Below, one piece after another: positions 1 through 64,000 of a DNA stretch of 64,000 nt. Location: the NCBI RefSeq assembly GCF_026340655.1, contig NZ_JAPEOZ010000001.1:9796001-9860000 (forward strand), in the 5' to 3' direction. Position 1 is the stretch's first letter, and the number at the start of each line of letters is the position of its first letter. The position numbers were made by a program, and so were the translations under genes. The notes beneath the pieces were generated by a model, which worked only from the letters and a program-made list of their open reading frames with translations, did no database searches and was not told the DNA's origin. The stretch is from Streptomyces sp. NBC_01275 (GTDB lineage Bacteria > Actinomycetota > Actinomycetes > Streptomycetales > Streptomycetaceae).

Positions 1-1059
1 CTTGCGTGCGTAGTGGTTGGTCACCGCGTCCTGGTAGAAGTTCGCCGTCGTGGCGTCCGGCTGGGCGGGGTTGACCAGGAGCGTGGAGCGGTTGAAGCCC
101 GCGCACAGGGTGCGGGAGATCGGCCCGCGTACCAGGTCGTTGGGCGCGTCGAGGTACTTGTAGCAGCCGAAGACGCTGGCCGCGTCCGGCTTCTGGAAGC
201 TGGTGACGACCGTCCCGGCGGTGTTGGCGAAGTTCATGACGTTGCCCGACACCCGGCCGTAGTACTTGGTGTTCGGCTGGTCGGCGAAGGGTGTGACGGT
301 CAGGGTCGTCGTCGCGTACTTCTGCCAGACGCGGTTGACGTAGTCGTCCAGCACGGTGCTCGGCAGTGCGCCCGTCTCCACTCCGTACCCCGGCGCGAGC
401 GCCCGCAGCACCGTGCCGTCGGACCGCGTCTGGATGAGACCGGCCCAGCCGCCCGGCTGTCCGCGCAGGGCGTCGAAGAACCCGGTGTAGCCGCCCGCCT
501 TGAGGTGCCCGGTGCTGACCGTGCTCCCGTCGGAGCGCTGCACGCCGACCGCGTAGGGCGCGGAGAACATGTCGACCTGGGTGCTGTTGAGCCAGAGCCC
601 GGAGTCGTTGAGGGTGTACTCCGACCAGTTGAACAGGATGTTCCGGTTGGGGTCGCTCGGGTTCTGCACGGCCGGCTGCACCAGCCCGCCGGTGGTGAGC
701 CGGAAGTCGAGCTTCTGGCCGTAGGAGAAGTAGATCCGGCCCGAGAACTTCGGGATCCGGATCGTTGCGGACTGTCCGGCGGCCGGTCCGACGATGGAGG
801 CGTCGGGCGCCGCGGTGGGCGGATTGCCGCCGGCGGGCCAGGCGTGGAACGTACCGTTCGCGTCCGCCCAGCCCTGCTGACCCGTCGTCAGGAGGGTGCC
901 GAGGTTGTAGACGTAGACCCGGTCGCCGCGGGCGGAGTTGTTGGTGATCTTCAGCGGGATGGTGTCGGGGACGGCTGCCTGGGCCGGCGGGCCGAGGGTG
1001 AGCAGCGCGCCGACCAGGGCGGCGGCTCCGACCAGTCTGAGGGCGATCTTTGCGAGCAC
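1..1059 (-). CDS. GH64 beta-1,3-glucanase, C-terminus cut by window edge
   Basis: Secreted endo-beta-1,3-glucanase of glycoside hydrolase family 64 (laminaripentaose-producing type), acting outside the cell on beta-1,3-glucans. The GTG start at 1059 follows a GGAGG at 1066-1070. Residues 1-29 form a Sec signal (basic start, hydrophobic stretch, cleavage near AQA-AV). The 353 visible residues carry GH64-like segments, including IPLKITNNSARGDRVYVYNL after the signal, a GRIYFSYGQKLDFRL strand, FNWSEYTLND, and late AQPDATTANFYQDAVTNHYA. The gene runs off position 1, so the end of the catalytic domain and any carbohydrate-binding module are not seen. A perfect palindrome lies 72 bp upstream. The family is recognised from motif memory; the catalytic Glu and Asp were not assigned individually. 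Confidence 0.85.
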   Translation of the reverse strand, partial: MLAKIALRLVGAAALVGALLTLGPPAQAAVPDTIPLKITNNSARGDRVYVYNLGTLLTTGQQGWADANGTFHAWPAGGNPPTAAPDASIVGPAAGQSATIRIPKFSGRIYFSYGQKLDFRLTTGGLVQPAVQNPSDPNRNILFNWSEYTLNDSGLWLNSTQVDMFSAPYAVGVQRSDGSTVSTGHLKAGGYTGFFDALRGQPGGWAGLIQTRSDGTVLRALAPGYGVETGALPSTVLDDYVNRVWQKYATTTLTVTPFADQPNTKYYGRVSGNVMNFANTAGTVVTSFQKPDAASVFGCYKYLDAPNDLVRGPISRTLCAGFNRSTLLVNPAQPDATTANFYQDAVTNHYARK

Positions 1060-1130
1060 TCTCCACCTCCGTGGGGGACAGGCCTCTGGGGCAGGCCGGT
1101 GGGGACGGTTCGGGGATTGGTCCATACCTG

Positions 1131-1148
1131 TTTGAGAGCGCTCTCAAA
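1131..1148. promoter_or_regulatory. 18-bp perfect palindrome, putative LacI-family operator of the glucanase gene
   Basis: TTTGAGAGCGCTCTCAAA is a perfect palindrome 72 bp upstream of the GH64 start. Its core resembles the CebR operator of Streptomyces (TGGGAGCGCTCCCA), which controls cello-oligosaccharide genes. The inference is a LacI-family sugar repressor responding to beta-1,3-glucan oligosaccharides; no such regulator gene is in the window. Confidence 0.7.
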
Positions 1149-1240
1149 GTTGCACCGCGATGTGTTCATGTCAACGGTTGGCACAAGAAGAAGGGGCGTC
1201 CGGTGAGTCGGCTCCGGGCGCCCCTGGGGTGGGACCGCGA

Positions 1241-1996
1241 TCAGAAGGTCCGCTTCAGCAGATCCAGCAGCGCCGCCCAGTGCCGCTCCGACGCCGCCTC
1301 GTCGTACTCCGCGGTGTCCGCCTGGGTGTAACCGTGGCGGGCGCCGCTGTAGACCTCGCACGTGTGGCGAACCCCGGCCGCGGTGAGCGCCTCCTCGAAC
1401 CGCTCGATCTGCTCGGGCGGCAGGGAGGGGTCGTCGTCGGCGTGGCCGAAGTACAGCTCCGCGGTGACGCGCCCGGCCACCAGGTGCGGACTGTCCGGGG
1501 CGTCCGTCGCGAGCCGCCCGCCGTGGAAGCCGGCCGCCGCGGCGACCCGTTCCGGGTGCGCGCCGGCGGTGAACAGCGCGAGCCGGGCGCCCATGCAGTA
1601 ACCCGTGACCGCGACCGGCCCGTCCACGACCAGGGGGTTCTCCGCCAGCCAGCGCAGATAGGCCCCGGCGTCGCGCTCCGCCGGTTCCGGAGTCAGGGAC
1701 GCGATCAGCGGTCCCACGGCCTGGAAGATCTCCGGGCGAGCGGAGGCGTCGATGAACTCCGGCATCTGCACGACCGGAGCGCGCCCGTGACGGTAGAACA
1801 CATTGGGCGCCAGCACCGTGTAGCCGGCCTCGGCGAGCCGGTCGGCCATCGCCCGCAGATGCGGACGCAGCCCGAAGGCGTCCTGGTAGAGCAGCACGGC
1901 CGGCCGGGGCGTCCCGTCACCGGGATGCGCCAGATAGGCGTCCGCGACACCGTCCTCGGTGGGGATGTCCACGGCTGTGCCCTGTACGGAGGTCAT
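1241..1996 (-). CDS. dienelactone hydrolase family protein
   Basis: Cytoplasmic alpha/beta hydrolase of the dienelactone hydrolase family, 251 aa, the usual size for single-domain members. The nucleophile elbow is GYCMGA with Cys134, followed by an acidic patch at Asp187-189 and His221 in GARHGYTQ; these give the Cys-Asp-His triad typical of the family. Family members cleave dienelactone in aromatic breakdown, but many actinobacterial paralogues have other, unknown substrates, and no aromatic pathway genes are adjacent. The gene stands alone, with 147 bp to the next gene on the same strand upstream. The fold is certain; the substrate is unknown. Confidence 0.85.
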   Translation of the reverse strand: MTSVQGTAVDIPTEDGVADAYLAHPGDGTPRPAVLLYQDAFGLRPHLRAMADRLAEAGYTVLAPNVFYRHGRAPVVQMPEFIDASARPEIFQAVGPLIASLTPEPAERDAGAYLRWLAENPLVVDGPVAVTGYCMGARLALFTAGAHPERVAAAAGFHGGRLATDAPDSPHLVAGRVTAELYFGHADDDPSLPPEQIERFEEALTAAGVRHTCEVYSGARHGYTQADTAEYDEAASERHWAALLDLLKRTF

Positions 1997-2143
1997 GGGA
2001 GTGCCTCTCTGCGCGGTTCACGTCGGCAAGCGGTCGATCGGCCCGTCGGACCGGGCGGCGACCATCGTTGCATGCACCAACGAACGGGCCGCGAGGACCC
2101 CCGGCGCCGGGGCTCGGCACGGGGGGCTCCGGTGCCGGGCGCG

Positions 2144-2764
2144 TTACTCGAACCGGGAGGTGTCGCCCGCCCCGTACCGCACGATCTCCGCCTCGCCCTC
2201 GGAGAAGTCGATGACCGTCGTCGGCTCGGTGCCGCAGTCCCCGGAGTCGAGCACCGCGTCCACCACGTGGTCGAGCCGGTCCTTGATCTCCCAGCCCTGG
2301 GTCATCGGCTCGTCCTCGCCGGGCAGCAGCAGGGTGCTGGACAGCAGGGGCTCGCCGAGTTCGGTGAGCAGCGCCTGGGTGACGACATGGTCGGGGATGC
2401 GCACGCCCACCGTCTTCTTCTTCGGGTGCTGGAGCATGCGCGGCACCTCCTTCGTCGCGGGGAGGATGAAGGTGTAGCTGCCGGGGGTCGACGCCTTGAT
2501 CGCGCGGAACACGTCCTTGTCCACCCGCACGAACTGGCCGAGCTGCGCGAAGTCCTGGCACACCAGGGTGAAGTGGTGCCGGTCGTCCAGCTCGCGGATG
2601 GCCCGGATCCGGTCGATGCCGTCCTTGCTGCCCAGCCGGCTGCCCAGCGCGTAGCAGGAGTCCGTCGGGTACGCGATGAGCGCATCCGCCCGGATGGCGG
2701 CCGCGACCTGGGCGATGGTGCGCGGCTGGGGGTTGTCGGGGTGCACGTCGTAGTACTTCGCCAT
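2144..2764 (-). CDS. YrdC/YciO-type Sua5 family protein (threonylcarbamoyl-AMP synthase-like)
   Basis: Single YrdC/Sua5 domain of 206 aa. The family makes threonylcarbamoyl-AMP from threonine, bicarbonate and ATP for the t6A37 modification of tRNA. Visible motifs are the KYYDVHPDNPQ start, GLIAYPTDSCYALG-like residues at 28-42 (here ALIAYPTDSCYALG), PGSYTFILPATKEVPR, and GVRIPDH followed by LGEPLLSSTLLLP. The start and the PRMLQHPKKKTVGVRIPDH segment resemble the YciO branch more than TsaC, so it may be a paralogue not essential for t6A. It is divergent from the PucR-type regulator across about 214 bp that holds both promoters. Confidence 0.85.
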   Translation of the reverse strand: MAKYYDVHPDNPQPRTIAQVAAAIRADALIAYPTDSCYALGSRLGSKDGIDRIRAIRELDDRHHFTLVCQDFAQLGQFVRVDKDVFRAIKASTPGSYTFILPATKEVPRMLQHPKKKTVGVRIPDHVVTQALLTELGEPLLSSTLLLPGEDEPMTQGWEIKDRLDHVVDAVLDSGDCGTEPTTVIDFSEGEAEIVRYGAGDTSRFE

Positions 2765-2978
2765 TGGCTGAGCTTATGCCGTGGCCCGGGGGTCGGCCGC
2801 CCAGGCTCCCCCTCCGGGGTGCGGGGCGGCGACGCCTTCGACGTGCCGGCTCCTGTCTTCGCGCTGGTCACACGCCGTAGGGTCGACGACGGGCGGGTCG
2901 GGGCGGGTGGGGTAACGTCCCCGACCGACATGGCTGGTTCGGCCTCCAGGGGCCGCGAAGGACGAGGAGCGCACGCAC

Positions 2979-4517
2979 ATGGCCGGGCGGGACGACGGAA
3001 ACCGTCACACCGACAGCACGGGCGGCGCCGAGGCGACCTGGGCGCAGGAACTCCTCGAGCAGCTGCGCCCCGCCGGGGCCGACGTCCGCAGGATCGTCGA
3101 CTGGCTGGCCGTCACCGTCGACGCCGTCGTGTCCCTGTGCGACGACGCCGGCACGCCCCTCGCCGGACCGCCCGCACCGCAGGACGAGGGCCTGGTCGCC
3201 GACATCCTCGGCGGCCGCCTCGCCTCCGCCGCCCTGGGGCGCACGGGCCGCTACGTGCGGATGATCAGGGTCGACCTCCCGCCGCCGGCCGCGGCGGGCG
3301 TGCTCGTCGTCTCCCGCACCGCCCCCTTCGACCGGCGCGCCTCCGACGCCGTCGCGCACACCGCGAGCGTCCTGCGCCTTCTGCTGCGCGCCCAGCAGAC
3401 CACCGCGACCGACCGCCGTCTCGCCCGCGCCACCTCCGACCTGCGGCTCGCCATCCTGCAACTGCTCATGGTCGAGGACACGGTCGCCGCCCGCCGGGTC
3501 GCCGCCGGCCTGTGGCCCGGCCTCCTCGACACCGACACCGCCTGCGTGTACGTCGTCGAGAGCAGCCCCGAGGACCGCGACCGTCTCGCCGAGGCCTGTC
3601 TGGCCGCGACCCACGAGGAAGCCCTCGTCGTGCGCTGCCCCGCCGTGGACGGCCATGTCATCGTCGTCGTCCCGGACGACGCCACGAGCGCTGAACTGCG
3701 GGCCCTGTGCGACCGGCACACCGGCGCCGTCCTCGGCGGCAGCGCCCGCCAGAGCCTCGCCTGCACCGCCACCGCCTACGGACAGGCCGTCAGCGCCCTC
3801 GCCGTCGCCCGCTTCCGCCCCGAGCGGACGGCCGTCTACGCCGAACGCACCCACCCCGAACGCCTCATGGACCCGGCGGTGCTGCGCGCCTGGACGACCC
3901 GGCTGCTGCGCCCGCTCGACGCCCTCCCGCACCACACCCGCGCCGAACTCCTCGCCACCACCCGGCTCGGCCTGGAGTTCACCGCCGTCAGCGCGGCGAA
4001 GGTGCTCGGCGTCAGCCGCAACACCGTCCGCGCCCGCATGGACCGCGTCGAGGGCCTGCTGCGCACCGACTTCTCCGACCTCACCGTCCGCGCCGCCGTC
4101 CACCTGGCCCTGAACGCCCAGGCCGGCCTCGGCGAGGACCTCACGGGCGGTACGGCGGCCCCCGCCCGGCTCGGCGACCTGCTCACCGGACCGGCGCTGC
4201 ACGCCTGGGCCCAGGACCTGCTGGCCCGCCTGGACACCGACGGCCGCGACCTGCGCCGTACGCTGCGCGCCTGGATCGCCGCCGGGGGCAACGCCGAACG
4301 GGCCGCCCACCTGGTCGGCGTGCACGCCCAGACCGTGCGCGAGCACGTCCGCAGCGCCGAACCCGTCCTCGAACGCCAGCTTCTCGCCAGCGGCAGCGAC
4401 CTCTACGAGGTCGTCCTGGCCCACCTGGCGATCCGCGAGCTCGACCGGCCCGACCTGCCCGCGGACCGGACCCCGGAGGCCGAAACGGGCCATCCGGACG
4501 CACCTGTGCACAGGTGA
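2979..4517 (+). CDS. PucR/CdaR-type helix-turn-helix transcriptional regulator
   Basis: Transcription factor of 512 aa. The N-terminal half is a sensor-like region without a motif I can name. Around residues 330-360 (TAVSAAKVLGVSRNTVRARM) sits the PucR-type C-terminal helix-turn-helix, and a second copy follows near 425-450 (GNAERAAHLVGVHAQTVREH). Two consecutive HTH units are a common layout in this Streptomyces family. The ATG is preceded by GACGAGGAG. The target is unknown; the divergent YrdC gene or the downstream conservon are neighbours but no operator links them. The DNA-binding assignment is firm, the ligand unknown. Confidence 0.8.
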   Translation: MAGRDDGNRHTDSTGGAEATWAQELLEQLRPAGADVRRIVDWLAVTVDAVVSLCDDAGTPLAGPPAPQDEGLVADILGGRLASAALGRTGRYVRMIRVDLPPPAAAGVLVVSRTAPFDRRASDAVAHTASVLRLLLRAQQTTATDRRLARATSDLRLAILQLLMVEDTVAARRVAAGLWPGLLDTDTACVYVVESSPEDRDRLAEACLAATHEEALVVRCPAVDGHVIVVVPDDATSAELRALCDRHTGAVLGGSARQSLACTATAYGQAVSALAVARFRPERTAVYAERTHPERLMDPAVLRAWTTRLLRPLDALPHHTRAELLATTRLGLEFTAVSAAKVLGVSRNTVRARMDRVEGLLRTDFSDLTVRAAVHLALNAQAGLGEDLTGGTAAPARLGDLLTGPALHAWAQDLLARLDTDGRDLRRTLRAWIAAGGNAERAAHLVGVHAQTVREHVRSAEPVLERQLLASGSDLYEVVLAHLAIRELDRPDLPADRTPEAETGHPDAPVHR

Positions 4518-4634
4518 GCCCTCCCGGCCCCGGAGCGGGCACGGTCACGGTTCACAACGCGGTCGGCCGGCCCGTAGGTTCGAGGTGGCGCGGGGGAACG
4601 ACCGGATCGGGGGATCGGTCGTTCTCCCCGCAGT

Positions 4635-5855
4635 TCAGCCCCGCAGCAGGACCGGGATCTCCTGCCAGCCGAACGCGATGAACGACGGCACCTGCTCGAG
4701 CTCGTCGTCCGCCAGCCGCAGCTGCGGGAACCGGTCGAACAGCGCGGGCAGCGCGGTCAGCGCCTCCATCCGGGCCAGCGGCGCGCCGATGCAGCGGTGC
4801 ACGCCGATCCCGAACGCCAGATGGTCCTCCGCCGCCCGCGTCGCGTCGAAGACGTCCGCGTCCGGCCCGTAGTGCGCCGGGTCGAGCCCCGCGGCCGCGT
4901 ACGTCGTGATGATGGCGTCCCCGGCCGGGATCGTCACCTCGCCGACCTTCAGGTCGCTCACGGCGAACCGCAGCGGCAGCGAGGCGATCGACGGATGCGC
5001 CCGCAGCGTCTCGTCCACGACCGCGTCCCAGGAGATCTCCCCGCGCCGCACGGCCGCCAGCTGCTCGGGCCGGCGCAGCAGCGCCACCACCGCGTTGCCG
5101 ACCAGGTTCATGGTCGTCTCGAACCCGGCCCCGATGACCAGCAGCAGCGTGTACAGCAGTTCCTCGTCGCTGAGCCGGCCCCCGTCCTCGTCCCGCACCC
5201 GGATCAGCTCGGTCGTCATGTCGTCGCCGGGGTGCTCGCTCTTGTGGGCGATGAGCGCGCCCAGCACGGCGCCGATCTGCTCCTGCACGAACGCGGCGTG
5301 CTCCGGGCTCGGATCCGAGGTGTCCATGATCGCCGCGATCAGCCGGCCGGTGGCGTCCCGCAACTCCTCGGGCACACCGAACAGTTCGCAGATGATCTGC
5401 ATCGGCAGCGGGTGCGCGAGCCCGGCCTTCAGGTCCACCGGCTCGCCGCCGCCCGCGTCGAGGGCGTCCAGCAGCTCCCCGGTGATCGTCTCCACCCGCT
5501 CCCGCAGCGCCTCCGTGCGCCGGTGCGTGAAGCTCGGCGCCACCAGCTTGCGCAGCCGCGTGTGGTCGGCGCCGTACGTCGACAGCATGTTGACCACGCC
5601 GACCCAGCCCAGGATCCAGCCCCAGGACGGGTGTTCGCCCAGCTCCGGCCAGAGCCGCCAGTGCAGCCGCGGGTCCTTGCTGACCTGCGGGTCGAGGATC
5701 AGCTCCTTGAGGGTGTCGTACCCGGTGGGCGCCCAGGCCGGGATGCCGCCGGGCAGCTCCACGGGCACGATCGGCCCCAGGGCGCGCAGCCGGGCGCTCT
5801 CGGCGGCGATGTCGGCGCCCAGCGGGTCGAGGGCGATGCGGTCGGTCACGGTCAC
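4635..5855 (-). CDS. conservon cytochrome P450 (CYP154-like)
   Basis: Cytochrome P450 of 406 aa, last gene of the conservon operon. All core motifs are present: I-helix IGAGFETTMNL, K-helix ExxR as ETLR, and the haem loop FGIGVHRCIG with Cys355 as thiolate ligand. GTG start at 5855 overlaps the stop of the preceding P450 gene by 4 bp (GTGA), indicating translational coupling. Known Streptomyces conservons often end with one or two P450 genes, and CYP157/CYP154 pairs are described in S. coelicolor. I infer the CYP154 family from pairing and motif pattern, not from a search. The substrate is unknown. Confidence 0.85.
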   Translation of the reverse strand: MTVTDRIALDPLGADIAAESARLRALGPIVPVELPGGIPAWAPTGYDTLKELILDPQVSKDPRLHWRLWPELGEHPSWGWILGWVGVVNMLSTYGADHTRLRKLVAPSFTHRRTEALRERVETITGELLDALDAGGGEPVDLKAGLAHPLPMQIICELFGVPEELRDATGRLIAAIMDTSDPSPEHAAFVQEQIGAVLGALIAHKSEHPGDDMTTELIRVRDEDGGRLSDEELLYTLLLVIGAGFETTMNLVGNAVVALLRRPEQLAAVRRGEISWDAVVDETLRAHPSIASLPLRFAVSDLKVGEVTIPAGDAIITTYAAAGLDPAHYGPDADVFDATRAAEDHLAFGIGVHRCIGAPLARMEALTALPALFDRFPQLRLADDELEQVPSFIAFGWQEIPVLLRG

Positions 5856-7102
5856 GACGGGACTCCTGGCTGGTCGGGAGAGGGATCGGGGGAGCGGGGG
5901 CTGAAGCGGACGGGCAGTGCGGTGAGCGAGCGATGGAACGGCCCCGGCCGCCAGGCGAGCCGCTCGCGGGGCAGGAGGGGATCGAGGTCGGGCAGCCACT
6001 GGGTGAGCCGCTCGATCGCCTCGGTGACGAGCAGCAGCGTGTGCTGCTTGACCGGGCAGGCGTGCGCGCCCGCGCCCCACGACAGGTGCGAGGCGTCGTT
6101 CGGATGCCGGCCCTCGGTGACCTCCCGCTCCGCGAAGTGCCCGAGCGCCCCGAACGACACCACCACCGGCACTGCGTCCTGCAGCCACACCCCGTGGAAG
6201 GCGACGGGCTTGCGGGCGTAGTAGACGCCGTAGTTGGCCAGCGGCGTCTCGTGGTGCAGCACCTCCACCACCGCGTCCATGACCGGACGGGCGCCGCTGG
6301 TGAGCGTCGAGTAGTAGGCCGAGTGGCCCAGGATCCTGGACAGCGTGTTGGACAGCAGGTTCGCCGTCGGCTCGTATCCGGCGCCGAGGGTGAGGAACAC
6401 CTGCCAGGTGACCTCCTCCCGGGTCAGCCCCGCCGGATGCTCCAGCAGCCGGCTGGGCAGGTCGTCGCCGGGCCGCGCCGCCTTGGCCGCGATGAGCTCC
6501 AGCACGTACTGCGCGAACTGCGCCTCGCCCTCGACGGCCTGCGCGCCGCCCTCCATCATCTTGCCCAGGCCCTCGTTGAGCCGGTCGCCCTGGCTGTCCG
6601 GCAGCCCGAACAGGTCGTTGAGCACCAGCGCCAGCAGCGGCCGCGAGAAGTCCGCCACCAGATCCGCCTCGCCACTGGGCCCGATGCGCCCGGCCAGCAG
6701 CCGCACCGCCCGGTGCACCCGCCTGCGCAGGTCGTACGGCTCCACCAGGTCGAAGACGTCGATGAGCGTGGTGCGGTAGCGCAGGTGCGCCGCGCCGTCG
6801 GAGAACAGGGCGTTGGGCCGCCACCGCATCATGCCGAGCACCGGCGAGTCGACGGGGACCGTCGACTCCCATGCGCGCGGGTCGTGCGAGAACGTCTCCT
6901 CGTCGTGCAGCACGTCCAGCGCCGCCCGCCGGTCCGTGACCACGTAGGCGGGCACGCCCGGCGCCAACTCCGCCCAGCCGATCGGCCCCTGGGCGTGCAG
7001 GGCGGCGTAGTAGCGGCTCGGGTCCGGAGCGAAACCGTCCTCCCACAGCCGTACCGGCGCCGAGCGCGAGAAGTCGCGCTGGTCCGGGGGATAGGCGGTC
7101 AC
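5852..7102 (-). CDS. conservon cytochrome P450 with altered ExxR (CYP157-like, RarE type)
   Basis: P450-fold protein of 416 aa, fifth gene of the conservon. The haem loop is SWGAGAHACPVK with Cys349, so the thiolate ligand is kept. The K-helix reads VVEVLHHETPL, giving ExxH where nearly all P450s have ExxR. The I-helix reads LGAGYEPTANLL, with Pro next to the conserved Thr. Loss of ExxR is the published hallmark of the CYP157 family, whose members sit in conservons. GTG start at 7102 overlaps the cvnD stop by 4 bp. It may be a partner or regulatory P450 rather than an ordinary monooxygenase. Confidence 0.85.
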   Translation of the reverse strand: MTAYPPDQRDFSRSAPVRLWEDGFAPDPSRYYAALHAQGPIGWAELAPGVPAYVVTDRRAALDVLHDEETFSHDPRAWESTVPVDSPVLGMMRWRPNALFSDGAAHLRYRTTLIDVFDLVEPYDLRRRVHRAVRLLAGRIGPSGEADLVADFSRPLLALVLNDLFGLPDSQGDRLNEGLGKMMEGGAQAVEGEAQFAQYVLELIAAKAARPGDDLPSRLLEHPAGLTREEVTWQVFLTLGAGYEPTANLLSNTLSRILGHSAYYSTLTSGARPVMDAVVEVLHHETPLANYGVYYARKPVAFHGVWLQDAVPVVVSFGALGHFAEREVTEGRHPNDASHLSWGAGAHACPVKQHTLLLVTEAIERLTQWLPDLDPLLPRERLAWRPGPFHRSLTALPVRFSPRSPDPSPDQPGVPS

Positions 7103-7725
7103 CGGGCCTCCACGGGGTTGTGGGCGATCAGATGGTCGACCAGCGTGAGCAGCGCGTCGATCGAGGAGTTCGCGTCCCGCGCGTCGCACGTCACCATCGG
7201 CGTCCCCGCGTCCAGGTCCAGGGCCCGCCGCAGCTGCTCCTCGCCGTAGTGGCGCGGCGCGTCCGGGAAGTCGTTGAAGGCCACCGCGTACGGCAGCCCG
7301 CTCTCCTCCACCAGCCCCAGCACGTCGAACGACGCGTCGATCCGGCGGCTGTCCACCAGGACGAGCGCCCCCAGCGCCCCGTAGGCGATGTCGTCCCACA
7401 GCGGCCGGAACCGCTCCTGTCCCGGCGTGCCGAACAGGTACAGCACCACTCCGCCGGACAGGCTGAGCCGGCCGAAGTCGATGGCGACGGTGGTCGACTC
7501 CTTGTCCCGCAGCCCCGCCAGATCGTCCACCCGCGCGGACGCCTCGGACAGCTGCTCCTCGGTGTGCAGCGGCCGGATCTCCGACACCGAGTCGATCAGG
7601 GTCGTCTTGCCCACCCCGAACGGCCCCGCGACCAGGATCTTCACCAGGTCACGGGCGGTGTCGGGCAGGTGGACGGCGCCAGGTGAGCCGGCGCTACGAA
7701 CTGTGCTTGAGGGCGCGGAGGCCAT
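7099..7725 (-). CDS. cvnD: conservon GTPase CvnD
   Basis: Small Ras-like GTPase of 208 aa, the D component of the conservon. The P-loop is GPFGVGKTT near residues 34-42, switch II region GTPGQERF, and the G4-equivalent reads FNDF in place of NKxD, a variation usual in this bacterial family. Conservon proteins are thought to form a membrane-associated complex resembling eukaryotic G-protein signalling, with CvnA, CvnB and CvnC. The coding start overlaps the end of cvnC by 32 bp, and the stop overlaps the next P450 start by 4 bp. S. coelicolor conservons influence aerial development and secondary metabolism. Confidence 0.92.
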   Translation of the reverse strand: MASAPSSTVRSAGSPGAVHLPDTARDLVKILVAGPFGVGKTTLIDSVSEIRPLHTEEQLSEASARVDDLAGLRDKESTTVAIDFGRLSLSGGVVLYLFGTPGQERFRPLWDDIAYGALGALVLVDSRRIDASFDVLGLVEESGLPYAVAFNDFPDAPRHYGEEQLRRALDLDAGTPMVTCDARDANSSIDALLTLVDHLIAHNPVEAR

Positions 7726-8059
7726 CGGCCACTCTCTTCAGCAGGTCGGGGTCGAACCGTTCGGCGGGCGGGATCGGCGCACGGGTGAGGACGAGACCGC
7801 GGTCGGCGAGGTCGGCCGCCAGCACCCGCACCGCGGAGACCGGCAGCCTGAGCAGCGCCGACGCCTCCACCACCGCCAGCGCACCGCCCTCCAGGACGTC
7901 CAGCAGGGCGAGTTCGGCGGCCGGCAGCCCGGCGGGCAGCGGCTCGTCGCCGCGCACGAGCACCGACAGCCGCTCCAGATGGGGGCGGCTGGGCCGGGCC
8001 ACACCGCCGGTCGACAGGTACGCGGGAACCAGAGGCCGGCCGGCGGGGCGGTCGGTCAT
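7694..8059 (-). CDS. cvnC: conservon protein CvnC (DUF742)
   Basis: Protein of 121 aa with the DUF742 domain of conservons. It contains the family-like PYLSTGG-type start (here PAYLSTGGVARP), and a winged-helix-like middle with LALLDVLEGGALAVVEASALLRLPVSAVRVLAADLADRG spread over residues 47-85, ending in DLLKRVADGLRALKHSS. The ATG at 8059 overlaps the cvnB stop by 4 bp (ATGA). Its role in the complex is not established. The C-terminus overlaps the cvnD start region by 32 bp, which is common in these operons. Confidence 0.9.
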   Translation of the reverse strand: MTDRPAGRPLVPAYLSTGGVARPSRPHLERLSVLVRGDEPLPAGLPAAELALLDVLEGGALAVVEASALLRLPVSAVRVLAADLADRGLVLTRAPIPPAERFDPDLLKRVADGLRALKHSS

Positions 8060-8478
8060 GCCGGTGCGTTGTCGTCGGCTCCTCGGGGCGCGGCCGCCAT
8101 GGCCTTCTCGCCCAGTCGCGCCACCTGCGAGTGCACCCGGTGCGCCAGCAGGTCCAGCCGGACCTCGCCGTCGCCGTACGCGGCGACACAGGTCCCGTGG
8201 TCGGTCGGCACGATCAGCACATAGCCGTGGTCCGACTCGATGACGATCTGGCGGACCTCGGCCCGCTCCCGGTCGGCGAACGCGGCCGCCGCGGTCCGAC
8301 ACGCTCCCTGCACCGTGCTGGTGATGGCGGCCACCCGCTCGGCCGACGGCTGGGACAGCGCATCGGTGTATCCCGTCACGAGCCCGTCCCGGGTCAGCAT
8401 GACGGCGGCCACCACGTGCGGCACCTGCAGGATCGGTTCGAGCACCCATGCCGTGTCGCCCGTGTTGCGGCTGGTCAT
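8056..8478 (-). CDS. cvnB: conservon roadblock/LC7 protein CvnB
   Basis: Roadblock/LC7-domain protein of 140 aa. The typical core is visible: VLEPILQVPHVVAAVMLTRDG, then SERVAAITSTVQGA-like helix and VIVESDHGYVLIVPTDHG-like strands. Roadblock proteins of this group resemble MglB and act as GTPase-interacting partners, here presumably of CvnD. Start ATG at 8478 overlaps the cvnA stop by 4 bp. A second, unlinked roadblock gene lies at 12862, outside the operon. Confidence 0.92.
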   Translation of the reverse strand: MTSRNTGDTAWVLEPILQVPHVVAAVMLTRDGLVTGYTDALSQPSAERVAAITSTVQGACRTAAAAFADRERAEVRQIVIESDHGYVLIVPTDHGTCVAAYGDGEVRLDLLAHRVHSQVARLGEKAMAAAPRGADDNAPA

Positions 8479-9908
8479 CTGGCCGCGCCTCCTTCGTCGT
8501 CGGTCTGGTCGGTGTCGTGGTCGGCCGCCCCCGCGGGGGCCTCGGCCGCGCCGGAGCGGGCCGCCGCGGTCCCGGACTGCAGCGCGCCGAGCGCGGCCGC
8601 CGCCTCCTCGGGCCGGCGCGCCGCCGGCCGCGGCGTCCCGGCCTCCGCGTGGTCCTGTACGCGGTCCTGTGCGCGTTCCTGGGCCGGTACGGCGGCCCGG
8701 CCGCGGCGACGGCGCTGCGGCAGACCGTCGGCGTCCAGGGGGCCGTGGTGCCGGGCCGGGTCGGACGCGGCGACCTCGGTCCCGTAGGCGTGGGCCGTCG
8801 GGGCGGCGGGCCGGTCAGGCGTGCCCTTGCGTGTGGTGCGCGTCGTGCGCGGGGCGCTCGCCGCGGGCGGCCGGCGGTCCGGGTCGATACGGGTGAGCAG
8901 ATGGCTGTCGACGCGCAGCACCGCCCGCACCCCGCCGTACGGGGAGGCGGAGGAGACGTCGACGCCCAGGTCGAACTGCCGGGTCAGCCGGCCGATCGCG
9001 GCCAGCCCCATGCGGGGCGGATCGCCCAGGTCGGTCAGCAGGATCGGGGCGTCGCCGGCCACCAGCCGCTGGGCGCGCTCGCGTTCGTCCTGGGTCATGC
9101 CGAGGCCCGCGTCGTCGACGGTCACGCACACGCCGTGGTGGACGTGCTCCAGACCGACCACGACGTCGGTGTCCGGCGCGGAGTGCCGCAGCGCGTTGTC
9201 GAGCAGCTCGGCGACGATGATGGCGACGGGCTCCACGGCGTGCGAGACCAGGGCCGTGCCGGCCTCGAGGTGGTTGTGGACCTTGACCCGCTGGTAGCCC
9301 GCGAGCCGGGCCTGACCGCCGGTCACCGCGTCCACCAGATGGGACTCCTCGCGCGCCAGTCCGACCCAGGCCCCGCACACCACCGCGGCGACCTGCGCCC
9401 GGCGCAGCGACTGCTCGTTCTCGTGGTCGAGGCGGAACAGGGTCTGCGTCAACTCCGGGTCGTCGTAACGCTGCTGCAGCCCGCGCAGGGCGTCCTGCAG
9501 CCGGTACAGGGCCGCCTGGATCTCCCGGGTCGCGCCCCGCATGCCGGCCTGGGCGGCGGCGTCGACGCGGGTGCGCTGGGCGGCCACCTCGGCCTGTAGC
9601 GCCAGCACCACGTTCTCCAGGGCGATGCCCAGCGGGGTGCCCGCGGTCAACGGCTGGAGGGGGCCCGGCACTTCGAGGTGCGGATGGGCGACCCGCTGGG
9701 CGGCGGCGGGCACCCGGCGCGCCGCCAGATGCTCCACCTCGGCCGTGAACGCTCGCAGGGACCCGTCGAGTTGGGTGCGCAGTGCGGCGATCTCCGCGCG
9801 CTGCCGGGTCTGTTGCCGACGCAACCGCAGCAGCCCGCCGGCGAGGGCGAGCGCGGACAGTGTGCCGACGGTCAGGCCGCCGGCCGCCAGGTCCGGTAAT
9901 TCGATCAT
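8475..9908 (-). CDS. cvnA: conservon sensor-kinase-like protein CvnA
   Basis: Membrane-anchored histidine-kinase-like ATPase of 477 aa, first gene of the conservon. It starts with one transmembrane segment (GLTVGTLSALALAGGLL, about residues 11-27), then coiled-coil-rich helices, then the HATPase domain with N-box VAELLDNALRHS and G-box DDAGLGM. The C-terminal 130 residues are Pro/Arg/Ala-rich and disordered. The ATG at 9908 was chosen because it gives the short N-terminus plus membrane helix usual for CvnA; it lacks a good Shine-Dalgarno, and an in-frame upstream start at 10004 is possible. No clear phospho-accepting His was assigned. Confidence 0.88.
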   Translation of the reverse strand: MIELPDLAAGGLTVGTLSALALAGGLLRLRRQQTRQRAEIAALRTQLDGSLRAFTAEVEHLAARRVPAAAQRVAHPHLEVPGPLQPLTAGTPLGIALENVVLALQAEVAAQRTRVDAAAQAGMRGATREIQAALYRLQDALRGLQQRYDDPELTQTLFRLDHENEQSLRRAQVAAVVCGAWVGLAREESHLVDAVTGGQARLAGYQRVKVHNHLEAGTALVSHAVEPVAIIVAELLDNALRHSAPDTDVVVGLEHVHHGVCVTVDDAGLGMTQDERERAQRLVAGDAPILLTDLGDPPRMGLAAIGRLTRQFDLGVDVSSASPYGGVRAVLRVDSHLLTRIDPDRRPPAASAPRTTRTTRKGTPDRPAAPTAHAYGTEVAASDPARHHGPLDADGLPQRRRRGRAAVPAQERAQDRVQDHAEAGTPRPAARRPEEAAAALGALQSGTAAARSGAAEAPAGAADHDTDQTDDEGGAAR

Positions 9909-10049
9909 GGATTGGTTCCAGGGAGGGTCGGGCGTCGATCCGGAGCGAGCAGGGCAGGAGTGGGTCCGAGGCGTTTCGGACCGGGCACTCGCAGCACAGT
10001 ACACACCGTCATTGATCGATCCCGCCCGGTTGAGCGAGACTTGGCTTCT

Positions 10050-10074
10050 GAAGTGACCTGCATCTGTTCACTTC
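10050..10074. promoter_or_regulatory. inverted repeat in the conservon promoter region
   Basis: GAAGTGA and TCACTTC form a perfect 7-bp inverted repeat separated by 11 bp, about 140 bp upstream of cvnA in the only stretch that can hold its promoter (9909-10179). The spacing suits a dimeric regulator. No regulator is identified. Confidence 0.4.
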
Positions 10075-10179
10075 TGTGCCGACTGCCCGAATTGCCATGG
10101 AGCACAGGCGGGCTGACGGAGTTGACCGAGCGTCTCGCGGTCGGGCGACGAGGGCCGGGACTCCGGCGACCGCGCGGCG

Positions 10180-10647
10180 CTACCCGCCGTACGGCGGGGT
10201 CAGCACGGCCAGTGTGCCGTTGGCCTGGCGCAGCGCCAGCTCCAGCGTCACGGGCGGGTGCAGTGAGCCGCTCCCGTCCGGCGGGACCAGCCACTCCAGG
10301 AACCGGGCGGGGCGGTACGGCGGCGGCACGGCGACCCAGGCGCCCCGGCTCGCGTGCCGCAGCCCGTCCCCGATCCACCGGCTGCCCGGATCGGGCGGCA
10401 GGAAGAAGCCCACCCGGTGCGCTCTGGTGTCGACCAGCGTCGGCCCCGGCACGGGCAGCGCGGTCTGCCACAGCAGGTCCAGCGTGAGCAGCCCCAGCCG
10501 GTCGGGGACGCTGAGCACGTCCCAGTAGCGGCCCGCCTCCAGCAGCGCGATCCCCTCGCCGTGGTCCCATTCCCGCTTGCACACCCGAGGGTCCGTGGCG
10601 GCTGCGGCGAGCCACTCCACGCCGCAGGTCGAGATCGCATCGTTCAT
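10180..10647 (-). CDS. small conserved protein, weakly similar to prim-pol N-terminal fold
   Basis: Uncharacterised protein of 155 aa. It has an EGIALLEAGRYWDVLSVP segment near residues 30-47, then RVGFFLPPDPG and GAWVAVPPPYRPARF. This pattern (short N-terminal helix, GRxWDxL, late WVAVPP) recalls small Streptomyces proteins annotated as bifunctional DNA primase/polymerase N-terminal-like, but the acidic metal-binding residues of real primase-polymerases are not evident, so catalysis is unlikely. It lies downstream of cvnA on the same strand but upstream in transcription order, with 271 bp between, so it is probably a separate unit. Function unknown. Confidence 0.6.
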   Translation of the reverse strand: MNDAISTCGVEWLAAAATDPRVCKREWDHGEGIALLEAGRYWDVLSVPDRLGLLTLDLLWQTALPVPGPTLVDTRAHRVGFFLPPDPGSRWIGDGLRHASRGAWVAVPPPYRPARFLEWLVPPDGSGSLHPPVTLELALRQANGTLAVLTPPYGG

Positions 10648-10844
10648 GGTCCGGCTCCGTGTCACGTGACGTCCGCCGTCGGCCCCACGCCGACCGGGAC
10701 CCAGCATGCTGGTAGATATTTCTACGTGGCGGAAGGGGTGGCGGACCCTGGCGTTTCGGTCTGTTTCGTTCGACTCCCGTGCTGCCGTTCGACCCACGCC
10801 GACGGAACGGACCGCCCGAATCCGACGGACCGCCACGCGACACG

Positions 10845-10875
10845 CAGGTCCGGGCCAGGACCTGGCCCGGACCTG
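10845..10875. terminator. strong hairpin downstream of the DUF3500 gene
   Basis: Two 15-base arms, CAGGTCCGGGCCAGG and CCTGGCCCGGACCTG, flank a single A, giving a perfect 31-bp palindrome. It begins 9 bp past the stop of the DUF3500 gene, so the likely role is transcription termination. There is no T-run. A protein-binding role cannot be excluded because the spacer is one base. Confidence 0.6.
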
Positions 10876-10883
10876 GTCAGGAC

Positions 10884-12197
10884 CTAGTGGTCGTTCTCCA
10901 GGTGCAGTTTGAGCAGGTCCACGCCGTAGTCGCCGCCGTTGGGAGTGCGGACGATGGTGTGGATGTGCTGCTGGGTGGGCGTTCCGCCGGGGCCGCCCAT
11001 GCCGCCGCTGCTGTCCTTGGTGCCGTAGGCGAGGGGGGACTGCGCGTCGTACTCGATGAGCACGACCGGGCTGTGCACGCGGTAGTAGAAGGCCGAGGAG
11101 TCCTCGGTCTCGCCGATCCAGTAGAAGTAGGTGGCGTCGAGGTGGTCCTCCACCTCCTTCATCTTCACGTCGGCGTGCCCGTCGTCCATGTTGCCGACGT
11201 AGACGCGCACCAGGTCCAGCAGGTTCTGCTGCTGTGCGGCAGTGAATCCGGAGGCGACGAGGCCCTGGTAGGCGAGCTTGAGGTTGTCCTGGCCCGCGCC
11301 GGCCTTGAGGTTGTCGCCGGCCTTCTCCTCGGACGAGATCGCCTTCTTGCGCTGTGCGTCGGTCAGGGACCGCAGCAGGGTGAGCCCGGCGGTGGTCTCC
11401 TTCCTGAAGAGGGTGATCTTCTCGCCGTCGTAGGTGGCCGAGGTCGGCTCCGAGCCCATGAAGGTGGGCGTCATGACGACCTGGTCGCCGAGCACGAAGT
11501 AGTTGACGGCCACATGGTGACCCTCGTACTGGAAGCCCCATGGCTTGGTCGTCGAGGGCGTGCCCATGAAGGTGAAGAAGTACGCGCCCTCGGTGAGGGT
11601 GTCCCGGTTGCCGCCGCTGTAGTCGCCCAGGAACGCGTTGAGCTTCATGATGTTGCGGGTCTGGGTGAGTCCGTCGGCGGACAGCGCCGCGCCGAGCAGC
11701 GCGTAGCCGAGATCGCGCTGCTTCTCGGTCAGGTCGCCCATCCGGGCGCCCTGGCGCTCGTACCCGTCGACGTTGCTCCACTTCAGCCACTCGTCGTCGT
11801 CCACGTCGAAGACGGAGGCCTTGCGCTCCTTGGCGGTCAGCCCGTCCAGGAAGGCCTGCGCCGCCTTGACCGCCTTGTCGGTGGAGACCTCCGTCGCGTG
11901 GATCGAGTACAGGTCGTCGACGATCTTGCCGTCGGCGGTGACCCCGGTGAAGTCGGCGTACTTGACCTCGCTCGCTCCGGGGCCCATGCCCCCGGCCCCG
12001 CCGCCGGGCCCGCCGGACGGCATGCCGCCCGGGCCGCCGGAGGGAGCGCCGGAGGCGGAGGCCGCCGAGTCGGAGGAGTCCGAGGAGCAGCCGGTCATGG
12101 TCGCCATCGCGGCGACTCCGCCGGCGAGCAGCGCCTTGTTCATGAACCAGCGGCGGCTGCGCTCCGCTGCGAGGGTGCGTGGTCGGTGTCCGTGCAT
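10884..12197 (-). CDS. DUF3500 domain secreted lipoprotein
   Basis: Protein of 437 aa with a twin-arginine-like leader (RSRRWFMNKALLAGGVAA) and lipobox-like TGC at about residue 37, then a Gly/Pro/Ser-rich linker with repeated GGPGG. The rest is a DUF3500 domain: AFLDGLTAKER, LLGAALSADGLTQTRNIM, GTPSTTKPWGFQYEGHHVAVNYFVLGDQV spread over several strands, and ending QQHIHTIVRTPNGGDYG. DUF3500 function is not known. ATG at 12197 was preferred because it puts the twin arginines 12 residues in; an upstream in-frame start would precede the signal by 45 residues. Confidence 0.8.
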   Translation of the reverse strand: MHGHRPRTLAAERSRRWFMNKALLAGGVAAMATMTGCSSDSSDSAASASGAPSGGPGGMPSGGPGGGAGGMGPGASEVKYADFTGVTADGKIVDDLYSIHATEVSTDKAVKAAQAFLDGLTAKERKASVFDVDDDEWLKWSNVDGYERQGARMGDLTEKQRDLGYALLGAALSADGLTQTRNIMKLNAFLGDYSGGNRDTLTEGAYFFTFMGTPSTTKPWGFQYEGHHVAVNYFVLGDQVVMTPTFMGSEPTSATYDGEKITLFRKETTAGLTLLRSLTDAQRKKAISSEEKAGDNLKAGAGQDNLKLAYQGLVASGFTAAQQQNLLDLVRVYVGNMDDGHADVKMKEVEDHLDATYFYWIGETEDSSAFYYRVHSPVVLIEYDAQSPLAYGTKDSSGGMGGPGGTPTQQHIHTIVRTPNGGDYGVDLLKLHLENDH

Positions 12198-12267
12198 GGG
12201 GACCAAACTCCATGACGGACCTGAAGCGAACCTGTGAGCCGCCGAAGCGTCGCCGCAGCCCCTTCCG

Positions 12268-12678
12268 TCAGGTCCGGCTGGGGTCGCCGTGCGGCACGGA
12301 CAGCGGCGGACCGGGTGCGGACAGGGGTGCATCGGGTACGGGCCGCGGCGGATCGGCCTGGCGCAGCTCGGCCAGCAACTCGTTCTGCCCCGCGAGGAGT
12401 TCGGTGAGGATGCGGCGGGCCGCCCGCAGCAGCTCGGCGACGTCGCCGCCGGCCAGCGCGTAGCTGACCGTCGAGCCCTCCCGGATGGACACCACGATGC
12501 CGGAGCGGCGCAGCACCGCCAGCTGCTGGGACAGACTGGACGGTTCGATCTCGATCTCTGCGAGCAGGTCCCGCACGGGGACGGGGCCGTTCTGCAGCAG
12601 TTCGAGGACCCTGATGCGCACCGGGTGCCCGAGCATGCGGAAGAACTCGGCCTTGGCCTGGTAGAGGGGGACCTGCAT
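12268..12678 (-). CDS. ArsR-family winged-helix regulator
   Basis: Transcription factor of 136 aa. The winged helix is clear: FFRMLGHPVRIRVLELLQNG (residues 12-31), recognition helix EPSSLSQQLAVLRRSGIV, and wing REGSTVSYAL. No CxC metal site typical of ArsR/SmtB metal sensors is visible, so it is probably a non-metal member. The C-terminal 35 residues are Pro-rich and disordered. The gene sits just upstream of the DUF3500 gene on the same strand with 70 bp between, so the two may be co-expressed. A cluster of short repeats lies about 95-145 bp upstream. Confidence 0.85.
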   Translation of the reverse strand: MQVPLYQAKAEFFRMLGHPVRIRVLELLQNGPVPVRDLLAEIEIEPSSLSQQLAVLRRSGIVVSIREGSTVSYALAGGDVAELLRAARRILTELLAGQNELLAELRQADPPRPVPDAPLSAPGPPLSVPHGDPSRT

Positions 12679-12770
12679 GGTCAATCGCTCGCTCCCTGCC
12701 GCGTTCGGTGAAAGTCTCGATCCTCGTGGCTGCGGGCTCCGCACACCCGTGTGATGCGCTGATCTGGATG

Positions 12771-12821
12771 TGTCGAGATGCCCAGATGTCGAAGTGGCGA
12801 GATGTCGAGATGAAGACATCT
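12771..12821. repeat. cluster of GATGTCGA-type short repeats upstream of the ArsR gene
   Basis: Within 51 bp, AGATGTC occurs at 12784 and 12800 and its inverse GACATCT at 12815, while TCGAGATG occurs at 12773 and 12805. The 12800/12815 pair forms a 7-bp inverted repeat with an 8-bp spacer. It lies between two divergent-facing promoters' region for the ArsR gene, so it may be its operator array. Confidence 0.5.
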
Positions 12822-12861
12822 GCAATTCGAGGGCGTGCGAAGCCGAGGACCGTCCGGGTGT

Positions 12862-13236
12862 CTACACCTCGAGTTCGTTCTCGATCCGCTTGAGCTGATG
12901 GCGGGCCATGGCCAGGTTGGAGCGGCCGCGGTCCAGCACGAGGTAGATGAACAGCCCGCTGCCCTGCCGGCCCTTGATCAGCCGGATGAGGTGGTACTGG
13001 CTCCCGAGCGTGATGAGGATGTCCTCGATCTCGCCCTTCAGGCCCAGGTGTTCCATGGTGCGCACCTTGGCGCGGATCACATCGGTGTTGCCGGCCGCGG
13101 CGACGTTCAGGTCGAGGTCCTTGCCGCCGCCGAGCGTGCCCAGTGCCATACCGCTGGTGTAGTCCACGACGGCGACGCCCAGCGCGCCCTCCACCGTGGT
13201 CATCATCTCCTTGAGCGAGATCTCCACATTCGCCAT
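12862..13236 (-). CDS. stand-alone roadblock/LC7 domain protein
   Basis: Roadblock/LC7 protein of 124 aa, distinct from CvnB. Visible are EMMTTVEGALGVAVVDYTSGMALGTLGGG-type residues across 10-38, then DVIRAKVRTMEHLGLKGEIEDILITLG and LVLDRGRSNLAMARHQLKRIENEL. The ATG at 13236 has a strong GGAGGA seven bases upstream. In Streptomyces such solo roadblock genes occur outside conservons, and their partner GTPase is unknown. It is separated from the ArsR gene by 183 bp and from the next gene by a repeat-rich 335 bp. Confidence 0.85.
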   Translation of the reverse strand: MANVEISLKEMMTTVEGALGVAVVDYTSGMALGTLGGGKDLDLNVAAAGNTDVIRAKVRTMEHLGLKGEIEDILITLGSQYHLIRLIKGRQGSGLFIYLVLDRGRSNLAMARHQLKRIENELEV

Positions 13237-13571
13237 GGCGTTCCTCCTGCCGGTTGCACGGGCCCGGGCTCCTCCGACCCCGTTCGTGCCCCGAACCGTA
13301 CGGAGCGCGTCCCCCGAGAAGGTGACATGCTCCGGGACTGGCCTATTCGCCTTCGGAAATCGAAGGTCCGTGCGTTCTTCTGACCGCAGGTGTACGGAAG
13401 TTGAGCGACTCAGCGTCGCCGACGGGAACGCCTGCTCCGGTCGACGGGAACGCCTGCGCCAGCCGACGGGCGCGCTTGCTCCGGTCGACGGGAACACCGG
13501 CTCCGGCCGCAGGCCCGGCAGACGGCCCCGCCGCTTGCCACCGGACCGCTCGAACGGGCAGGGTCGGTGCC
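13237..13571. repeat. gene-free stretch with four imperfect 21-23 bp tandem repeats (13417-13507)
   Basis: No gene is supported here. Between 13417 and 13507, the element GACGGGAACGCCTG or a close variant starts at 13421, 13443, 13464 and 13487, a period of 21-23 bp, separated by CTCCGGTC-like spacers. The repeats end about 65 bp before the flavoprotein start. The remaining part must hold the promoters of the roadblock gene (minus) and flavoprotein gene (plus). Confidence 0.6.
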
Positions 13572-14024
13572 GTGGCCACCCTGCTGATCGTCCATCACAC
13601 CCCCTCGCCGAACTGCCAGGCGCTGTTCGAGGCGGTCGTCTCGGGCGCGACGGCTCCGGAGCTCGAGGGCGTCCGCGTCGTACGGCGGGCGGCCCTCGCC
13701 GCCACCGCCTCCGACGTTCTGGCCGCCGACGCCTGCCTGCTGGGCACGCCGGCCAACCTGGGCTACATGTCCGGTGCGCTCAAGCACTTCTTCGACCAGG
13801 TCTACTACCCCTGCCTCGACACCACCCGCGGCCGCCCCTTCGGCTACTACGTCCACGGCGGCAACGACGTCACCGGTGCGGTCCGCGCCATCGAGGCCAT
13901 CACCACCGGCCTCGGCTGGCGGCGCACGGCCGACCCCGTCACCGTCACCGGAGAGCCGACCAAGGCGGACACGGAGGCCTGCTGGGAACTGGGCGCGACG
14001 CTGGCCGCGACCCTGACGGACTGA
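13572..14024 (+). CDS. flavodoxin-like / NADPH-dependent FMN reductase family protein
   Basis: Small flavodoxin-fold protein of 150 aa. The N-terminal ATLLIVHHTPSPN strand-loop is the phosphate-binding loop of flavodoxins, followed by DACLLGTPANLGYMSGALKHFFDQVYYP, the typical FMN-binding hydrophobic loop, and YYVHGGNDVTGAV. It probably binds FMN and acts as a quinone- or flavin-reductase or as an electron carrier; the partner is unknown. The GTG at 13572 was chosen because the reading frame upstream encodes only the tandem-repeat DNA. A weak GGGCAGGG precedes it. Confidence 0.8.
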   Translation: MATLLIVHHTPSPNCQALFEAVVSGATAPELEGVRVVRRAALAATASDVLAADACLLGTPANLGYMSGALKHFFDQVYYPCLDTTRGRPFGYYVHGGNDVTGAVRAIEAITTGLGWRRTADPVTVTGEPTKADTEACWELGATLAATLTD

Positions 14025-14038
14025 CCGGCCCCGACGCG

Positions 14039-14521
14039 TCAGTTCCAGAGCGGATACGTCACCACAGGCCCGAACTGCTCCGGCCGGGCCCCCGGGTAGG
14101 TGAGGCTGATCCGGCTGTAGTGCTGGAGCCGCGGGTCCTTCTTCCACGCCTCCGGCCGGTCCAGCTTCACGACGACGGCGTACGGGTGGAAGGTGCCCAC
14201 CGCGCAGTACGGATCGCAGTCGTTGACGACGTTCACCCCGGTGGCCCGCGCCGAGTCGGCGTTCCAGGTGTCCCAGTGCAGCGAGACGAGCCGGCTGTTG
14301 CCGTCGCCGCAGGCCAGGATGAAGTCGGTGGGCCGCACCTGCGGGTGCCAGAAGCAGTCGACGAGGACGGGCGCGTCGGTCTGCCGCACCGCGGCCGGCG
14401 CGACGGCCCGCGCCCCGGACGGCGAGGCGGCAGGGGCGGCCGATGCCGTGGCCGAGCCGATCGCCGCCGTGAGCCCCAGTGCCGCGCAGAGGGTGACCGC
14501 TGATCTCGTCGTGTGTCGCAT
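14039..14521 (-). CDS. secreted protein of unknown function
   Basis: Exported protein of 160 aa with a Sec signal (RHTTRSAVTLCAALGLTAAI, cleavage near ASA-APA). The mature part has four Cys residues, in VDCFWHPQ, LACGDGN, and NDCDPYCAVG, likely forming two disulfides, and Trp/Tyr-rich strands such as SLHWDTWNADSA. This pattern is frequent among small secreted Streptomyces proteins without assigned function. It is convergent with the flavoprotein gene, 14 bp between stops. Confidence 0.75.
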   Translation of the reverse strand: MRHTTRSAVTLCAALGLTAAIGSATASAAPAASPSGARAVAPAAVRQTDAPVLVDCFWHPQVRPTDFILACGDGNSRLVSLHWDTWNADSARATGVNVVNDCDPYCAVGTFHPYAVVVKLDRPEAWKKDPRLQHYSRISLTYPGARPEQFGPVVTYPLWN

Positions 14522-15008
14522 CGCCGCTCCCGCCCGTGCGTCCCGGGACCCGCCTGTGTGCTGCGCCCCGGTGAGTTCTCTCTCGACGCTACGACGACGA
14601 GCGGAAGCGGACCACTCGAACGGGCTACCGGCGGCCTTCGACTCCCTCTCCGCGGGTGTTCCGGCGTCTCCCCGCGCGAGGCCGAAAACCTGCGCCGATC
14701 ATGCCGAATCCCCAGTTGGGCATGGTCAATTCCAGCCGATGTTTTGACGCTCCCATGACAAACCTGTGGACCCGATGCAACGCTTCTGCCGAAGTTCACC
14801 CTTTCTTCACACCCCCACCATGCGTCACACCCCCCACCCTGCGGCGCAGCCCGCACCACCCCCCACCCCCCGTTCCTCCTCACCCCCCACTCCCCCCACA
14901 GCCTCCTTCACCCGCCTGCAGTGCCGTGCGCCCCGGACCGGCCCCACCCCGCCGTTCCGCCCCTCCCCGGCCTCCATCACGGGCCGACCGTCGCAGAAGG
15001 AGAACCCG
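14522..15008. other. intergenic region with C-rich leader before the M4 protease gene
   Basis: No gene is supported. This 487-bp stretch separates two divergent secreted-protein genes and holds both promoters. The segment 14700-14800 is relatively AT-rich. From about 14808 to 14905 the plus strand is a run of C tracts (many CCCC to CCCCCC groups split by A or T), giving G tracts on the other strand. AGAAGGAGAA at 14995-15004 is the ribosome site of the protease gene. Confidence 0.5.
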
Positions 15009-17273
15009 TTGCCCAGGCGACCCCAGCACCGGCGCAGACGCGCCACCGTCCTCGCCCTCACCACCGTCGGCACCCTGCTGACCCTCGGAGTCCAGACCGG
15101 CGGCGCGTCCGCCGCCCCCGCGGACCCCGGTCCCGCGCAGATCACCGCCACTCCGCGCGCCGGAGCGGCCGCCGCGTCCCTGACGCCCGCCCGGCGCACC
15201 TCGCTGCTGAAGAGCGCGCAGACCGCGTCCGCCGCCACGGCGCAGCGGCTCGGCCTCGGCGCGAAGGAGAAGCTCGTCGTCAGGGACGTCATCCAGGACG
15301 CCGACGGCACCACGCACACCCGCTACGAGCGCACCTACGCCGGGTTGCCCGTCCTCGGCGGCGACCTGGTCGTCCACCTCAAGAACGGCAGCAGCACCGT
15401 GACGAAGGCGAGCGGGGCGACCCTCGCGGTGCCGTCGCTCACCCCGAAGCTCTCCGCCGCCGACGCCACCGGCAAGGCCCTCACCGCCTCGAAGAAGGCC
15501 GAGGTCAAGGGCTCCGAGACCGGGGACGCACCCCGTCTGATCGTCTGGGCCGGCGACGGCAAGCCCGTCCTGGCCTGGGAGACGGTCGTCGAAGGCGTCC
15601 AGCAGGACGGCACGCCCAGCGAACTCCAGGTCGTCACCGACGCGACCACCGGCAAGCAGATCCTCGCCGCCGAGAAGGTGGAGACGGGCAGCGGCACCGG
15701 CCAGTACAGCGGCACGGTCCCGCTCGGCACGACCCTGTCGGGATCGACGTACCAGCTCACCGACGGCGGCCGCGCCGGGCACAAGACGTACGACCTGAAC
15801 CAGGGCACCTCGGGCACCGGCACCCTCTTCACGGACGACAACGATGTCTGGGGCGACGGCACCACCGCCAACCGCCAGACCGCCGGTGTCGACGTGGCCT
15901 TCGGCGCCGCGGCCACCTGGGACTACTACAAGAACGTGTACGGCCGCAACGGCATCCGCAACGACGGCGTCGCCGCCTACAGCCGCGCCCACTACGGCAG
16001 CAGCTACGTCAACGCCTTCTGGCAGGACAGCTGCTTCTGCATGACCTACGGCGACGGCTCGGGCAACACCCACCCGCTGACCGCACTCGACGTGGCCGCC
16101 CACGAGATGAGCCACGGCGTCACCGCCGCCACCGCCAACCTCACCTACTCGGGCGAGTCCGGCGGCCTCAACGAGGCGACCTCGGACATCTTCGCCGCCG
16201 CCGTCGAGTTCTACGAGAACCTCCCGGCCGACCCCGGCGACTACTTCGTCGGCGAGAAGATCGACATCAACGGCAACGGCACCCCGCTGCGCTACATGGA
16301 CAAGCCCTCCAAGGACGGCTCCTCGCGCGACAGCTGGAGCTCCACCCTGGGCAGCGTCGACGTCCACTACTCCTCGGGCCCCGCGAACCACTTCTTCTAC
16401 CTCCTCTCCGAGGGCAGCGGCCCCAAGACCGTCAACGGCGTCGCCTACGACAGCCCGACCTACGACGGCCAGGCCGTCACCGGCATCGGCATCGAGAACG
16501 CGGCCGCGATCTGGTACCGGGCGCTGACGACGTACATGACGTCGTCGACCAACTACGCGGGCGCCCGCACCGCCACCCTCCAGGCCGCGGGCGACCTCTT
16601 CGGCGCCTACAGCCCGACCTACCTCGCCGTCGCCGACGCCTGGGCCGGCATCAACGTCGGCAGCCGGATAGCCCTCGGCGTCAACCTCGCCCCGATCGCC
16701 GACCAGACCAGCGGCGTCGGCCAGGCCGTCTCCCTCCAGGTGGACGCCTACACCACCAACAGCGGCTCGGCCCTCACCTACGAGGCGACCGGCCTGCCCG
16801 ACGGTCTGTCCCTCAGCCCGAGCGGACTGATCTCCGGCACGCCGACCACCCTCGGCACCAGCGACGTCACCCTCAAGGTCACCGACAGCACGGGAGCGTC
16901 CGTCACGGACACCTTCGCCTGGCGGATCGCGTACGTCTACGCCACCAGCACTCGTGTCGACATCCCGGACAACGGCGCGGCCGTGGAGTCCCCGATCACC
17001 ATCGCGGGCCGCGACGGCAACGCCTCGGCCACGGCCTCGGTGTACGTCAACATCGTCCACACCTACCGCGGTGACCTGACCGTCGACCTCGTCGGCCCGA
17101 ACGGCACCGTCTACTCGCTCCTCAACCGCAGCGGCGGCTCCGCCGACAACGTCGACCAGACCTTCACCGTCGACGCCTCCGCGCAGCCCCTGAACGGCGT
17201 CTGGAAGCTGCGGGTCCAGGACCGCGCGTCGATCGACGTGGGCTACATCCAGCGCTGGCAGCTCACTCCCTGA
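15009..17273 (+). CDS. secreted M4 (thermolysin-like) metalloprotease with Ig-like and P domains
   Basis: Zinc metalloprotease of 754 aa made as a preproenzyme. The TTG start at 15009 follows AGAAGGAGAA. Residues 1-36 are a Sec signal rich in Arg at the front. Next come FTP and PepSY propeptide regions (to about 210), then the M4 catalytic domain with His365-Glu-Met-Ser-His369 and the third zinc ligand Glu389 in GGLNEATSD. Around 555-640 a putative Ig domain (SLSPSGLISGTPT) follows, then a C-terminal proprotein-convertase P domain (VYVNIVHTYRGDLTVDLVGP, LNGVWKLRVQDRA). Such proteases degrade external protein. A tandem TGATCTCCC repeat starts at the stop codon. Confidence 0.93.
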   Translation: MPRRPQHRRRRATVLALTTVGTLLTLGVQTGGASAAPADPGPAQITATPRAGAAAASLTPARRTSLLKSAQTASAATAQRLGLGAKEKLVVRDVIQDADGTTHTRYERTYAGLPVLGGDLVVHLKNGSSTVTKASGATLAVPSLTPKLSAADATGKALTASKKAEVKGSETGDAPRLIVWAGDGKPVLAWETVVEGVQQDGTPSELQVVTDATTGKQILAAEKVETGSGTGQYSGTVPLGTTLSGSTYQLTDGGRAGHKTYDLNQGTSGTGTLFTDDNDVWGDGTTANRQTAGVDVAFGAAATWDYYKNVYGRNGIRNDGVAAYSRAHYGSSYVNAFWQDSCFCMTYGDGSGNTHPLTALDVAAHEMSHGVTAATANLTYSGESGGLNEATSDIFAAAVEFYENLPADPGDYFVGEKIDINGNGTPLRYMDKPSKDGSSRDSWSSTLGSVDVHYSSGPANHFFYLLSEGSGPKTVNGVAYDSPTYDGQAVTGIGIENAAAIWYRALTTYMTSSTNYAGARTATLQAAGDLFGAYSPTYLAVADAWAGINVGSRIALGVNLAPIADQTSGVGQAVSLQVDAYTTNSGSALTYEATGLPDGLSLSPSGLISGTPTTLGTSDVTLKVTDSTGASVTDTFAWRIAYVYATSTRVDIPDNGAAVESPITIAGRDGNASATASVYVNIVHTYRGDLTVDLVGPNGTVYSLLNRSGGSADNVDQTFTVDASAQPLNGVWKLRVQDRASIDVGYIQRWQLTP

Positions 17274-17337
17274 TCTCCCTGATCTCCCTGCTCTCCTGAT
17301 CCCCTGACCGGCTCTCAGGAGAGCACCGACCGTACGA

Positions 17338-17371
17338 CCGCCGCCCGGCCCCCCGAGGGTCCGGGCGGCGG
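17338..17371 (+). terminator. rho-independent-like terminator of the M4 protease gene
   Basis: CCGCCGCCCGG (17338-17348) pairs perfectly with CCGGGCGGCGG (17361-17371) around a 12-base loop. It lies 65 bp past the stop. A smaller hairpin, GCTCTC-AG-GAGAGC, sits at 17311-17324. Confidence 0.75.
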
Positions 17372-17447
17372 CCCTGTTCCCCTAGGCCGCTTGCCGCGAT
17401 CTCTGTCTCTCCGTGCCTTTCCGGCCCTTCCGGCGGCCCGCTCGGCG

Positions 17448-17880
17448 ATGATGTGGCTGCTGTGCTGCCTCGGCGGGGCGACCTGGACCCAGGTGCCGAT
17501 CGCCGCCGTGACCGTCGGTCAGCGGGGCCATCGGGTTCGTCGGGCTGATGGCGCCTCACCTGGCGCCCTGGCCGCCGCCCGCGTCCTGGCGGCGCCGCCG
17601 CAGGAGTCCTCCGCCGAGTTCGACTTCACCGTCGCCGAGGCCGTCGCCAGGGGACGCCTGCCCCACCGCGACCGCACCGCCGCGACCGCACCACCGCGTC
17701 CGACCGGGACGTCTGCGCCCGGGCCATGGACGCCACCGGCGTCGTCCACCTCGCCGACCGCGGCTTCCTGGCCCTGTCCGGAGGCGGGCGCCAACGCCGG
17801 ATCTTCGTCCTCGACCACGTCGACCCGGCGGAGAGCCCCCGCAGCCCCTCGGCCATCGCCCGACTCGGCGTGTGTCTGCG
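17448..17880 (+). pseudogene. decayed FecCD permease and ATPase of a haem/siderophore ABC transporter
   Basis: No continuous frame exists, but pieces of two transporter genes occur in order. MMWLLCCLGGATWTQVPIAA (from 17448) and, in another frame, SGAIGFVGLMAPHLAPW (from about 17521) match FecCD-type permease signatures (WLxGSLxxATW and GxIxFVGLxxPHL). Then FDFTVAEAVARGRLPHR (from about 17619) matches the start of the cognate ATPase (TVxExVxLGRxPH), and in a further frame ATGVVHLADRGFLALSGGGR (from 17735) matches its signature region with LSGG. Walker A and large parts are missing, and at least three frame changes occur. I read this as a relic of a HmuU/HmuV-like haem or siderophore importer. 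Confidence 0.65.
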
Positions 17881-17952
17881 GACGGTGGAGGGGGACAGCT
17901 GATGGTGGAGGGGGACGACCGACGGTGCGGCGGGACGGCTGACGCGGTCGCC

Positions 17953-18651
17953 TCACGTCCGGCGGGGCGAGGGCGCCGCGCCCACGGCGAGCTGGGCCAG
18001 CGGTGTGCCGAGGGCCCACAGCCGCAGCCGGGGGCCGTCGATCAGGAAGGTGCGCCCCTCGCGCGCGGCCCACACCTCGTCGCGGTGGGTGAACGTGCCC
18101 CGGTGCACGACGAGCCGCAGCGGGGGACCGGCCCGCCGTCGCACCCGCGGCCGGCAGGAACAGGCGGTGTCCTCGCCGGGCAGCGGCTCGGCCACGGGCC
18201 GGAACGCCACGTCGAGCACCCGTCCCCGGCCGTCGTGGGCGGCGAGATGGAGGGCGTCGTGCCGGGGCGGCGGCAGCACCCGCCAGCCGTCCCGCCGGAG
18301 CATCCGGGCCACCGCGAGCACCAGCGCCGGCATGTCCAGCTCGGCCAGCTCCTGCGCGGTGTAGTAGCCGCTGCGCCGCCGGGCCGGCCGACGGGAGAGA
18401 CGCCGCACGACCACGGCGACGACGGCGAGCGGCACGAGGACGAGCGCCCCCGCCCACCCGCCGTACACCCGGGAGACCAGCGTCAGTCCCACGACCGCGG
18501 CGCACACCACGACCACCAGGCCGGTCAGGGCGGGCAGCACCTCACGTAATCGGGGCCCGTAGCGGCCCGCCGCGCGCAGCTCGCGCACGGTCCGCCGACG
18601 CCGTGCGGACGCCGACTCGGCCGCCCGCGCCTCCTCCTGCCTGCGTGCCAT
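17953..18651 (-). CDS. membrane protein with degenerate Mrr-like endonuclease domain
   Basis: Protein of 232 aa. A basic N-terminus is followed by two membrane helices (about residues 40-62 and 65-85). The soluble part begins YYTAQELAELDMPALVLAVARMLRRDGW, as in Mrr-type restriction-endonuclease domains, and ends LRLVVHRGTFTHRDEVWAAREGRTFLIDGPRLRLWA, also Mrr-like. The catalytic D...(D/E)xK pattern (usually with QCK) is not recognisable between them, so the domain has probably lost nuclease activity. Two-helix Mrr-like membrane proteins are common in Streptomyces; their role is unknown. Confidence 0.65.
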   Translation of the reverse strand: MARRQEEARAAESASARRRRTVRELRAAGRYGPRLREVLPALTGLVVVVCAAVVGLTLVSRVYGGWAGALVLVPLAVVAVVVRRLSRRPARRRSGYYTAQELAELDMPALVLAVARMLRRDGWRVLPPPRHDALHLAAHDGRGRVLDVAFRPVAEPLPGEDTACSCRPRVRRRAGPPLRLVVHRGTFTHRDEVWAAREGRTFLIDGPRLRLWALGTPLAQLAVGAAPSPRRT

Positions 18652-18849
18652 CAGGGTCGGCCCCCCAGCCCGTACACCACGATGTGTAAGAGCGTGATAC
18701 CCGCCGATTCGGGGCCGATACGGAACATGCCCCCATGCGACGCGTTTCCGCCACGGTCTTGGCCGAAGAGCGTCCCCACGTCCCTCGTCGAGCCTGGTCG
18801 GCCGTCGGCCGCGGGGCCGTTGTCAGTGGCGGATGGCAAGCTGCTGGTC

Positions 18850-19122
18850 ATGGACGAGGCTGAGTTCTTGCGGGGGCGGGTCTACGGCGCCGATCACGAC
18901 GACGCGGGGCCCCGCCCGGAGCGCGTGTACGCGGAGCTGGTGGGCGGTCCGCTGGACGGGTTGCTGCTGGACGTCACGGACCGCTCCGACCACGCGCTGC
19001 GCGAGGTGGCCCTGACGACGGAGATAGGCCGCTACGGCCCCGGCGGCCGGACCGTGTACGTGCGCCGGGGCGCCGACGGCCGCCGCTTCGACTGGCGGGC
19101 CGACGCCCCGGGAACGCCGTGA
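18850..19122 (+). CDS. small conserved hypothetical protein
   Basis: Acidic protein of 90 aa: MDEAEFLRGRVYGADHDD, then a central YAELVGGPLDGLLLDVTD and ending GGRTVYVRRGADGRRFDWR. The VGGPLDG element and the late YxxR-F-W pattern are like small Streptomyces proteins of unknown function. The start is uncertain: ATG at 18850 or GTG at 18829 in frame. It is convergent with the P450 gene of the peptide locus, 91 bp between stops, so it is unlikely to belong to that operon. Confidence 0.6.
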   Translation: MDEAEFLRGRVYGADHDDAGPRPERVYAELVGGPLDGLLLDVTDRSDHALREVALTTEIGRYGPGGRTVYVRRGADGRRFDWRADAPGTP

Positions 19123-19213
19123 CATCCGGGCCCGCCTCGCCACCCGTGTCCACGTTGATGTCCGTGTAGACCGTGACAGTCGGGCGCACGTCGACCCCCG
19201 TGTCCCGCAGCGG

Positions 19214-20260
19214 TCACCGGGAGCGCATGTCCACGTCGACCACGCTCATCAGTCCGGCCAACGGCACTCTGGCCGCGGTCTGCCGTGGGTCGGGGGCCAG
19301 TCCGTTGTGCCGGGCGATGTCCAACAGGCGTTCCGCCAGCGGCAGGACCATGTGCCGGCCCCAGCAGCGCTCGTCGGTGTGGCCGAAGGGCAGGTAGCCG
19401 GGGGCGGTGTCCGGGTCGAGGTCGTTCCATCGCTCGGGGCGGAACGCCTGGGGGTCGTCCCACAGCGCCGGGTCGCGGTGGGACAGCAGCGGCAGCATCA
19501 GGACGTCGTCCTTCGGGCCGATACGGTCGTCGAGGCGGGTGAACTCGGGGGAGGCCACGCGCAGCAGGTTCCAGGAGACCGGCAGCAGCCGCAGCGACTC
19601 GTGGACGATGTGCCGGTTGGGCGTGTCGGGAGCGAAGGGCGCGCCGAGCCACAGCGCGTTCGCGACCAGCGCCGAGACGGTGAAGCAGACTGGCGCCGCC
19701 GCCCGCCGGTACAGGCCCATGGCGTGCCGTCGCGCCGCGTACGTCGACGCCTCGGCGGTCCCGGCGGCGAGCCGCGAGGTCCCCGCGAGCGCCCCGCGCC
19801 GCCCGGGCAGTCCCGCGCCCACGGTGACGACGGCCCAGGTCAGTTTGGGCGTCCACTCCAGCCGCCGGTCGACCAGGACCTTCAGCCGGCGGGGGTCACG
19901 GCCGAAGACGGTGTCCCGCAGATAGGTGTGGGCGACCTGCGGCCAGTTTCCGGAGAGGTCGGCGGACAGATCGGTCGGCTCGGCGAGCGCAGCCCGTACG
20001 TCCTGGCCCACGGCCCGCATCACGGCCGACGCCTCGGTCCGCGGGATCGATCTACCGAGCAGCGGCTTGAAGGTGGGCCGCTCGAAGTCGTTGGCCGGCC
20101 GACTGGCCATGATCCGCTCGATGAGCTCGGCCGAGGCGACTCCCACCGTCTCGGGGTCGAGCCGGAACACCCGGTCCCCGAGGTGGTCGTCCAGCAGCGA
20201 GCGGATCCGCGGGGCGAAATCCACTCTGCGGTCCTGTGTGAGCGAGGGCGACAGTGACAT
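19214..20260 (-). CDS. atypical cytochrome P450, predicted atropopeptide crosslinking enzyme
   Basis: Short P450 of 348 aa placed just downstream of a 26-residue precursor gene ending in AWYIWF. The K-helix ExxR is Glu221-Ser-Leu-Arg224, and the PERF-like motif is FRPERW (273-278). The haem loop is PFGHTDERCWG with Cys299; Thr295 replaces the usual Gly. The I-helix region (about 188-203) lacks the canonical AGxxT/acid-alcohol pair. Known atropopeptide loci consist of a precursor and one P450 that makes C-C and C-N bonds between aromatic residues. The ATG at 20260 has CTGGAGATCCC in front. Role inferred from neighbour and core sequence; P450 family membership is certain. Confidence 0.82.
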   Translation of the reverse strand: MSLSPSLTQDRRVDFAPRIRSLLDDHLGDRVFRLDPETVGVASAELIERIMASRPANDFERPTFKPLLGRSIPRTEASAVMRAVGQDVRAALAEPTDLSADLSGNWPQVAHTYLRDTVFGRDPRRLKVLVDRRLEWTPKLTWAVVTVGAGLPGRRGALAGTSRLAAGTAEASTYAARRHAMGLYRRAAAPVCFTVSALVANALWLGAPFAPDTPNRHIVHESLRLLPVSWNLLRVASPEFTRLDDRIGPKDDVLMLPLLSHRDPALWDDPQAFRPERWNDLDPDTAPGYLPFGHTDERCWGRHMVLPLAERLLDIARHNGLAPDPRQTAARVPLAGLMSVVDVDMRSR

Positions 20261-20295
20261 GGGATCTCCAGATCGGAGCGACGGAGGTAAAAGGG

Positions 20296-20339
20296 GCGTG
20301 CGCCCGCCGATTCCGTTACCGGAAAAGGCGGGCGCACGC
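20296..20339 (-). terminator. hairpin between precursor and P450 genes, likely attenuator
   Basis: GCGTGCGCCCGCC (20296-20308) and GGCGGGCGCACGC (20327-20339) are a perfect 13-bp inverted repeat around an 18-base loop. Read on the minus strand, it starts 25 bases after the precursor stop and is followed by CCCCTTTTACC. It would cut most transcripts after the precursor gene and let a fraction reach the P450 gene, as in many RiPP operons. Confidence 0.7.
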
Positions 20340-20364
20340 GGGGGGTCACTCACACACCGGCGAC

Positions 20365-20445
20365 TCAGAACCAGATGTACCAGGCATACGCCTTCAGGCT
20401 CTTCTCGCCGGTGATCTTCTTCTTCAGGGACCCGAGCATCTTCAT
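20365..20445 (-). CDS. RiPP precursor peptide, atropopeptide (tryptorubin) type
   Basis: A 26-residue peptide too short for ordinary gene calling. The leader (1-20) is Lys-rich with LGSLKKKITGEKSLKAY, and the last six residues are Ala-Trp-Tyr-Ile-Trp-Phe directly before the TGA. A GGAGG sits six bases before the ATG. Tryptorubin A, the founding atropopeptide, is a crosslinked AWYIWY hexapeptide made from the C-terminus of a similar small precursor by a single P450; the adjacent P450 gene fits that. The last core residue here is Phe instead of Tyr. Seen: peptide, ribosome site, P450 neighbour. Known: the family layout. Inferred: processing and product. Confidence 0.85.
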   Translation of the reverse strand: MKMLGSLKKKITGEKSLKAYAWYIWF

Positions 20446-20820
20446 GGAATGCCTCCGTCGCTGGGAGAGTGACACGGAATCGGGACGAGTAAATCCCCGG
20501 GCGTCAGGCCGGTCAACGGTGACGGGGAACACGCGACACGATCCCGCCAGAATTCCCGGCGGAGGTGTGAAAACGGCGGTGCACTGCTGGATAAACAGTC
20601 GTGCACTCTCAGGCAGAAACCTCCGCATAAACGCTGGGTAATGAGGTCCATAAAACCGATCGAGGCGGCCATAAAGCAGGGATCGACACAGCGGGGAAAC
20701 CGGCGCGCCGTATGCGCGGCCGCGGGTTTCACGGACCGCGGGTTCTCCTGTCGTCGACGGGTGCGCCGACCCAGCCGAAACCCGATCGCTTCCCGCGCGG
20801 GAAGGTGGTCACATGTACGA
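20446..20820. promoter_or_regulatory. gene-free promoter region of the atropopeptide locus with paired GTGCAC boxes
   Basis: No gene is supported in these 375 bp, which are more AT-rich than average and must hold the precursor promoter on the minus strand. GTGCAC occurs at 20579-20584 and 20601-20606, two helical turns apart, flanking CTGGATAAACAG, so the block reads as a nested inverted repeat (GTGCACTG...CAGT.GTGCAC). It lies 134-162 bp upstream of the precursor start. No regulator gene is adjacent. Confidence 0.45.
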
Positions 20821-21177
20821 ATGTCGACTGGATCTCCACCTGCCGCCCATGTGCCCGTCGCGCCGACGGTGCGGCACGGCTGGCACAAACTCCTCCTCGG
20901 TCTCTTCCTGTTGACCCGGGCGACCCGTATCCCCGCCGCGATCGACGGCATGCCGGGGGCGAGTCAGGCGAGTCCGGCGGGCCCGGCGGGTCCGACGGGT
21001 TGGTGGATCGTGGCGTGGGCGGTCCTCGCGCTCGTGCTGGCCGCCTTCGCCGCGAGCGAGTGGGAGATCCTCCGGGCGACGTCCTGGCGCATGCGGCTCC
21101 CGCAGTGGATCTGCCTGGTCCTCTTCCACGTCGGTTTCACCGGCTTCGTGGTCTGGATCGTGAGCGGGGCGCTCTAG
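20821..21177 (+). CDS. small membrane protein of unknown function
   Basis: Protein of 118 aa, divergent from the peptide locus. Two membrane helices are clear: GWWIVAWAVLALVLAAFAAS (about 61-80) and WICLVLFHVGFTGFVVWIVS (about 96-115). An amphipathic LLLGLFLLTRATRIPAAIDG segment (25-44) may be a third. The middle holds a Gly/Pro/Ser run (SQASPAGPAGPTG). The start is uncertain; ATG 20821 is preceded by GGAAGGTGG at a long 12-base distance, and the frame is open upstream. No family recognised. A role in export of the peptide product is possible but unsupported. Confidence 0.6.
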   Translation: MSTGSPPAAHVPVAPTVRHGWHKLLLGLFLLTRATRIPAAIDGMPGASQASPAGPAGPTGWWIVAWAVLALVLAAFAASEWEILRATSWRMRLPQWICLVLFHVGFTGFVVWIVSGAL

Positions 21178-21252
21178 CGCGCGTCACGACCGCTCCCGTC
21201 GCGAGGCTTCTCGCCGTCAAGCTCCCGGCGCGGCACGGCAGTTGGGTGTGTT

Positions 21253-21320
21253 TGTTCGATCGTACGAACATTTCATCGATGGGTTACTTCTTGCCCCGCA
21301 GCTTGATAGGAAACTTTCCT
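21253..21320 (+). promoter_or_regulatory. chitosanase operator and upstream inverted repeat
   Basis: AGGAAACTTTCCT at 21308-21320 is a perfect palindrome with a central C, 56 bp before the chitosanase start. From memory, palindromes of the form AGGAAAnTTTCCT upstream of Streptomyces chitosanase genes are the operator of the ROK-family repressor CsnR. A second inverted repeat, TGTTCG-N6-CGAACA, lies at 21253-21270. Confidence 0.65.
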
Positions 21321-21375
21321 GTCAGTTGCGGCACAGAGTCATCCACCCACCCCCCACTCCTCACCGGGAGCCACT

Positions 21376-22227
21376 GTGGTGCACATATTCCGGGCAGCGG
21401 ACGGCCTCGCCGCCCTTCCCGCCTCCCGCCGTACGTTCCTCACCCTGACCGGAGCGCTGGCGGCGGCCCCGCTGCTCGCCTCCCCGCACGCCGTCGCCTC
21501 CCCCACGCCCCGCGCCGCGCGGGGGCTCGACGACCCGGCGAAGAAGGAGATCGCCATGAAGCTGGTGTCGAGCGCGGAGAACTCCTCGCTCGACTGGAAG
21601 GCCCAGTACAAGTACATCGAGGACATCGGCGACGGCCGCGGCTACACCGCGGGCATCATCGGCTTCTGTTCCGGCACCGGCGACATGCTCGACCTCGTCC
21701 AGCTCTACGCCGACCGCAAGCCCGGCAACGTCCTCGCCAAGTACCTGCCCGCCCTGCGCGCGGTCGACGGCAGCGACTCGCACGCGGGACTCGACCCGAA
21801 CTATCCGAAGGACTGGCGCACGGCCGCCCAGGACACCGCGTTCCAGCAGGCCCAGAACGACGAACGCGACCGCGTCTACTTCAACCCGGCCGTCAGCCAG
21901 GGCAAGACCGACGGCCTGCGCGCCCTGGGCCAGTTCGCCTACTACGACGCCATCGTCATGCACGGCGACGGCACCGATCCCACCAGCTTCCGCAACATCC
22001 GCAAGCGCGCCCTGAACAAGGCGAAGCCGCCGGCCCAGGGCGGCGACGAGACGACGTACCTCAACGCCTTCCTCGACGCCCGCGTCTGGGCCATGAAGCA
22101 GGAGGAGGCGCACAGCGACACCAGCAGGGTCGACACCGCCCAGCGCGTCTTCCTGCGCAAGGGCAACCTCGACCTCGACCCGCCTCTCGACTGGAAGGTC
22201 TACGGAGACAGCTACCACCTCGGCTGA
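21376..22227 (+). CDS. secreted GH46 chitosanase
   Basis: Endo-chitosanase of family GH46, 283 aa, which hydrolyses beta-1,4 bonds of chitosan outside the cell. A twin-arginine-type signal (SRRTFLTLTGALAAAPLLAS, about 18-37) precedes the mature enzyme. The catalytic acid Glu68 (SSAENSS) and base Asp86 (IEDIGDGRGYT) are 18 residues apart, exactly as Glu22 and Asp40 in the Streptomyces N174 enzyme. The family core GIIGFCSGTGDM follows. The GTG at 21376 has GGGAG five bases before. The upstream palindrome suggests chitosan-oligosaccharide induction. No transporter for the products is adjacent. Confidence 0.95.
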   Translation: MVHIFRAADGLAALPASRRTFLTLTGALAAAPLLASPHAVASPTPRAARGLDDPAKKEIAMKLVSSAENSSLDWKAQYKYIEDIGDGRGYTAGIIGFCSGTGDMLDLVQLYADRKPGNVLAKYLPALRAVDGSDSHAGLDPNYPKDWRTAAQDTAFQQAQNDERDRVYFNPAVSQGKTDGLRALGQFAYYDAIVMHGDGTDPTSFRNIRKRALNKAKPPAQGGDETTYLNAFLDARVWAMKQEEAHSDTSRVDTAQRVFLRKGNLDLDPPLDWKVYGDSYHLG

Positions 22228-22424
22228 CCGGGCAGCGCCCGCGGGGACCGGCCGGAGGCCCGGCAGCGCCGCCGCCGCGTCACTGTGACGTGGCTGTGAC
22301 GCTGCTTGTGGCCTCCGTCACGGCCGGAGTGATCGGGTCCCGTCCAAGATCGGCGAGTGCCGTGCCGTGCGGCGCCGATCCTGCGGCGCCGACCGGGCGG
22401 CGCCCGACAGAAGGCGAGCCCGCC

Positions 22425-22946
22425 GTGATAGCCCTGCTGGGAATGGCGATCCTGCTGGTGAGCCCGGTGTGGCTGCTCGCGGTGCTCTTCAAGCTCGTCT
22501 CCGTGGCCCTGCCCGGACGCCGTCCGGACTGGGCGGTGAACCTGCTGCGCTGGTCGGCCTGGATGGCGGCCGTCGGCGCGGTCGACCTCTACCTCATGGC
22601 GGCCGGCGCCGTGGGATTCGCCGTGCACGAGTCCCAGTCCGGCGCCGACTCCTCGCCCGCCCCCGCCTGCCGCGAGGACGTCGCCCCGGACACCGTCCGA
22701 CGCCTCGTCGGACACCGGGCGTCCTATCTGCCGCCGGCCTTCGACTGCGTCCTCGACGACGGCACCACCTATACCAGCAGCGGCGGTTACGCCACGGCGA
22801 ACACGCTCGTCGTCGTGCTCGCCGGCGGATCCGGCGCCCTGGCACTGGCCGCCAGATCCACGGCGGAACGCCGGGCGCGGGAGCAGGAGACGGCAGGCCC
22901 CGGCACGGATCCTGCTCCTGCTCCGGCTCCTGCGCCCGGCGAGTGA
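22425..22946 (+). CDS. membrane protein of unknown function
   Basis: Protein of 173 aa with three membrane helices: residues 2-25 (IALLGMAILLVSPVWLLAVL), 41-68 (SAWMAAVGAVDLYLMAAGAV) and 124-143 (TLVVVLAGGSGALALAARS). Between the last two is an external loop with two Cys (PACREDV and FDCVLDD) that may pair. The tail ends in an Ala-Pro repeat (DPAPAPAPAPGE). The GTG start at 22425 has GAAGGCGAG upstream. I do not recognise the family. It is convergent with the secreted lipase gene, 28 bp between stops. Confidence 0.65.
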   Translation: MIALLGMAILLVSPVWLLAVLFKLVSVALPGRRPDWAVNLLRWSAWMAAVGAVDLYLMAAGAVGFAVHESQSGADSSPAPACREDVAPDTVRRLVGHRASYLPPAFDCVLDDGTTYTSSGGYATANTLVVVLAGGSGALALAARSTAERRAREQETAGPGTDPAPAPAPAPGE

Positions 22947-22974
22947 GCGGAGTACTCGCCGCCCTACCCGTCGG

Positions 22975-24300
22975 TCACGGCAGCAGTGGAAGCGTGGAGC
23001 AGTTGGACCTGACGGACTCGCCGTCGAGCCGGTCGGTCAGCCACGCGATCGCGTCGCCCTGGTCGGTGAGCAACGGCAGGAAGTGGTTGATCAGGGCCCG
23101 GCCCGCGGGGAGCAGCACCACCGGCTTGTAGGTGACGTTCGCGCCCTTGCCGCACCAGGCGACGGCGAGCGCCCGCGCCTGCGCGTGGGGCACGAGGTCG
23201 TCGGCGGTGCCGGTCGCCACCCGCACCGGGGACGCCGGCTTCAGGGTCCCGATGCGCTGGTCGGCCAGGAACGCCTTGAGTGCGGGCTCCGAGTCGACGA
23301 CGTCGCTGATGGAGCTCCCGTCCGTGGTCCAGGCGGTGCTGCGCGCCGAGTTGTAGGAGAGCAGGGCGTCGCCCACGCACATGGTCGACAGATCCTTCAG
23401 CGCCGCGACGCCGGCCGCGTTGAGATGCGCCTCGGCGATCGGCTTCAGGGCGGGGTCGGACTCCAGGAAGCCGTTGACCGACCAGCCCAGCGCGCCGGCC
23501 AGGTCGCTGCCGTCGATGGCCCGGGTGACGGCGGCCAGGTCGGCGGGCGGAGCACCGGCGTAGGTCCCGGCGAGCGGGACGTCGGGGGCGTACGACGGCT
23601 GGAGTTCGGCCGCGGCCGCGGTGGCCCCGCCGCCCTGGCTGTAGCCGAACAGGGCCACCTTGGAGTCGGCCGTCAGCGACGTGCCGTCCAGGGAGCGGGC
23701 CGCGCGGACGGCGTCCAGGACGGCATGGGCCTCGTCGACCCGGTTGACGTAGGTGTGCAGCCGGTCCGTCGCGCCCAGCCCGATGTAGTCGGTGACCACG
23801 ACGGCGATGCCCCGGGCGAGGAGCCGGTAGATCGCCAGGTCCTCGTAACCGACCGACAGGGTTTGCGCGTTGACGAGGAGCGGGCGTTCGAGGCCGAGGG
23901 AGGCGGCGCACTGGTCGCCCTGGCCCATGGTGCCGGGCGCCACGGCGACCAGCGGCCGCGCTCCCTCGCCGGTCCAGCGGGCCGTCGGCTCGATGTAGGC
24001 GCCGGTCACCGCCGCGGGCCGGCCCCCGGAGTCGGTGGACTTGTACATCAGCCGGGTCGCCGTGCCGGGCAGCGGACCGTCGACGCCCGGCAGGCTGAGC
24101 GCCAGGGGGAGCGGCTCGCTGCGGACCAGGGCCCCGTCGGCCGCCGGGAGGGTGGCGGGCGGGTTGTAGAACGTGGGGATGGTGACGCCGCGCGAGACGA
24201 CGGCGTCCGACTGCGACGCCGCGTCGGCGGGTACGACGGTGACGCCGAGGCAGGCGGCAGCGGCGACGGCTGCGGCGAGCAGGCGGGTGGGGGTGGACAT
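22975..24300 (-). CDS. secreted lipase (LIP/secretory lipase family)
   Basis: Exported alpha/beta hydrolase of 441 aa. Residues 1-28 form a Sec signal (cleavage near ADA-ASQ). The nucleophile is Ser221 in FGYSQGG, preceded by VVVTDYIGLGATDRLHTY, a segment typical of secretory lipases of the LIP family; later VRVATGTADDLVPHAQA gives the acid (Asp) and near the end ALINHFLP gives the likely His. Four Cys may form two disulfides (VAPGTMGQGDQC, STMCVGD, AWCGKG, SNCSTL). The ATG has GGAGGTCCGCC in front. It likely hydrolyses esters or triacylglycerols outside the cell. Confidence 0.87.
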   Translation of the reverse strand: MSTPTRLLAAAVAAAACLGVTVVPADAASQSDAVVSRGVTIPTFYNPPATLPAADGALVRSEPLPLALSLPGVDGPLPGTATRLMYKSTDSGGRPAAVTGAYIEPTARWTGEGARPLVAVAPGTMGQGDQCAASLGLERPLLVNAQTLSVGYEDLAIYRLLARGIAVVVTDYIGLGATDRLHTYVNRVDEAHAVLDAVRAARSLDGTSLTADSKVALFGYSQGGGATAAAAELQPSYAPDVPLAGTYAGAPPADLAAVTRAIDGSDLAGALGWSVNGFLESDPALKPIAEAHLNAAGVAALKDLSTMCVGDALLSYNSARSTAWTTDGSSISDVVDSEPALKAFLADQRIGTLKPASPVRVATGTADDLVPHAQARALAVAWCGKGANVTYKPVVLLPAGRALINHFLPLLTDQGDAIAWLTDRLDGESVRSNCSTLPLLP

Positions 24301-24642
24301 GGCGGACCTCCGGGAAAGGGGGAGGCCGAGCCTTCGTCTGCGGCTCGGGTGGGGGACGGCCCGGTGGGGTGCGGACCGTGACGACCGAGCGGTCCGAGGC
24401 CTCGGTCGCCCACCGCTGCCCCGTACCGCTCCTAGACGAACTGTCAGGACCGTAGCGAGAGCTGGGTTACCTGGGGTAGCGGTCGGAAGGTTACGGTTCA
24501 GTAATATGACTCGCCAGTAGCAAGCCTGGTCCGCCCGCGCAGTCGATCACACGTATCCCAACAGACGCCGACAAACGGCCTTTTGGCGACAAGTTCCGGC
24601 AAAACAAGACCATGCGGTTCCGCGTCGCTAGCGTGCACAGCC
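24301..24642. other. intergenic promoter region between the lipase and the RHIM-like protein genes
   Basis: No gene is supported in these 342 bp. Positions 24450-24640 are unusually AT-rich for the window (for example GTTACGGTTCAGTAATATGAC) and probably hold both divergent promoters. No clear terminator or long inverted repeat was found. Confidence 0.4.
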
Positions 24643-25308
24643 ATGCACATCGACCGCGCCCACAGTGCCCAAGTCGGCGACCACAACACCCAGAACAACA
24701 CCTTCGCGAACAGCCGTGACACCACCTACAACACCACCCACAACTCCACTGACAACAGCATCCACAACACCACCGACAACAGCACCCACCACACCACCCA
24801 CAAAAAGACCCAGGTGAAGTTCTCCGTCCCCGTCCTCGGGCCCGTGCTGAGCCTGGCCTACGCCCATCCGCTGATCGCCGCTCTCATGGCCGCGGTCGTC
24901 GTCGGGGGCGGAGGGGCGGCGATCAACGCGTCCCTGCCCGACTCCACCCCGTCGCCGTCGACCGCCCTGGTACGCGGCTTCGTCATGAAGTCGGACGGCC
25001 AGAAAGCGCCCCAGGGCTACGACTTCACCCACGCCCCGCCCGTCGTCGCCGACGCCGGCACGGACGCGATCTACCTCCAGGGCAGCTCCCTGTACGCCAC
25101 CAACGGGAAACTCGCAGGCTGGAGCACGTCCGCCGTCCCCACGGCGGAAGGCTGCCGCGACGCCGTCGCCGAACACCCCGTACGGGCCGTCTACATCGGC
25201 GTCACGTCCGTGGTCTGCTACCTGGACCGCAACGGCGACCCCGGATACATCTCAGTCACGGCCCTGGGCCTCACCTCGGCCACCGTCGACACCGCCCACC
25301 TGCGGTGA
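24643..25308 (+). CDS. membrane protein with amyloid/RHIM-like N-terminal motif and Thr/Asn/His-rich tract
   Basis: Protein of 221 aa with an unusual layout. Residues 9-18 read AQVGDHNTQNN, close to the QxGxxN core of RHIM-like and bacterial amyloid signalling motifs. Residues 25-55 form a low-complexity tract of repeats such as TTYNTTHNSTDNS and HNTTDNSTHHTTH. A membrane segment follows (LIAALMAAVVVGGGGAAI, about 76-93), then a C-terminal domain with two Cys (AEGCRDAV, SVVCYLDRN) and Thr/Tyr-rich strands, probably outside. The amyloid-like head would thus be cytoplasmic. The function is unknown; I propose an assembly-triggered membrane effector or adaptor. The ATG was chosen because the motif starts right after it. 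Confidence 0.65.
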   Translation: MHIDRAHSAQVGDHNTQNNTFANSRDTTYNTTHNSTDNSIHNTTDNSTHHTTHKKTQVKFSVPVLGPVLSLAYAHPLIAALMAAVVVGGGGAAINASLPDSTPSPSTALVRGFVMKSDGQKAPQGYDFTHAPPVVADAGTDAIYLQGSSLYATNGKLAGWSTSAVPTAEGCRDAVAEHPVRAVYIGVTSVVCYLDRNGDPGYISVTALGLTSATVDTAHLR

Positions 25309-25339
25309 TCCGAAGGTCGCCAACAAGCCGCAAAGAGCC

Positions 25340-26368
25340 GTGTGGTTGACTGCCCGTGTGTGGCACGAGTCGGTCTTCCGGACCATGGACCTGCCGACGG
25401 GCGACCGGTTCGAGGCGTGGACGGACCGCATGGGCCGTACGCACGCGCCCATGCGGCTCAGCAGCGACCACGCCGCGGACTACCACGCCTTCCAACGCGT
25501 GATCGGGCTCGGCGAGGTGACCGTGTGGCCGGCCACCTTCGACCCCCTGGTCTTCCTGCGCACACCGAAACTCATCCGCCAGTCCGATCCCGAGGTCTAC
25601 CATCTCTCCCTCCTGCTCAAGGGCGAGGGAGCGGCCGACTGGGGCCGCCGGCAGGCGGCCTACGGGATCAACGAGTTCCACATCAACTCCTCCTCCCGCC
25701 CGTACGAGATCATCACCGGATCCGACCCGGTCACCATCGTCGGCGTCGAGATCCCCCGGGCCCTGGTGGCCGTGCCCGGACGGCGGGCGGACGAGGCCAT
25801 CGGGCGCCGGGTCTCGGGTCAGGAGGGCATCGGCGCGCTGCTGGCGCAGCTCCTCCTCCAACTCGTCTCGGACACCTCCCTCTACCGGCCCACGGACGCG
25901 CCCCGGCTGGGCGCGGTGGTCACGGACCTGGTCACCGCGGTCATCGCCCACACCCTCGACGCCGACCTCCGGCTGCCGCCCGAGGCCCACGGCCGGACCC
26001 TCACCCTCCGCATCAAGGCGTTCATCCGCCGCCGTCTCGGCGAGCAGGACCTGACCCCCGCCAGGATCGCCGCAGCGCACCACATCTCCCGCAGCCACCT
26101 CTACAGCCTCTTCCAGGCCGAAGGCCTCGGCGTCGCCGCGTACATCCGCGACCAGCGGCTGGAGCACGCCCGCCGCGACCTCGCCGACCCGCGGCTGCGC
26201 GCCCGGCCGATCCACGCCGTCGCCGCCCGCTGGGGCTTCCCGCGCGCCGCCGAGTTCACCCGCGCCTTCCGCACCGCATACGGCCTCGCACCCAGCGAAC
26301 TGCGCGAACAGGCCCTGTCCGGCGCGTACGACGTCCCCGGACCCGGCGGTGGACGCTCTGCCAAGTAA
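25340..26368 (+). CDS. AraC-family transcriptional regulator
   Basis: Regulator of 342 aa with an AraC-binding-like N-terminal domain (about 10-200; YHLSLLLKGEGAADWG, YEIITGSDPVTIVGVEIP) and a C-terminal AraC/XylS DNA-binding domain. The first HTH is LTPARIAAAHHISRSHLYSLF with QAEGLGVAAYIRDQRLEHARRDL, the second IHAVAARWGFPRAAEFTRAFRTAYGLAPSELR. The start is uncertain: GTG at 25340, with AAAGAG just before, or GTG at 25358. Downstream on the same strand lies an MFS exporter, with paired GGTGATCAC boxes in between, suggesting control of that gene. Confidence 0.85.
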   Translation: MWLTARVWHESVFRTMDLPTGDRFEAWTDRMGRTHAPMRLSSDHAADYHAFQRVIGLGEVTVWPATFDPLVFLRTPKLIRQSDPEVYHLSLLLKGEGAADWGRRQAAYGINEFHINSSSRPYEIITGSDPVTIVGVEIPRALVAVPGRRADEAIGRRVSGQEGIGALLAQLLLQLVSDTSLYRPTDAPRLGAVVTDLVTAVIAHTLDADLRLPPEAHGRTLTLRIKAFIRRRLGEQDLTPARIAAAHHISRSHLYSLFQAEGLGVAAYIRDQRLEHARRDLADPRLRARPIHAVAARWGFPRAAEFTRAFRTAYGLAPSELREQALSGAYDVPGPGGGRSAK

Positions 26369-26396
26369 GTGTGGACGGTCCGCGAAGGACGTACCG

Positions 26397-26425
26397 GTGA
26401 TCACTCACGCATCCTGGTGATCACC
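26397..26425. promoter_or_regulatory. paired GTGATCAC palindromes between the AraC and MFS genes
   Basis: GTGATCAC occurs at 26397-26404 and 26417-26424, 20 bp apart, so both face the same side of the helix. The second is extended to GGTGATCACC. They lie 29 bp after the AraC stop and about 220 bp before the MFS start in a 278-bp gap with no gene. Confidence 0.45.
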
Positions 26426-26646
26426 GCGGCGCACAGCCGCGAAGTCCGCCGCCGGGCCAGGACCACGGGGGAGTCCTGGCCCGGCCCCCGGCCCCGCGCA
26501 CGGGTGGAAGATCGAGTGGTCGCGCCATCGGCACGGGCGTACCGTCGAACGGTGGACACGACAGTGGACGGCACCGTTCACTGAAGCCCTCCCGAGGGCC
26601 CGGCCTTCTTCTCGCCCAGGGCCCGGTTCCGAGCGTGCGACACGTC

Positions 26647-28200
26647 ATGAGCAGCCTTCCGCAGCCGACCTCCGCAGCCACGACCTCCGCCGGGCCCGAC
26701 GGCGGCGGGGGAAACACGATGGCCCTGCTGGTCATCGCCTCCTGTCAGCTGATGGTGGTCCTGGACATCACCATCGTGAACATCGCGCTGCCGGACATCC
26801 AGCGCTCCCTGGGCTTCTCCACCACCAGCCTGTCGTGGGTCGTCAACGCCTACACCCTCACCTTCGGCGGTCTGCTGCTGCTCGGCGGCCGGGTCGGCGA
26901 CATCCTCGGCCGGCGGAGGGTGTTCGTCTTCGGCGTCCTGCTGTTCGTGCTGGCCTCGCTGCTCGGCGGCCTCGCCCAGAACGAGGTCCAACTCCTGTCC
27001 GCGCGCGCCCTGCAGGGCGTCGGCGGAGCCATCGCCTCCCCGACCGCCCTCGCGTTGATCAGCACGACCTTCCGCGAGGGACCCGAGCGCAACCGGGCCT
27101 TCGGCGTCTTCGCCGCGGTCTCGGCCGGCGGCGGCGCGATCGGCCTGCTCGCGGGCGGCATCCTCGTGGAGTGGCTGAACTGGCGCTGGGTGCTGTTCGT
27201 CAACGTCCCCATCGGACTGCTGATCGCCCTCGCCACGCCCCGCTGGATCAAGGAGTCCGAGCGCCACCCGGGCCACTTCGACCTCGCGGGCGCGCTGACC
27301 TCGACCGTCGGCATGGTCCTGCTGGTGTACGGCTTCATCCGGGCCGCCCAGGAGGGCTGGACGGACGCGCTCACGCTGGCCTCGTTCGGCGCGGCCGTCG
27401 TCGTCCTCGCGGTGTTCATCCTGCTCGAGAGGCGCTCCCCGCAGCCGATCACACCGCTGCACATGTTCGCCGACCGCAACCGCGCCGGCACCTACGGCAT
27501 CATGCTGAGCCTCGCCGCCGCGATCTTCGGCATGTTCTTCTTCCTGACGCTCTTCGTGCAGAACGTGCTGAACTTCAGCCCCCTGGCCGCCGGCTTCGCC
27601 TTCCTCCCGGTCAGCGCGGTCATCGCGGTGGGCGCCGGTCTCGCGTCGCGCTTCCTGCCGACGTACGGCCCGAAACCCTTCATGGTGGTGGGCGCGATCC
27701 TGGCGGCGGCCGGTCTGGGCTGGCTCACCCTGACCGACGTGCACTCCACCTACCTGGGCAGCATCCTCGGCCCGATGCTCGTCTTCAGCCTGGGCATGGG
27801 CATGGAGTTCGTCTCGCTCACCCTGATGGCGCTCTCCAACGTCACCCCCCAGGAGACCGGCGCCGCCTCCGGACTCCTCAACGCCACCCAGCAGGTGGGC
27901 GGTTCGCTCGGCCTGTCCATCCTGGTCACCATGTACGGCACGGCCAGCCGCAACGAGGCGGACAAGCAGATCCCCGACTTCCTGGCCCAGGCCACCCCGG
28001 CCGAACGCCTGCGCTTCCAGCGCACCGGGCAGCTCCCCGCGCCCTGGTCCGACGAGATCCTCTCGTCCGGGGTCTCGGCCGCCTTCGTCATGGCGGCGAT
28101 CTTCACCCTCGTCGCCGCACTGATCGCCCTCGTGGTCATCCAGGTCCGCCCCGCCGACCTGGAACGCCTCAAGGGCGGAGTGGGGCCAGGGGGCGTGTGA
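26647..28200 (+). CDS. MFS drug exporter, DHA2 (EmrB/QacA) type
   Basis: Proton-driven exporter of 517 aa with 14 predicted membrane helices. Motifs match the DHA2 family: motif D1 VLDITIVNIALPDIQ in helix 1, motif A GGRVGDILGRRRVF between helices 2 and 3, and the motif C region in helix 5 (AAVSAGGGAIGLLAGGIL). Such proteins expel toxic hydrophobic or cationic compounds, often antibiotics. The start is ATG 26647; GTG 26635 in frame is possible. The AraC gene upstream may control it. It ends 3 bp before the end of the convergent PP2C gene. Confidence 0.9.
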   Translation: MSSLPQPTSAATTSAGPDGGGGNTMALLVIASCQLMVVLDITIVNIALPDIQRSLGFSTTSLSWVVNAYTLTFGGLLLLGGRVGDILGRRRVFVFGVLLFVLASLLGGLAQNEVQLLSARALQGVGGAIASPTALALISTTFREGPERNRAFGVFAAVSAGGGAIGLLAGGILVEWLNWRWVLFVNVPIGLLIALATPRWIKESERHPGHFDLAGALTSTVGMVLLVYGFIRAAQEGWTDALTLASFGAAVVVLAVFILLERRSPQPITPLHMFADRNRAGTYGIMLSLAAAIFGMFFFLTLFVQNVLNFSPLAAGFAFLPVSAVIAVGAGLASRFLPTYGPKPFMVVGAILAAAGLGWLTLTDVHSTYLGSILGPMLVFSLGMGMEFVSLTLMALSNVTPQETGAASGLLNATQQVGGSLGLSILVTMYGTASRNEADKQIPDFLAQATPAERLRFQRTGQLPAPWSDEILSSGVSAAFVMAAIFTLVAALIALVVIQVRPADLERLKGGVGPGGV

Positions 28201-28203
28201 GCC

Positions 28204-29355
28204 TCATTCGGGGCCGGCGCCCGGGCGTCTGCGCAGGACCATCAGCGCGGTGTCGTCGCTGGGCGTGCCCGCCGTGTGCCGGCGCAGCTCGCGGTAGACG
28301 GTGGCGGGCACGTCCCGGGGAAGGACCTCGCCCCAGGCCTGGGCGCGCTCTTCGAGGGGGTACATGTCCCCCGACGGCGAGCGGGCCTCGGTGACGCCGT
28401 CCGTGCAGAGCAGCAGGGTCCCGCCGTGGGGGAAGGAGAACCACTCGACGGTACGCGGCCGCGGAGCCAGGTCGTCGAGGCCGAGGGGCACGCACGGTTC
28501 GTCGTGGAGCACCGGCCCGGCGTGCCCGGCGTGGTGCTCGTCGGGCAGCAGCAGGGGCGCGACATGGCCGCAGTTGATGGCCTGGGCCTCCGGTCCGTCG
28601 CCGATGCCGAGGACCAGCGCCGTCACGAACCGCTCCCGTTCGCCGGCCTGCGCGGCGAAGGAGTTGTGCCGCAGCACCGCCTCCTCCAGGGCGTCGACGA
28701 CGGCCGTGAGGGTGGGCTCGGCCACGGCGGCCTCACGGAACGCGCTGAGCACGGCGAAGGCCGCGCTGATGGCGGGCAGTCCCTTGCCCTGGACGTCGGC
28801 GATGAACACCCGGCTGCCGTACGGCGAGGACACCACCTCGTAGACGTCGCCTCCCACCCGGCTGTCCTCCTCCACCGGCCGGTAGAGCCCGTGGACGAGG
28901 AGCTGGTCGGTCATCAGCGGGAAGGGCCGCAGCAACTGCCGTTGCAGGGCCGCAGCCGCCGAACGCAGGCGGGCGATCTCTCCTTCCCGGCGGATCCGCT
29001 GCGTGGCCCGGGCGATGCTGAGGCCGTTGAAGACCAGCGCGAAGACGACGACCGCCGTGTCCTCGCCGAGCGTGTCCAAGGGCGTGTCGAACAGCGAGGC
29101 GACGATCACGAGCGTCACCCAGACGGAGGCGACCGTGGTCTGACGCACGGTGCCGCGTCCCGCGATGAGGGCGGGAAGCACGACCAGGAAGGGCGCGAGC
29201 CGGGTCTCCCGGCCGAGCGCGATGCCCGTACCCGCCAGGACCACGGTGACGAACAGGAGCCAGAAGACGACGACGGACCAGCGCAACGGAGGCGTCGGCC
29301 GGCCGGCCGCCGCGGACGAGGGGTTCGGGTCGGTCGCATCCAGGGAGGTGCCCAC
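28204..29355 (-). CDS. membrane-bound SpoIIE-type PP2C phosphatase
   Basis: Serine/threonine phosphatase of 383 aa. Three or four membrane helices cover about residues 25-120 (SVVVFWLLFVTVVLAGTGIA, AVVVFALVFNGLSI). A short coiled coil follows, then the SpoIIE/PP2C domain: VGGDVYEVVSS, RVFIADVQGKG, LVLGIGDG, INCGHVAPLLL, LLLCTDGVTEARS and SDDTALMVL, including the metal-binding Asp residues (GGDVYE, DVQGKG, TDGVTE, SDDTA). These enzymes usually dephosphorylate anti-anti-sigma factors and so switch on alternative sigma factors. GTG start at 29355. A paralogue lies at 42432. Confidence 0.9.
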   Translation of the reverse strand: MGTSLDATDPNPSSAAAGRPTPPLRWSVVVFWLLFVTVVLAGTGIALGRETRLAPFLVVLPALIAGRGTVRQTTVASVWVTLVIVASLFDTPLDTLGEDTAVVVFALVFNGLSIARATQRIRREGEIARLRSAAAALQRQLLRPFPLMTDQLLVHGLYRPVEEDSRVGGDVYEVVSSPYGSRVFIADVQGKGLPAISAAFAVLSAFREAAVAEPTLTAVVDALEEAVLRHNSFAAQAGERERFVTALVLGIGDGPEAQAINCGHVAPLLLPDEHHAGHAGPVLHDEPCVPLGLDDLAPRPRTVEWFSFPHGGTLLLCTDGVTEARSPSGDMYPLEERAQAWGEVLPRDVPATVYRELRRHTAGTPSDDTALMVLRRRPGAGPE

Positions 29356-29414
29356 CGTCTCAATATCCGCCTACGCGCAGGCCGCCGCGACCCGCGCCCG
29401 TGGGAGGGCGTCGC

Positions 29415-29460
29415 GGCGGGACACGGCGGGACACGGCGGGACATGGCGGGACACGGCGAG
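29415..29460. repeat. 10-bp tandem repeat, four copies
   Basis: CGGGACACGG is repeated four times with a period of 10 bp (third copy has T for C), then decays into CGAGCGTGG. It sits between the start of the PP2C gene and the end of the SGNH gene and codes for nothing evident. Confidence 0.7.
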
Positions 29461-29482
29461 CGTGGATCGGTGGGTCAGCGGG

Positions 29483-30442
29483 TCAGTAGTGCCCTTGCTC
29501 CGCCTTCTGCGTCGTACGGCCGTGGGCCAGCCGTTGCAGCACGGCGCGGGCCATGGCCTCCTCACCCTTGGCGTTGGGGTGGGCGGGGGCGGCGGGCGAG
29601 GCGGGCCGCAGGGGCTCGATCCAGCGGTCCGCCGGGGACTTGCACATGTCGTGGCCGATGGTGGGGCCGTAGGTGTCGACGTAGTCCGCACGGTTCCAGC
29701 GGGCGACCAGACGGAGCATCAGGTTGAGGCGCTTCTCGGTGTCCCGGAGGTAGGGGAAGTCCTTCGTCGCGAAGGGCACGGAGGGAGCGCAGCCGCTGCC
29801 GTCGTCGGGCAGGAGGTCGGGATAGCCGACGACCAGGACGCGTGCGTGCGGGGCCCGGGCGTGGACGGCCTGCAGGACGCGGGCCACCTTGGGGCCGGTC
29901 CGGGCGATGGCGACCGTCAGCTGGTCGACGCCCGAACTGTCGTAGTGCCGCTGGCACGGATTGCCGGTGGGATCCTGCGGGGCGAGTTGCACGCAGGTGC
30001 CGATGATGGAGCCGAACCCGACGTCGTTGCCGCCGATCTGCACGGTCACGAGGTTGGTGTCCCGGCCCAGGGCGTCGAGTTGGGGCGCGTTCGTGCCCTG
30101 CGCGTTCCACATGTTCTCGGTCGTCGCCCCGGAGCAGCTCACGTCCTTGAGCGGGGCCGTGGCGAGCTGTCCGGCCACGATCGAGGGGTAGTTGTGGTCG
30201 GAGCGGGCGCAATTGGCGTCCACCTGCTGGGGGATGTAGGGCCCGGAGGTGTAGGAGTCGCCGAGGGCCACGTAGTTCTGGCCGGGGCGACCTGTGCCGT
30301 GCGTCGTGCCGTCGGCCTGTCCGTGCGCCTCGGCCGGCACGGCGGAGGCGGCGACGAGGGCGCAACTCCCCAGCGCCGCCGCGACGGTGACCGCCCATCG
30401 GCGCTGTCCGGCCGTTTGCGTGGTTCTCGTGTCGCGCTGCAT
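29483..30442 (-). CDS. secreted SGNH/GDSL esterase-lipase
   Basis: Exported hydrolase of 319 aa with a Sec signal (RRWAVTVAAALGSCALVAASAV, cleavage near AEA-HGQ). The SGNH blocks are visible: YVALGDSYTSGP with nucleophile Ser63, block III QIGGNDVGF, and C-terminal PAAPAHPNAKGEEAMA with the catalytic His. Six Cys (NCARSDH, VSCSGAT, GTCVQLAP, NPCQRHY, SGCAPS, DMCKSP) suggest three disulfides, as in the Streptomyces SGNH lipase group. ATG at 30442 has GGGAGGACTGCG in front. A perfect 14-bp palindrome lies 77 bp upstream. Confidence 0.92.
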   Translation of the reverse strand: MQRDTRTTQTAGQRRWAVTVAAALGSCALVAASAVPAEAHGQADGTTHGTGRPGQNYVALGDSYTSGPYIPQQVDANCARSDHNYPSIVAGQLATAPLKDVSCSGATTENMWNAQGTNAPQLDALGRDTNLVTVQIGGNDVGFGSIIGTCVQLAPQDPTGNPCQRHYDSSGVDQLTVAIARTGPKVARVLQAVHARAPHARVLVVGYPDLLPDDGSGCAPSVPFATKDFPYLRDTEKRLNLMLRLVARWNRADYVDTYGPTIGHDMCKSPADRWIEPLRPASPAAPAHPNAKGEEAMARAVLQRLAHGRTTQKAEQGHY

Positions 30443-30518
30443 CGCAGTCCTCCCGCTGGGCCCGCCCCCGGCCGCCGACGGAGTCCCGCTCCGCCCGCGT
30501 ACCGCTCGAGGGGCCTGT

Positions 30519-30532
30519 ATACCGCTCGGTAT
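30519..30532. promoter_or_regulatory. palindrome upstream of the SGNH esterase gene, TetR-type operator candidate
   Basis: ATACCG-CT-CGGTAT is a perfect inverted repeat, and the half TACCGCTCG also occurs about 20 bp away at 30500-30508. The form is typical of TetR-family operators. The TetR gene at 30991 has different operator-like sites at its own promoter, so another regulator may bind here. Confidence 0.5.
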
Positions 30533-30682
30533 GTCACCAGGGCCATAGCCGGGAGCCAACCGCTTCGGTCCGGCGCTTCGGTCCGGCCGAGGGGAAACCG
30601 CGACGCCGTGAACCGTTCGGGCCCCCTCGTCCGATGAGGGGGTGGAGCCCGGACGGTGCCGGGCGGAAAAGGAGTGAACACC

Positions 30683-30928
30683 ATGCTGGGATGGGCGGGT
30701 TCTGCCCTGGCGTTCGTCGTGGCCCTGCTGTGCCTCTACGCCGTCATCGACTGCGTCGGCACTCCGGCGCACCGCGTCCGGTGCGGGCCGAAGGTGCTCT
30801 GGCTGCTTCTCCTGGTCAGCGCGCCGGTGTTCGGCAGCCTCGCCTGGTTGTACCTGGGGAAGCGGTCCGAGCCGGGCGACCTAGGCGTGGCGGGGCGGGC
30901 ATCCGGCGCGCTCGGCCACGGATCCTGA
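30683..30928 (+). CDS. small membrane protein with PLDc_N (phospholipase D nuclease N-terminal) domain
   Basis: Protein of 81 aa with two membrane helices (SALAFVVALLCLYAVIDCV and VLWLLLLVSAPVFGSLAWLYLG). The pattern of a first helix, a short loop with P...R.GPK.LW, and a second helix ending in WLYLGK is the PLDc_N domain, common as a stand-alone protein in actinobacteria. It carries no catalytic HKD motif. The ATG at 30683 follows AAAAGGAG by nine bases. Function unknown; the basic tail faces the cytoplasm. Confidence 0.8.
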   Translation: MLGWAGSALAFVVALLCLYAVIDCVGTPAHRVRCGPKVLWLLLLVSAPVFGSLAWLYLGKRSEPGDLGVAGRASGALGHGS

Positions 30929-30990
30929 GCTCGGCCGGAGCCGGCACCCTCTGTCCGGCTGTCCGGCTGTCCGGTGGCGGCCGAGTCCGG

Positions 30991-31653
30991 CTAACCGGTG
31001 GCGGCCGTGTCGCCGCCGTGCCCCGGGACGGTGCCCTCCGGGCGGATCCGGATACCACGCATCAAGTTGGCGACCAGACGCACCGCGAACTCCTCGGTGA
31101 CGGGCAGGTTGGGCAGGAGAAGGCGGTGGTAGCAGGCGCCCCAGAGCTGGTCCACCAGGTCCTCGGGGTCGACGTCGGCCCGTAGCTGCCCGTGTTCCTG
31201 CGCCCGCTGTATCCGCTGGACCGCGAGCTCCCGCCGGGGGCCTGAGTAGCGCTCCAGGAAGGCGGCGCAGAGGTCGGGGTCGGTCTGGGCCTGGCCGATG
31301 AGCTCGGCGACGACCCGTCCGGCGGGGGTCTCGGTGAGCACCCGGACGAAGGCGCGGAGCTGCTCCGTCAGGTCGGCCTCGATGTCGCCGGTGTCGGGGA
31401 AGGCCAGCACGGACTCGACGGCGTGGAAGTAGCCGTCCAGGGCGAGCGCCCCCTTCGACGGCCACCACTTGTAGAGCGTCGTCTTGCTGACGCCCGCCCG
31501 GTCGGCGACCGCCTCGATGGTGAACGCGCCCATGCCCCGGTCGAGCAGCATCGCGCCGGCCGCGTCGAGGGCGTCGGCGCGCACCTCGTCCGCGGGCCGC
31601 CGCCCCCGGCCCCGCCGTGCCCGTGGGGTGTCGCGATCCGACCGTTCCTGCAT
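30991..31653 (-). CDS. TetR-family regulator
   Basis: Repressor of 220 aa. The N-terminal HTH reads GAFTIEAVADRAGVSKTTLYKWWPSKGAL (about residues 40-68), followed by a TetR_C-like ligand domain with LTETPAGRVVAELIGQAQTDPDLCAAFLERY. It is divergent from an SDR gene, and the 109-bp gap holds two near-identical operator-like sites, the standard arrangement of a TetR repressor controlling itself and its neighbour. ATG at 31653 has GGGAGGGCGGCGC upstream. Confidence 0.9.
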   Translation of the reverse strand: MQERSDRDTPRARRGRGRRPADEVRADALDAAGAMLLDRGMGAFTIEAVADRAGVSKTTLYKWWPSKGALALDGYFHAVESVLAFPDTGDIEADLTEQLRAFVRVLTETPAGRVVAELIGQAQTDPDLCAAFLERYSGPRRELAVQRIQRAQEHGQLRADVDPEDLVDQLWGACYHRLLLPNLPVTEEFAVRLVANLMRGIRIRPEGTVPGHGGDTAATG

Positions 31654-31695
31654 GCGCCGCCCTCCCGAGCATCGTCCGACCGGCCCACCCTGGCA

Positions 31696-31741
31696 TATGG
31701 ACGCTGCGTTCACCACATGATTATATGGACTTTACGTTCAT
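31696..31741. promoter_or_regulatory. twin operator sites in the TetR/SDR divergent promoter
   Basis: ATGGAC-N5-GTTCA(T/C) occurs twice: TATGGACGCTGCGTTCAC from 31696 and TATGGACTTTACGTTCAT from 31724. Each is an imperfect palindrome (ATGGAC against GTTCAT), and the copies are 28 bp apart. They overlap the region where the SDR promoter must lie. Confidence 0.7.
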
Positions 31742-31762
31742 AACTGAGAGGCAGGCAGGATC

Positions 31763-32497
31763 ATGTCCGACAGCACACGGGTCGCACTCGTCACCGGCGC
31801 TTCCGGGGGCATCGGCCGAGCCGTCGCGCAGCGGCTCGCCGCCGACGGCATGGCGGTCGGCGTCCACTACGCGGGCAACAAGGCGGCCGCGGACGAGACC
31901 GTCGCCGCCATCGAGGCGGGCCGCGGCAGGGCGCTCGCGGTCACCGGCGACGTCGCCGACGAAAGGGCCATGGCCGAGGCGTTCGACGCCGTGGAGCGGG
32001 CCTTCGGCGGGCTCGACGTCGTGGTGCACACCGCGGGAGTCATGACCCTGGGGCCGGTCGCCGACTTCGACCTGGACGCGTTCGACCGGATGATGCGCAC
32101 CAACGTCCGCGGCGCCTTCGTGGTCGCCCAGCAGGCGGCCCGCCGGGTCCGCGGCGGCGGCGCCGTCGTCACCTTCTCCACCTCGGTGACCCGGCTGGCC
32201 TTCCCCGGCTACGCCTCGTACGCGGCGAGCAAGGGCGCCGTCGAGGCGATGACGCTGGTGCTCGCGCGGGAGCTGCGCGGCCGCGACGTCACCGTCAACG
32301 CCGTCGCGCCCGGGCCCACCGCCACCCCGCTCTTCCTGGAGGGAAAGGACCAGGAGACGATCGACCGCCTCGCCGCGCAACCCCCGCTGGAGCGCCTCGG
32401 CACCCCGGAGGACATCGCGGAGACCGTGGCCTTCCTCGCCGGACCGGGCCGATGGGTCAACGGGCAGGTCCTCTTCGCCAACGGCGGGATCGCCTGA
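31763..32497 (+). CDS. short-chain dehydrogenase/reductase
   Basis: Classical SDR of 244 aa. The cofactor loop is VTGASGGIGRAV (residues 10-21), NNAG is replaced by HTAG in VVVHTAGV, the catalytic Ser is in FSTSVTRLAFPGYASYAASKGA with Tyr and Lys (YxxxK as YAASK), and the C-terminal substrate loop follows PGPTATPLF. It probably uses NADPH, given the positively charged context, but this is uncertain. Regulation by the divergent TetR protein is likely. Substrate unknown; it resembles 3-oxoacyl-reductase-like SDRs. Confidence 0.9.
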   Translation: MSDSTRVALVTGASGGIGRAVAQRLAADGMAVGVHYAGNKAAADETVAAIEAGRGRALAVTGDVADERAMAEAFDAVERAFGGLDVVVHTAGVMTLGPVADFDLDAFDRMMRTNVRGAFVVAQQAARRVRGGGAVVTFSTSVTRLAFPGYASYAASKGAVEAMTLVLARELRGRDVTVNAVAPGPTATPLFLEGKDQETIDRLAAQPPLERLGTPEDIAETVAFLAGPGRWVNGQVLFANGGIA

Positions 32498-32716
32498 GGC
32501 GGCGGGTGGACCGTGGGGGTGTGATGTCCGCTCTGTGGTCACCCACCCCGGGCCGCGTCGGGGACAATGCGATGATGTCGACGCCAACGGTTCGTTGTCG
32601 GGCCGTCAGGCGACGTCACGGAAGCCCCCGTTCGGCCCGTCGGATCGGCGGCCGCGCCCGAAGCAAGTCCCGCCGCGTCGGCCAGCCCGACCGTCCACGA
32701 AAGCAGAGCCACCTCG

Positions 32717-32893
32717 GTGACCCCCGTCTTCGACGACACTCCGATCTACCACCGCCTCATCATCGAACGAGGTGACGTGCCCGCCCAGGTGCGCGGCGAG
32801 GCCGAACGCATCCAGCGAGACCTCGACCGCGTCATGAGAGCCCCCTCCTCCTTCACGCCCGGTCTGCCCGCGCCGCGGGGATTCTTCTCCTGA
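32717..32893 (+). CDS. small conserved hypothetical protein
   Basis: Protein of 58 aa starting with GTG: VTPVFDDTPIYHRLIIERGD, then VPAQVRGEAERIQRDLDRVM and a Pro-rich tail. This short D-TPIY-LI-ERGDVPAQVR pattern recurs in small Streptomyces proteins, so I take it as real although it lacks a strong ribosome site. Function unknown. The stop codon lies in an 8-bp tandem repeat. Confidence 0.6.
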   Translation: MTPVFDDTPIYHRLIIERGDVPAQVRGEAERIQRDLDRVMRAPSSFTPGLPAPRGFFS

Positions 32894-32918
32894 GCTCCTG
32901 AGCTCCTGAGCTCCTGAG
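32887..32918. repeat. 8-bp tandem repeat CTCCTGAG, four copies
   Basis: CTCCTGAG is repeated four times without change across the stop codon of the small upstream gene, then degenerates into TCCTGA-type copies to about 32955. This looks like replication slippage. Confidence 0.8.
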
Positions 32919-33075
32919 GCCTTGTCGAGTCCCTGAAATCCTGAGGTTCTGAGGTCGCCCGACGTGTCGGGACGCCCGTCGGGAGCCCCGAAACGGTGCA
33001 GGTCGCGGCGCAGGTATCGTGGGCGCGCGCGCCGATGCCGGCCGGGCATGGTCCAGGGACGACCCGAGGAGAATC

Positions 33076-34314
33076 GTGAGCGAGGGCGAAGTCGCCACCG
33101 TGCCACGTCCGTTGCTGCTGCCCGATGGGCGGCCGGCGATGCGGGCCTGGACGCTCGACCCCCGTAGGCGGCATCTCAACCACGGCTCCTTCGGAGCGGT
33201 TCCGCGGGTGGCGCAGGAGCGGCAGAACGCGCTGCGGGCCGAGATGGAGCGCGCTCCGGTCGCGTGGTTCTCGACGCTGCCCGAGAGGATCGCCGCCGCC
33301 CGGGCCCCGATCGCCGACCACCTGCGGGTCGACGCGAACGACCTGGCCCTCGTCCCGAACGCCAGCGCCGGCGTCAGCGTCGTCCTCGCCGCGCTCGCCG
33401 CACGGCCGGGCGGGGACATCGTGGTCACCGACCACGGCTACGGCGCCGTCACGATGGGCGCGCAGCGGCTCGCCCGCCGCTGGGGGAGCCGGGTCCGCAC
33501 GGCCCGGGTACCGCTGGCGGCCGACGCCGAGCAGGCCTACGAGGCGGTGACGGCCGAGATGGACGACGACGTCGCGCTCATCGTCCTGGACCAGATCACC
33601 TCGGCGACGGCCCGTCGGATGCCGGTCGAACGCGTGGGCGCCGAAGCCGCACGGCGCGGGATCGCCTTCCTCGTCGACGGCGCACACGCCCCCGGACTCC
33701 TCGCCGCGCCCCTGGAAGGCCTGGTCTGCGACGCCTGGGTCGGGAACCTGCACAAGTGGGGGTGCGCCCCGCGCGGCTCCGCGACGCTCGTCGCCCGGGG
33801 CCCGCTGCGGGAGGACCTCCACCCGCTGATCGACTCCTGGGGAGCGGAGGAGCCCTTCCCGGACCGCTTCGACCACCAGGGCACCCTCGACGCCACGGGC
33901 TGCCTGGCCGCGCCCGCGGCACTGGAGTTCGTCGAGGACGCCTGGGGATGGGACGCCGCTCGCCGGTACATGGACGAACTGGCGGAGTACGGCGCCCGCG
34001 TCGTCGCCGCCGCCTTCGCCCGGGCCGGTACCCCGGCCGAGCCCGTGGACGTCGGGACGCCCGTGCCCGGCATGCGCCTGGTCCGCCTGCCCCGGGGCCT
34101 CGGCGCGACCCGGATCGACGCCGACGCCCTACGCGACCGTGCGACCGTCGAACTGGGGGTGGAGGCCTCCTTCACCAGCTTCGCCGGCCTCGGCTACCTG
34201 AGGCTGTCCGCCCACGTCTACAACACCCCTTCCGACTACGAGTACTTCGCGGAGCACTGCGTGCCCGTCGTCGAGAAGTGGGCGCGCGAGGCGCGTGCCG
34301 CGCAGGTCGCGTGA
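33076..34314 (+). CDS. PLP-dependent aminotransferase class V family protein (isopenicillin-N-epimerase-like)
   Basis: PLP enzyme of 412 aa. The family features are LNHGSFGAVPRVAQERQN near the start, VPNASAGVSVVLAAL for cofactor contacts, DQITSATARRMPVE, VDGAHAPGL with the Asp that binds the pyridine nitrogen, and the Schiff-base Lys in GNLHKWGCAPRGSA. The pattern, especially DGAHAPGxL and HKW, is that of the isopenicillin-N-epimerase/selenocysteine-lyase-like group. No beta-lactam genes are nearby, so the substrate is unknown. GTG at 33076 follows CGAGGAGAATC. Confidence 0.88.
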   Translation: MSEGEVATVPRPLLLPDGRPAMRAWTLDPRRRHLNHGSFGAVPRVAQERQNALRAEMERAPVAWFSTLPERIAAARAPIADHLRVDANDLALVPNASAGVSVVLAALAARPGGDIVVTDHGYGAVTMGAQRLARRWGSRVRTARVPLAADAEQAYEAVTAEMDDDVALIVLDQITSATARRMPVERVGAEAARRGIAFLVDGAHAPGLLAAPLEGLVCDAWVGNLHKWGCAPRGSATLVARGPLREDLHPLIDSWGAEEPFPDRFDHQGTLDATGCLAAPAALEFVEDAWGWDAARRYMDELAEYGARVVAAAFARAGTPAEPVDVGTPVPGMRLVRLPRGLGATRIDADALRDRATVELGVEASFTSFAGLGYLRLSAHVYNTPSDYEYFAEHCVPVVEKWAREARAAQVA

Positions 34315-34351
34315 AGCGAGCGGAGCCTGTCGGCCGCTCACCCGCCGACGG

Positions 34352-35524
34352 CTAGGGCGATCCCGTCGCCGCGCCGACGCCGATGTGCAGCACCGCGTCA
34401 GCGGTGTCGAGGGTCTCCCGGTCGAGCGGGAAGTAACCCTGTCGCGGAGTGGTGTCGGTGCGCGTGTCTGCGGGAGCGATCGCGGTGGCCGCGGTCAGGC
34501 TCCAGGCGCCGGCGGTACGACGCTGTAGGCATCCCTCGTAGGTGTGCGGCTCTGGCTCCTGGAGCCCCAGGGCCTCGCTGCGGCCCAGGCTGCCGGCGAC
34601 GAAGCCGTACCGCTCGCCCAGCAGAGACGCCACGATGGCGCCGGCGCCGAACCAGTCGAGGTCCAGGTCCGCCATGCGGATGGTGCTCAGCTGTCGCCGG
34701 AGGTGGAGGTTGTGGGCGAAGACCAGAGTCGGGCCCCGCAGCGCCTCGATGCCTCGGACGTCGAGGAGGTTCTGGGCCATGAGCGCGTCCCGGGTGGCGG
34801 CCAGACCGGATATCCGCGCACTCTGATCATCGAGGGGCCGTGCCGACTGCCGGTGATAGCGCAGCAGGCCGAGACCGGCGGTGAGGTGTGTCCTGGCGCG
34901 CAGCCACTCGGCGTGCGAGGTCGCCGCGATCAGCTTCGGCGCGCGTGCGTGCAGCGAGGTGAGCATGTCGTCGGCGATCGACCGCAGCCGCTCGGCCCCG
35001 GCCGTCGCGCCGACCGACCGGGCGGGGTCCATGACCGCCTCCGTACGGCTCCACCGTTCGTCGTCGCCGAGGAGGTTCGCGAGGTCGAGGTCGAGGCCGG
35101 GGTCGAGGTCGAAGTCCAGATAGGCGCGGGCGTGTTCGAGGTAGCGGCGCGGGCTGGGTGCGCTGGTCGTCTCCATCGGGGCGTCGAAGCCGTGGAAGGC
35201 CAGTCGCTCCTGTGCGGGGCGGCCCTCGTTGTACGCGCGCATCCAGGCGACCAGTCGCCGGTTGGCGTGCAGCTCTCCGAAGCCGTGCGAGAAGCCTTCG
35301 CTCATCGCCGTGTCGAGGGTGCCCGCCTCCCCCTGGACGAAGTCGTTCACGGCGAGCGCGGCCACGCGGTCGGTCTCCAGGGCGATGGACCGGAAGCCGA
35401 GGTCGACCAGCTGGACGAACAGTTCGTTGCGGACCGACCCGAAGGCCGGTTCCTGGTGGGTCGGCTCGCCGAGCGCCAGCAGGTCGCATGACGGAGTCAC
35501 GAAGTCTCGTATGTCCTGAGTCAT
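34352..35524 (-). CDS. erythromycin esterase family protein
   Basis: Protein of 390 aa of the erythromycin esterase (EreA/EreB-like) family. Family motifs are LLALGEPTHQEPAF (GExxH) near the start, SIALETDR, GFSHGFGELHANRRLVAWMR, FHGFDAPM and TLVFAHNLHLRRQ, with His and Glu residues in the positions expected for the active site. True members hydrolyse the macrolide lactone, but most homologues in Streptomyces act on unknown substrates. It is divergent from a double-MerR regulator, with an inverted repeat in the shared promoter, so it is probably induced by that protein's ligand. Resistance function is not shown. Confidence 0.88.
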   Translation of the reverse strand: MTQDIRDFVTPSCDLLALGEPTHQEPAFGSVRNELFVQLVDLGFRSIALETDRVAALAVNDFVQGEAGTLDTAMSEGFSHGFGELHANRRLVAWMRAYNEGRPAQERLAFHGFDAPMETTSAPSPRRYLEHARAYLDFDLDPGLDLDLANLLGDDERWSRTEAVMDPARSVGATAGAERLRSIADDMLTSLHARAPKLIAATSHAEWLRARTHLTAGLGLLRYHRQSARPLDDQSARISGLAATRDALMAQNLLDVRGIEALRGPTLVFAHNLHLRRQLSTIRMADLDLDWFGAGAIVASLLGERYGFVAGSLGRSEALGLQEPEPHTYEGCLQRRTAGAWSLTAATAIAPADTRTDTTPRQGYFPLDRETLDTADAVLHIGVGAATGSP

Positions 35525-35551
35525 GTGTCACAAGCGTATCCTTGAAAGCTC

Positions 35552-35584
35552 GGTTGAGGCTTCTGGAGCCTTCACCGCTCAACC
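35552..35584. promoter_or_regulatory. MerR-type operator between the esterase and MerR genes
   Basis: GGTTGAG and CTCAACC form a perfect 7-bp inverted repeat separated by 19 bp. It lies in the 90-bp divergent gap, 27 bp before the esterase start. MerR proteins bind long spacers of this type and remodel the promoter. Confidence 0.6.
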
Positions 35585-35614
35585 GTCCTTCGAAGTCTCA
35601 AACCGGGGATCACC

Positions 35615-36343
35615 TTGCGGCCGACCGACCTCGCGCGTGAGCACGGCATCTCGACCCAGGCGGTCCGCAACTACGAGCGGGACGGGTTCATCCCGCCCGC
35701 CGAACGCAGCCGTAGCGGCTACCGGATCTACACCGAGGTGCATGCGGCGGCGCTCCGCGCCTACCTCTCCCTCGTCCCGGCGTACGGGTACCCGGTCGCC
35801 GGCCGGATCATGACCGCACTCCACGCGGCCGGACTCGACGACGCCTTGGCGGCCATCGACCGCGGCCACAGCCAGCTGCTCCGGGACAGGGACACCCTCG
35901 ACGCGGTGCGGAAGGCGATAGGCCATCTGACGGCGGAGTCCGAGACCGTTCCGGACCGGTCGACCGCCCCCGGCCCAGACCCCGACACCCGTACCCCCTC
36001 CCGTACCATCGGCGAACTCGCGCACCAGTTGCAGGTCACCCCGGCGACCCTGCGCACCTGGGAAGGCGTAGGCATCCTCGCGCCCGCACGCGACCCGGTC
36101 ACCGGATACCGCGTCTTCCGCGCGGGCGACATCCGGGACGCCGAACTCGCGCACCTCCTCAGGCGCGGGGGCTATCCCCTGGACCACATCTCCACGGTGG
36201 TCCAGCAGATCCGAACGGCCGGCGGCGCCGACACACTGGCGAGCGCCCTGGACGGCTGGCAACGCAAGCTGACCGCGCAGGGTCTCGCCATGCTCGACGC
36301 GGCCACGCGGCTCAGCCGCTATCTGAGCCTGCTCGACCTCTGA
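35615..36343 (+). CDS. double-MerR transcriptional regulator (TioE-like)
   Basis: Regulator of 242 aa with two complete MerR-type winged-helix units in one chain. The first is TDLAREHGISTQAVRNYERDGFIPPAERSRSGYRIY (about 3-38), the second RTIGELAHQLQVTPATLRTWEGVGILAPARDPVTGYRVF (about 128-166). Each is followed by a helical region. Fused MerR domains occur in TioE-type regulators. The gene begins with TTG at 35615 and is divergent from the esterase gene. Ligand unknown, perhaps the substrate of that esterase. A duplicated GAGCCTGCTCGACCTCT straddles the stop. Confidence 0.87.
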   Translation: MRPTDLAREHGISTQAVRNYERDGFIPPAERSRSGYRIYTEVHAAALRAYLSLVPAYGYPVAGRIMTALHAAGLDDALAAIDRGHSQLLRDRDTLDAVRKAIGHLTAESETVPDRSTAPGPDPDTRTPSRTIGELAHQLQVTPATLRTWEGVGILAPARDPVTGYRVFRAGDIRDAELAHLLRRGGYPLDHISTVVQQIRTAGGADTLASALDGWQRKLTAQGLAMLDAATRLSRYLSLLDL

Positions 36344-36403
36344 GCCTGCTCGACCTCTGATCCTGCGCGACTTCCAGCCTGCGCGACTTCTGAGCCGGCC
36401 GGC

Positions 36404-37048
36404 TCACGGGCAGTCGTACGTGAAGTCGACCTTCGCCGTCGCCGAGCCCGGAGACAGCACGCGCAGCTCCGCGCCGGCCGCGTAGTGGCCGTGCCCCTGG
36501 AAGGTCCACAGCAGATGCACCCGCACCTGATGGCGGCCCCGGGCGACGGTCGTGTGGTGTACGGCGGATGAGGTGCCGTCGTTGCGGATCCAGCGGTAGG
36601 AGAGCTCCCCGTGGCCGTCGGTGCGGACCACGCCGACGACGTCCGCGGTTCCGTCGCATCCGGTGCTGGGCCGGACGGTCGTCACCGTGACGTCGCGGAG
36701 GGAGAGGGACGGCGGGGAGTGCTGGCGCCAGAACAGGAACACGAGGGCCGCGATCAGCACGAGCGCGGGGAGCGTGTGCCGGCGCAGTCGGCGGTTGGGA
36801 AGGGCCGGGAGGGGAGCGGCCGCGGCGAGCGTTCTGCTCGTGCCGTGCGACAGGGCGGCGGTGACTCCCGGGCCGAAGCGCAGGACCGCCGTGTCGGGAC
36901 GGGGGAGCGCCATCGTGGCGTCGGAGTCGTCGACCTTCGTCGTGTCGTCGTCGGGGCGCTGAACCCAGTGGCTGCCCAGCACGGTGGCGCTGTAGTCGTA
37001 CTCGGCGCCGGTGGCGGGTGCGGGCCTGCGGTCGCGGGGCGTGGTCAT
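36404..37048 (-). CDS. single-pass membrane protein co-expressed with the Ser/Thr kinase
   Basis: Protein of 214 aa. The N-terminal half is disordered and cytoplasmic with Asp/Thr-rich DDDTTKVDDSDATM, possible phosphorylation sites. A membrane helix follows (LPALVLIAALVFLFW, about 93-107), then an external domain with two Cys (TGCDGTADVV, TYDCP at the end). The external part resembles the end of the adjacent kinase (VTVT, a TFQGxGxY element, late Cys), suggesting shared ancestry. ATG at 37048 overlaps the kinase stop by 4 bp, so translation is coupled and it may be a substrate or partner of the kinase. Confidence 0.7.
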   Translation of the reverse strand: MTTPRDRRPAPATGAEYDYSATVLGSHWVQRPDDDTTKVDDSDATMALPRPDTAVLRFGPGVTAALSHGTSRTLAAAAPLPALPNRRLRRHTLPALVLIAALVFLFWRQHSPPSLSLRDVTVTTVRPSTGCDGTADVVGVVRTDGHGELSYRWIRNDGTSSAVHHTTVARGRHQVRVHLLWTFQGHGHYAAGAELRVLSPGSATAKVDFTYDCP

Positions 37049-38703
37049 CGGAGCTCGCATCGCCGGGTCAGGAGCTGCTCGGACGCGCCGCCGTCGGCGG
37101 AGGCGGGGCTGGTGGCGGCCCGCACGGTCCAGTAGCAGCCGTTTCCCTGGAAGGTGTGATCGACGGTGAGCGTGTACTGCGTGGCACCGCTGCGCCGATA
37201 CGTCACCGGCGCGCCGTCCGCGCTCCCCGCGCCCGCGCCGGCGTCCGCCGTGGACCAGTCGACGGTGACGGTGATCGGGCCGGTGCCGTCCGCGGTGACC
37301 GTGATGGTCGCGGTGGCCGTCGCGGCGCCCGTCTGCCGGAAGCCGGTCACCGTGACGTCCTTGACGGCGGGAGGGGACGGCGGCGGCGAGGCGCTCGTCG
37401 TCGGGCTGGGGGAGCCGGGAGGCGTGGGGGCGTCGCTCGTCGTGCTCGCCCCGGGGGTCGGCGGCGACGCCGGGGGAGCGACCGGCGTCGACGGGGACGC
37501 GGAGGGGTCGGCTGGGGAGGGCGACAGCGAGGTGGTGGAGGGCGTGGAGGACGTCGTGGCCGACGGCACGGGAGCCGACGTGGTCGACGGGAGGGGGTCG
37601 GTGGCGGAGAGCGGGGCCGCGCTGGTGGTGGCCAGGGCCTGCGCCGCCGGGCCGGAGTCCCCGCCGCCGCCCGGACCGGCGCCCTGGCTCAGCAGGATCG
37701 CCAGGAGTGCGGCGGCCGCCGCCACGGCGGCTCCCGGCCAGGTCGGCCGCCATGTGTGCAGCCGGCCCCCGGCGGATTCGCGGCCGAGCACGGTGCGAGC
37801 CGTGTCGGTCGTCGTCCGTGGCGTCAGACGGCCGGCGGGGGAGAGGAAGAGCAGCAGCGCGACGAGGGCGGCCAGCCGGGCACGCCCGCGCTCCTCCCAG
37901 TCGCCCCCGTAGTGCGCGACGGCGGCCCGCTCCAGGTCCGTCACGAACGCCGCCGCGTCCGCCGGCCGCCCCGCCGCCGTCTTGGCCAGCCCCCGGCGCA
38001 CCAGCTCGCGCACGCCCTCGGGCACCTCCGCCACGGGAACGGGCTCCTCGACGTGCTGGAACGCCAACGCGGCGAGGTTGTCGCCCGAGTAGGGCTTACG
38101 GCCCGTCAGGCACTCGAAGAACGTGGCCGTGGCCGCGTACACGTCCCCGGCGGGCGAGGCCGGCGCCCCCGTCCACTGCTCCGGGGCCATATAGGCCGGC
38201 GTCCCGGCCACACCGGCACTGATCCCCGCGTCCACCGCGATGCCGAAGTCGACGAGCTTGGACACGCCCTCCGAGGCGACCAGGACGTTCTCCGGCTTGT
38301 AGTCGCGGTGCACCACACCGGCCCGGTGCGCGTCGGCCAGACCGAGCAGCGAACCCTTGAGCACCGCCAGCGCGGACTCGGGCGACAGCGGGCCCTGCCG
38401 GGAGAGCAGGGTCCGCAGCGAGACGCCGTCCACCAGCTCCATCACGATGGCCGCGCCGTCCGCCGCCTCCACGTACTCGTAGAAACCGGCCACGTACGGG
38501 CTCTGCAGCCCGCCGAGCAGCTCCGCCTCCGCGCGGAAGCCGCGCACGAAGCCGGGCCGTGCCCGCAGCGACTCGCTGAGGTACTTGACGGCCACCGGCA
38601 GACCGGTCTGCTCGTGCACGGCGAGCACCACTCGTCCGCTGGCCCCGGAGCCCAGCTCGAGCGACTCGGTGTACCCCGGTACCGCCCATGTGTTCATCGC
38701 CAT
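37045..38703 (-). CDS. transmembrane serine/threonine protein kinase
   Basis: Hanks-type kinase of 552 aa. The kinase domain (about 8-270) has GSGASGRVV, catalytic Lys in VAVKYL, HRDYKPENVLV, DFG in LVDFGIA and GTPAYMAPEQW. A membrane helix follows at about 335-350 (AAVAAAAALLAILLS). The outside part has a long Pro/Ser/Thr linker (about 370-460) and a C-terminal domain with VTVTGFRQTGAATATATITVT and two late Cys. That linker-domain layout suggests sensing at the cell wall. It overlaps the downstream membrane protein gene by 4 bp. Confidence 0.92.
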   Translation of the reverse strand: MAMNTWAVPGYTESLELGSGASGRVVLAVHEQTGLPVAVKYLSESLRARPGFVRGFRAEAELLGGLQSPYVAGFYEYVEAADGAAIVMELVDGVSLRTLLSRQGPLSPESALAVLKGSLLGLADAHRAGVVHRDYKPENVLVASEGVSKLVDFGIAVDAGISAGVAGTPAYMAPEQWTGAPASPAGDVYAATATFFECLTGRKPYSGDNLAALAFQHVEEPVPVAEVPEGVRELVRRGLAKTAAGRPADAAAFVTDLERAAVAHYGGDWEERGRARLAALVALLLFLSPAGRLTPRTTTDTARTVLGRESAGGRLHTWRPTWPGAAVAAAAALLAILLSQGAGPGGGGDSGPAAQALATTSAAPLSATDPLPSTTSAPVPSATTSSTPSTTSLSPSPADPSASPSTPVAPPASPPTPGASTTSDAPTPPGSPSPTTSASPPPSPPAVKDVTVTGFRQTGAATATATITVTADGTGPITVTVDWSTADAGAGAGSADGAPVTYRRSGATQYTLTVDHTFQGNGCYWTVRAATSPASADGGASEQLLTRRCELR

Positions 38704-38883
38704 CCCCCTGCCCCGACGCGCCCGCGCCTGCGTGGCCCAGGTGCGTCGGGCCACGGCACCAGAGACACGATTCCGGCCACCGTGGTTGCAGGGGCGCACA
38801 AATCGGTCGTACAGCGCTCGTATCCCGGCCGTCCCGGTCGTTCCTCCATACTGAGCGCACGCGTCTCGGGAGGGGGCCCGCCG

Positions 38884-39640
38884 ATGCCTGTCCCAGTGTT
38901 GCGGAGCATCGACGGAAGGCGGTTCAAGCACGGCGTCTACGGCGTCGTCGGCGGTCTGCTGCTCCTCGCCGGCTGCGAGGACTCCCGGGGAAGCCCGCCT
39001 CCGCCGCCGACCGGGCCGTCCGCCGTCACCGCGTGCACGACGACCTCGGGCGATCTGATCGCCGACGTGAACGACGACGGCGATCCGGACCGCGTCTCCG
39101 ACCCGTCGCACGGCGGCGCGCAGCTGACCATCGCCTTCAGCGTCGGCACGCCCCGGGAAACCGTCGCAGGGGTGCGCGCGTTGGCCGACCGCACCGGGGC
39201 CCGCCAGCAGTACGTCAGGGCCGCCGTGGCCGACCTCGACGGTGACGGACGGACCGACCTGGTCGTCGTCGCCGGGGAGCGACAGGCGGGCGACGACCCG
39301 ATCGCCCCCCCGGGTGACCGAGCTGAGGCTTGGGCCCTTCTCCGACACGGGCCGCGGGCAGAAGACCGTCCAGCCCCAGGTCCAGGCCACGAGGGACATA
39401 GCCGTCGCCGACTACGACCACGACCGCCTCCCCGACCTGGCGACGTACGCGTACATCGGCGACGGCGTGTACGCGACGCTGGCGCACCTCGGCGACCGGG
39501 CGGCGGGTCTGGTGCCCGACACCGGGCGGCGGTACGCCGTGGAGGAACCGGGGACGGGACACTACTCCCCGGTCGAACTCCCCAACGCCGGACTGACCCC
39601 CTTCTACCCGCCCTGCGCGGGAGACGACGAGGGCGGCTGA
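38884..39640 (+). pseudogene. frameshifted FG-GAP lipoprotein gene
   Basis: The reading frame starts at ATG 38884 with a lipoprotein signal (YGVVGGLLLLAGC, Cys at about 23) and continues with calcium-loop-like repeats DVNDDGDPD and DLDGDGRTD. At a run of seven C (39305-39311) the similarity moves to another frame, where VTELRLGPFSDTG and DYDHDRLPD continue to a stop at 39640. Removing one C gives an open frame of 251 codons. Either a sequence error or a genuine frameshift is possible. Intact homologues would be surface lipoproteins with beta-propeller FG-GAP repeats. It is divergent from the kinase gene. Confidence 0.7.
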
Positions 39641-39765
39641 CGCCCGCGCAGCGCCCCGGGACACCGCTGCGTCCTGCGGCCGTCTGGAGCAGCACGAGAA
39701 GTTCTCCGCGCCGAACGAGGTGAAGCTGGACGCCCAGCCCCGCCCGTACCGCCCCGGGAGAACCG

Positions 39766-40971
39766 ATGCCGATCCGCCCCGTCAGACCCGTACCGCCGCA
39801 CCGCCGCAGCCCGCTCGGGGCCCGTCTGAAGACGGTCTCCCTGATGGTCGTCTGCCTGAGCGGACTCCTGTCGCCCACCGCGGTCGCCGCCGCGCCGCCC
39901 GGTCCGGGGACGGACGTAGCCCTGCAACGCCGGCTCGACGACCTGGTCGTCACGCCCGGCGGCCCGCCCGGAGCCATCGCCGTGCTCCGCGACGGCGACG
40001 GCCAACGGGTCCTCGCGGCCGGCGTCGCGGACCTGATCACCCGCCGCGCGCCCAGCCCGCAGGACCACATGCGCATCGCGAGCACGGCCAAGGCGTTCAG
40101 CGGCGCCGTGGCGCTGTCCCTCGTCGACCGGCACGCCCTGCGCCTGGACGACACCCTCGGCGCGCGCCTGCCCCGCCTGCCCAGGGCATGGGCCCGGGTG
40201 ACCCTGCGTCAGCTGCTGAACCACACCAGCGGCCTGCCCGACTACACGCGGGACGCCGAGTTCCTGCGGATCGTCACCGCCGACCCCCGCCACCGCTTCG
40301 ACTCCCGCCGACTGCTCGACTACGTCGCCGACGAGCCCCTGAGGTTCCGGCCGGGCAGCCGCTACCTGTACTCCAACTCCGACAACATCGCCGTGGCCCT
40401 GATGGCGGAAGCCGTCACCCGCACCCCCTACGAGCACCTGCTGGAGCAGCTGGTGTACCGGCCGCTGGACCTGCGCCACACGAGCCTGCCCCAGGGCTAC
40501 CGCATGCCCAAGCCCTATCTGCACGGCTACGACGTGACCCCGCCCTCGCCCACGGAGGACGTCAGCGAGATCCTCAGCGCCTCCGGCGTCTGGGCCTCGG
40601 GCGGCATCGTCTCCACCCCCGACGACATGACCCGCTTCGTCCGCGGCTACGCGGGAGGCGCGCTGTACGGCCGTGGCGTCGTCCGTGAGCAGCGCCGCTG
40701 GATCGCCGGCGCGTCCGAGCCCGCCGGACCGGGGCGCAACGCCGTGGGGCTCGGCATCTTCCGCTACACCACCCGATGCGGCGTGGTGCTCGGGCACACC
40801 GGCAACTTCCCCGGCTACACCCAGCTGATCGCGGCCACCCCCGACGGGCGCCGCTCCCTGACCTTCTCCGTCAACTCCCAGATCAACCAGGACCTCGCCC
40901 CGCGGCTCCTGCGTCAACTGCGGTCGGTCCAGGAGGACTTCGTCTGCGCAGTGCTGCGCGGCAGGCGCTGA
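39766..40971 (+). CDS. secreted serine hydrolase (beta-lactamase class C / DD-peptidase family)
   Basis: Exported protein of 401 aa with a Sec signal (VSLMVVCLSGLLSPTAVAAA). The family active site is visible: Ser106-Thr-Ala-Lys109 in IASTAKAF, the Tyr motif YSNSDN near 207, and the HTG triad as GHTGNFPGY near 345. Members act as DD-carboxypeptidases, esterases or beta-lactam hydrolases, which cannot be told apart here. A GGGAGAACCG site precedes the ATG. It follows the broken lipoprotein gene by 125 bp on the same strand. Confidence 0.9.
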   Translation: MPIRPVRPVPPHRRSPLGARLKTVSLMVVCLSGLLSPTAVAAAPPGPGTDVALQRRLDDLVVTPGGPPGAIAVLRDGDGQRVLAAGVADLITRRAPSPQDHMRIASTAKAFSGAVALSLVDRHALRLDDTLGARLPRLPRAWARVTLRQLLNHTSGLPDYTRDAEFLRIVTADPRHRFDSRRLLDYVADEPLRFRPGSRYLYSNSDNIAVALMAEAVTRTPYEHLLEQLVYRPLDLRHTSLPQGYRMPKPYLHGYDVTPPSPTEDVSEILSASGVWASGGIVSTPDDMTRFVRGYAGGALYGRGVVREQRRWIAGASEPAGPGRNAVGLGIFRYTTRCGVVLGHTGNFPGYTQLIAATPDGRRSLTFSVNSQINQDLAPRLLRQLRSVQEDFVCAVLRGRR

Positions 40972-41052
40972 GCCGGATCCGTGCGGCGGCCCTGTCGACG
41001 AGGGCGTCGGCGGGGGCCCGTTGTCAGTGGTGTGGTGAAGGATGCGGGACGG

Positions 41053-41113
41053 GAGATCAACTCCGGCCTCGCCGGGTAGGCGGTCTCCAGTCCCTGCCCA
41101 CGAAAGGCCACCG
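41053..41113 (+). promoter_or_regulatory. conserved upstream block of the first small paralogue
   Basis: GAGATCAACT at 41053, CGGGTAGG at 41073, CCTGCCC at 41093 and CGAAAGG at 41101 recur in the same order and spacing upstream of the paralogue at 56486. GATC to GGGTAG spacing is 15 bp, close to stress-sigma (SigB/SigF type, GGGTA -10) promoters. This is the likely shared promoter. Confidence 0.6.
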
Positions 41114-41500
41114 ATGCTGCCGCCGAGCCCCGCCGGATCCGAGATCCTGCGCATCGTCTCCGACTCCCGCACCCCCGTGTTCGTCACCGAGCACGCCGGC
41201 GGACGGCGGGTGTACGGCTACTGGCGGCCGGTGGACTCGGCCACCGGCCGGGGCGGCTGCTACGTCGCGCTGTCCGCCGTCGAGTGCGAGCTGCTGCGCT
41301 CCGCCGGACGGATCACCCTCGGCGAGCCCGTCACCGATCCGACGAAGACGACCTACCGGGTCCGCCCCGCCCGCACCCCGGCCACCGGCTCCCGCACCCC
41401 GGCCACCGGCTCCCGCACCCCGACGGCGACCGTCCGCATACCCGCCGCGACGCCCGTCCGTACGGCCGGACCGGGACCGAGGACCCGCCGCGCGGCGTGA
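41114..41500 (+). CDS. small conserved protein, paralogue 1
   Basis: Protein of 128 aa with a conserved core of about 70 residues and a C-terminal tail of TPATGSR-type repeats. The core is SEILRIVSDSRTPVFVTEHAG, then VYGYWRPVDSATGRGGCYVAL and RITLGEPVTDPTKTTYRV. A second copy of the family lies at 56486 with the same core (YGYW, DSATGxGGC, GEPVxDPTxTTYRV), and both have a similar upstream block. The tail here contains TPATGSR twice followed by TPTATVR. Function is unknown; the constant Cys may be structural. Confidence 0.75.
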   Translation: MLPPSPAGSEILRIVSDSRTPVFVTEHAGGRRVYGYWRPVDSATGRGGCYVALSAVECELLRSAGRITLGEPVTDPTKTTYRVRPARTPATGSRTPATGSRTPTATVRIPAATPVRTAGPGPRTRRAA

Positions 41501-41578
41501 GCGGGGGCCCGCCCCAGGCCCCCGGAACAACACCCTGCTCCCCTTGCTCCCGCACCGCCCCTGGAGCACGCTGTTGCT

Positions 41579-42337
41579 ATGGGTGTGCAAGACGGCCCCA
41601 CGCTCATCACGTCCGTCCAGCGGGCCTTCCGCCTGCTGGAGGCGGCGAGCGCCCACGAGACCGGCGCGCCGGCGAAACAGCTCGCGCGCGAGACGGGGCT
41701 GCCCCTGGCCACCGCCTACCACCTGCTGCGGACGCTGGTCCACGACGGATACCTGCGGAAACTGGACGACGGCGGCTTCGTCCTGGGCGACAGGATGCAG
41801 ACGCTGCGGACCACGGGCCGTGCACAGGCGCTGCTCAGCCGGGTCCGTCCCACGCTCGCCGCACTGCGCGACGAGCTGGCGACCGCCGCCTACCTCACCT
41901 TCTACGAGGAGGGCGAGATCCGGGTCGCCGAGATCGTCGACGGCCCCCGGGCACCCCGCGTCGACCTCTGGGTGGGCTTCGAGGACGCGGGGCACGCCAC
42001 CGCGCTGGGCAAGTCCGTGCTGCGAGAACTGGACGACGAGGCCCGCAAGGACTACCTCTCCCGGCACCGGCTCGCCGACCTCACCCCCCGGACGATCACC
42101 CATCTGCCGGAGCTGCTGCGCCGACTGGACTCCTCGCCCGTGGCCCCGGCCATCACGGACCTGGAGGAGTACGCGCTCGGCACGGTCTGCGTCGCCGTGC
42201 CCGTCTACAGCGGGGACGTCCTCGGCTCGCTCGGCGTGTCCATGCCGGTGGACCGGCTCTCCCGGCTGCCGGAGGTCCGGGCGCGGCTGATCCCGACCGC
42301 GGGCCGGGTGACCAGGAGCCTCTCGCTCACTATCTGA
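41579..42337 (+). CDS. IclR-family transcriptional regulator
   Basis: Regulator of 252 aa. The N-terminal winged helix is TSVQRAFRLLEAASAHETGAPAKQLARETGLPLATAYHLLRTLVHDGYL (about 11-59). The effector domain follows with VRPTLAALRDELATAAYLTFYEEGEIRV and GHATALGKSVL, typical of IclR. Target unknown; the next gene downstream is a PP2C phosphatase. The ATG has no strong ribosome site. Confidence 0.9.
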   Translation: MGVQDGPTLITSVQRAFRLLEAASAHETGAPAKQLARETGLPLATAYHLLRTLVHDGYLRKLDDGGFVLGDRMQTLRTTGRAQALLSRVRPTLAALRDELATAAYLTFYEEGEIRVAEIVDGPRAPRVDLWVGFEDAGHATALGKSVLRELDDEARKDYLSRHRLADLTPRTITHLPELLRRLDSSPVAPAITDLEEYALGTVCVAVPVYSGDVLGSLGVSMPVDRLSRLPEVRARLIPTAGRVTRSLSLTI

Positions 42338-42431
42338 AAATCCTCTCCTTGTGACGCGGCGGACGAACCCGTTTCCTGGATGAAACAGACATTTCGGTAG
42401 TGTCCACACAGGTGAGGACTGCGGACGAGAC

Positions 42432-43580
42432 ATGAGTCAGGCCCGAGAGCACGGCGGCGGCCACCGGCCCATACGGCCGCCCACGAACGTACTGCCCGCG
42501 CTGCCCCTGCTGATCGTCTCCGCCCTCGTGCTCGCCGACCTCGTCGGTGCGGCCGGGATGATCTGGCTGCCCCTGCTCGTGGCCGGACCCGCGCTGGCCG
42601 CCACCACCAACGGGCCGCGCGGCGTCCTGGGCGTCGGCCTCCTCGCCGTCGTGCTCGGCGCCACCCTCGGCGTCCGGGACGGGGTGCCGGACGCCGAACT
42701 GGCCGCCGTCCTGTCCGCCCTGCTGACCGTCACCCTGGCCAGCGGCCTGGCCAGCGCGCTGCGCGGGCGACGGGAACGGGTGCTTGCGGCCGTCCGCTCG
42801 GTCGCGGAGACCGCCCAGCACGCCCTGCTCATGCCCGTGCCGGCGACGGTCGGCCCGTTCCAGGTGGCGGTCCGCTACAGCGCCGCGGCGGCCGAGGCCC
42901 GCATCGGCGGGGACCTCTACGCCCTCATGCCCACCCCGTACGGCGTACGGCTGATCGTCGGCGACGTCCGCGGCAAGGGATTGCCGGCCGTCGGGACCGC
43001 CGCCCTGGTGCTCGGCGTCTTCCGCGAGGCCGCCTACGACGAGCCCGACCTCCTCGCCGTCGTCGACCGGATCGAGCGCAGCCTCGCCCGCAACCTCGGC
43101 GCCGACGACTTCGTCACCGCAGTGGTCGCCGGGTACCCCAGGGCGGGACAGCTGGAAGTGGTGAACTGCGGCCACGCCCCGCCGCTGCTGGTCCGCGACG
43201 GCGGGACCGTCGTGCCGGTTGACCCCGCGCACCCCGCCCCGCCCCTCGGCCTGCGCGCCCTCGCCGGCCACGCCCCCGACCTCCAGACGCTGCCCTTCGC
43301 CGACGGCGACCAGCTGCTGCTCTACACCGACGGGGTCACCGAGGCCCGCGACCACGGCCGCGCCTTCTATCCGCTCGCCGAAGGACTGGCCCGCCATGTG
43401 TCCGACGAGCCCGCCCGCACCCTCACCGCGCTCCACGACGAACTGCTGGCCCATGTGGGCGGCCGGCTCCACGACGACGCCGCCCTGCTCCTGCTCCGCA
43501 AACCGGCCCTCCCCGGACCGGCGACCCCGGCCCTCGACTGTGGGACCCCTGTGACGCAAGTTGTCGATGTCGCAGACTGA
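42432..43580 (+). CDS. membrane-bound SpoIIE-type PP2C phosphatase (paralogue)
   Basis: Phosphatase of 382 aa, similar in design to the one at 28204. Three or four membrane helices lie in residues 20-110 (PALPLLIVSALVLADLVGAA, VLGVGLLAVVLGATLG, AAVLSALLTVTLASGLAS). The PP2C domain has IGGDLYALMP, LIVGDVRGKG, VVNCGHAPPLLV, LLLYTDGVTEARD and HDDAALLLL, which supply the metal-binding Asp residues. Such enzymes usually act on anti-anti-sigma factors. The conserved block upstream of the small paralogues may be a target promoter of such a sigma factor, but this link is speculation. Confidence 0.9.
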   Translation: MSQAREHGGGHRPIRPPTNVLPALPLLIVSALVLADLVGAAGMIWLPLLVAGPALAATTNGPRGVLGVGLLAVVLGATLGVRDGVPDAELAAVLSALLTVTLASGLASALRGRRERVLAAVRSVAETAQHALLMPVPATVGPFQVAVRYSAAAAEARIGGDLYALMPTPYGVRLIVGDVRGKGLPAVGTAALVLGVFREAAYDEPDLLAVVDRIERSLARNLGADDFVTAVVAGYPRAGQLEVVNCGHAPPLLVRDGGTVVPVDPAHPAPPLGLRALAGHAPDLQTLPFADGDQLLLYTDGVTEARDHGRAFYPLAEGLARHVSDEPARTLTALHDELLAHVGGRLHDDAALLLLRKPALPGPATPALDCGTPVTQVVDVAD

Positions 43581-43584
43581 GCCC

Positions 43585-45015
43585 ATGAACCACATGCCCA
43601 TGAACCACATGCCCAGGGAACACCTGAGGAAGACGCAGGCCACGCCGTTAACGCGGGGTCTGTCGCGCAGAACGCTGCTGGGCGGAACGGCCGGCGGACT
43701 GGCCCTGACGGCCGCGGTGGCCGGCACCGCCGCAGGGGCCGGGCGGGAGCGGGGGACGGGCTCGGAGCCGTACGTCCCGTTGGCGGTGGGGGACGGGGGC
43801 GGTCCGCTCGGGACGGACCGGGTGCATGTGCTCAAGGTCGGGCCCGAGACGGCGCACACGACCGTGGTGCTCGTGCCGGGGATGTTCGGAGCCGCCAATG
43901 ACTTCCGGCTGCTCGCCCGGGACCTCGTCGCGGCCCTGCCCGGAGTGCAGGTGTGGGCGTTCGACCGACGCGAGGAGAACCTGGCCGACCGCTCCGGGTT
44001 CGCCGCCGCGCAGCCCGCCGCGTACTACCTGGACGGCCGCTACCGCTCGCAGGACCCCGCCGCCTCCGCCTTCGCCGCCCGGTGGGGCCTGGCCCGGACC
44101 CTGGACGATCTGCGCACCGTTGTAGCGGCCGCCTCCTGCGGCGGTCGGCGACGGGTGGTGCTCGGCGGCCACTCCTGGGGCGCCACCACCGCGATGGCCT
44201 ACGCCGCCTGGGACTTCGACGGCCGGGCCGGCCACCGGGACCTCGCGGCCCTCGTCCTGATCGACGGCGGCGTGCGCGGCGCGTTCGACGGCACGGGTCA
44301 GCCCGTGCGCAACTCACCGGCCGAGGTCCGGGAGCGGCTGGCGGCCATCGACGGCGGGGCCGTCTTCGACCTGACCCTCAGCGGCGTCGGACTGGGCGCG
44401 CGGGCGGAGAGCACCCAGATCTGGTACCAGCTCGCGGGCTGGTACGCGCACACCGACCCCGACGGCCGCTCGGTCCTCCAACCCCGGCTGCCCGACGCCC
44501 TGCGGCCGCCGTACCCGATCACCAACGCCGGTCTGCTGGGCCTGCTGGTGGACGCCGGATTCGGCTGGCCCAACGACATCAGCGTGCACTCCGGACACAT
44601 CGCCGACACCGGTGAGGTGCGCGGGTGGGTCGACACCGGCATCACGCCCCTGAGCCGGGTGGCGGCGGCGTACGCGGGCGGCCCCGAACCAGCCGTGTGG
44701 GAGTGGTACTGGCCGTCCCGCCTCTCCGTGGACCTCGACGTCACCGACCCCTACGCCGACACCGACCTGGCCCGCTCCCTGGGACTGCGCCTACGGCACA
44801 CCGCCGACCTGGACGTCCCGCTCTACGCCTTCCAGACGAGCTACGCCCGCGGCACGATCGTCACGGCCGCCCGCACGGTCGTGGACAACTCCCGTGTCCC
44901 CTACGCGGATTACGCCACGGACGACGGCATGAACCACCTCGACCCGCTGTTCGCCGCCACCCGGCACAACACCCTCACCCACACCCTCACACCGTTCCTC
45001 GCCGCACTGCGCTGA
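43585..45015 (+). CDS. secreted alpha/beta hydrolase (twin-arginine exported)
   Basis: Exported hydrolase of about 476 aa. A twin-arginine signal (SRRTLLGGTAGGLALTAAVAG) starts near residue 25. The fold is alpha/beta: TTVVLVPGMFGAANDF oxyanion region, nucleophile in LGGHSWGATTAM and late NHLDPL with the likely His. The start is uncertain because a 15-base unit, ATGAACCACATGCCC, is repeated in tandem (MNHMP twice), offering several ATGs; 43585 is the first of these. It starts just after the PP2C gene ends and is 38 bp before a P450 gene, so the latter two may be one unit. Confidence 0.8.
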   Translation: MNHMPMNHMPREHLRKTQATPLTRGLSRRTLLGGTAGGLALTAAVAGTAAGAGRERGTGSEPYVPLAVGDGGGPLGTDRVHVLKVGPETAHTTVVLVPGMFGAANDFRLLARDLVAALPGVQVWAFDRREENLADRSGFAAAQPAAYYLDGRYRSQDPAASAFAARWGLARTLDDLRTVVAAASCGGRRRVVLGGHSWGATTAMAYAAWDFDGRAGHRDLAALVLIDGGVRGAFDGTGQPVRNSPAEVRERLAAIDGGAVFDLTLSGVGLGARAESTQIWYQLAGWYAHTDPDGRSVLQPRLPDALRPPYPITNAGLLGLLVDAGFGWPNDISVHSGHIADTGEVRGWVDTGITPLSRVAAAYAGGPEPAVWEWYWPSRLSVDLDVTDPYADTDLARSLGLRLRHTADLDVPLYAFQTSYARGTIVTAARTVVDNSRVPYADYATDDGMNHLDPLFAATRHNTLTHTLTPFLAALR

Positions 45016-45053
45016 CGGACGGCGACCGCCCTGCGGCTGTCTAGGCTGGGCCC

Positions 45054-46268
45054 ATGTCGACCACAACGCCCAGTCAACAGCCCCTCGTCGACCCGGCCGA
45101 GCTGATCGCGGATCCCGACTCCGATCCCCACTCCGTGTACGCACGACTTCGCGAGGCCGGGCCCGTCCACCGCATCACCGGCACGGACGGGCTTCCGGCC
45201 TGGCTGGTCACCCGCTACGACGACGTACGCCAGGCGCTGGCCGACCCCCGGCTCTCCCTCGACAAACGCAACGCCAAGCCCGGCGGCTACCACGGGCTCT
45301 CGCTGCCGCCGGCGCTGGACGCCAACCTGCTCAACATGGACCCGCCGGACCACACCCGCATCCGGCGCCTGGTGTCCCAGGCGTTCACCCCTCGCCGTGT
45401 CGCCCTCCTGCGCGAACCGATCCGGGAGACCGCCGAGTCACTGCTCGACGCGATCGAACCGCTCGGCCGCGCCGACCTCATCGCCTCCTACGCCGCGCCG
45501 CTGCCGATCACCGTCATCTGCGGCCTGCTCGGCGTCGCCCCGCACGACCGGCCCGACTTCCGGTCCTGGACCGACGCCCTGACGGCCCCGGACCCGGAGC
45601 GACCGCAGCAGGCGAAGGACGCCGTCCGGGCCCTGCTCGGCTTCTTCACCCGGCTCATCGCCGACAAGCGCGCCGCCCCCGCCGAGGACCTCCTCTCCGG
45701 CCTGATCGCCGTACGCGACGACGAGGACCGGCTGAGCGAGGACGAGCTGATGTCCCTGGCCTTCCTCATCCTGATCGCCGGATACGAGAACACCGTCCAC
45801 CTGATCGGCAACGCCGTCCTCTCCCTGCTCGGCCACCCCGACCAACTGGCCGCGCTGCGCGCCGATCCCGGCCTGCTCAGCGGCGCGGTCGAGGAACTGG
45901 CCCGCTACGACGGTCCCGTACCGCTGGCCGTGCGTCGCTTCCCCACCGAGGACGTCACGATCGGCGGGGTCACCGTCCCGGCGGGCGAGACCGTGCTGCC
46001 GTGCCTGGCCTCAGCCCACCGCGACCCCCGCCGTTTCACCGAGCCCGACCGCCTCGACCTCGGCCGCGACGCCCGCGGTCATCTCGCCCTCGGGCACGGC
46101 ATCCACTACTGCCTCGGCGCGCCCCTGGCCCGGATGGAGACCGAGATCGCCCTCGCCGCGCTCCTCGACCGCTTCCCCGGGCTCACCCTCGACCTCCCGC
46201 CGGAGGGACCGCACTGGAGGCCGTCGATGCGCTCCCGGGGGCTGCGGGCGCTACCGGTGACCTTCTGA
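45054..46268 (+). CDS. cytochrome P450 (CYP107-like)
   Basis: Standard bacterial P450 of 404 aa. The I-helix is LIAGYENTVHLIG with an acid-alcohol-like ENT, the K-helix ExxR is ELAR in AVEELARYDGP, and the haem loop is LGHGIHYCLG with Cys353. The overall pattern (LLNMDPPDHTRIRRLVSQAFTP) is that of CYP107-type soluble monooxygenases that act on secondary metabolites or foreign compounds. The substrate is unknown. It starts 38 bp after a secreted hydrolase gene, and its 3' end overlaps the convergent galU gene by 18 bp. Confidence 0.9.
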   Translation: MSTTTPSQQPLVDPAELIADPDSDPHSVYARLREAGPVHRITGTDGLPAWLVTRYDDVRQALADPRLSLDKRNAKPGGYHGLSLPPALDANLLNMDPPDHTRIRRLVSQAFTPRRVALLREPIRETAESLLDAIEPLGRADLIASYAAPLPITVICGLLGVAPHDRPDFRSWTDALTAPDPERPQQAKDAVRALLGFFTRLIADKRAAPAEDLLSGLIAVRDDEDRLSEDELMSLAFLILIAGYENTVHLIGNAVLSLLGHPDQLAALRADPGLLSGAVEELARYDGPVPLAVRRFPTEDVTIGGVTVPAGETVLPCLASAHRDPRRFTEPDRLDLGRDARGHLALGHGIHYCLGAPLARMETEIALAALLDRFPGLTLDLPPEGPHWRPSMRSRGLRALPVTF

Positions 46269-47183
46269 CCCTTCTGACGTCTCTGACCCGTCGGCGTCGA
46301 GCGCGGCGACCAGGCCGCGCAGGACCGGCCCGTACTCGGGGTGGGCGAGGGCGGTGGCCATCTGGGCGACGAGATAGTCGGCCGGGTTGCCGGTGTCGTA
46401 CCAGCGGCCCTCGATGACCTGCCCGTACACCGCCGCCCCGGAGGCGTGGGCGTTGATGGCGTCGGTCAGGTAGATCTCGCCGGTCCGGTGCTCGTACCAG
46501 CGGCGGGTCTGCTCGCGCAGTTCGTCGATGATGCCGGGGGTGACGACATACCCGCCGATGGCCGCGTACGCCGACGGCGCGTCCTGCGGGGCGGGCTTCT
46601 CGACCAGCCCGGTGATGCGCAGCAGGCCGCCGCCGAGGTCCTCCTCGACCACGGGCACGCCGTAGCGCTGCGAGTCGGCCGGTGCCATCGGCAGGAGGGC
46701 CAGCACCGGGCAGCCGGTCCGCTCGTAGGCGCGCATCAGCTGCTGGGCGCGCGGGACTTCGGCGACGAACACGTCGTCGGGCCACAGCACCAGCACGGGC
46801 TCGTCGCCGAAGGCGCGGGCGGCGTTCAGGACGGGGGTGCCGTTGCCGTACGGGCCGTACTGGTCGAGGTAGGTGATGTGGCCCTTGCGGGCCAGCTCGC
46901 CGACTTCCTCCACCGCGTCCGCGTAGGCCGACTTCCCGTCGGCGCGCAGCTGTGCGACCAGCGCGGGGTTGGGGCGGAAGTGGTCCTGGATCAGGGACTT
47001 GCCGCCGGAGACGACGATGGTGATGTCGGTGATGCCGGAGTCCACCAGCTCGCGGACGGTGTGCTCGATCACCGGCTTGTCGCCGACCGGGAGCATCTCC
47101 TTCGGGATCGCCTTGGTCAGCGGCAGCAGCCGGGAGCCGAGCCCGGCGGCGGGGATCACGGCCCTGCGGATCGTCGGGGGCAT
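46251..47183 (-). CDS. galU: UTP-glucose-1-phosphate uridylyltransferase
   Basis: GalU-type nucleotidyltransferase of 310 aa that makes UDP-glucose from UTP and glucose-1-phosphate. The N-terminal signature AVIPAAGLGSRLLPLTKAIPKEMLPV is complete, followed by KPVIEHTVRELVDSGITD, YGPYGNGTPVL, VLWPDDVF for metal and sugar-phosphate contacts, VEKP and GRWYDTGNPADYL. UDP-glucose feeds cell-wall, glycolipid and storage-sugar synthesis. The ATG at 47183 has GGAGAGACCTG in front. Confidence 0.93.
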   Translation of the reverse strand: MPPTIRRAVIPAAGLGSRLLPLTKAIPKEMLPVGDKPVIEHTVRELVDSGITDITIVVSGGKSLIQDHFRPNPALVAQLRADGKSAYADAVEEVGELARKGHITYLDQYGPYGNGTPVLNAARAFGDEPVLVLWPDDVFVAEVPRAQQLMRAYERTGCPVLALLPMAPADSQRYGVPVVEEDLGGGLLRITGLVEKPAPQDAPSAYAAIGGYVVTPGIIDELREQTRRWYEHRTGEIYLTDAINAHASGAAVYGQVIEGRWYDTGNPADYLVAQMATALAHPEYGPVLRGLVAALDADGSETSEGSEGHR

Positions 47184-47400
47184 CAGGTCTCTCCGGATTC
47201 TGTCGGGGACATCAGGTCGCTGCGGATTCGGTGGGGATCTCGCGGTCGAGCGGCGGCCCGCACCGGCCGGCACGGCACCCCGACGCTACCGGCTGCTCGG
47301 GCGGGTCCGGGATCGACGCCTCGGGTTCGGGCTCGACGCCTGACTCGCCGCCCACGCCCCGCCGGGCGACCATTGGAGAACGGAGTCCTGGGAGGCGCCT

Positions 47401-49158
47401 GTGGGGCACGTCCGAACGGCCGAGGTGTTGATCGCGGGCGCCGGTCCGGTCGGGCTGAGCGCGGCCGCCGAGCTGCGTCGGCACGGGGTGCGCTGCAGGC
47501 TCGTCGACCGGCTGCCGGCCCGCCTGCCGTACGCGAAGGCGGTCGGCATCCAGCCGCGCACCCTGGAGATCTGGGACCGGATGGGCCTGGCCCGCACCTT
47601 CCTGGAGTCCGCCGCCGTGCTGCGCGGACAACTGCTCTACGTCAACGGACGCGAAACGGCGCGGATCGACCTCGCGCTGCCGCCTGAAGTGCCCTACCGC
47701 TTCGCAGCGCTGCCCCAGTACGAGACCGAGCGCCTCCTGGAGGAGTACGTTGCCGGTCTGGGCACGGTCGTCGAACGCGGCACCGAACTGCTGTCGTTCA
47801 CGCAGGACCAGGACGGGGTCACGGCCCGGCTGCGCACCGCGTCCGGCGCTCAGGAGGAACTGCGCGTCGGCTATCTGATCGGCTGCGACGGGGCCCACAG
47901 CGTCGTCCGCAAGCAGCTGGGCCTCAGCTTCGAAGGCGCGGCGTTCGCCGAGGAGTACATGCTGGGCGACGTCGAGGCCGACTGGGAGGTGCCGCACGGG
48001 TACGGCGTACGGTCCAGTCACCGCGCCGACGACGGTTCCACCGACGATCTGCTGGTCTGCATCCCGCTGCCCGGCTCGGGTCGCTACCGCATGTCGATGC
48101 TGGTCCCGCCCGAGCTCTCCGCACACCCGAACGGCTCGGATTCCGCGCAGGGCGACGGCCTGGCGCACGGTTTGGAGAGCGGCTCGCAGAGCGGATCGGA
48201 GGGCGGCGGCCGTGTCCCGGAGCTGTCCCACCTCCAGGCCGTCGTCGACCGCCTCGCCCCCAGACGGGCCCGCCTCTCCGGGCTGCGCTGGTCCTCCGTC
48301 TTCCGCATCAGCCACCGCATCGTCGACCGCTACGCCGACGGACGGGTCTTCGTCGCGGGCGACGCCGCCCACATCCACCCGCCCACCGGCGCCCAGGGCA
48401 TGAACACCGGCATCCAGGACGCCTGCAACCTGGCCTGGAAGCTGGCCCTCGTCGTCCGGGGCGAGGCCGGGCCCGCCCTCCTCGCCAGCTACGACGCCGA
48501 GCGTCGCCCGGTCGGCGAGGAGGTCGTGGGCCGGACCGTGCGACACGCCGTGCACGGCATGGAGACCGACCCTGACGACGCGCGGACGCTCATGCTGCGC
48601 GAGGCCCAGCTGCTGGTCGGCTACCGAGGCGGCCCCCTCGCCCCACCCGGTCCGCACCACGGGCCCGCCGACGCGCCCCAGGCCGGTGACCGGGCCCCGG
48701 ACTGCCCCGGCCTCACCGCACCCGTGTCCGCCTACCCGCTGCGTCTGCTCGACGTCCTGCGCGACCGCCCGGGACACGTGGTGCTCCTGTACGCGACCGA
48801 CCTCGCCGAACTGGCCCTGGCCGCCGAGACGACCGGGGCGCTCATGCCGGCCGGCCGACCACCCTCGGCCCCCGTCCCTGCCCCCGCCCTCGTCCCTGCC
48901 CCCGGCCCCGTCCCTGCCTCAGGCCCGCAGATCGTCGCCGTCCTGGCCCGCGAAGCGCCGCCGACCGTCGCCGACGTCCTCGTCGTCCCCGCGTACCGTG
49001 ACACCGCCGGGGAGTTCGCCCGCCTGTACGGCCCCGAGGGCCCGACCGGCTTCGTCGTCCGCCCCGACGGCCACCTCGGCGCCCGCTTCTCTCTCGCCGA
49101 CACGGCGCGGTCCCTGTCCGACTACCTCACGGCTCTCTCCGCGACAGGACAGACCTAG
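47401..49158 (+). CDS. FAD-dependent aromatic monooxygenase
   Basis: Flavoprotein hydroxylase of 585 aa of the PheA/TfdB-type (class A) group. The FAD motif GxGxxG is IAGAGPVGLSAAAELRRHG at the N-terminus, the DG motif is LIGCDGAHSVVRKQLG, and the GD motif is RVFVAGDAAHIHPPTGAQGMNTG. A Ser/Gly-rich insert lies near 255-275. The C-terminal thioredoxin-like part (about 420-580) contains a Pro/Ala repeat (VPAPALVPAPGPVPA). Such enzymes hydroxylate phenols or polyketides. Substrate unknown. GTG at 47401 has GGGAGGCGCCT upstream, and the stop overlaps the convergent ligase gene by 4 bp. Confidence 0.9.
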   Translation: MGHVRTAEVLIAGAGPVGLSAAAELRRHGVRCRLVDRLPARLPYAKAVGIQPRTLEIWDRMGLARTFLESAAVLRGQLLYVNGRETARIDLALPPEVPYRFAALPQYETERLLEEYVAGLGTVVERGTELLSFTQDQDGVTARLRTASGAQEELRVGYLIGCDGAHSVVRKQLGLSFEGAAFAEEYMLGDVEADWEVPHGYGVRSSHRADDGSTDDLLVCIPLPGSGRYRMSMLVPPELSAHPNGSDSAQGDGLAHGLESGSQSGSEGGGRVPELSHLQAVVDRLAPRRARLSGLRWSSVFRISHRIVDRYADGRVFVAGDAAHIHPPTGAQGMNTGIQDACNLAWKLALVVRGEAGPALLASYDAERRPVGEEVVGRTVRHAVHGMETDPDDARTLMLREAQLLVGYRGGPLAPPGPHHGPADAPQAGDRAPDCPGLTAPVSAYPLRLLDVLRDRPGHVVLLYATDLAELALAAETTGALMPAGRPPSAPVPAPALVPAPGPVPASGPQIVAVLAREAPPTVADVLVVPAYRDTAGEFARLYGPEGPTGFVVRPDGHLGARFSLADTARSLSDYLTALSATGQT

Positions 49159-50633
49159 TCGACCGGCCAGGTGTGGGCGGGGGCGTTGAGGTGCATGTAG
49201 TCGATGTACAGCTGGGTCATGCGCCGCAGCGCCTCGTGGCGTCCGGCGTGGGCGGCGGCGGTGATGCGGTGGAGGGCCTCCTTCTGCCAGAGGGCTCCGT
49301 TGCGGACGGCGACGCAGCGCTGCTCGATGACGCCGAGCAGCGGTTCGCGCCAGGCGGCGTCCATGCCGGAGCGCTCCAGTCCCCGGTGTGCCAGCGGGAG
49401 CAGCCGCCGCAGGACGAGTTCGGGCGCGGGGACCTCGCCCATGCCGGGCCAGTACAGGCGGGCCTCGATGCCGTGCCGGGCCGCCGCGTGCAGGTTGTCC
49501 TCGGCCGTCTGGAAGGACATCCGCGACCACACCGGCCGCTCCTCCTCCACGAGGGCGCGGGTGAGGCCGTAGTAGAAGGCGCCGTTGGCGAGGGTGTCGG
49601 CGACGGTCGGGCCGGCGGGCAGGCAGCGGTTCTCCACGCGCACGTGCGGGGCGCCGTCGGCGACGGCGTAGACGGGGCGGTTCCAGCGGTAGACGGTGCC
49701 GTTGTGCAGGGTCAGTTCGCCCAGTTCGGGGATGTCCCCCTGCTCCAGCGTCCGGCGAGGGTCCTGCTCGTCGCACAGCGGCAGGAGCGCGGGGAAGTAG
49801 CGCAGGTTCTCCTCGAAGAGGTCGAAGACGCTGGTGATCCACCGCTCTCCGAACCACACCCGGGGCCGTACGCCCTGGGTCTTGATCTCCTGCGGGCGGG
49901 TGTCGGTGGCCTGTTCGAACAGGGGGATACGGGTCTCGTGCCAGAGCTCCCTGTCGAACAGGAACGGCGAGTTGGCCGCCAGCGCCACCTGCACCCCGGC
50001 GATCGCCTGCGCCGCGTTCCAGTAGGCGGCGAACTCCTCGGGAGCGACCTGGAGATGGAACTGGGTGCTGGTGCAGGCCGCCTCCGGGGTGATCGTGTCG
50101 GCGTACGTGCGCAGCCGGTCGACGCCGTCCAGCTCGATGCGCAGATCCTCGCCGCGGGCCGCGAAGATCTGGTCGTTGAGCAGCCGGTAGCGCGCGTTCT
50201 CCGACAGCGCCGCCTCGCCGACGTCCTCCTGCCGCAGGGTGGGCAGGATGCCGATCATGATCAGGTGCGCGCCGACCGACCCGGCGCGCTCCTCGGCGTG
50301 ATTGAGCGCGTCCCGGATCTCGGACTCCCAGGCGTCGGGGCCGCCCTCCGTCAGCCGCCGCGGCGGAACGTTGATCTCGAGGTTGAACCGGCCCAGCTCG
50401 GTGGACCAGGCGGGGTCGGCGATCGCTTCGAGGACGTCGGTGTTGCGCATCGCCGGCTCGCCCGCCTCGTCGACCAGGTTCAGCTCGATCTCCAGCCCCA
50501 CCCGGGGCCGCTCGGCGTCGAACCGCGACTCGCGCAGCATCTGCGCGAACACCTCGAGGCACTCCTGCATCTTGATCCGGTACCGGCGGCGGTCCTCACG
50601 GGTGAAGACCTGCGCCGGGACGTCACGTCCCAT
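49155..50633 (-). CDS. glutamate-cysteine ligase family protein (GCS2-like)
   Basis: ATP-dependent carboxylate-amine ligase of 492 aa of the GCS2 family. Seen are PRVGLEIELNLVDEAGEPAM with the metal-binding Glu residues, ELGRFNLEINVPPRRL, TSTQFHLQVAPEEFAAYWN, and VRVENRCLPAGPTVADTLAN for the second Glu-rich site. Members join glutamate to an amine; in mycothiol-making actinobacteria glutathione is not expected, so a gamma-glutamyl product of another amine, or an ergothioneine-type step, is more likely than glutathione. The ATG at 50633 has GGGAGAGCCC in front. Confidence 0.85.
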   Translation of the reverse strand: MGRDVPAQVFTREDRRRYRIKMQECLEVFAQMLRESRFDAERPRVGLEIELNLVDEAGEPAMRNTDVLEAIADPAWSTELGRFNLEINVPPRRLTEGGPDAWESEIRDALNHAEERAGSVGAHLIMIGILPTLRQEDVGEAALSENARYRLLNDQIFAARGEDLRIELDGVDRLRTYADTITPEAACTSTQFHLQVAPEEFAAYWNAAQAIAGVQVALAANSPFLFDRELWHETRIPLFEQATDTRPQEIKTQGVRPRVWFGERWITSVFDLFEENLRYFPALLPLCDEQDPRRTLEQGDIPELGELTLHNGTVYRWNRPVYAVADGAPHVRVENRCLPAGPTVADTLANGAFYYGLTRALVEEERPVWSRMSFQTAEDNLHAAARHGIEARLYWPGMGEVPAPELVLRRLLPLAHRGLERSGMDAAWREPLLGVIEQRCVAVRNGALWQKEALHRITAAAHAGRHEALRRMTQLYIDYMHLNAPAHTWPVD

Positions 50634-50756
50634 GGGCTCTCCCGACTCGTCCGCCCCTCCCGGACGCTCCTCCCGGACGCCTCTCACCTCCAGCGTCGCA
50701 CCGCCGACCGGCCCTGACCACCAGACGGGACAGGGCCGGCCGGGCCCGGGTCGGGC

Positions 50757-52214
50757 CTACTCGTCGATCGCCGCGCCGAAGAGCGCGTCCGTGCCCGACG
50801 TGGCGAAGGAGCCGCCGCCGTACAGCCAGGAGCCGTCGGCGGTGATGCCCGTGGTCGCGGCGGGGAAGGCGATCACGACGCCGTCGCCCGTGTTCTCGCC
50901 GGGGGCGGCGGCCAGCAGTTCGCAGCGGCCGCCGCGGTCGGTGTCCACGAGCCGGACCTGGGCGCCGAAGGCGTCAGCGGCCTCGGCCGAGCCGGGCACG
51001 TACGTCGAGTTCTGGTCGAAGGAGCGCACGCCGGCCGGCGTCCAGCCGCGCTGCTGGCCGCGGATCACCCACACCGCGCCCGCGTCGGCCACCGTGCCGA
51101 TGTCCTCGCCGGGGGCGCCGATCGCGATGTCCGCGTAGCCGTCGCCGTCGGTGTCGGCGACCGACAGGTCGGCGCCCCAGCCGTCGCCCTCCTCCGCGGC
51201 GCCCGGGACACCGGGGGAGTCCTGGGTCAGCTCGTCGGCGAGGTCGGTGAGGCCGTCCTCGCCGCCGTAGCGGATGGCGACGAGGCCTCCGGACTCGGAG
51301 CTGCTCTCGTCGCCGGTGACCAGCTCGTCGTATCCGTCGCCGTTGACGTCGCCGGCCGCCGCGGACGGGCCGCCGGTGAGGTCGCGGACGTAGGCCAGGG
51401 CGTGCTCGCCGCCCTTGAAGACCACCGAGCGGCCGCGCACCCCCTCGTCGTCCACCAGGCTGTAGCCGGAGACGACGAGGTCGGCGTAGCCGTCGCCGTC
51501 GAAGTTCCCGGTGGTGAGGCCGGCCGGGACGACGGAGCGGTCGCCGGGGTCGTCGACGGTCTCCAGCCGGGTGACGCGGAGCAGGGGGCCCTCGTCGGAG
51601 AACAGGTCGACGCCCTCGTCGTCGGAGACGGCGATCATGTCGCCCGGGGTCGCGGCGGTGAAGCGGGCCGCGGCGACCGCGCCGCCGTAGCCGACCTCCC
51701 GCTTCGGCGTGACGGCCTCCAGGGAGACGCTGCCGACGCCCCGCAGACCGCTCGCGGAGCCGTACAGCACGTTCGCCCGGCCCGCGTCCACCACTCCGGC
51801 CAGGTCCTCGCCGGGCGAGCCGATGATCGCGTCGTCGTAGCCGTCGGAGTTCACGTCGCCGGTGGCCACGGCGGCGCCGAAGGCGTCTCCGGCCTCGGCC
51901 GTGCCGGAGACGCCGGCCGTGGACTGGCTGAAGACGGCGGTACGGACCCTGGGCCGGGTGTCGGCCGTTCCGATGCCGCCGGCCGAGCCGTACTGGACGG
52001 TGACGTAGCCCGCGCCCTTCTTGCCGCCGACCGTGCCGCCCGGAGCGCCGGTCAGGACGTCGTTGTAGCCGTCCCCGTCGAAGTCGCTGTTGCGGTCACT
52101 GGCGTCCGTCCCGCCCGTCGTGCCCGCGAAGGCGGCGGGCGCGACGGTGATCCCGGCTCCGGTCATGAGCAGGAAGGCGGCGGCGCCGAGCGCGAGATTC
52201 CTACGGTTGGTCAT
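50757..52214 (-). CDS. secreted FG-GAP repeat (integrin-like beta-propeller) protein
   Basis: Exported protein of 485 aa with a Sec signal (NLALGAAAFLLMTGAGITVA, cleavage near AFA-GTT). It consists of seven FG-GAP/VCBS-type repeats, each with a D-x-D-G-D-G-Y-x-D calcium loop: DFDGDGYNDVLTGAPGG, DVNSDGYDDAIIGSPGE, NFDGDGYADLVVSGYS, DVNGDGYDELVTGDES, DTDGDGYADIAIGAPGE and others. Repeats are followed by VxYG or VVIRGQ strands. The likely fold is a seven-bladed propeller. Such proteins bind ligands or cell-wall components, but the partner is unknown. Confidence 0.9.
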   Translation of the reverse strand: MTNRRNLALGAAAFLLMTGAGITVAPAAFAGTTGGTDASDRNSDFDGDGYNDVLTGAPGGTVGGKKGAGYVTVQYGSAGGIGTADTRPRVRTAVFSQSTAGVSGTAEAGDAFGAAVATGDVNSDGYDDAIIGSPGEDLAGVVDAGRANVLYGSASGLRGVGSVSLEAVTPKREVGYGGAVAAARFTAATPGDMIAVSDDEGVDLFSDEGPLLRVTRLETVDDPGDRSVVPAGLTTGNFDGDGYADLVVSGYSLVDDEGVRGRSVVFKGGEHALAYVRDLTGGPSAAAGDVNGDGYDELVTGDESSSESGGLVAIRYGGEDGLTDLADELTQDSPGVPGAAEEGDGWGADLSVADTDGDGYADIAIGAPGEDIGTVADAGAVWVIRGQQRGWTPAGVRSFDQNSTYVPGSAEAADAFGAQVRLVDTDRGGRCELLAAAPGENTGDGVVIAFPAATTGITADGSWLYGGGSFATSGTDALFGAAIDE

Positions 52215-52519
52215 GTATGGGTCCCCGTTTTCTCGTTGTGCGGTGTTTCCCCGTTTGTCACCGACGCCCAGTTCGACACGAGATGCCGTATCGGGGTTGT
52301 ATCTCCGCGTCCAGCTGTGACAGGTCGGTTACAAACGGCAACCGTGGCGTCGTCCGTCAACCCATCCGTCAACCCGTCTGTCGACCCGTCCCGTCATCCG
52401 GTATGGGAAGAACTTCCCATGTCGTCCCGGGGCGGTCGCCCGGCAGTGTGCCCGGTGGAGGCGTTCTCGCCTCCGTGGGTCCGTGTGCGCTGCGGCGCGC
52501 CGACACGAAGGGACACGGC
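52215..52519. repeat. intergenic region with 12-bp tandem repeat (52356-52391)
   Basis: No gene is supported in these 305 bp between the divergent FG-GAP and 614-aa protein genes. GTCAACCCATCC, GTCAACCCGTCT and GTCGACCCGTCC are three consecutive 12-bp units at 52356-52391. The rest holds both promoters; no convincing palindrome was seen. Confidence 0.6.
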
Positions 52520-54364
52520 ATGTCGTTCTCCGATCTGATCTCCCCCAAAGCCGCCGACCACCTCGCCGCGTTCGGCCCGGGCGAGGAGGGCCGGGCCGCC
52601 CGGCTCAACTACGACGTCCCGCTGCCGGGCGCCTACTCCTGGGACCGACTCGTGGGCGCCCAGGTGCCGGCGGACTGGTTCGTCGACGGAGCCCGACGCC
52701 TGGGCAGGTCGCTGCTCGAACTGGGCGTGGTGACGGGTGACGAGGGGCGTCTGGTCAGCGTGGACCGGGCGAAACTGGCCCAGCTGTACCGGCGGCTGCT
52801 GCCGCCGACGGCACGTCCGTCGCTGCGCCTGGTGGCCGAGGTGGGCGGTGTGGTCGAGCCGCTGCTCGACCAGGACGGCCCGGGCCGGCGCCAGGGTCTG
52901 CAGGCCGAGGGCCGACTGGTCGACCCGCTTCCCCGCCGGGCTCTCGTCGCGGAGCCGGACGACGTCGACCTCCAGCGCATCCGCACCGAGTCCTTCCTCG
53001 ACCGGCTCGCCGAACGGGAGTCGGCCGTACGTCCCGAGCAGGGCACCGCCGAGATCGTGCTGCCGCTGCCCGGCATCGGGCAGAGCATCCGTTCCGTGCC
53101 CGTGGACCCGGTCGCGCAGGCGGTTCCCCGGCTTGCCCTGGTGGAGACCTGGGAGCTGCGGTCGCACCTCGGCGACTACGGTCTGGGCCGCACCCTCCAG
53201 ACGTTCTCCCTGCTGCCCGGCGAGCGCACCACGATCACCGTGCAGACCTGGCGCACCGAGGCCGCCACCCGCGACGACGCCACCTCGATCTTCGACTCCT
53301 CGGACACGGCCGCGCAGAGCCGCTTCACGAACAGCGTCTCCACCCAGACCGGGGCCGCCTACCAGGACCAGGGCGGCTGGGCCACCTCGGTGTCCACCAG
53401 CGCCTCGGCCGGTGTCAACGTCGGGCTGTGGCACGCGGACTTCGACATGGAAGCCGGGTTCGCCGCCAACCACCAGGAGGCCAGCCGGCGCTTCAGCACC
53501 TCGGTCAGCGAGGCCGCCTTCGAGCATGCCTCCCAGGTCAACAACAGCCGCCGCCAGTCCATTTCGAGCTCGTCGAGCACCAGCACGGCGAGCGGTACGG
53601 CCACCACGGTCGTCCGTGAGCTGAGCAACACCAACCTGCGACGCGTGCTGAACTTCGTCTTCCGCGAACTGAACCAGACGTACCGGACCGAGGTCGTGCT
53701 ACGGGACGTCAAGGTCGCCTTCTGCAACGGCAGGCAGGGCTCGGCTGAGATCGTCCCGCTGCCCGAGCTCGGGCGACTGCTGCGCCGCCACATCAAGCCG
53801 GAGCACCAGAAGGAGGCGGCCCGCTTCATCCTGGCGCTGTGCGCCCAGCGCGTGGACGCCGACGGGGCTGCCGTCGCCACGGTGCAGGTGGGCACGGACC
53901 CCCAGGGCGTCGCCTACCAGTGGAAGCCGGCCGCGCTGAAGCCCGACGGCACCCTGGAGTTCGACGGCGATCCCCTCGCCTCGAAGGTCCGCTGGCGCTT
54001 CGCGCCCGTCGACGGCACGGGCCGGGAGAGCCGCGGTGTGGTCATGCACCGGGACACCGTCGTCCTGCGCACGGACAACCTGGTCGTGGAGGCCCTCCTC
54101 GGTCAGGCCGACGCACTCGACCCCTACGGCTGCGCACTGCAGGCGCTCGACCTGCTCGACCGGCAGTCGCAGACCCGGGCCCGCGACGCGGAGACCCGGC
54201 GGGTCACGGACGCGCTCGCCCTCGTCTCGGCGCAGAAGGACGACGAGCGCGTCGACGCCTGGCAGAAGATCTTCCCCGACGAGCCCGAGATCGAGGTCGT
54301 GCCGGTCGCCGCCGTCGCGAACCACGACAACCACAACGGCCACAACGGCCACGTCGAGCGCTGA
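52520..54364 (+). CDS. large protein of unknown function with Ser/Thr-rich central region
   Basis: Protein of 614 aa. I do not recognise its family. It has no signal peptide and begins MSFSDLISPKAADHLAAFGPG. An N-terminal helical part (to about 170) leads to a central region with TLQTFSLLPGERTTITVQTW near 235-255 and Ser/Thr-rich helices (TSVSTSASAGVNVG, SRRQSISSSSSTSTASGTAT) spanning about 275-360, then a conserved-looking core RRVLNFVFRELNQTYRTEVVLRDVKVAFCNG. The C-terminal third is mixed, ending in a HDNHNGHNGH tail. GGACACGGC precedes the ATG. A short gene with a strong ribosome site follows after 11 bp, so the two form an operon. Confidence 0.75.
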   Translation: MSFSDLISPKAADHLAAFGPGEEGRAARLNYDVPLPGAYSWDRLVGAQVPADWFVDGARRLGRSLLELGVVTGDEGRLVSVDRAKLAQLYRRLLPPTARPSLRLVAEVGGVVEPLLDQDGPGRRQGLQAEGRLVDPLPRRALVAEPDDVDLQRIRTESFLDRLAERESAVRPEQGTAEIVLPLPGIGQSIRSVPVDPVAQAVPRLALVETWELRSHLGDYGLGRTLQTFSLLPGERTTITVQTWRTEAATRDDATSIFDSSDTAAQSRFTNSVSTQTGAAYQDQGGWATSVSTSASAGVNVGLWHADFDMEAGFAANHQEASRRFSTSVSEAAFEHASQVNNSRRQSISSSSSTSTASGTATTVVRELSNTNLRRVLNFVFRELNQTYRTEVVLRDVKVAFCNGRQGSAEIVPLPELGRLLRRHIKPEHQKEAARFILALCAQRVDADGAAVATVQVGTDPQGVAYQWKPAALKPDGTLEFDGDPLASKVRWRFAPVDGTGRESRGVVMHRDTVVLRTDNLVVEALLGQADALDPYGCALQALDLLDRQSQTRARDAETRRVTDALALVSAQKDDERVDAWQKIFPDEPEIEVVPVAAVANHDNHNGHNGHVER

Positions 54365-54375
54365 CCGGAGGGGTC

Positions 54376-54588
54376 ATGAGCACATCCTCCGCGACAGCGG
54401 GCTGTACCGGGGCGACCGCCTCGGGCGCCGGCTTCACCGGATCGGTCCCGGTGGCGGTCCCCGCCTCCTCCGCCGACTACGACGCGACCGTCGCCGAGAT
54501 CTCCGTGTCGGACACCGCGGTCACCGCCTACGACGGGGTGAGAGGGGATCTTTCCGGTGATCAGCCGACGAAACGGCACGAAGTGTAG
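54376..54588 (+). CDS. small protein downstream of the 614-aa protein
   Basis: Protein of 70 aa rich in Ala, Ser, Thr and Val: MSTSSATAGCTGATASGAG, then VPVAVPASSADYDATVAEIS. The ATG has GGAGG six bases upstream, and the gene begins 11 bp after the previous stop, so it is likely translated. No family recognised. The acidic and polar composition with one Cys gives no function. A repeat of GATCTTTCC (54547 and 54588) brackets its end. Confidence 0.6.
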   Translation: MSTSSATAGCTGATASGAGFTGSVPVAVPASSADYDATVAEISVSDTAVTAYDGVRGDLSGDQPTKRHEV

Positions 54589-54641
54589 ATCTTTCCCCGA
54601 AAAGCAGGCAAAGGATCTGGCGTCCGACGCACCCTTGAGCC

Positions 54642-55430
54642 ATGGGGGAACTGTCCGCGCACGACTATGAACGCATGCTCGACCTGGCGGTCGCCGTCAT
54701 CGAGAACCCGTCCCCGCAGGCCGTCTGGCACCTGGTGGGGGAGGAGCTCGTCACCGGGCTCGACGCGACGACCGCGATCTTCGTGGAACTGCACCACCGG
54801 CGCCGTACCGGCCGCGCCGAGGGCTGGGCTCCGCAGTGGGTCGGAGGAACGCCGCTCGAGGACCTCGTGCACCGACGGATGCGCCAGCGGCATCCGCTCT
54901 TCGTGTACGTCTCGCACGGCGAACTCCGGCCCACGACGGTGGACGAGACAGCCGACCGCACGCAGTGGCGCCGCTCCGACTGCTTCAGCGAGGCCTACGA
55001 GATCTACGGCACCACCCGCCAGATGGTGCTCCCGCTGTTCGTCTCCGCCGACGTCATCCGCGGCTTCATCCTCGGCAGGCCCGGCCAGGACTTCAGCACC
55101 CGCCGACTGGCCTTCGCCCGCCGCGTCCAGCCCCTGCTGCACGCGGCGGACCGTCATCTGGAGGCCCTGCGGCACACCGCCGCCCCGTCCCAGGACGCCG
55201 ACCCCGACGCCCGCGCCCGCGCGGCGGCCGTGCACGGGATCACTCCTCGGGAACTCGCCGTGCTGGGCCTGCTGGCCGACGGGCTCACGGCCCTGTCGAT
55301 CGCCCGACGCCTGGCCATCTCCCCGCACACGGTCAACCGCCACCTGGAGAAGATCTACCGCAAACTCGACACCCGCGACCGGCTGACCACCGTACTGCTG
55401 GCCCGAAAGCTCGGTCTGGTCCGGGGCTGA
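54642..55430 (+). CDS. LuxR-family transcriptional regulator
   Basis: Regulator of 262 aa. A GAF-like N-terminal sensor region (about 20-180) carries RMRQRHPLFVYVS and TRQMVLPLFVSADVIRGFILGRPGQDFS. The C-terminal LuxR helix-turn-helix is ITPRELAVLGLLADGLTALSIARRLAISPHTVNRHLEKIYRKLDTRDR (about 200-247), complete. The gene faces away from the convergent alginate lyase gene, 26 bp between stops. The target is unknown. The unlinked GATCTTTCC boxes upstream may belong to its promoter. Confidence 0.9.
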   Translation: MGELSAHDYERMLDLAVAVIENPSPQAVWHLVGEELVTGLDATTAIFVELHHRRRTGRAEGWAPQWVGGTPLEDLVHRRMRQRHPLFVYVSHGELRPTTVDETADRTQWRRSDCFSEAYEIYGTTRQMVLPLFVSADVIRGFILGRPGQDFSTRRLAFARRVQPLLHAADRHLEALRHTAAPSQDADPDARARAAAVHGITPRELAVLGLLADGLTALSIARRLAISPHTVNRHLEKIYRKLDTRDRLTTVLLARKLGLVRG

Positions 55431-55456
55431 ACTCCCGCGCGGGGCGAGGGCCGCCG

Positions 55457-56233
55457 TCAGCCGTGTGTGACGTTCAGGCCGTAGAACGCGACGCGCGCGC
55501 CCTTGGTGGTGCTGTCGGAGGACGACTGGTTGTAGGAACCGGCCTTGAAGTACTGCTTGTACGGAAAGAACGACGACGGGATCGGGTAGTGCGTGGTGCT
55601 GCCGTCGACGGTCAGGTCGACGGTGTCGCCGCCGGAGACGGCGATGGTGTAGCTCCAGGTCTTGCCGACGGACACATGCCCCACGGTGTGCAGGGTCTGG
55701 CCGCCCGCGGGCGAGTTCTCGGTGCCGACGACGATGTCGCCGCCGGCGCGGTAGTACAGCTCCATCAGCGGCTTGGTCGACGAGCCGCCGGAGCCGAGGT
55801 GGATCTGGCCGACGCACACGTTCGAGGTCACCGACACGACCCGTAGCGTCGCGCTCAGCCGGTGGCTCCCGCCCAGCGACCAGTCCGCGGCGCCGCCGTC
55901 GCGCTTCATCTCCCGCAACTCCGAGCGGGCGTACCGGGAGTTGGGGGTGGTGACGCCCTTCTCGGGGGCCCAGAAGGTCATCGCGCCGTCGCGGGTGTCG
56001 GTGTAGAAGTACGCGTCCTGGTAGCCGTTCGCTCCCTGCAGCCGGGACGAGGAGACGGTGGTCGGCGAGCCGGGGGAGCCCACCGGCTCCTGCAACTGCC
56101 AGACGGACAGGTCGAAGTTGCCGCCGGGGGCGACCTTGGGGTCGGCGGCGCCCGCGTTGGTGGCGCCCAGGAGGGTCACCGCGGTGACGATGCCCGCGAC
56201 GGTGGCCGCGGCCAGAGCTCTGGAACGGATCAT
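55457..56233 (-). CDS. secreted PL7 alginate lyase
   Basis: Polysaccharide lyase family 7 enzyme of 258 aa, which cleaves alginate by beta-elimination outside the cell. A Sec signal (RALAAATVAGIVTAVTLLGA, cleavage near AGA-ADP) leads to the mature enzyme. The three family signatures are intact: RSELREM with Arg103, Glu105 and Arg107; QIH with Gln143 and His145; and YFKAGSYNQ with Tyr228 and Lys230 to Gln236. It has no extra binding module. ATG at 56233 follows GAAGGACGTCGAC. A long inverted repeat lies 30 bp upstream, suggesting substrate-dependent control. Confidence 0.95.
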   Translation of the reverse strand: MIRSRALAAATVAGIVTAVTLLGATNAGAADPKVAPGGNFDLSVWQLQEPVGSPGSPTTVSSSRLQGANGYQDAYFYTDTRDGAMTFWAPEKGVTTPNSRYARSELREMKRDGGAADWSLGGSHRLSATLRVVSVTSNVCVGQIHLGSGGSSTKPLMELYYRAGGDIVVGTENSPAGGQTLHTVGHVSVGKTWSYTIAVSGGDTVDLTVDGSTTHYPIPSSFFPYKQYFKAGSYNQSSSDSTTKGARVAFYGLNVTHG

Positions 56234-56262
56234 GTCGACGTCCTTCGCTGGGGGTGTAATTC

Positions 56263-56291
56263 TCATACATGAACCGCGTGTTCATGTATGA
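56263..56291. promoter_or_regulatory. 12-bp-arm inverted repeat upstream of the alginate lyase gene
   Basis: TCATACATGAAC (56263-56274) and GTTCATGTATGA (56280-56291) form a perfect inverted repeat with a 5-bp spacer. It lies 30 bp upstream of the start codon, where a repressor would block the promoter. The repeat is likely an operator for a sugar-acid regulator (for example GntR or LacI type). Confidence 0.7.
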
Positions 56292-56419
56292 ACCTTTCAC
56301 TCGCAGTGACGCTAAAGGTCTGGACCATCACGGTCAAGAGGTGTGCGGACGCGCCGTGTTTCCGGGTGCGTTGGTGTGGGGGGCCGCTGTCGATACGGTG
56401 TTGAAAAATACTGAATGAT

Positions 56420-56485
56420 GAGATCAACTTCTGCGTGAACCGGGTAGGTGATCTTGAGTTCCTGCCCTCGGAAAGGTCCCCGCTG
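56420..56485 (+). promoter_or_regulatory. conserved upstream block of the second small paralogue
   Basis: GAGATCAACT at 56420, CGGGTAGG at 56441, CCTGCCC at 56461 and CGGAAAGG at 56469 repeat the block found upstream of the paralogue at 41114 with nearly the same spacing. Spacing between GATC and GGGTAG is 16 bp here, again close to a stress-sigma promoter. Confidence 0.6.
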
Positions 56486-56902
56486 ATGTCTCGCCTCCCC
56501 GCACCCGCCGTATCGACCGTCTCGGCCATATCGGCCGCCGCCGTGTTGCCCGGGCGCGGCCCCGGACGAGGGCTTCCGCGGGCGGACACGGGGGCCGATG
56601 TGCTGCGGATCCTCTCCAACCCCCGTACCGCCGCGTTCTTGACGGTGCATCAGAACGGGCGTCGTCGGTACGGTTACTGGCAGGCCTATGACTCCGCCAC
56701 CGGGACGGGCGGCTGTCACGTCGCCCTGCCCACCGCCGTGTGCGACGAGTTGGAGCGCGCGAGGCGGATCACCTTCGGCGAGCCGGTCGTCGATCCGACC
56801 AGGACCACCTACCGCGTCCTGACCACCCGTCGCCCCGAGTCCGTCCGCACCGTCCCCGCACCGGCCCGCGCCACGACCGGCGGCTTTACCCGGGCGGCCT
56901 GA
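56486..56902 (+). CDS. small conserved protein, paralogue 2
   Basis: Protein of 138 aa. The N-terminal 40 residues (Ala/Gly/Pro-rich) differ from paralogue 1, but the core is the same: ADVLRILSNPRTAAFLTVHQNGRRRYGYW, then DSATGTGGCHVALPTAVCDELERARRITFGEPVVDPTRTTYRVL. It ends in TTGGFTRAA. Two Cys sit in GGCHVALPTAVC. No family function known. The upstream block shared with 41114 shows that both genes are probably co-regulated. It is divergent from the alginate lyase gene. Confidence 0.75.
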   Translation: MSRLPAPAVSTVSAISAAAVLPGRGPGRGLPRADTGADVLRILSNPRTAAFLTVHQNGRRRYGYWQAYDSATGTGGCHVALPTAVCDELERARRITFGEPVVDPTRTTYRVLTTRRPESVRTVPAPARATTGGFTRAA

Positions 56903-56925
56903 GGCCGGCGGTTAGGGTCGTCGGC

Positions 56926-57360
56926 ATGAGCGAAGAAACCCTGCGTCTCGTCACCGTGGAGCGGACCGGCGGCGGACGGTTCACGGCGACGAACCCCCGT
57001 GGCGGCACGATCAGCTTCGGCACCGGCTCCGACGCCGACGGCGCTTTCACGCCGGTGGAGTTGCTGCTCGCGGCGATCGGGGGATGCACGGCCGCCGACG
57101 TGGACGTCGCCACCGCCCGGCATGCGGAGCCCAGCGAGTTCGCCGTCACCGTGACCGGAGACAAGGTCAGCGACGACTTCGGCAACCGGATGACCGACCT
57201 CGTCGTCACGTTCTCCGTCGCCTTCCCGGACGGCGAAGGCGCCGACCGGGCCCGCACGATCCTTCCTCGTGCGGTGCAGACGTCCCACGCACGCCTGTGC
57301 ACGGTCAGCCGTACGGTCGAGATCGGCACGCCCGTCACCGCGCGGGTCGCGGACGCCTGA
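56926..57360 (+). CDS. OsmC family peroxidase-like protein
   Basis: OsmC/Ohr-type protein of 144 aa. Typical features are PVELLLAAIGGCTAADVDVATAR with the peroxidatic Cys in GGCTAADV, the Glu/Arg network around FTPVE, and a late second motif SHARLCTVSRTV with the resolving-like Cys. These proteins reduce organic hydroperoxides, usually with a thiol partner. It starts 23 bp after the preceding small gene and could be co-transcribed with it, which would fit a stress role. Confidence 0.87.
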   Translation: MSEETLRLVTVERTGGGRFTATNPRGGTISFGTGSDADGAFTPVELLLAAIGGCTAADVDVATARHAEPSEFAVTVTGDKVSDDFGNRMTDLVVTFSVAFPDGEGADRARTILPRAVQTSHARLCTVSRTVEIGTPVTARVADA

Positions 57361-57436
57361 CCGGCCGTACGCACCGGCGGCGTGCCGGGCGTGCCGGGCC
57401 GGACCCGGGGCCGCGTGCGGGGTTACCGTCGGCCGT

Positions 57437-58639
57437 ATGGACAGTGATCGCCGAGGGTGGCGGCCGTGCCTGCTCGGCGCGGCCGTCTTCGCCGTGTGCA
57501 TGGCCGGCACCACGCTGCCGACCCCGCTCTACGGCCTCTACCAGGAGAAGTTCGGGTTCTCCGAGCTGACGGTCACCGTCGTGTTCGCCGTGTACGCCTT
57601 CGGGGTCATCGGCGTGCTGCTGCTGGCGGGCAACGCCTCGGACGTCGTGGGCAGGCGGCCGGTGCTGCTGGGCGGCCTGGCCTGCGCGGCGGCCAGCGCC
57701 GTCTGCTTCCTGTGCGCCACCGGGCTGGGCTGGCTGTACGCGGGGCGGCTGCTGTCGGGCCTGTCCGCAGGGCTGTTCACCGGTGCCGGCACGGCCTACG
57801 TGATGGAGCTGGCGCCGGACGACGGGGCGTCCCGGTCCCGGGCCACGTTCGTGGCGACGGCCGCCAACATGGGCGGGCTGGGCTGCGGACCGCTGCTCGC
57901 CGGCGTCCTCGCGCAGTACGCCCCGTGGCCGCTGTATCTGCCGTTCGCCGTGCACCTCGCCCTGGTGGCCTGCTCGGCCGCCGTTCTGCTGGGCCTCGCG
58001 GAGACCGTACGGGACCGGCGTCCGCTGAGCACCGTACGACCGCAGCGGCTCAGCCTGCCCGCGCAGGTGCGGTCGGTCTTCGGGCCGGCGGCGGTCGCCT
58101 CGTTCGTGGGATTCGCCCTGTTCGGGGTGTTCACCTCCGTCAGCCCGGCCTTCCTCGCGCAGTCCCTGGACGTGCACAACCACGCCGTGAGCGGACTGAT
58201 CGTCGCCCTGGCCTTCTTCGCCTCGACCGCCGGGCAGCTCGCCGTCGGGCGGGTCGGAGCCGGGCGGTCGCTGCCGCTCGGCTGCGTCGCGCTCCTCGTC
58301 GGGCTGGCGCTGCTCGCGGGCGCGCTGCGGTGGGACCTGCTGGCGTTGGTGGTGCTGAGCGCGATCGTCGGCGGGACGGGGCAGGGTCTGGCGTTCCGCG
58401 GGGCGCTGTCCGCGGTGGCCGGGGCGTCTCCCCCCGACCGGCGCGCGGCGGTCATCTCGGCGCTGTTCGTGGTGGCGTACGCCGGCATCTCGGCGCCGGT
58501 GATCGGGGTGGGGCTGCTGGTGGGGCCGATCGGCCTGGAGGGAGCGGGGCTGGTGTTCATCGCGTGCATGGCTGTCCTGGTCTCGGCCGCGGCCCTCTAT
58601 CTGCTTCGGCGGCCGACGCGTACCCCTGCGGTGAGGTGA
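57437..58639 (+). CDS. MFS transporter (12-helix)
   Basis: Major facilitator of 400 aa with 12 predicted membrane helices. MFS motif A is the GNASDVVGRRPVLL loop between helices 2 and 3, and PLYGLYQEKFGFSELTVTVVFAVYAFGVIG lies at the start. Helix 4 RLLSGLSAGLFTGAGTAYVMEL is also typical. The family is broad, so the cargo is unknown; small polar compounds or drugs are candidates. It is 76 bp from the OsmC gene on the same strand. Confidence 0.87.
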   Translation: MDSDRRGWRPCLLGAAVFAVCMAGTTLPTPLYGLYQEKFGFSELTVTVVFAVYAFGVIGVLLLAGNASDVVGRRPVLLGGLACAAASAVCFLCATGLGWLYAGRLLSGLSAGLFTGAGTAYVMELAPDDGASRSRATFVATAANMGGLGCGPLLAGVLAQYAPWPLYLPFAVHLALVACSAAVLLGLAETVRDRRPLSTVRPQRLSLPAQVRSVFGPAAVASFVGFALFGVFTSVSPAFLAQSLDVHNHAVSGLIVALAFFASTAGQLAVGRVGAGRSLPLGCVALLVGLALLAGALRWDLLALVVLSAIVGGTGQGLAFRGALSAVAGASPPDRRAAVISALFVVAYAGISAPVIGVGLLVGPIGLEGAGLVFIACMAVLVSAAALYLLRRPTRTPAVR

Positions 58640-58946
58640 GCGGGGGTCGGCGACGTTCGGGCGGAGAGCCGGGGCTGCGTCAGCCTGTTGGCGAGAATCC
58701 GTATGTGGCGGAAAAGTGTTCATGGTGTGGTTGAATTGCAAACGATTCGGCCGGATGGCGTGATCCGATCACTCGGCCTTCTGCTGCTTCTGCGCGCGCG
58801 CCGGACGGCATCGGCCAGATCTGCCGCGTGCCGCCGACCGGTCGCCGACCCGCCGCCCGGCATCTGCCGCCCGACATCCGCCGTTTCGCCACTGCTGCTT
58901 CACCTCTGCCGCCTGACCTCTGCCGTCATGCGCGAGAAGGGATCCC
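58640..58946. other. intergenic region between MFS and MHYT genes
   Basis: No gene is supported in these 307 bp. GTGATC-C-GATCAC at 58760-58772 is a perfect 13-bp palindrome, and CTGCCGCC-like short repeats run from 58815 to 58925. The promoter of the MHYT gene must lie here. Confidence 0.4.
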
Positions 58947-59819
58947 ATGACCGCCACCGTCTCCGACTTCTACTACGGTGCTGTGACCCCCGTCGCCGCC
59001 TATCTGATGGCCTGCCTCGGAGCGGCGCTGGGGCTGCGGTGCACGACGCGGTCGCTGCGTCGCCGCGCGGGCCGCAACCGCCGGGCCGGTTGGCTGTTTC
59101 TGGGTGCTGTCTGCCTCGGCTGCGGCATATGGACCATGCACTTCATCGCCATGATCGGCTTCAGCGTCCAGGGCGCGCCGGTCGGTTACGACTCGACGGT
59201 CACCCTCCTCAGCCTCGCCGTGGCGATCGCCGTCGTCGCCGTGGGAGTCTTCCTCGTCGGCTACCGGGGCGCCGGGCCGGTGAACCTGGGCGTGGCGGGG
59301 ACCGTCACCGGACTCGGCGTCGCGGCCATGCACTACATCGGCATGGGGGCCATGCGCACCCACGGCACGGTGCACTACTCCGTGCCGGCCGTGGTGCTGT
59401 CCGTGCTGATCGCGGTCGTCGCCGCCACCGCGGCCCTGTGGGCGGCGGTCTCCGTCCACGGTCTGCGGTCGAGCCTGGGGGCGAGCCTCATCATGGGCGT
59501 CGCGGTGACCGGGATGCACTACACGGGCATGGCCGGCGTCTCCGTTCATCTCACCGACCAGAATGCGGTCACGCAGTCGTCCGCCGGCCTGCTGGCGTTC
59601 CTCCTGTCCATGATCGCCGGCCCGCTCGTGGTCCTGCTGATCGCCGCCGTGATCGTCATGTTCGACCCCGACATGATGGTCGGCGACAGTGCCTGGGAGG
59701 GGGCCGCGCCCGCATCGCGCACCGTGCCGCCGGCGCAGTGGCCCGACCAGTCGACGCAGTGGCCCGAGCAGTCGAAGCAGCGGCCCGACCAGTCGACGCA
59801 GTCGTACACCGCCTGGTGA
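58947..59819 (+). CDS. MHYT-domain membrane protein
   Basis: Membrane protein of 290 aa with seven predicted helices and the MHYT sensor domain. The Met-His motifs occur three times: IWTMHFIAMIGF, AMHYIGMGAMR and GMHYTGMAGV, near the outer face, and probably bind a metal (copper has been suggested) for sensing a gas such as O2, NO or CO. No output domain (GGDEF, HD) is fused; the cytoplasmic tail is a repeat of QWPDQST-like units (three 7-residue copies from 21-bp repeats). It may act with an unlinked protein. Confidence 0.88.
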   Translation: MTATVSDFYYGAVTPVAAYLMACLGAALGLRCTTRSLRRRAGRNRRAGWLFLGAVCLGCGIWTMHFIAMIGFSVQGAPVGYDSTVTLLSLAVAIAVVAVGVFLVGYRGAGPVNLGVAGTVTGLGVAAMHYIGMGAMRTHGTVHYSVPAVVLSVLIAVVAATAALWAAVSVHGLRSSLGASLIMGVAVTGMHYTGMAGVSVHLTDQNAVTQSSAGLLAFLLSMIAGPLVVLLIAAVIVMFDPDMMVGDSAWEGAAPASRTVPPAQWPDQSTQWPEQSKQRPDQSTQSYTAW

Positions 59820-59830
59820 ACCGGGTCGCA

Positions 59831-59853
59831 CAGGCGCCTTGAGCAGGCGCCTG
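59831..59853 (+). terminator. terminator hairpin after the MHYT gene
   Basis: CAGGCGCCT and AGGCGCCTG form a 9-bp stem with a 5-base loop, 11 bp after the MHYT stop. The hairpin lacks a T-run. Confidence 0.65.
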
Positions 59854-59864
59854 CCCATCGACGG

Positions 59865-59883
59865 TAAGGTAAGGCTAAGTTGA
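59865..59883. promoter_or_regulatory. iron-box-like sequence before the amidohydrolase gene
   Basis: TAAGGTAAGGCTAAGTTGA matches 14 of 19 positions of the DmdR/IdeR iron box consensus as I recall it (TTAGGTTAGGCTAACCTAA). It lies 33 bp before the amidohydrolase ATG. A CTAAGT-TG-ACTTAG inverted repeat overlaps it at 59875-59888. Confidence 0.6.
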
Positions 59884-59915
59884 CTTAGCGGGTGCTCGCC
59901 GTAGCTGGAGGCTTC

Positions 59916-61478
59916 ATGTCGGACTTCGTAAGCGCCCCGCGCAGGCTGCCGGCAGGAGGCCCGGCACAAGGCCCGCCCCCGGCGACCGCGCTGACGCTCG
60001 ACCGGGTGCGGCTCGGCGCGGGCGGACCGCTGGCCCGCGTGCGGGTGGCGGACGGCAGGGTGGCCGAGGTCGTCACGGCGGCGGAGAACGGAAGCGGAGC
60101 GACACCGGCCGGGGGCGGGCGTGTCCTCGATATGGACGGGCGGGTGCTGCTGCCCGGCCTGTGGGACGCCCATGTCCACCTGGCGGAGTGGGCGAACGCC
60201 CGGCACCGGCTGGACCTGTCCGGCACCGCCTCCGCGCGGGCGGTGGCCGACCTCGTGCGAGACCTGCGCGCACCCGGCGGCGGAGCCCCCGACAGCACGG
60301 TGCTCTACGGGTACGGGTTCCGGGACGGCCTGTGGCCCGACGCCCCGGACAAACGGCTCCTCGACTCGGCCCTGCCCGACCGGCCCGTCGCCCTGGTCAG
60401 CGCCGATCTGCACGCCGTGTGGCTGAACTCCGCCTGCCTCGCCCTCGTCGGCCGGGGCGACCATCCCACCGGCCTGGTCAGGGAACACGAGGCCCACGAG
60501 GTCCTGTCCGCGCTCCCCGCCGCGTCGGCCCGGGTGGTCGACGACCGGATCGCGGACGCCTGCCGGGCCGCCGCCGCGCGCGGGGTCACCGGTGTCATCG
60601 ACTTCCAGTACGGCGACACGGTCGCGGACTGGGAGCGGCGCGCGGCCGAGTCCAGGCCGGCCCTGCGGGTGTCGGCCGCCGTCTATCCGAGCCGCCTGGA
60701 CGCGGCCGTGGAACGCGGACTGCGCACGGGGGCCCAGGTCGGTCCGGGCGGCGGCCTGGTGCGGGTGGGCCCGCTGAAGCTCTTCACCGACGGCTCGCTC
60801 AACACCCGTACCGCGCTGTGCCGCGACCCCTATCCCGGGCTGGAGGGCACGGACGGTTCCCACGGCATCGAGGAGACGTCGCCGCGCGAACTGGTGCGGC
60901 TCATGCGCCGCGCCGCGGCGCACGGCATCGAACCCGCGGTGCACGCCATCGGCGACCGCGCCAACACGGTTGCCCTGGACGCCTTCGAGGCGGTGCGCTG
61001 CCGCGGCCGGATCGAGCACGCGCAGTTGCTGAGCCCCGAAGACCTCCCGCGGTTCGCGCGGTTGGGCGTCACGGCGGGGGTGCAGCCCCGGCACGCGACG
61101 GACGACCGCGATGTGGCGGACCGGCACTGGGTCGGGCGCACCGGACGGGCCTTCGCCTACGCCGACCTGCTCGCCGCCGGGGCGCGGCTGGAGTTCGGTT
61201 CGGACGCCCCGGTCTCGCCGCTGGACCCCTGGCTCGCCATCGCGTCGGCCGTCGGCCGCACCGACGACGAACGCCCCGCGTGGCACCCGGAGCAGCGCCT
61301 GTCCGTCCGGGACGCACTCGTCGCGGCGGCCCGCGGGCGCCGGCTGATCCGGGTCGGGGACCCCGCCGACCTGGTGGTCGTGGACGTGGACCCGCTGGAG
61401 GCCGACGTCGACACCCTGCGCGCGATGCCCGTGCACGCCACGCTGACGGACGGCCGCTGGACCCATGGGCCGTACTGA
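59916..61478 (+). CDS. amidohydrolase (exoenzyme-regulatory-protein/YtcJ-like)
   Basis: Metal-dependent amidohydrolase of 520 aa. The metal site is seen as LLPGLWDAHVHLAEW (HxH), with later LKLFTDGSLNTRTAL, HAIGDRANTVALDAF and RIEHAQLL for the following His ligands, and FGSDAPVSPLDPW for the catalytic Asp. These are the hallmarks of the amidohydrolase-3 (YtcJ-like) group, whose substrates are mostly unknown N-acyl or formamide compounds. The ATG at 59916 has CTGGAGGC ahead. The iron-box-like sequence 33 bp upstream and the hydroxamate-siderophore genes that follow suggest a role in siderophore metabolism. Confidence 0.87.
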   Translation: MSDFVSAPRRLPAGGPAQGPPPATALTLDRVRLGAGGPLARVRVADGRVAEVVTAAENGSGATPAGGGRVLDMDGRVLLPGLWDAHVHLAEWANARHRLDLSGTASARAVADLVRDLRAPGGGAPDSTVLYGYGFRDGLWPDAPDKRLLDSALPDRPVALVSADLHAVWLNSACLALVGRGDHPTGLVREHEAHEVLSALPAASARVVDDRIADACRAAAARGVTGVIDFQYGDTVADWERRAAESRPALRVSAAVYPSRLDAAVERGLRTGAQVGPGGGLVRVGPLKLFTDGSLNTRTALCRDPYPGLEGTDGSHGIEETSPRELVRLMRRAAAHGIEPAVHAIGDRANTVALDAFEAVRCRGRIEHAQLLSPEDLPRFARLGVTAGVQPRHATDDRDVADRHWVGRTGRAFAYADLLAAGARLEFGSDAPVSPLDPWLAIASAVGRTDDERPAWHPEQRLSVRDALVAAARGRRLIRVGDPADLVVVDVDPLEADVDTLRAMPVHATLTDGRWTHGPY

Positions 61479-61583
61479 CGGGCCGTACTGAGGTGGGGCG
61501 GCGCAACTCCCCGCCCTCTTCTCCCCGCCCTCTGCTCGTCGCCCTCTTCTCCCCGCCCCCTGCTCCCCGGCCGCCGGGGAAAC

Positions 61584-61620
61584 CCCGGGCCCGGACGGGA
61601 CCGTACCGTCCGGGCCCGGG
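61584..61620. terminator. bidirectional terminator between amidohydrolase and N-hydroxylase genes
   Basis: CCCGGGCCCGGACGG (61584-61598) and CCGTCCGGGCCCGGG (61606-61620) form a perfect 15-bp stem with a 7-base loop, midway between two convergent genes. A near-perfect 26-bp direct repeat (61512 and 61540) lies before it. Confidence 0.85.
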
Positions 61621-61649
61621 AGCCTGGTGCCCGGGAGCTCCGGTGGTGC

Positions 61650-63002
61650 TCAGACGGCGCCCTGTCGGCGCCCTGCCGGGGTCAGCCGGTCGGCCGTCGT
61701 CAGCAGGGACCGGTGGATCTCCTCCGCCCGGACCGCGACGGTCGACAGCAGGGTGCTGGTCAGCCCGTGGGTGTGCTCGGTGCCGCCTTGGAGGTAGAGG
61801 CCGGCGGTCACCTCGGGCAGCGTCTCGACGCGGTGGTCCCGGCCCACGCGGATCTCGTCCCCGTCGTCCCTGAGGCACAGCTTGGCCGCCTCGCCGAGCA
61901 GCGGCGTCAGATCGCGGGACCGGTAGCCGGTGGCGAGCACGAGCACGTCGGCGGCCAGCACCTGCCGCTCGCCGGTGGGCAGGAACTCGACGGCGACGTC
62001 GAGACCGCCGTCGGCGCCGGGCTCGACGGCGCGGATCCGCGAGACGTTGAGGAAGCGCAGCCGCTCCCGGCCGGCGACCTTCTCGCGGTAGGAGGTGGCG
62101 TACAGGGACTCGATCAACTCCATGTCGACCACCGAGTAGTTGGTGGAACGGTGGTAGTCGAGCAGCGACTCCTTGACCGCGGAGGGCGCCGAGAAGTAGA
62201 CGTCGACCGCCTCCGGGTCGAAGATCCGGTTGGCGAACGGGCTGTCGTCGGCGGGCGTGTAGCCGTACTTGGCGAACACCGAGCACACCTCGGCGTCCGG
62301 GAACGTGCGGTGCAGATAGTCCACCGCCTCGGCGGCGCTCTGGCCGGCGCCGAGCACGACGGCCCGCCGCACCGGCGTGCCGGCCTCCGCGAGCCGGGCG
62401 GCACGGGGGATCAACTCGCTGTTGTGCCAGACGCGTTCGGCCAGCTCGAGGCCCGGCGGCACATGCTGCTGAAGGCCCATGGCCACGCTGATGTTGCGGG
62501 CCCGGTGAGTGACGGTCGCCTCGGGGCGCGTGTGGTCGCGGCAGGTGACGTCGAACAGGACCACCTGGCCGTCGTCGTCGCGCACCGGGTCGACGGCGAC
62601 GACTTCACTGCCGTAAGAGACCAGGTGGGAGACCCGTTCGGCGGCCCACTCGAAGTACTCGTGGAACTCCATCCGCAGCGGGAAGAGGGTTTTCTGGTTC
62701 AGGAAGTCGATCAGTCTGCCCCGCTCGCGCAGGAAGCAGAGGAAGGTGTAGTCGCTGGTCGGGTTGCGCAGGGTGACGAGGTCCTTGAGGAAGGACACCT
62801 GCATCGTGGCGTCGTCGATCAGCATGCCCCGGTGCCAGCCGAAGCGCGGCTGGCGTTCCAGGAACAGCGCGTCGAGGCGTCGGTCCGCAGGAAGGCTTGT
62901 GTTGTGCTCCTCGACCGCGATGGACAGAGCGAGATTTGACGGACCGAATCCGATTCCGATGACGTCGTGAACGACGTCGGAATCCATGAGCGGTGAGTTC
63001 AC
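61650..63002 (-). CDS. lysine/ornithine N-monooxygenase (siderophore N-hydroxylase)
   Basis: Flavin-dependent N-hydroxylating monooxygenase of 450 aa that hydroxylates the side-chain amine of ornithine or lysine for hydroxamate siderophores. The FAD motif is IGIGFGPSNLALSIAVEEH, the NADPH motif is VVLGAGQSAAEAVDYLH, and the late ATGYRSRDLTPLL completes the family set. The sequence MLIDDATMQVSFLKDLVTLRNPTS is characteristic of this enzyme group. GTG at 63002 was preferred for the GGGAGG ten bases upstream; ATG at 62987 is an alternative. It shares a palindromic iron box with the divergent formyltransferase gene. Matches CchB-type enzymes. Confidence 0.93.
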   Translation of the reverse strand: MNSPLMDSDVVHDVIGIGFGPSNLALSIAVEEHNTSLPADRRLDALFLERQPRFGWHRGMLIDDATMQVSFLKDLVTLRNPTSDYTFLCFLRERGRLIDFLNQKTLFPLRMEFHEYFEWAAERVSHLVSYGSEVVAVDPVRDDDGQVVLFDVTCRDHTRPEATVTHRARNISVAMGLQQHVPPGLELAERVWHNSELIPRAARLAEAGTPVRRAVVLGAGQSAAEAVDYLHRTFPDAEVCSVFAKYGYTPADDSPFANRIFDPEAVDVYFSAPSAVKESLLDYHRSTNYSVVDMELIESLYATSYREKVAGRERLRFLNVSRIRAVEPGADGGLDVAVEFLPTGERQVLAADVLVLATGYRSRDLTPLLGEAAKLCLRDDGDEIRVGRDHRVETLPEVTAGLYLQGGTEHTHGLTSTLLSTVAVRAEEIHRSLLTTADRLTPAGRRQGAV

Positions 63003-63039
63003 CGTGGCATCGCCTCCCTCAGGCAACCACATGCTAGAT

Positions 63040-63056
63040 AAGGTAAGGCTTACCTT
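63040..63056. promoter_or_regulatory. iron box between the N-hydroxylase and formyltransferase genes
   Basis: AAGGTAAGGCTTACCTT is a perfect palindrome around a central G and fits the DmdR1/IdeR iron box. It lies 31 bp from the formyltransferase ATG and 38 bp from the hydroxylase GTG, so one bound repressor could close both promoters when iron is plentiful. Confidence 0.85.
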
Positions 63057-63086
63057 GCAATGGAGTCGTTGAAGGGAAGAACCGTC

Positions 63087-64000
63087 ATGCGGGTCGTCAT
63101 GCTCGGCTACCAGACCTGGGGCCACCGCACGCTACAGGCGTTGCTGGACTCCGACCACGAGGTGGTTCTCGTCGTCACCCATCCGAAAAGCGAGCACGCC
63201 TACGAGAAGATCTGGGACGACAACGTCGCCGAACTGGCCGAGAAGAACGACGTCCCCGTCCTGCTGCGCAACCGCCCGGACGACGCCGAACTCCTCGCCG
63301 CCGTACGGGAGGCCCGGCCGGACGTCATCGTCGCCAACAACTGGCGGACCTGGCTGCCCCCGGAGCTGTTCGACCTCCCGCCGCACGGCACCCTCAACGT
63401 CCACGACTCGCTGCTGCCGTCGTACGCCGGGTTCTCGCCGATCATCTGGGCGCTCGTCAACGGCGAGGAGCGGGTCGGCGTGACCGCGCACCGCATGAAC
63501 GCCGAACTCGACGCCGGGGACGTCCTGGTGCAGCGCTCGGTGCCGGTCGGGCCCACCGACACGGCGACCGACCTGTTCCATCGGACCGTCGACCTCATCG
63601 CGCCCCTCGTGCACGAGTCGCTCGACCTGATCGCCTCGGGCCGGGACGCCGGCCAGTGGGTGCCGCAGGACCGCTCCCGCGCCAGCTTCTTCCACAAGCG
63701 GTCGGCGGAGGACAGCCGCATCGACTGGAGTTGGCCCGCGGAGCGCCTGGAGCGGCTCGTACGGGCCCAGTCGGACCCGTACCCGAACGCCTACGCCTTC
63801 CACCGCGGGCAGCGGCTGAGGATCGTCTCCGCCGCCGTCTCGGAGGCCTGCTACGGCGGCACCCCGGGGCGGATCTTCATCCGGGAGGGCGACGGCGTGG
63901 TCGTGGTGGCGGGCGCCGAGGCGTACACGGGCCGCTGCCGGGGGCTCCTGATACGACGGGTGCGCACCGACGACGGCGCCGAGTACGCGGCCGCCGACTA
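63087..64000 (+). CDS. formyltransferase of a hydroxamate siderophore pathway, C-terminus cut by window edge
   Basis: Methionyl-tRNA-formyltransferase-like enzyme; 304 residues are visible before the window ends. N-terminal MRVVMLGYQTWGHRTLQALL is the Rossmann start, and the folate/active-site segment is NVHDSLLPSYAGFSPIIWALVNGE with the catalytic Asn-His region and Asp in LDAGDVLVQ. Such enzymes (CchA in coelichelin) transfer formyl from 10-formyl-THF to hydroxy-ornithine. The divergent N-hydroxylase gene and shared iron box support the siderophore role over translation. GAAGGGAAG precedes ATG 63087. The NRPS expected in such a cluster would lie to the right. Confidence 0.9.
   Translation, partial: MRVVMLGYQTWGHRTLQALLDSDHEVVLVVTHPKSEHAYEKIWDDNVAELAEKNDVPVLLRNRPDDAELLAAVREARPDVIVANNWRTWLPPELFDLPPHGTLNVHDSLLPSYAGFSPIIWALVNGEERVGVTAHRMNAELDAGDVLVQRSVPVGPTDTATDLFHRTVDLIAPLVHESLDLIASGRDAGQWVPQDRSRASFFHKRSAEDSRIDWSWPAERLERLVRAQSDPYPNAYAFHRGQRLRIVSAAVSEACYGGTPGRIFIREGDGVVVVAGAEAYTGRCRGLLIRRVRTDDGAEYAAAD

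Follow-up and report, generated by a model that had tools for sequence, protein, structure and literature searches.

The minus-strand locus at 19214-20445 is a complete, minimal atropopeptide (tryptorubin-type) operon, in which a 26-codon precursor gene is followed, 104 bases downstream, by a P450 gene. The locus adds an ordinary member to the atropopeptide family; it is intact and has a rare residue, Phe, at the tail of its core peptide AWYIWF. The whole stretch of DNA analysed (64,000 nucleotides; hereafter, the window) covers positions 9,796,001-9,860,000 of a 10.41-Mb contig of Streptomyces sp. NBC_01275. Taken as a whole, the operon is likely to yield a P450-crosslinked AWYIWF peptide, most likely with a tryptorubin-type scaffold and Phe6 left free, while an intergenic RNA hairpin would tune the enzyme level. 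The features of the window referred to below were the following.

20365..20445, minus strand: precursor gene, 26 amino acids and stop, MKMLGSLKKKITGEKSLKAYAWYIWF (reading frame; NCBIfam NF038372 tryptorubin_fam)
20296..20339, minus strand: intergenic RNA hairpin, then CCCCTTTTACC (RNA fold; dinucleotide shuffles)
19214..20260, minus strand: atropopeptide-type cytochrome P450, 348 amino acids (reading frame; Pfam p450; conservation; tree; predicted structure)
19112..20782, no strand: stretch without counterpart in the relative G013, an empty site (flank comparison)
4635-7046, minus strand: further P450 frame with a GxHxCxG haem motif (Pfam p450 match at about 4.7-5.2 kb)
45054-46268, plus strand: further P450 frame with a GxHxCxG haem motif (Pfam p450 match at about 45.7-46.2 kb)

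Precursor gene and genomic setting

The precursor gene starts with an ATG at 20443-20445, has a GGAGG six bases ahead of it and ends with a stop codon at 20365-20367, in agreement with the coordinates, the ribosome site and the 26-residue product ending in AWYIWF given in the preliminary description. Its product consists of a leader (residues 1-20, with KSLK at 15-18) and the core (residues 21-26). It matched the NCBIfam model for tryptorubin family RiPP precursors (NF038372) over positions 1-26 of 26 (4.2e-15, 55.7 bits, cut-off 33). Among 394 genomes from the window's taxonomic family, 49 had a match to the model, against none of 14 control genomes; this distribution, together with the score of 55.7 bits, ruled out a chance short open reading frame.

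Atropopeptides are defined by a class-defining P450, a KSLK leader motif and Trp at core position 2 (PMC11450843). Judged by sequence, the locus has all three, core position 2 being Trp22 of the precursor. Within the family, the bitryptide subfamily combines an xWxxWx core with a KSLK leader (PMC11450843), and AWYIWF has Trp at both core positions 2 and 5. Loci of the tryptorubin A/B type (AWYIWY) share with the window the two-gene layout, the KSLK leader and core residues 1-5, but end in Tyr where the window core ends in Phe. Their precursors are 26 amino acids long, as is that of the window, with one exception of 38 amino acids (L081).

The operon neighbours look ordinary. Nine neighbouring proteins were scanned, comprising an M4 metallopeptidase, a GH46 glycosidase, a secretory lipase, an AraC-type regulator, an MFS transporter and four proteins without a Pfam hit. 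The M4 (thermolysin-type) metallopeptidase, which carries an FTP propeptide motif and a P-domain, lies at 14766-17273 on the plus strand, about 2 kb from the operon. When six flanking proteins of the window were sought near the relatives of the P450, only the GH46 glycosidase was found, at two loci; the flanks covered reached 6 kb at most of the 80 named loci and no more than about 1.5 kb at the remaining ones. GC content falls to about 62% in 20250-20749, the 5' part of the operon.

In G013, a relative from the same genus, syntenic flanks matched window positions 18799-19111 (87%) and 20783-22283 (80%). They lie 106 bp apart in G013 (contig C1, near 603958-604065; L166) versus 1671 bp in the window, and no insertion scar was seen by eye at the G013 junction. 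Thus, the operon is present or absent here as a self-contained unit, and by sequence the comparison would fit either a gain in the window or a loss in G013.

P450 enzyme and its relatives

The P450 gene has an ATG at 20258-20260, a GGAG five bases before it and a stop ending at 19214. Its product carries ExxR at residues 221-224 and the haem-binding stretch PFGHTDERCWGR with Cys299. The Pfam p450 match (4.3e-13) was confined to residues 218-304, and the earlier wording "unusual P450" is a fair description of this partial match, although it describes the normal state of the atropopeptide enzyme family. P450 length was 345-380 amino acids in 113 of the 116 extracted P450 rows; the outliers were L073 (343 amino acids), L153 (159 amino acids, truncated where its stretch ends) and L052 (a frame of 105 codons). 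The last of these, from a Xanthomonas cucurbitae record, has a frame that starts at 6001 and stops after 105 codons while tblastn matches continue, so that its P450 gene looks interrupted in that record; its precursor is present, with the core SWYIWY.

The search of named genomes returned 102 P450 relatives; the best 80, at 58-77% identity to the window P450, were retained. Although these 80 loci had been found by P450 alone, every one was preceded by a matching precursor whose leader is KSLK-like and whose core has W..W. The precursors were read by a first script at 75 loci, by a second at two (L033, L085) and from reading frames at three (L015, L057, L086). The count refers to P450-found loci only, while the 116 extracted loci mix P450-found and precursor-model-found cases. 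Such a P450 occurred in 15 of the 150 genomes searched as relatives, that of the window included.

Several of these precursors were divergent. That of L015, upstream of a P450 at 6001, has KNLK in place of KSLK before AWYIWY and was missed by the motif-based scripts. L057 (Kutzneria; P450 at 5956-7023) has the core AWALWY with TSLK, and L086 (Streptomyces; P450 at 5995-7095) has AWYHWY after a short leader that contains RSFK. CoreFinder lists six leader motif variants (PMC11450843), and neither TSLK nor RSFK is among them.

On a tree with outgroup (32 of the 114 family rows and four of eight other P450 loci from the window's own genome, chosen for their standard haem motif), the window P450 fell inside the atropopeptide group (100/100), as sister to the AWYIWY locus L009 (100/99), with L017 apart. 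The quick tree (114 rows, quick method, no outgroup) also placed the window as sister to L009 (support 100) and L017 elsewhere, among AWYIWY loci (support 99). L009, from Streptacidiphilus sp. ASG 303, was also the nearest P450 by sequence (78% identity in an alignment whose 53 other P450s were 58-67% identical to that of the window). The end branch of the window P450 on the quick tree was long (0.36 versus 0.11 for L009), and therefore its regiochemistry may have shifted. The leaders of the two precursors differ at 4 of 20 positions, the L009 core ends in Tyr, and none of the six flanking proteins of the window was matched within 6 kb on either side of L009.

The two-gene atropopeptide locus proposed in the preliminary description was thus borne out by the NF038372 match, the precursors at all 80 P450 relatives, the conservation of the P450 (below) and its placement on the tree. 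Two of these results, the P450 grouping with the atropopeptide enzymes and the precursors lying beside its relatives, are the opposite of two of the three outcomes that had been named there as refuting it.

The window P450 keeps 118 of the 119 columns conserved in at least 95% of 113 relatives, the sole exception being L51M. Compared with L009, dN was 0.18 and dS 0.66 (dN/dS about 0.27), which together with the column conservation indicates that the enzyme is under purifying selection. This constraint, and the intact reading frames with their ribosome sites, make it extremely improbable that the locus is decayed or silent and gives no product, as might be suspected from the complete lack of the operon in the close relative G013. 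No promoter-like site was found at the operon by a simple scan either, and operon expression is for this reason unproven.

An AlphaFold model of the P450 (55 sequences) had a mean pLDDT of 89.0. In this predicted structure, eight residues separate a long helix (174-206) from the helix with ExxR (215-225). The very short link at residues 206-215 (window about 19616-19645) joins the I-helix region to the K helix. Textbook P450s have further helices between the long helix and the ExxR-bearing helix, and since an eight-residue link replaces them, the fold appears trimmed in the model, apparently family-wide. Among the matches listed for Foldseek against the PDB (50 of 1553) were general P450s, with query TM 0.48-0.63, and no entry named as an atropopeptide enzyme. 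The best PDB sequence matches were 9ulw (a P450, role unstated) and CYP3A4, both over the C-terminal part only.

No second P450 was found near the operon, either by a genome-wide Pfam p450 search or among the nine neighbouring proteins. The two other P450 frames of the window, one more than 12 kb and the other about 25 kb away, have a standard haem motif, unlike the operon P450.

Core peptide and predicted crosslinks

Trp2 and Trp5 were present in all 113 script-read precursors (116 loci, window included), a count that the W..W search pattern partly builds in, and also in the three precursors read by eye. Position 3 was Tyr in 111 of the 113 and Phe in two, position 4 was variable, and position 6 was Tyr in 87, Ile in 19, Val in three, Phe in two, Trp in one and Leu in one. 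AWYIWF is therefore rare but not unique, as it is also the core of L017 (Streptomyces corallincola J2-1). The L017 precursor matches NF038372 with 48.5 bits and its locus has a 10-bp intergenic stem; its P450, in contrast, is 63% identical to that of the window and belongs to a different clade beside AWYIWY loci. Given this placement, Phe6 most simply arose twice, by independent Tyr6-to-Phe changes in the window lineage and in L017, although the sequence tree formally still allows one origin. A literature search found AWYIWF or WYIWF cores in no paper; the supplementary list of 685 precursors of PMC11450843 may already tabulate AWYIWF.

Other family members also end in a residue other than Tyr. 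The last core residue is Trp in L024, from Amycolatopsis xylanica, and Leu in SvaA of the varsorubin (sva) locus (PMC11450843). A. xylanica is the species that makes amyxirubin (PMC11450843), and L024 is, by species, a candidate amyxirubin locus.

By analogy with published relatives, the ribosome would make the 26-residue precursor, the KSLK leader would dock on the P450, and the P450 would oxidatively crosslink Trp2, Tyr3 and Trp5 of the core. The most likely scaffold would have a Trp-Trp C-C bond, a Trp-Tyr C-N bond and a Trp-backbone C-N bond, costing 4 H overall and leaving the tail residue Phe6 unbonded. A host peptidase encoded outside the operon would then cut off the leader and perhaps also Ala1; in atropopeptides, leader removal has been ascribed to unlinked host proteases (PMC11450843). 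A precursor and one P450 suffice for three-bond products in the published pairs LauA with LauB1 and SvaA with SvaB (PMC11450843), and on this basis the window P450 most likely makes tryptorubin-type bonds.

The preliminary description had suggested that the terminal Phe may bring a different crosslink pattern. Phe6 is indeed rare and the P450 branch long, and laurentirubin has a fourth bond, to residue 6 (PMC11450843). However, every core residue except the sixth takes part in the bicyclic ring system, so the three shared bonds bypass it, and varsorubin B1 (WYQWL), which ends in Leu, has three bonds of the usual kind (PMC11450843). The Tyr6-to-Phe change should accordingly leave the shared crosslinks as they are. 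The fourth bond of laurentirubin is an ether added to Tyr6 by a second P450 (PMC11450843). The window shares with the laurentirubin (lau) locus the precursor type and the class P450, but has no phenol at position 6 and only two other places with a Pfam p450 match, each over 12 kb away, and hence lacks both elements of the extended laurentirubin-type cluster. A different pattern brought about by Phe6 is thus very improbable; by analogy, the change probably leaves the cage unaltered and removes the phenol used for the extra ether of laurentirubin.

The expected mass shift also had to be revised. The earlier proposal of a 2 H loss per bond fails for the three-bond scaffold, because varsorubin B1 loses four H and not six with its three bonds (PMC11450843), in agreement with the recomputed masses. 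With a loss of 4 H, the predicted [M+H]+ is 881.398 for the hexapeptide AWYIWF and 810.361 for the pentapeptide WYIWF; with a single bond (loss of 2 H), it is 883.414 and 812.377, respectively. For varsorubin B1, the mass script returned 791.351, the published calculated value (PMC11450843).

The single-bond masses correspond to a monocyclic product, in which the window P450 would make one Trp-Trp bond only, as in scabrirubin and varsorubin B2a (PMC11450843). We retained this alternative because such natural one-bond products exist and because P450 phylogeny is, according to the authors of that study, a poor guide to atropopeptide structure (PMC11450843). Varsorubin B2a has Tyr3, as here, and arises from the same P450 and the same core, SWYQWL, as the three-bond varsorubin B1 (PMC11450843); ScaB gave one-bond products from 13 of the 15 precursors offered (PMC12352619). 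Furthermore, the quick tree placed the window in the same 39-row half as TWFIWYS-type loci. Against this, the sister of the window is the AWYIWY locus L009 and not a TWFIWYS-type locus, and the scabrirubin core TWFIWYS has Phe3, whereas the window core has Tyr3 and departs from three-bond AWYIWY at the uncrosslinked position 6 only. We therefore regard a monocyclic product as unlikely and the three-bond tryptorubin-type scaffold as the preferred reading.

Intergenic RNA hairpin and significance of the locus

Between the two genes, the RNA can form a hairpin with a 13-bp perfect, G+C-rich stem (arms 20327-20339 and 20296-20308) that encloses an inner 5-bp stem-loop and is followed by CCCCUUUUACC. 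The fold of 20250-20370 had an energy of -57.6 kcal/mol versus a mean of -38.1 for dinucleotide shuffles (z -5.8), and none of 2000 such shuffles matched the 13-bp stem.

Perfect intergenic stems of at least 10 bp were present in 51 of 108 loci, against 1.1 predicted from shuffles; the 108 are the 116 loci without three that had no script-read precursor and five with fewer than 40 intergenic bases. In control regions of the same length, such stems occurred upstream of the precursor in 4/108 loci, inside the P450 gene in 0/107 and after the P450 in 21/106. After thinning at 75% P450 identity, the counts were 12/25 (intergenic), 1/25 (upstream), 0/25 (coding) and 7/25 (downstream). In the 51 loci, the median distance was 22 bases from the stop codon to the stem and 29 bases from the stem to the P450 start, and the sequences of the stem arms vary among clades. 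Stems of at least 10 bp were missing in the other 57 loci, including the nearest relative L009, in which the intergenic stem of 7 bp was no better than in shuffles.

A T-rich tail follows the stem in only one of the 51 loci, the window itself, and a strict scan for intrinsic terminators found none between the precursor and P450 genes. For lack of such tails in the other loci, the hairpin would generally form a transcript 3' end or block P450 translation rather than act as a textbook terminator. A search over window 18600-21300 (E up to 1) found no known Rfam RNA. The main text of PMC11450843 does not contain the terms hairpin, terminator, intergenic, attenuat- or stem-loop, and a literature search on RiPPs and atropopeptides yielded no relevant report of a hairpin between genes. 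In the searchable literature, this family-wide hairpin is thus the part of the locus for which we found no description.

These counts suggest that the hairpin controls the ratio of precursor to enzyme, by transcript end formation or by masked P450 translation; it would probably keep P450 transcript or translation below the level of the precursor. For the broader proposal, that atropopeptide operons share a hairpin kept as structure and not as sequence, which sets this ratio via stalling, trimming or partial termination, we see an even chance. If the hairpin does set the ratio, it would offer a practical handle, comparable to the ribosome site that, when added before svaB, raised yield 100-fold (PMC11450843).

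For the family, the locus adds a naturally occurring analogue of tryptorubin A, with Phe in place of Tyr6, and offers a direct test of the role of the tail, in crosslinking or in the unknown biological role of the product. Because S. corallincola provides a second, apparently independent case of the same change, the tail may be under selection of its own while the cage stays fixed.
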